Part shown: positions 1-9,662 of the stretch, in pieces
Layout of the letters: each line of letters opens with the position of its first letter
Position numbering within the stretch: position 1 is the stretch's first letter
Assembly (NCBI GenBank): GCA_017617145.1
Contig: JAFZWX010000156.1
Coordinates: 1-9,662, forward strand
Source of the DNA: Treponema sp.
Lineage (GTDB): Bacteria; Spirochaetota; Spirochaetia; Treponematales; Treponemataceae
Length of the DNA: 9,662 bases
Direction of reading: 5' to 3'
Made by a program: the position numbers and the translations under genes
Notes under the pieces: generated by a model
The model's input: the letters and a program-made list of their open reading frames with translations, nothing else
Told to the model about the DNA's origin: nothing
Databases searched by the model: none

Positions 1-1
1 A

Positions 2-3000
2 CCAAGTTTTGAACATGATAACTGTGGTATTGGTGCAGTTGTTAATATTGACGGAAGCAAAACTCATAAAATTGTTGATAATGCTTTAAGTATTGTAGAA
101 AAGCTTGAACACAGAGCCGGTAAAGATGCCAGCGGAGAAACAGGAGATGGTGTTGGTATTCTTGTCCAGATAAGTCATGATTTTTTTAAAAAAGCAGCAG
201 CAGATCTGGTTGGAAATCTTAATGAACGTGAGTATGGTATCGGGCAGTTTTTCTTTTCTGGTACTGCGGACACTGAAAAATCTCGTTTTGAAAAAGTTGT
301 TGCGGCAGAAGGACTTAAGTTTCTTGGCTGGCGCGAGGTTCCTGTAAATGCTGATGTTCTTGGTAAAAAAGCACGCGACTGTATGCCGCAGATCTGGCAG
401 GCCTTTATTGAAAAACCAAAGGATTGTGAAAAGGGGCTGGATTTTGACAGGAAGCTTTATATACTTCGTAGAGAATTTGAGAACGGGGCGTTGCGGGGTG
501 TCCCCGCTGGAGGGGGTAGTGAGCAACGAAGTGCGAGCGAGGGGGAGACTTCCCCCACTTATATCTGCTCTTTAAGCAGCCGTACGATTGTTTATAAGGG
601 AATGTTTCTGGTTCATGAACTGCGCACCTTCTACAGCGACCTGCAATCTGAAGATTATGCTTCGGCACTTGCGATTGTTCATTCGCGCTTTAGTACAAAC
701 ACACAGCCAAGCTGGAAACGTGCACACCCAAACCGATTTATTGCACACAATGGAGAAATCAATACAATTCGCGGAAATGTTGACCGTATGCTTGCGCGGG
801 AAGAAACTATTGCTTCTACAAAACTTTCTGCCAGCGATCTTAAAAAAGTTTTGCCTGCTGTAGATACAAGCGGTTCCGATTCTGCGATGCTTGATAATAC
901 ACTTGAATTCTTTTTGATGAACGGAGTTCCTCTTCCACTTGCAGTTATGATGTGTATTCCTGAACCTTGGAAGCATGACGACAATATGCCGGTTCATAAA
1001 AAGGATTTTTACCACTACTGGGCTACGATGATGGAAAGCTGGGATGGTCCTGCTGCAATTTTGTTCAGCGATGGAGATCTGCTGGGGGCAACATTGGACC
1101 GCAATGGTCTTCGCCCTAGCCGCTACTATATTACAAAAGACGGCATGCTCATTTTGTCGAGCGAGGTTGGTGTTCTTGATATTCCGGAAGAAAACATTAA
1201 AGTGAAGTCGCGACTACAGCCTGGTCGTATTCTTTTAGTTGATACTGTTCAGAAAAAAATTATAAGCGATGAAGAATGTAAGAATTACTATGCAGGACTT
1301 TATCCTTATGGCGAATGGCTTGATATGAATCTTGTTCATCTTGCCGATCTTAAGATTCCTAATAAAAAGATTCCTGTTCATACTCAGGAAGAACGAAATA
1401 TTTTGTACCGTGCTTTTGGCTGGAACTACGAAGATGTAAACGAAATGATTCTGCCAATGGCGCGCAATGGTGTAGAACCAACTGCAAGTATGGGTGTTGA
1501 TACTCCGCTTGCCGTAATGAGTGAAAAGCATCAGAGCCTGTTCAGTTATTTTAAGCAGCTTTTTGCTCAGGTTACTAACCCGCCGATTGACAGTCTGCGC
1601 GAAAAAATTGTTACAGACACAACAGTTTATGTTGGTAAAGACGGAAACATTTTAGAGCCTGCAGCAAAGAACTGCCGCGTACTCGAAATTAATAATCCGA
1701 TTTTGACAGGAACTGATTTGATTAAAATTGCAGCGTTGAATTCAAACGGACTTAAAGCTAAGACGATTTCTATTTTGTTTGAATCTAATCTTGCGGCAGC
1801 ACTCGACAATCTTTTTGCCCAGATTGACCAGGCTTACTCCGAAGGCTGCAATATCATAATCTTGAGCGACCGTGGAGTAGATAAAACTCATGCTGCTATT
1901 CCTGCAATTCTTGCCGTGTCTGCTGTTGAACAGTATTTAATCCGTACAAAAAAGCGTACTGCTGTTTCCATTATTCTTGAAACTGCAGAAGTACGCGATG
2001 TTCATCAGGCTGCTATGTGTCTTGGTTATGGTGCCCGTGCAATTAACCCTTACCTGGCACACGAAGCAATTGCCGAGCTCATTGACCAGAAGCTTTTGGA
2101 TAAGGATTATCATACAGCAATTGATGATTACAACAAGGCAATTATAAACGGCATTGTAAAGATTGCAGCCAAGATGGGTATTTCTACAATTCAGTCTTAC
2201 CAGTCTGCTCAGATTTTTGAAGCTGTTGGTATTGCAAGTGATGTTGTTGAAAAATATTTTACAAATACAGTCAGCCGCGTTGGAGGTGTTGGCCTTCGCG
2301 AAATTGAAGAAGATGTTCGTTATCATCATAATCAGGGCTTTGATCCTTCCGGTCTTACAGTAAATACACATCTTGATTCGGTTGGTAATCATAAGTTCCG
2401 TCGTGGACCACAGGCAGAAAGCCATCTTTATAACCCTGAAACAATTATTGCTCTGCAGCAGTCAACCCGTAACGGCGACTATGCACGCTTTAAGGAATAT
2501 ACTGCGTTAGTTGACTCTAACGATCATCCTCACACTTTGCGTGCCATGCTTGATTTTGATTTTGCAGCTGGTGGCGGCGAGATTCCGATTGACCAAGTTG
2601 AAAGCGTTGATGAAATTGTAAAACGCTTTAAGACTGGAGCAATGTCTTACGGTTCAATTTCTGAAGAAGCCCACAAGTGTATGGCAGCAGCAATGAATCA
2701 CCTGCACGGAAAATCAAACTCTGGTGAAGGTGGAGAAAAACCGGAGCGCCTTGGCACAGAATACAACAGCGCAATCAAACAGGTTGCAAGCGGACGATTT
2801 GGAGTTACAGAAGAATATCTTCTTAGCGCAAAAGAGATTCAGATTAAGATGGCTCAAGGAGCAAAACCTGGAGAGGGCGGACATCTTCCTGGTAAAAAGG
2901 TTTATCCATGGATTGCAAAGACACGTTATGCAACTCCGGGGGTAGCTTTGATTTCGCCTCCGCCTCATCATGATATTTATTCTATCGAAGACCTTGCACA

Positions 3001-4561
3001 GTTGATTTACGATTTGAAAAATGCAAACCGTGATGCACGTATCAGTGTAAAACTTGTTAGTGAAGCAGGTGTTGGTACAATTGCTGCCGGTGTTGCAAAA
3101 GCCGGTGCTCAGGTTATTTTGATTTCCGGACACGACGGTGGAACTGGTGCGGCTCCAATTTCTTCTATCCACCATGCAGGTTTACCTTGGGAACTTGGTC
3201 TTGCTGAAACTCACCAGACTTTGATTCAGAACGGCTTACGTGGTCGTGTTGTAATTGAAACAGACGGTAAGCTTATGAGCGGCCGTGATGTTGTAATTGC
3301 GGCTTTGCTGGGTGCAGAAGAGTTTGGTTTTGCGACTGCACCGCTAATTGCTATGGGCTGTTCTATGATGCGTGTATGCCAGCTTGATACCTGTCCGTTT
3401 GGTGTTGCAACCCAGAATGAAAAACTTCGTGCTAAGTTCCCTGGAAAGCCTGAATATGTAGAAAATTTTATGAAGTTTATTGCTCAGGAAATGCGAGAGA
3501 TTATGGCAAAGTTTGGAATCCGCACTGTAGAAGAACTTTGCGGCCGTACCGATTTGCTTAAGCTTAAGGATAAGCTGGGATTCAAGAGGGCTGGGCTTGT
3601 TGATATGAGCAGAGTGCTTGCTGCCGACGCTGAAAACAATTGGAAATCGGACCGCTCTCTGTTTGATTTCAAATTGGAAAAAACAGTTGATCTTACAAAA
3701 CTGGTTCCGGAATTTGAAAAGAATCATCGGGAGGCCCTTCGACAAAGCGCAGGGACCGCGGTTGCTATCCAATCCATCGACCGCACAGTTGGTACAATTC
3801 TTGGAAGCGAAATACAGAAAAAATACGGCAACACGCTTGCCGATGATACTTTCTGCGTAAACTTTGCAGGAGGAGCTGGTCAAAGTTTTGGTGCATTTAT
3901 TCCAAAGGGACTTACACTGCGACTCACAGGAGACGCAAACGATGCTTTTGGTAAAGGCCTTAGTGGCGGAAAGCTTGTAATTAAAAAGCCGGCTGATTTT
4001 GATGGCGACGCAGCTTCAAATATCATCGTTGGAAACGTAGCACTTTTTGGAGCTACCAGCGGTACAGCCTTTATAAACGGCGTTGCAGGTGAACGATTCT
4101 GTGTTCGTAACTCTGGTGCAACAGTTGTTGCCGAAGGTTGCGGAGATCACGGACTTGAATATATGACAGGTGGAACTGCTGTAATTCTTGGCGCCACAGG
4201 TAAAAATCTTTGTGCCGGAATGAGTGGCGGTGTAGCTTACGTGCTTGATGAAAATCACGACCTTTACAAACGTCTGAACCACGAGCTTGTAAAAATGTAT
4301 TCACTTGATGATGAAACGACAACGCTGCGCGATGCGGAGGACGAAGCTCTCTTGCATTCACTCATCCAGCAGCATGTAGACGAAACAGGCAGCCAGCGCG
4401 GTAAAGAAATTCTTGCAGACTGGCCGCACTACAAAACCTGCTTTAAGAAAATCATCCCTAATGACTACTTAAAGATTATTACAGAAATATATGCGGAAGA
4501 AGCCGCCGGTAAAGAATACGATGAAGCCGTATTAAATGCATTTAGAAAGTGTACAGCATAA
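2..4561 (+). CDS. gltB: Glutamate synthase (GOGAT) large/alpha subunit, 5' partial
   Basis: Makes two glutamates from glutamine and 2-oxoglutarate, with electrons supplied by GltD; cytoplasmic. The frame is open from base 2 to the TAA at 4559-4561 (1519 residues), so the gene runs off the left edge, probably by only a few codons, because the N-terminal nucleophile Cys of the glutaminase domain is residue 8 (HDNCGIG, codon 23-25). Numbering is from the first full codon. Glutaminase domain: about 8-400, with HSRFSTNT at 227 and IAHNGEIN at 247. FMN/synthase domain: GAMSYGSIS at 879, ISGHDGGTGAAP at 1041, and the 3Fe-4S cysteines C1120-x5-C1126-x4-C1131. A C-terminal GXGXG beta-helix follows at about 1270-1480. 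Residues 161-186, between REFE and YICSLSSRTIVYKGM, are foreign to the family and coincide with a DNA repeat. The reading frame is otherwise intact, so the protein is probably functional. First gene seen of a gltB-gltD-purF operon. Confidence 0.96.
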   Translation, partial: PSFEHDNCGIGAVVNIDGSKTHKIVDNALSIVEKLEHRAGKDASGETGDGVGILVQISHDFFKKAAADLVGNLNEREYGIGQFFFSGTADTEKSRFEKVVAAEGLKFLGWREVPVNADVLGKKARDCMPQIWQAFIEKPKDCEKGLDFDRKLYILRREFENGALRGVPAGGGSEQRSASEGETSPTYICSLSSRTIVYKGMFLVHELRTFYSDLQSEDYASALAIVHSRFSTNTQPSWKRAHPNRFIAHNGEINTIRGNVDRMLAREETIASTKLSASDLKKVLPAVDTSGSDSAMLDNTLEFFLMNGVPLPLAVMMCIPEPWKHDDNMPVHKKDFYHYWATMMESWDGPAAILFSDGDLLGATLDRNGLRPSRYYITKDGMLILSSEVGVLDIPEENIKVKSRLQPGRILLVDTVQKKIISDEECKNYYAGLYPYGEWLDMNLVHLADLKIPNKKIPVHTQEERNILYRAFGWNYEDVNEMILPMARNGVEPTASMGVDTPLAVMSEKHQSLFSYFKQLFAQVTNPPIDSLREKIVTDTTVYVGKDGNILEPAAKNCRVLEINNPILTGTDLIKIAALNSNGLKAKTISILFESNLAAALDNLFAQIDQAYSEGCNIIILSDRGVDKTHAAIPAILAVSAVEQYLIRTKKRTAVSIILETAEVRDVHQAAMCLGYGARAINPYLAHEAIAELIDQKLLDKDYHTAIDDYNKAIINGIVKIAAKMGISTIQSYQSAQIFEAVGIASDVVEKYFTNTVSRVGGVGLREIEEDVRYHHNQGFDPSGLTVNTHLDSVGNHKFRRGPQAESHLYNPETIIALQQSTRNGDYARFKEYTALVDSNDHPHTLRAMLDFDFAAGGGEIPIDQVESVDEIVKRFKTGAMSYGSISEEAHKCMAAAMNHLHGKSNSGEGGEKPERLGTEYNSAIKQVASGRFGVTEEYLLSAKEIQIKMAQGAKPGEGGHLPGKKVYPWIAKTRYATPGVALISPPPHHDIYSIEDLAQLIYDLKNANRDARISVKLVSEAGVGTIAAGVAKAGAQVILISGHDGGTGAAPISSIHHAGLPWELGLAETHQTLIQNGLRGRVVIETDGKLMSGRDVVIAALLGAEEFGFATAPLIAMGCSMMRVCQLDTCPFGVATQNEKLRAKFPGKPEYVENFMKFIAQEMREIMAKFGIRTVEELCGRTDLLKLKDKLGFKRAGLVDMSRVLAADAENNWKSDRSLFDFKLEKTVDLTKLVPEFEKNHREALRQSAGTAVAIQSIDRTVGTILGSEIQKKYGNTLADDTFCVNFAGGAGQSFGAFIPKGLTLRLTGDANDAFGKGLSGGKLVIKKPADFDGDAASNIIVGNVALFGATSGTAFINGVAGERFCVRNSGATVVAEGCGDHGLEYMTGGTAVILGATGKNLCAGMSGGVAYVLDENHDLYKRLNHELVKMYSLDDETTTLRDAEDEALLHSLIQQHVDETGSQRGKEILADWPHYKTCFKKIIPNDYLKIITEIYAEEAAGKEYDEAVLNAFRKCTA
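485..556 (+). repeat. Palindromic repeat inserted in frame in gltB (copy A)
   Basis: GC-rich segment of about 72 nt (24 codons) inside the glutaminase domain of gltB. It matches, in inverted orientation, the segment at about 9394-9472. The best core is 513-556 against 9396-9439 reversed: 39 of 44 bases identical, and all five differences are transitions. It has two hairpins: 493-498 with 502-507 (6 bp, loop TGT) and 541-546 with 551-556 (6 bp, loop GACT). It is translated as a Gly/Ser/Glu-rich stretch including RGVPAGGGSEQRSASEGE, with no counterpart in GltB proteins I recall, where this loop is only a few residues long. The exact ends are uncertain by a few bases. A mobile, RPE-like element is inferred from the two copies and the structure; no target duplication is evident. 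Confidence 0.85.
3733..3757 (+). repeat. Short hairpin repeat-like segment within gltB
   Basis: A 25-nt stretch with short inverted ends: CCCT at 3735-3738 pairs with AGGG at 3751-3754, flanked by GG/CC with one bulged A. It differs by about two edits from a motif I recall as dispersed in several bacterial genomes (CCCTTCGACAAGCTCAGGG). It codes for ALRQSAGT in the linker before the C-terminal GXGXG domain, and includes CGA and GGG codons that are less common in the rest of the gene. There is no second copy in this window, so a repeat origin rests on memory of the motif. It may be ordinary coding sequence. Confidence 0.35.
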
Positions 4562-4579
4562 AAACAGGAGGAACAAATT

Positions 4580-6109
4580 ATGGCAAAACCAACAGGATTT
4601 TTAGATTACGAACGAATTGAAAATGGTAATGTTCCTCCTTTGGAACGCATAAAGAGCTTTAAGGAATTTCATCCCAAGCTTGATGAAAAAGCCAGACGCG
4701 AACAGGCTGCACGTTGTATGAACTGCGGTGTTCCAATGTGCCAGAGTGCCATCAAGCTTAACGGCATGGTAACAGGTTGTCCGCTCCACAATTATATTCC
4801 GGAATGGAACGATGCCCTTTACAATGGTCAGTTTGATATGGCAGCCTGGAGACTTTTAAAAACTTCAAGCTTCCCGGAATTTACCGGACGTGTATGCCCT
4901 GCCCTTTGCGAAAAAGCCTGTAACTGCGGAAGTCCTACAGTTGCTGAAGGTGCCGTTACAGTTCACGACAACGAGCTTTATATTATAGAAAAAGCTTTTG
5001 AAACCGGTTACATGAAGCCCCAGATTCCACAAAAACGCAGTGGAAAAAAGGTTGCTGTAATTGGTTCTGGTCCTAGCGGGCTTGCAGTTGCCGACTGGCT
5101 CAACCGTCGCGGACACTCTGTTACAGTTTACGAGCGTGAAGACAAAGCCGGCGGACTATTGATGTACGGTATTCCAAACATGAAGCTCGATAAAAAAATT
5201 GTTGACCGTCGTATAAAGCTCATGCAGGACGAAGGCGTAAAATTTATTTTCAATGCCGATGTTGGTCATGAATATGCTGCCGAAAAAATCCTTAATGATT
5301 ATGATGCCATTGCTCTTTGCTGCGGTGCGAAAAAAGCACGAACGCTTAATGCAGAAGGAATAAATACAAACGGCGTAATGTTTGCAGTAGATTTCTTAAA
5401 GGCTGTTACAAAAACTGTTATTGCAACAAATGAAGCACTTGAAAGCCTTGGAGTTCAGACAACAAATGAACAGATTTCTTCAAGTCTTAAAGAAAAATAT
5501 GGAATTGAAGTTGAAGGAAAAGACGTTGTAATTGTTGGTGGTGGTGACACAGGAAATGACTGTACAGGCTCTGCAATCCGTCTTGGCTGCAAATCTGTTA
5601 CACAAATAGAAATGATGCCCTGCCCCCCTGTAGAACGCGCTGCAAATAATCCATGGCCCGAATGGCCTAAGGTACTTAAAGTAGATTATGGTGCCGAAGA
5701 AAGCCTTGCAAAATTCGGGAACGATCCTCGTGTTTATGAAACAACAGTAAAAGAAGTAATCAGCCATGACGGTCGGATTACTGCAATTCGTACAGTAGAA
5801 GTCGAATTCAAAACAATAGACGTAAAACGTCAGCTTGTTGAACGTGCAGGAACAGAAAAAACTTTATCGTGTGATCTTCTTCTTATTGCGGCAGGCTTTA
5901 TAGGTTGTGAAGAATATACTGCAAATGCATTTAATGTAGAGCTTGGACCAAGGGGTACTGTTGCAGCAAACACTTATGCCACCAGCAAATCAAAAATCTT
6001 TACAGCGGGTGACATGCACCGCGGACAGTCGCTTGTAGTTTGGGCCATTGCCGAAGGTCGTGAGTGTGCCCGGGAAATTGACAAGTTTTTAATAGATGAG
6101 GCACAGTAA
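4580..6109 (+). CDS. gltD: Glutamate synthase small/beta subunit (NADPH oxidoreductase)
   Basis: Oxidises NAD(P)H and passes electrons through FAD and 4Fe-4S clusters to the GltB flavin. 509 residues, a slightly long but normal length for the family. The N-terminal ferredoxin-like domain carries cysteines at 46, 49, 54 and 67 (CMNCGVPMC, then GCPLHNYIP) and 106, 110, 114 and 116 (VCPALCEKACNC). The 10-odd residues between C54 and C67 are common in non-proteobacterial GltD. The FAD-binding Rossmann motif is AVIGSGPSGLAVADWL at about 159. The NADPH-binding motif is VVIVGGGDTGNDC at about 316. The C-terminal flavin motif is IFTAGDMHRGQSLVVWAI. The start follows a perfect AGGAGG SD (4566-4571) by 8 nt, 18 nt after the gltB stop, so the two subunits are co-transcribed. 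No truncation or frameshift is seen. Confidence 0.97.
   Translation: MAKPTGFLDYERIENGNVPPLERIKSFKEFHPKLDEKARREQAARCMNCGVPMCQSAIKLNGMVTGCPLHNYIPEWNDALYNGQFDMAAWRLLKTSSFPEFTGRVCPALCEKACNCGSPTVAEGAVTVHDNELYIIEKAFETGYMKPQIPQKRSGKKVAVIGSGPSGLAVADWLNRRGHSVTVYEREDKAGGLLMYGIPNMKLDKKIVDRRIKLMQDEGVKFIFNADVGHEYAAEKILNDYDAIALCCGAKKARTLNAEGINTNGVMFAVDFLKAVTKTVIATNEALESLGVQTTNEQISSSLKEKYGIEVEGKDVVIVGGGDTGNDCTGSAIRLGCKSVTQIEMMPCPPVERAANNPWPEWPKVLKVDYGAEESLAKFGNDPRVYETTVKEVISHDGRITAIRTVEVEFKTIDVKRQLVERAGTEKTLSCDLLLIAAGFIGCEEYTANAFNVELGPRGTVAANTYATSKSKIFTAGDMHRGQSLVVWAIAEGRECAREIDKFLIDEAQ
6098..6101 (+). promoter_or_regulatory. Ribosome binding site that fixes the purF start
   Basis: GAGG lies inside the last codons of gltD, 9 nt before ATG 6111. 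The earlier in-frame ATG at 6096 overlaps this site and has only a T/A-rich stretch upstream with no SD. Placing the site inside gltD suggests that translation of purF is coupled to gltD. Confidence 0.7.
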
Positions 6110-6110
6110 A

Positions 6111-7511
6111 ATGTGTGAAGATAAGTTTCACGATGAATGTGGCGTTGTTGGAATTTTTGGGGCACAGAATGCTGCAGGGCTAACTTATTATTCTCTAACT
6201 TCTTTGCAGCATCGTGGTCAGGAAAGTGCCGGTATTGCTGTTAGCGACGGAACTAAAATCAAGTTGCATAAGAGCATGGGGCTTGTTAGTGATGTTTTTG
6301 AGCAGGGACATTTTGAAAAGCTTGATGGAAGCATTGCTGTAGGACATGTGCGCTATGCAACAGCAGGCGGTCGTACAATTGAAAACGCACAGCCTTTTAT
6401 GAACTCCTTCAAAAATGGTTCTATTGCACTTGCACACAACGGTCAGCTTGTGAATCATACAACAATGCGAGAAATGCTTGAAGATTACGGAAGTACTTTT
6501 TCGAGCACCAGCGACAGTGAAGTCATCTTAAAACTGATTGTCCGTAAGTATATAGAAAACGGCGGTCATCTTGGTACTACAGATTCAAACGAAGCAGAAA
6601 ACCAGAGAAGATTTATTGAGGCCGTTAAACAAACTGTGCTACAAATTAAAGGATCTTTTGCTCTGACTATAATGACTGAAAATCTTTTAATTGGAGTGCG
6701 GGATCCGAATGGTATACGTCCTCTGTGTATTGGCACAATGCCGTGTGACAATTATATTCTTTCTTCAGAGTCCTGTGCCATAGATGCTGTAAATGGCCAA
6801 TTCTTAAGGGATGTCGAACCTGGAGAAATGGTTGTTATAAACAGGGATGGACTTCGTTCTATAAAATATATCCGTGAAAAAAAGAAAACCTGCATTTTTG
6901 AATATGTTTATTTTGCGCGCCCCGACTCTGTGATTGACGGAATTTCGGTTCAGGAGGCCCGCTACAAAATGGGCGAAGTTCTGGCTCAAGAATCTCCTGT
7001 CGATGCAGACATTGTTATTGGTGTTCCAGACAGCGGACTTGGAGCAGCCATGGGGTACGCCAGAGCCAGCGGTGTTCCTTACGGAATGGGAATTATCAAG
7101 AATAAATATATAGGCCGAACTTTTATAGCCCCGACACAATCAGAACGTGAAAACATGGTTTTTGTAAAACTCAACGCAATCCGCAGCGACCTTGAAGGAA
7201 AGCGCGTCATTGTCATAGATGATTCAATTGTTCGTGGAACTACCAGCCGTCGCCTTGTTCAGATTTTAAGACGGGCAGGAGCACGCGAGGTTCATTTCAG
7301 AGTTTCGTCGCCACCGGTAAAGTTCCCGTGCCACCTTGGAATAGACACTCCAAGCAAAAACGAACTTATTTCAAGCACACATGAACTTGAAGCAATCCGT
7401 AAAGAAATTGGCGCCGACTCCCTTGCATTCATTTCGCTTGAAGGAATGATTCGTGCACTTGGCGAAGATGCTTTTTGCAAGGGCTGCTTCAACGGCGAAT
7501 ATCCAGTATAA
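6111..7511 (+). CDS. purF: Amidophosphoribosyltransferase (glutamine PRPP amidotransferase)
   Basis: First committed step of purine synthesis: PRPP plus glutamine gives 5-phosphoribosylamine. 466 residues. Nine residues precede Cys10 (DECGVVGIFG), the predicted catalytic N-terminal Cys, so this is a form with a cleaved propeptide, as in Bacillus. Glutaminase domain: LQHRGQESAG at 32, VGHVRYATAG at 78, LAHNGQLVNH at 107. Phosphoribosyltransferase domain: PRPP loop VIVIDDSIVRGTTSRR at about 366, with D370/D371. C261, C407, C456 and C459 (CKGC) match the four ligands of the structural 4Fe-4S cluster of the Bacillus-type enzyme, which implies oxygen sensitivity. The ATG lies 1 nt after the gltD stop. 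I chose it over the ATG at 6096 because of the GAGG SD. Linking purF to gltBD ties a glutamine consumer to glutamate synthase expression. Confidence 0.96.
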   Translation: MCEDKFHDECGVVGIFGAQNAAGLTYYSLTSLQHRGQESAGIAVSDGTKIKLHKSMGLVSDVFEQGHFEKLDGSIAVGHVRYATAGGRTIENAQPFMNSFKNGSIALAHNGQLVNHTTMREMLEDYGSTFSSTSDSEVILKLIVRKYIENGGHLGTTDSNEAENQRRFIEAVKQTVLQIKGSFALTIMTENLLIGVRDPNGIRPLCIGTMPCDNYILSSESCAIDAVNGQFLRDVEPGEMVVINRDGLRSIKYIREKKKTCIFEYVYFARPDSVIDGISVQEARYKMGEVLAQESPVDADIVIGVPDSGLGAAMGYARASGVPYGMGIIKNKYIGRTFIAPTQSERENMVFVKLNAIRSDLEGKRVIVIDDSIVRGTTSRRLVQILRRAGAREVHFRVSSPPVKFPCHLGIDTPSKNELISSTHELEAIRKEIGADSLAFISLEGMIRALGEDAFCKGCFNGEYPV

Positions 7512-7623
7512 ACTTCGGCAGGAAATATTTACTCAAAAAATCAAATTCATGTTAGAATAATATTGTATTCTCATAGTTGTAAGAAAGTGTGGCGCTGTTC
7601 CCAAAAATTACGGGTTCTAAAAC
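7512..7623. other. Convergent intergenic region purF / ANTAR gene
   Basis: A 112-nt A+T-rich gap where two operons meet tail to tail. The only clear symmetry is AGAATA (7554-7559) with TATTCT (7566-7571) around a 6-nt ATATTG loop. This is weak, G+C-poor and not followed by a T-run on either strand, so no intrinsic terminator can be called with confidence. No small ORF or promoter is convincing here. Confidence 0.4.
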
Positions 7624-8190
7624 CTACCCATACGTCCTGATAATCTTTTCTGCCACAGCAGTTTTTTTGAGTCCACCATCCATGGCTTCTTTTTCTATGT
7701 AGCGGTGGGCTTCCTGCTCGGTCATGCTCAGGTATTGCATAAGAAGCATTTTTGCGCGATTGACTTGTTTAATTTCTTCCATTTTTACTTTGAGTTTGGT
7801 GGTCTGGCTTGAAAGAACCTGGACCTTGTACTGCACGGCAATGGCTGCTTTTATCATGTTGTAAAAATAAAACTGGTCAAACGGATTTGTAATTGCAATA
7901 ATTCCATAACCTTCGACGCGATAACTTACTTCTTCAAAAAGGGAAGGCGGTGTTAACAACAAAATTGTACTGAGTCCCTCGGAGGCATCTGTTGCAAAAT
8001 CTACACCCTCCCCTTCGGCGTAATCGACCAGGATTATGTTGTAGCTGCGTTCTGCTACACGACGGCGTGCTTCGTTAAAGTCGCTTAAAACTTCAGTTTC
8101 AAAAAGCGGCGGTACAAGCATAACGCTGATGGATTGAGAAAGCTTTGAATCTTTGGAAACAACTAAAACGCTATGAGTGTCTTCTGTCAT
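7624..8190 (-). CDS. ANTAR-domain antitermination regulator with degenerate receiver
   Basis: Probable RNA-binding transcription antiterminator for nitrogen genes. 188 residues: receiver-like domain at about 6-118, coiled-coil linker at about 119-142 and ANTAR domain at about 135-188 (EIKQVNRAKMLLMQYLSMTE, then EQEAHRYIEKEAMD). In the receiver, D56 (ILVDY) and T80 sit at the usual phosphorylation-site and Thr positions. The usual acidic pair after beta-1 is S12-K13, and the beta-5 Lys-Pro is N102-P103, so normal phosphorylation is unlikely. It begins 15 nt after the glnA stop with only a weak GGA SD (8 nt spacing), suggesting one transcript and translational coupling with glnA. Family knowledge: the ANTAR protein NitR/GlnR encoded next to glnA in Clostridium saccharobutylicum P262 has been linked to nitrogen control of glnA and glt genes. 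A similar role here is inferred. The gene name is left open. Confidence 0.9.
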   Translation of the reverse strand: MTEDTHSVLVVSKDSKLSQSISVMLVPPLFETEVLSDFNEARRRVAERSYNIILVDYAEGEGVDFATDASEGLSTILLLTPPSLFEEVSYRVEGYGIIAITNPFDQFYFYNMIKAAIAVQYKVQVLSSQTTKLKVKMEEIKQVNRAKMLLMQYLSMTEQEAHRYIEKEAMDGGLKKTAVAEKIIRTYG

Positions 8191-8205
8191 CTTCTAAATC
8201 CAGTC

Positions 8206-9372
8206 TTAAAATCCAAGTACATCCTTAATGAATTGACTATTCTCAGCGATTTTCTTAGCAGAATCCAGAGTATCAGGTAAAGTTGGAAGCTTGCTGTCAT
8301 TTTCAAACAGGTTTTCTTTTACTGGCTCTGGTGGCACCAGATTATTTTTAATTCCGTCAAGGGCGGCATAAATCAAAAGTGTGAAAACTATATATGGATT
8401 ACATTCGCTGTCTGGAGTACGGATTTCCATGCGGCTTGCATCATCACTTGTAATTGCCGGAACGCGTATAAAAGTTGAACGGTTTTCGCGGCCCCAGGCA
8501 ATATAGTGTGGTGCCTTACAAGAACCAAGTCTGTCATAAGAAGCTTCAGCACAGTTCATATAATAAGTAAGCTCCTGGGCATGTTTTAAAATACCTGCAA
8601 GTACATTTTGTTTTTTAGAAACATCGGAGCACGAAATATTAATATGAAAACCACTGCCTGGTTTATCGGCAATAGGCTTTGGAGAAAAATCGGCATAAAG
8701 GCCTGCACTTGCGGCACGGGTTCTTACAATCCACTTAAAAGTTGCGGCATTGTCGGCGGCAGTAAGGGCATCGGAGTGGTGAAAGTCAATTTCATTCTGA
8801 CCAGGGCCTTCTTCGTGATGACTTGATTCCGGCTGAATACCCATCTGTTCCAGAGTAAAACATATTTCACGTCGAATATTTTCACCCTTGTCTTCTGGGG
8901 CAATATCCATGTAACCTGCATTATCAAAAGGAATATTTGTAGGCTCGCCTTTTTCGTCCAGCTTAAAGAGGTAAAATTCTATTTCTGTACCAAAACTAAA
9001 ATCAATGCCAAATTCATTTCGGGCTTTTTTTACAGCATTTGCAAGCAGGGTGCGGCAGTCTTTTTTATAAGGAGTTCCATCTGGATAAGAGATAGTACAG
9101 AACATGCGCACAACCTTTCCGGTGTTAGGTCTCCACGGAAGAATCGCAACAGTTGTAGGATCCGGGTGCAGGAACAGGTCAGATTTTTCCGGGGTTTCAA
9201 AACCGTAAACTGCAGAGGCATCAAAATTCATGCCGTTTTTAAAAACGTTCTCAAGCTGACCAGCCATAATCGAAATATTTTTCTGAACGCCGCGCAAATC
9301 AAAAAAAGCCAGGCGCACAAATTTAACATCTTCTTCCTGAACATATTCCAGAACTTCTTCTACTGTGTACAT
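8206..9372 (-). CDS. glnA: Glutamine synthetase, short class I form
   Basis: ATP-dependent amidation of glutamate to glutamine. 388 residues, against about 440-470 for typical GSI. Landmarks: D51 (NFDASA, ammonium-site Asp), E130/E132 (GTEIEF), E187 and E194 (SSHHEEGPGQNEIDF), H243 (GSGFHI), R281, R298 and R303 (NRSTFIR), and E316/R318 (RMEIRTPD). Metal and substrate ligands are therefore kept. Two differences stand out. The position of the catalytic flap Glu (GYEAP in Salmonella or Bacillus GS) reads SCKAP, giving K286. The protein stops soon after LPDTLDSAKKIAENSQFIKDVLGF-type residues without the usual C-terminal tail of about 45 residues. There is no adenylylation Tyr loop. The ATG follows an AGAGG SD. 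Downstream partner: the ANTAR gene. I recall similar short GSI proteins in gut Clostridia and Treponema, so these traits may be typical of a subfamily. Canonical activity is likely but not certain. Confidence 0.93.
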   Translation of the reverse strand: MYTVEEVLEYVQEEDVKFVRLAFFDLRGVQKNISIMAGQLENVFKNGMNFDASAVYGFETPEKSDLFLHPDPTTVAILPWRPNTGKVVRMFCTISYPDGTPYKKDCRTLLANAVKKARNEFGIDFSFGTEIEFYLFKLDEKGEPTNIPFDNAGYMDIAPEDKGENIRREICFTLEQMGIQPESSHHEEGPGQNEIDFHHSDALTAADNAATFKWIVRTRAASAGLYADFSPKPIADKPGSGFHINISCSDVSKKQNVLAGILKHAQELTYYMNCAEASYDRLGSCKAPHYIAWGRENRSTFIRVPAITSDDASRMEIRTPDSECNPYIVFTLLIYAALDGIKNNLVPPEPVKENLFENDSKLPTLPDTLDSAKKIAENSQFIKDVLGF

Positions 9373-9376
9373 ATTT

Positions 9377-9382
9377 ACCTCT
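9377..9382 (-). promoter_or_regulatory. glnA ribosome binding site
   Basis: On the minus strand this reads AGAGGT, ending 4 nt before the glnA ATG, slightly close but usable. It lies 11 nt beyond the second hairpin of the repeat (9394-9413), so the hairpin leaves it free in a simple fold. Confidence 0.6.
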
Positions 9383-9393
9383 TTATATTACAG

Positions 9394-9472
9394 GAGGGGA
9401 AAGTCTTCCCCTCGCTCGCATTTCATTGCTCGCTACCCCTTCTAACGGGGGAGAGCCCCCGTAACACCCCCC
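9394..9472 (-). repeat. Palindromic repeat forming the glnA leader (copy B)
   Basis: Inverted copy of the element inserted in gltB. On the minus strand, hairpin 1 pairs 9456-9462 with 9445-9451 (7 bp, loop CTCT) and hairpin 2 pairs 9406-9413 with 9394-9401 (8 bp, loop GACT). The linker between them is the best conserved part. It fills most of the 113 nt between pyrG and glnA. In the frame used in gltB this copy would contain a TGA stop. No T-run follows either hairpin, so it does not look like an intrinsic terminator. Confidence 0.85.
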
Positions 9473-9474
9473 AA

Positions 9475-9503
9475 ATTATACTCTACTATAGACACGCTTT
9501 CAA
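9475..9503 (-). promoter_or_regulatory. Predicted sigma70 promoter of glnA-ANTAR
   Basis: On the minus strand, TTGAAA (9498-9503), a 17-nt spacer and a perfect TATAAT (9475-9480). The -35 box lies within the last codons of pyrG. Predicted transcription start is near 9468, which places the repeat almost entirely in the 5' untranslated leader of about 95 nt. The spacing and box match are strong sequence evidence; activity is inferred. Confidence 0.7.
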
Positions 9504-9662
9504 GAATTCAACAAAAAGCGGTCCAGCATTATTAGGTCTGCTCTTAAATTCCGGATGGAACTGAACTCCAACATAGAATTGTCCGGCAACTTCAACAGCT
9601 TCTACCAGAGAACCATCTGGAGAAGTTCCACTTATAACAAGACCAGCCTCTTTCATCTGCTC
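9486..9662 (-). CDS. pyrG: CTP synthase, C-terminal fragment (partial at window edge)
   Basis: Converts UTP to CTP using glutamine amide nitrogen. Only the last 58 codons and the TAG stop are in the window; the gene continues beyond the right edge. The visible part is the end of the class I glutaminase domain. It includes [13 protein letters not shown], whose His-Pro-Glu gives the His and Glu of the Cys-His-Glu triad, followed by [13 protein letters not shown], which matches the PyrG C-terminus better than other class I amidotransferases. It lies upstream of glnA in the same direction, so read-through into glnA is possible in addition to the promoter at 9475-9503. Confidence 0.88.

Follow-up and report, generated by a model that had tools for sequence, protein, structure and literature searches.

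A three-hairpin repeat dispersed in rumen Treponema genomes lies in frame in gltB and other genes and has kin on plasmids

A 72-nt palindromic segment in the glutaminase domain of Treponema gltB very likely belongs to a family of dispersed three-hairpin repeats, non-autonomous and selfish in nature, that would be tolerated in genes only where they preserve the reading frame within a permissive loop. The window, i.e., the whole 9662-nt stretch of DNA analysed here, contains gltB (with its 5' end cut), gltD, purF, a reverse-strand ORF that had no match in NCBIfam, and glnA. Two copies of the element are present in it (Table 1).

Table 1. Coordinates of the genes, element copies and hairpins discussed in the text
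Feature	Position	Strand	Basis and remarks
gltB, glutamate synthase large subunit	2..4561	+	truncated at its 5' end by the window edge, free of stops; Pfam GATase_2, Glu_syn_central, Glu_synthase, GXGXG
Element copy 1 (72 nt), read in frame as the 24 residues 162-185 of the truncated gltB ORF, GALRGVPAGGGSEQRSASEGETSP	485..556	+	covariance model R1, 92 bits; ORF
Hairpin 1 (GCGGGG / CCCCGC)	493..507	+	structure counted on alignments A1 and A2
Hairpin 2, variable; GGGTA on its 5' side and G.A mismatches inside	519..538	+	structure on alignments
Hairpin 3 (GGGGGA / TCCCCC)	541..556	+	pairing in 99.8% of cells across the family
glnA, glutamine synthetase, downstream of copy 2	8206..9372	-	NCBIfam TIGR00653, 2e-103
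Element copy 2 (75 nt), in noncoding DNA; 23 nt separate it from the glnA start	9396..9470	-	covariance model, 88.9 bits

The original prediction had placed the first copy at exactly the boundaries recovered by the covariance model, and its codons are indeed read in the gltB frame. It had also located a second copy in a noncoding leader at 9394-9472, which the model trimmed by two nucleotides at either end. In blastn the pair aligns over 75 nt with 80% identity (1.3e-12, 1.5-Mb database); it is also the longest inverted-repeat pair of the window. When folded as the sense strand of the element, neither copy was better than its shuffles (z of -1.17 for copy 1 and -0.66 for copy 2), and the opposite strand of copy 2 gave a z of -3.19. 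Consequently, the structural claim is based on covariation over the whole family rather than on the folding of the window copies. Rfam searches of the window returned no match at the gathering score, and lenient searches retrieved only matches far below the family cut-offs.

Although two hairpins had been anticipated, three were counted on alignments A1 and A2. The unit, mostly 71-80 nt long, consists of GGGG-NN-TT, hairpin 1, a linker mostly ending in GGGTAG, hairpin 2 and hairpin 3, in that order. Hairpin 1 reads GCGGGG..CCCCGC, also TAGGGG..CCCCTA and others, and hairpin 3 takes forms such as GGGGAA..TTCCCC. Hairpin 2 is variable in length and sequence, making some copies longer; it often contains G.A mismatches, and its loop sometimes hosts another repeat. 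Covariation over the family supports this three-hairpin structure. Across 88 distinct copies, in an alignment fitted to the structure, 91.3% of cells were paired versus 78.9% in shuffled alignments, and the covariation score reached 0.307 versus 0.131; on each of the five covariation measures none of 500 shuffles attained the observed value. In the same fitted alignment both sides had changed in 14 of the 17 pairs, and the score dropped to 0.093 or less when the partners were slid. An unfitted alignment retained 89.7% pairing and a score of 0.248 versus 0.122 (0/500 shuffles as high); its double-change pairs were matched by 47 of 500 shuffles and its pair types by 487 of 500, so that neither of these two measures stands out. 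In the copies at L003:7417-7517 and L012:11771-11884 another repeat, of the GGTGGTTGAGC..GTCGAAAC type, is nested in hairpin 2, and the same type of nested repeat was deduced from the encoded peptide at L180:1801-1901.

The element family is dispersed in rumen Treponema genomes. Its distribution was examined in a gltB-locus set consisting of the window and the best 80 of 119 loci, mostly from rumen Treponema and mostly metagenome assemblies, which takes in the isolates T. bryantii XBD1002 (L020), NK4A124 (L007) and B25 (L032); the relatives of the window are rumen Treponema near T. bryantii. An iterated profile seeded with the two window copies located 86 copies, distributed over 44 of the 81 sequences, and a covariance model built from 43 of the profile copies gave 92 matches across the set. 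With 150 candidates scored per genome, the covariance model matched at least 37, 48 and 68 places in the three T. bryantii genomes, and it matched 16 in T. berlinense. At least one match was found in 56 of 100 family genomes, at most 49 candidates being scored in each, and four non-Treponema genomes had no match to model R1. Hence the expectation of further copies, inside and between genes, was borne out by dozens of them, counted in related genomes, and a dispersed palindromic family with copies in genes does exist in a spirochaete.

To classify the copies by position, we fetched the surroundings of all 37 matches of XBD1002 and of 67 of the 68 matches of B25, those of NK4A124 being counted but not classified. 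The 104 model matches in these regions corresponded to 101 profile hits, about four of the matches not being found again by the profile, and removal of the second half of an interrupted copy (L159) left 100 copies. Under a rule requiring an ORF of at least 190 codons with at least 10 codons on either side of the element, a rule into which frame keeping is built, 26 copies lay in frame in ORFs (11 in XBD1002 and 15 in B25). Another 64 lay between ORFs, six were in short ORFs or no more than 10 codons from an ORF start, and in four a neighbouring ORF terminated inside the element, so that at most four of the 100 copies break a gene. Since the rough coding density of the sampled DNA is 0.874, element copies avoid genes. 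Separately, the ORFs that end in the element (L174, L164:1801, L179:1801 and L141:1802) may gain a C-terminus and a stop codon there.

Many of the hosts are housekeeping genes. Among the 24 host ORFs, 20 were run against NCBIfam and some against Pfam too, which identified the N and C halves of carB (separate ORFs), carA (two), purF, a pcrA/uvrD-type helicase, metH-like genes (two), mnmE, Uup-type ABC-F genes (two), indolepyruvate ferredoxin oxidoreductase alpha, an [FeFe] hydrogenase, and RqcH/FbpA-like, NUDIX, radical SAM and TraG/VirD4-like coupling proteins; the host ORFs L160, L115 and L159 had no family match in these databases. In the gltB-locus set, 28 of the 46 copies outside gltB fell in homologous ORFs by the rule, one of the 28 being a false call (the glnA-leader copy of the window, assigned to an antisense ORF over glnA). 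The open share of the six frames was 0.68 in genic copies, a set that includes this false call as well as orthologous copies representing non-independent events, against 0.556 in intergenic copies and 0.537 in shuffles of the same composition. The greater openness of genic copies is as predicted if selection weeds out those that interrupt genes. The intergenic frames, barely more open than the shuffles, give no sign of an element that evolved to be translated.

These distributions are consistent with a mechanism in which copies would land at many genomic places and those breaking genes would be lost, leaving mostly intergenic survivors. The survivors within genes would be open, frame-keeping inserts in loops that tolerate extra residues, and in GltB the element would add a flexible peptide to the loop that joins helix 146-165 to strand 186-192. 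Both the mobility of the element and its weeding by selection are presumed in this scheme.

The repeat unit is also found on plasmids. A typed consensus had blastn matches in 21 plasmid records, which in 19 cases spanned 80% or more of the consensus; these records are nearly all from Alphaproteobacteria, plus one Treponema plasmid. Phages had no match to the typed consensus, and viral contigs had none with the first pattern. The 35-nt part containing hairpin 1 matched 62 records, of which 33 were from Campylobacter. Among 26 fetched plasmid and viral-contig stretches, all picked through hits to the consensus or to hairpin 1, a profile match was obtained in 25, in four cases over only part of the unit, with hairpin 2 as the most divergent part.

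This kinship raises the possibility, which we consider unlikely, that the unit is a functional nucleic-acid element (an element upstream of plasmid establishment genes, a single-strand promoter or priming site, or an RNA) that was brought by conjugative DNA and then multiplied in Treponema. Such a role is suggested by the position of the three-hairpin unit 85-87 nt upstream of an ArdC-type gene on seven alphaproteobacterial plasmids (L188, L189, L199, L205, L206, L207 and L211), the genes reading away from the unit and some of the ATG starts having been chosen by hand. The gene was recognized by Pfam ArdcN in L188, L199, L206, L207 and L211, and by its annotation as a zincin-like metallopeptidase in L189 and L205. 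Similar spacings separate the unit from a gene annotated as DUF932 in L202 (85 nt; no Pfam match) and, on two Caulobacter plasmids, from genes annotated as toprim (86 and 93 nt), and the unit occupies a single place in each of the 21 records matched by blastn. ArdcN genes are also present in L186 and L192, 41 nt from the unit with a chosen start, and L201 has a weak ArdcN match further off; the remaining stretches of the 25 had no such neighbour gene or could not be judged. A whole-record model search of seven plasmids gave one match in six of them and two weak ones in pVir.

Several observations argue against this functional origin. The copy examined in pVir lies 3' of ardC rather than upstream, ArdcN was found in none of six Treponema genomes, and 71 intergenic Treponema copies showed no orientation bias (classes of 25, 25, 13 and 8). 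Moreover, the 90-nt leader between the unit and the gene is itself conserved, in 117 plasmid records and in up to five places each. Leader and unit together, used as a query, matched 130 records; 12 covered at least 80% of the query and, among the 60 listed of the 130, at least 13 more reached hairpin 1. The unit is thus an optional neighbour of the leader. The leader, at L205:2411-2500, is about 80-90 nt long and stands ahead of ArdC-type genes, among others, on alphaproteobacterial plasmids. Rfam, applied to 20 plasmid and viral loci, gave no family at cut-off for the leader or the unit, and only one tRNA.

The selfish-repeat reading presupposes some means of movement. In the nearest GltB pairs some host bases are replaced by the element, so that these pairs do not bear out simple insertion. 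We saw no target-site duplication and no empty site that was clean, even in the most favourable pairs, L033/L059 (95%) and L035/L045 (89%). No transposase could be linked to the element, and the ends of the copies, as read off them, have only GGGG...CCCC in common. One candidate route, which appears improbable, is that the copies are REPs mobilized in trans by a Y1 tyrosine transposase, or RAYT, with the GTAG before hairpin 2 as the guide tetranucleotide. By hand count, 36 of the 43 copies in A1 carry GTAG just 5' of the mismatched hairpin 2. The copies also lie near gene ends (medians of about 20 nt) and further from gene starts (medians of 53 and 73 nt), as passages of PMC3733652 describe for REPs. 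However, Y1_Tnp (PF01797) was found in none of the three T. bryantii genomes, the control detecting it in five of 14 genomes, and a unit mostly of 71-80 nt with three hairpins does not fit the 20-40 bp of a REP.

The history of the repeat can be followed in GltB, where 40 element copies were found in 30 of the 81 sequences, all 81 readings (some partial) being free of stop codons. Twelve of these copies are sense in phase 0, 11 sense in phase 1, 11 antisense in phase 0 and six antisense in phase 2; the sites used most lie around core positions 167, 584 and 1239, and one pair is found at 782. Contrary to the refuting outcome named with the original prediction, in which close relatives would all carry the same residues, the insert differs among them. 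At site 167 the element is in phase 0 in the window and in phase 1 in L001; the closest GltB relatives of the window, L054 and L031 (92% identical), carry two other palindromic inserts; two more kinds occur in L052 and L007/L020 (all these kinds being judged by eye); and L045/L047 have a short loop. Compared with the latter, the net gain is 20 residues and not the roughly 24 that had been proposed, since the element, while encoding 24, replaces part of the host loop. The loops of L054, L031, L012, L052, L007 and L020 that correspond to window positions 485-556 contain peptides such as DCRVKPDND, PSTGSGT, HAELVSAS..QVQGD and VVEC..ETT. Among the loop inserts compared singly, those of L012, L052, L007 and L020 recur elsewhere.

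On a GltB tree of 76 of the 81 sequences, five short ones being left out, the 13 carriers at site 167 required nine changes (mean of 12.1 and minimum of nine in 300 label shuffles) and the 10 carriers at site 584 required seven (mean 9.6, minimum seven). At site 1239, 14 carriers required 12 changes (mean 13.0, minimum nine). There is therefore some inheritance at sites 167 and 584, where the observed changes equal the lowest of the 300 shuffles, and much turnover at all three sites.

This element accounts for 42 of the 103 GltB inserts of at least eight residues. In all, 80 of the 103 recur outside gltB, versus 17 of 400 gltB pieces drawn at random with comparable length. At least five loops of GltB contain repeat-derived inserts of several kinds. 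This repeated use of the same loops would suit an insert kept for a useful role in GltB, in binding or regulation; we regard such a role as very improbable, because one loop receives different peptides in different frames and near relatives are without the long insert. A naturally variable, low-complexity linker formed without mobile DNA, for which the 23 of 103 inserts lacking any repeat match might speak, is refuted for this insert and has practically no chance of being correct, since its DNA recurs in unrelated genes and between genes, in different frames and in both orientations, and shows covariation.

In line with the selfish-repeat interpretation, the insert is probably neutral for the enzyme. 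An AlphaFold model of GltB residues 1-440 had a mean pLDDT of 79, and residues 165-183, between helix 146-165 and strand 186-192, formed its longest stretch with a pLDDT under 50. Five sequences in the PDB were matched, and the insert is absent from both alignments shown (7mfm and 1llw).

Among known systems, the Rickettsia palindromic elements (RPEs) are the closest in behaviour. Passages of PMC2229807 describe RPEs and Wolbachia elements as dispersed both in intergenic DNA and, in frame, within conserved protein genes, a distribution that the Treponema repeat shares. Passages of PMC3767692 report that RPE-encoded peptides occupy solvent-exposed positions and that RPE-1 to -3 occupy similar sites in orthologues. 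In contrast, RPEs are 100-150 bp long, with a long stem-loop and terminal inverted repeats, whereas the Treponema unit is shorter, has three hairpins and varies in the middle one, and sister Treponema species carry different repeat families at one loop. Compared thus by behaviour, size and shape, the Treponema repeat appears RPE-like in behaviour, and we do not call it an RPE. The Rickettsia precedent invoked originally is therefore an apt working analogy, but not the sole one: according to passages of PMC3733652, REPs occur close to gene ends and in ORFs of several other bacteria, with UvrD/Rep helicase among the hosts.

The GTAG/CGTC-tagged REPs resemble the Treponema repeat in these respects and differ in their shorter unit, in its hairpin number and in their link to Y1_Tnp, absent from the three T. 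bryantii genomes. With Frpo and ssi single-strand promoters and sequences upstream of establishment genes, a possible likeness lies in the plasmid homologues upstream of ArdC-type genes, Frpo being placed upstream of leading-region genes in passages of PMC11541004; unlike them, the unit is GC-rich, and its Treponema copies are dispersed and unoriented. The passages of PMC11541004 and PMC8708921 describe no such unit. MITEs are likewise small, non-autonomous and dispersed, but their terminal inverted repeats of 15-30 bp have no counterpart here beyond GGGG/CCCC, nor was a target-site duplication seen in the pairs compared, none of which offered a close enough empty site. In titles and abstract starts of the open literature, subscription papers lying outside this search, we found no report of such a Treponema repeat or of the unit upstream of ArdC.

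Taken further, these results allow a tentative scenario, which we put forward as possible: a hairpin module beside establishment genes of conjugative plasmids, present in several phyla, may have become a genome-wide repeat in rumen Treponema that repeatedly entered genes in frame. It would have spread via single-stranded DNA without a classical transposase, and would keep supplying core enzymes with new loops, at positions that it shares with several other repeat families. In-gene palindromic repeats are now extended to rumen spirochaetes, and their kinship with a plasmid unit offers a clue to the origin of such repeats. Furthermore, with a large set of orthologues that have or lack the insert, and with cultured isolates, it becomes testable whether inserts of this kind are junk that the cell tolerates or raw material for new protein parts, GltB, CarA, PurF and PcrA being enzymes suited to this question.

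A shorter portion of the unit was observed on Campylobacter plasmids. Its first 24 nt are identical in pVir (L196:3001-3024) and 32 other Campylobacter plasmids, mostly in two places each; they comprise the GGGG box, hairpin 1 and one further base, and are followed by an AT-rich remainder.
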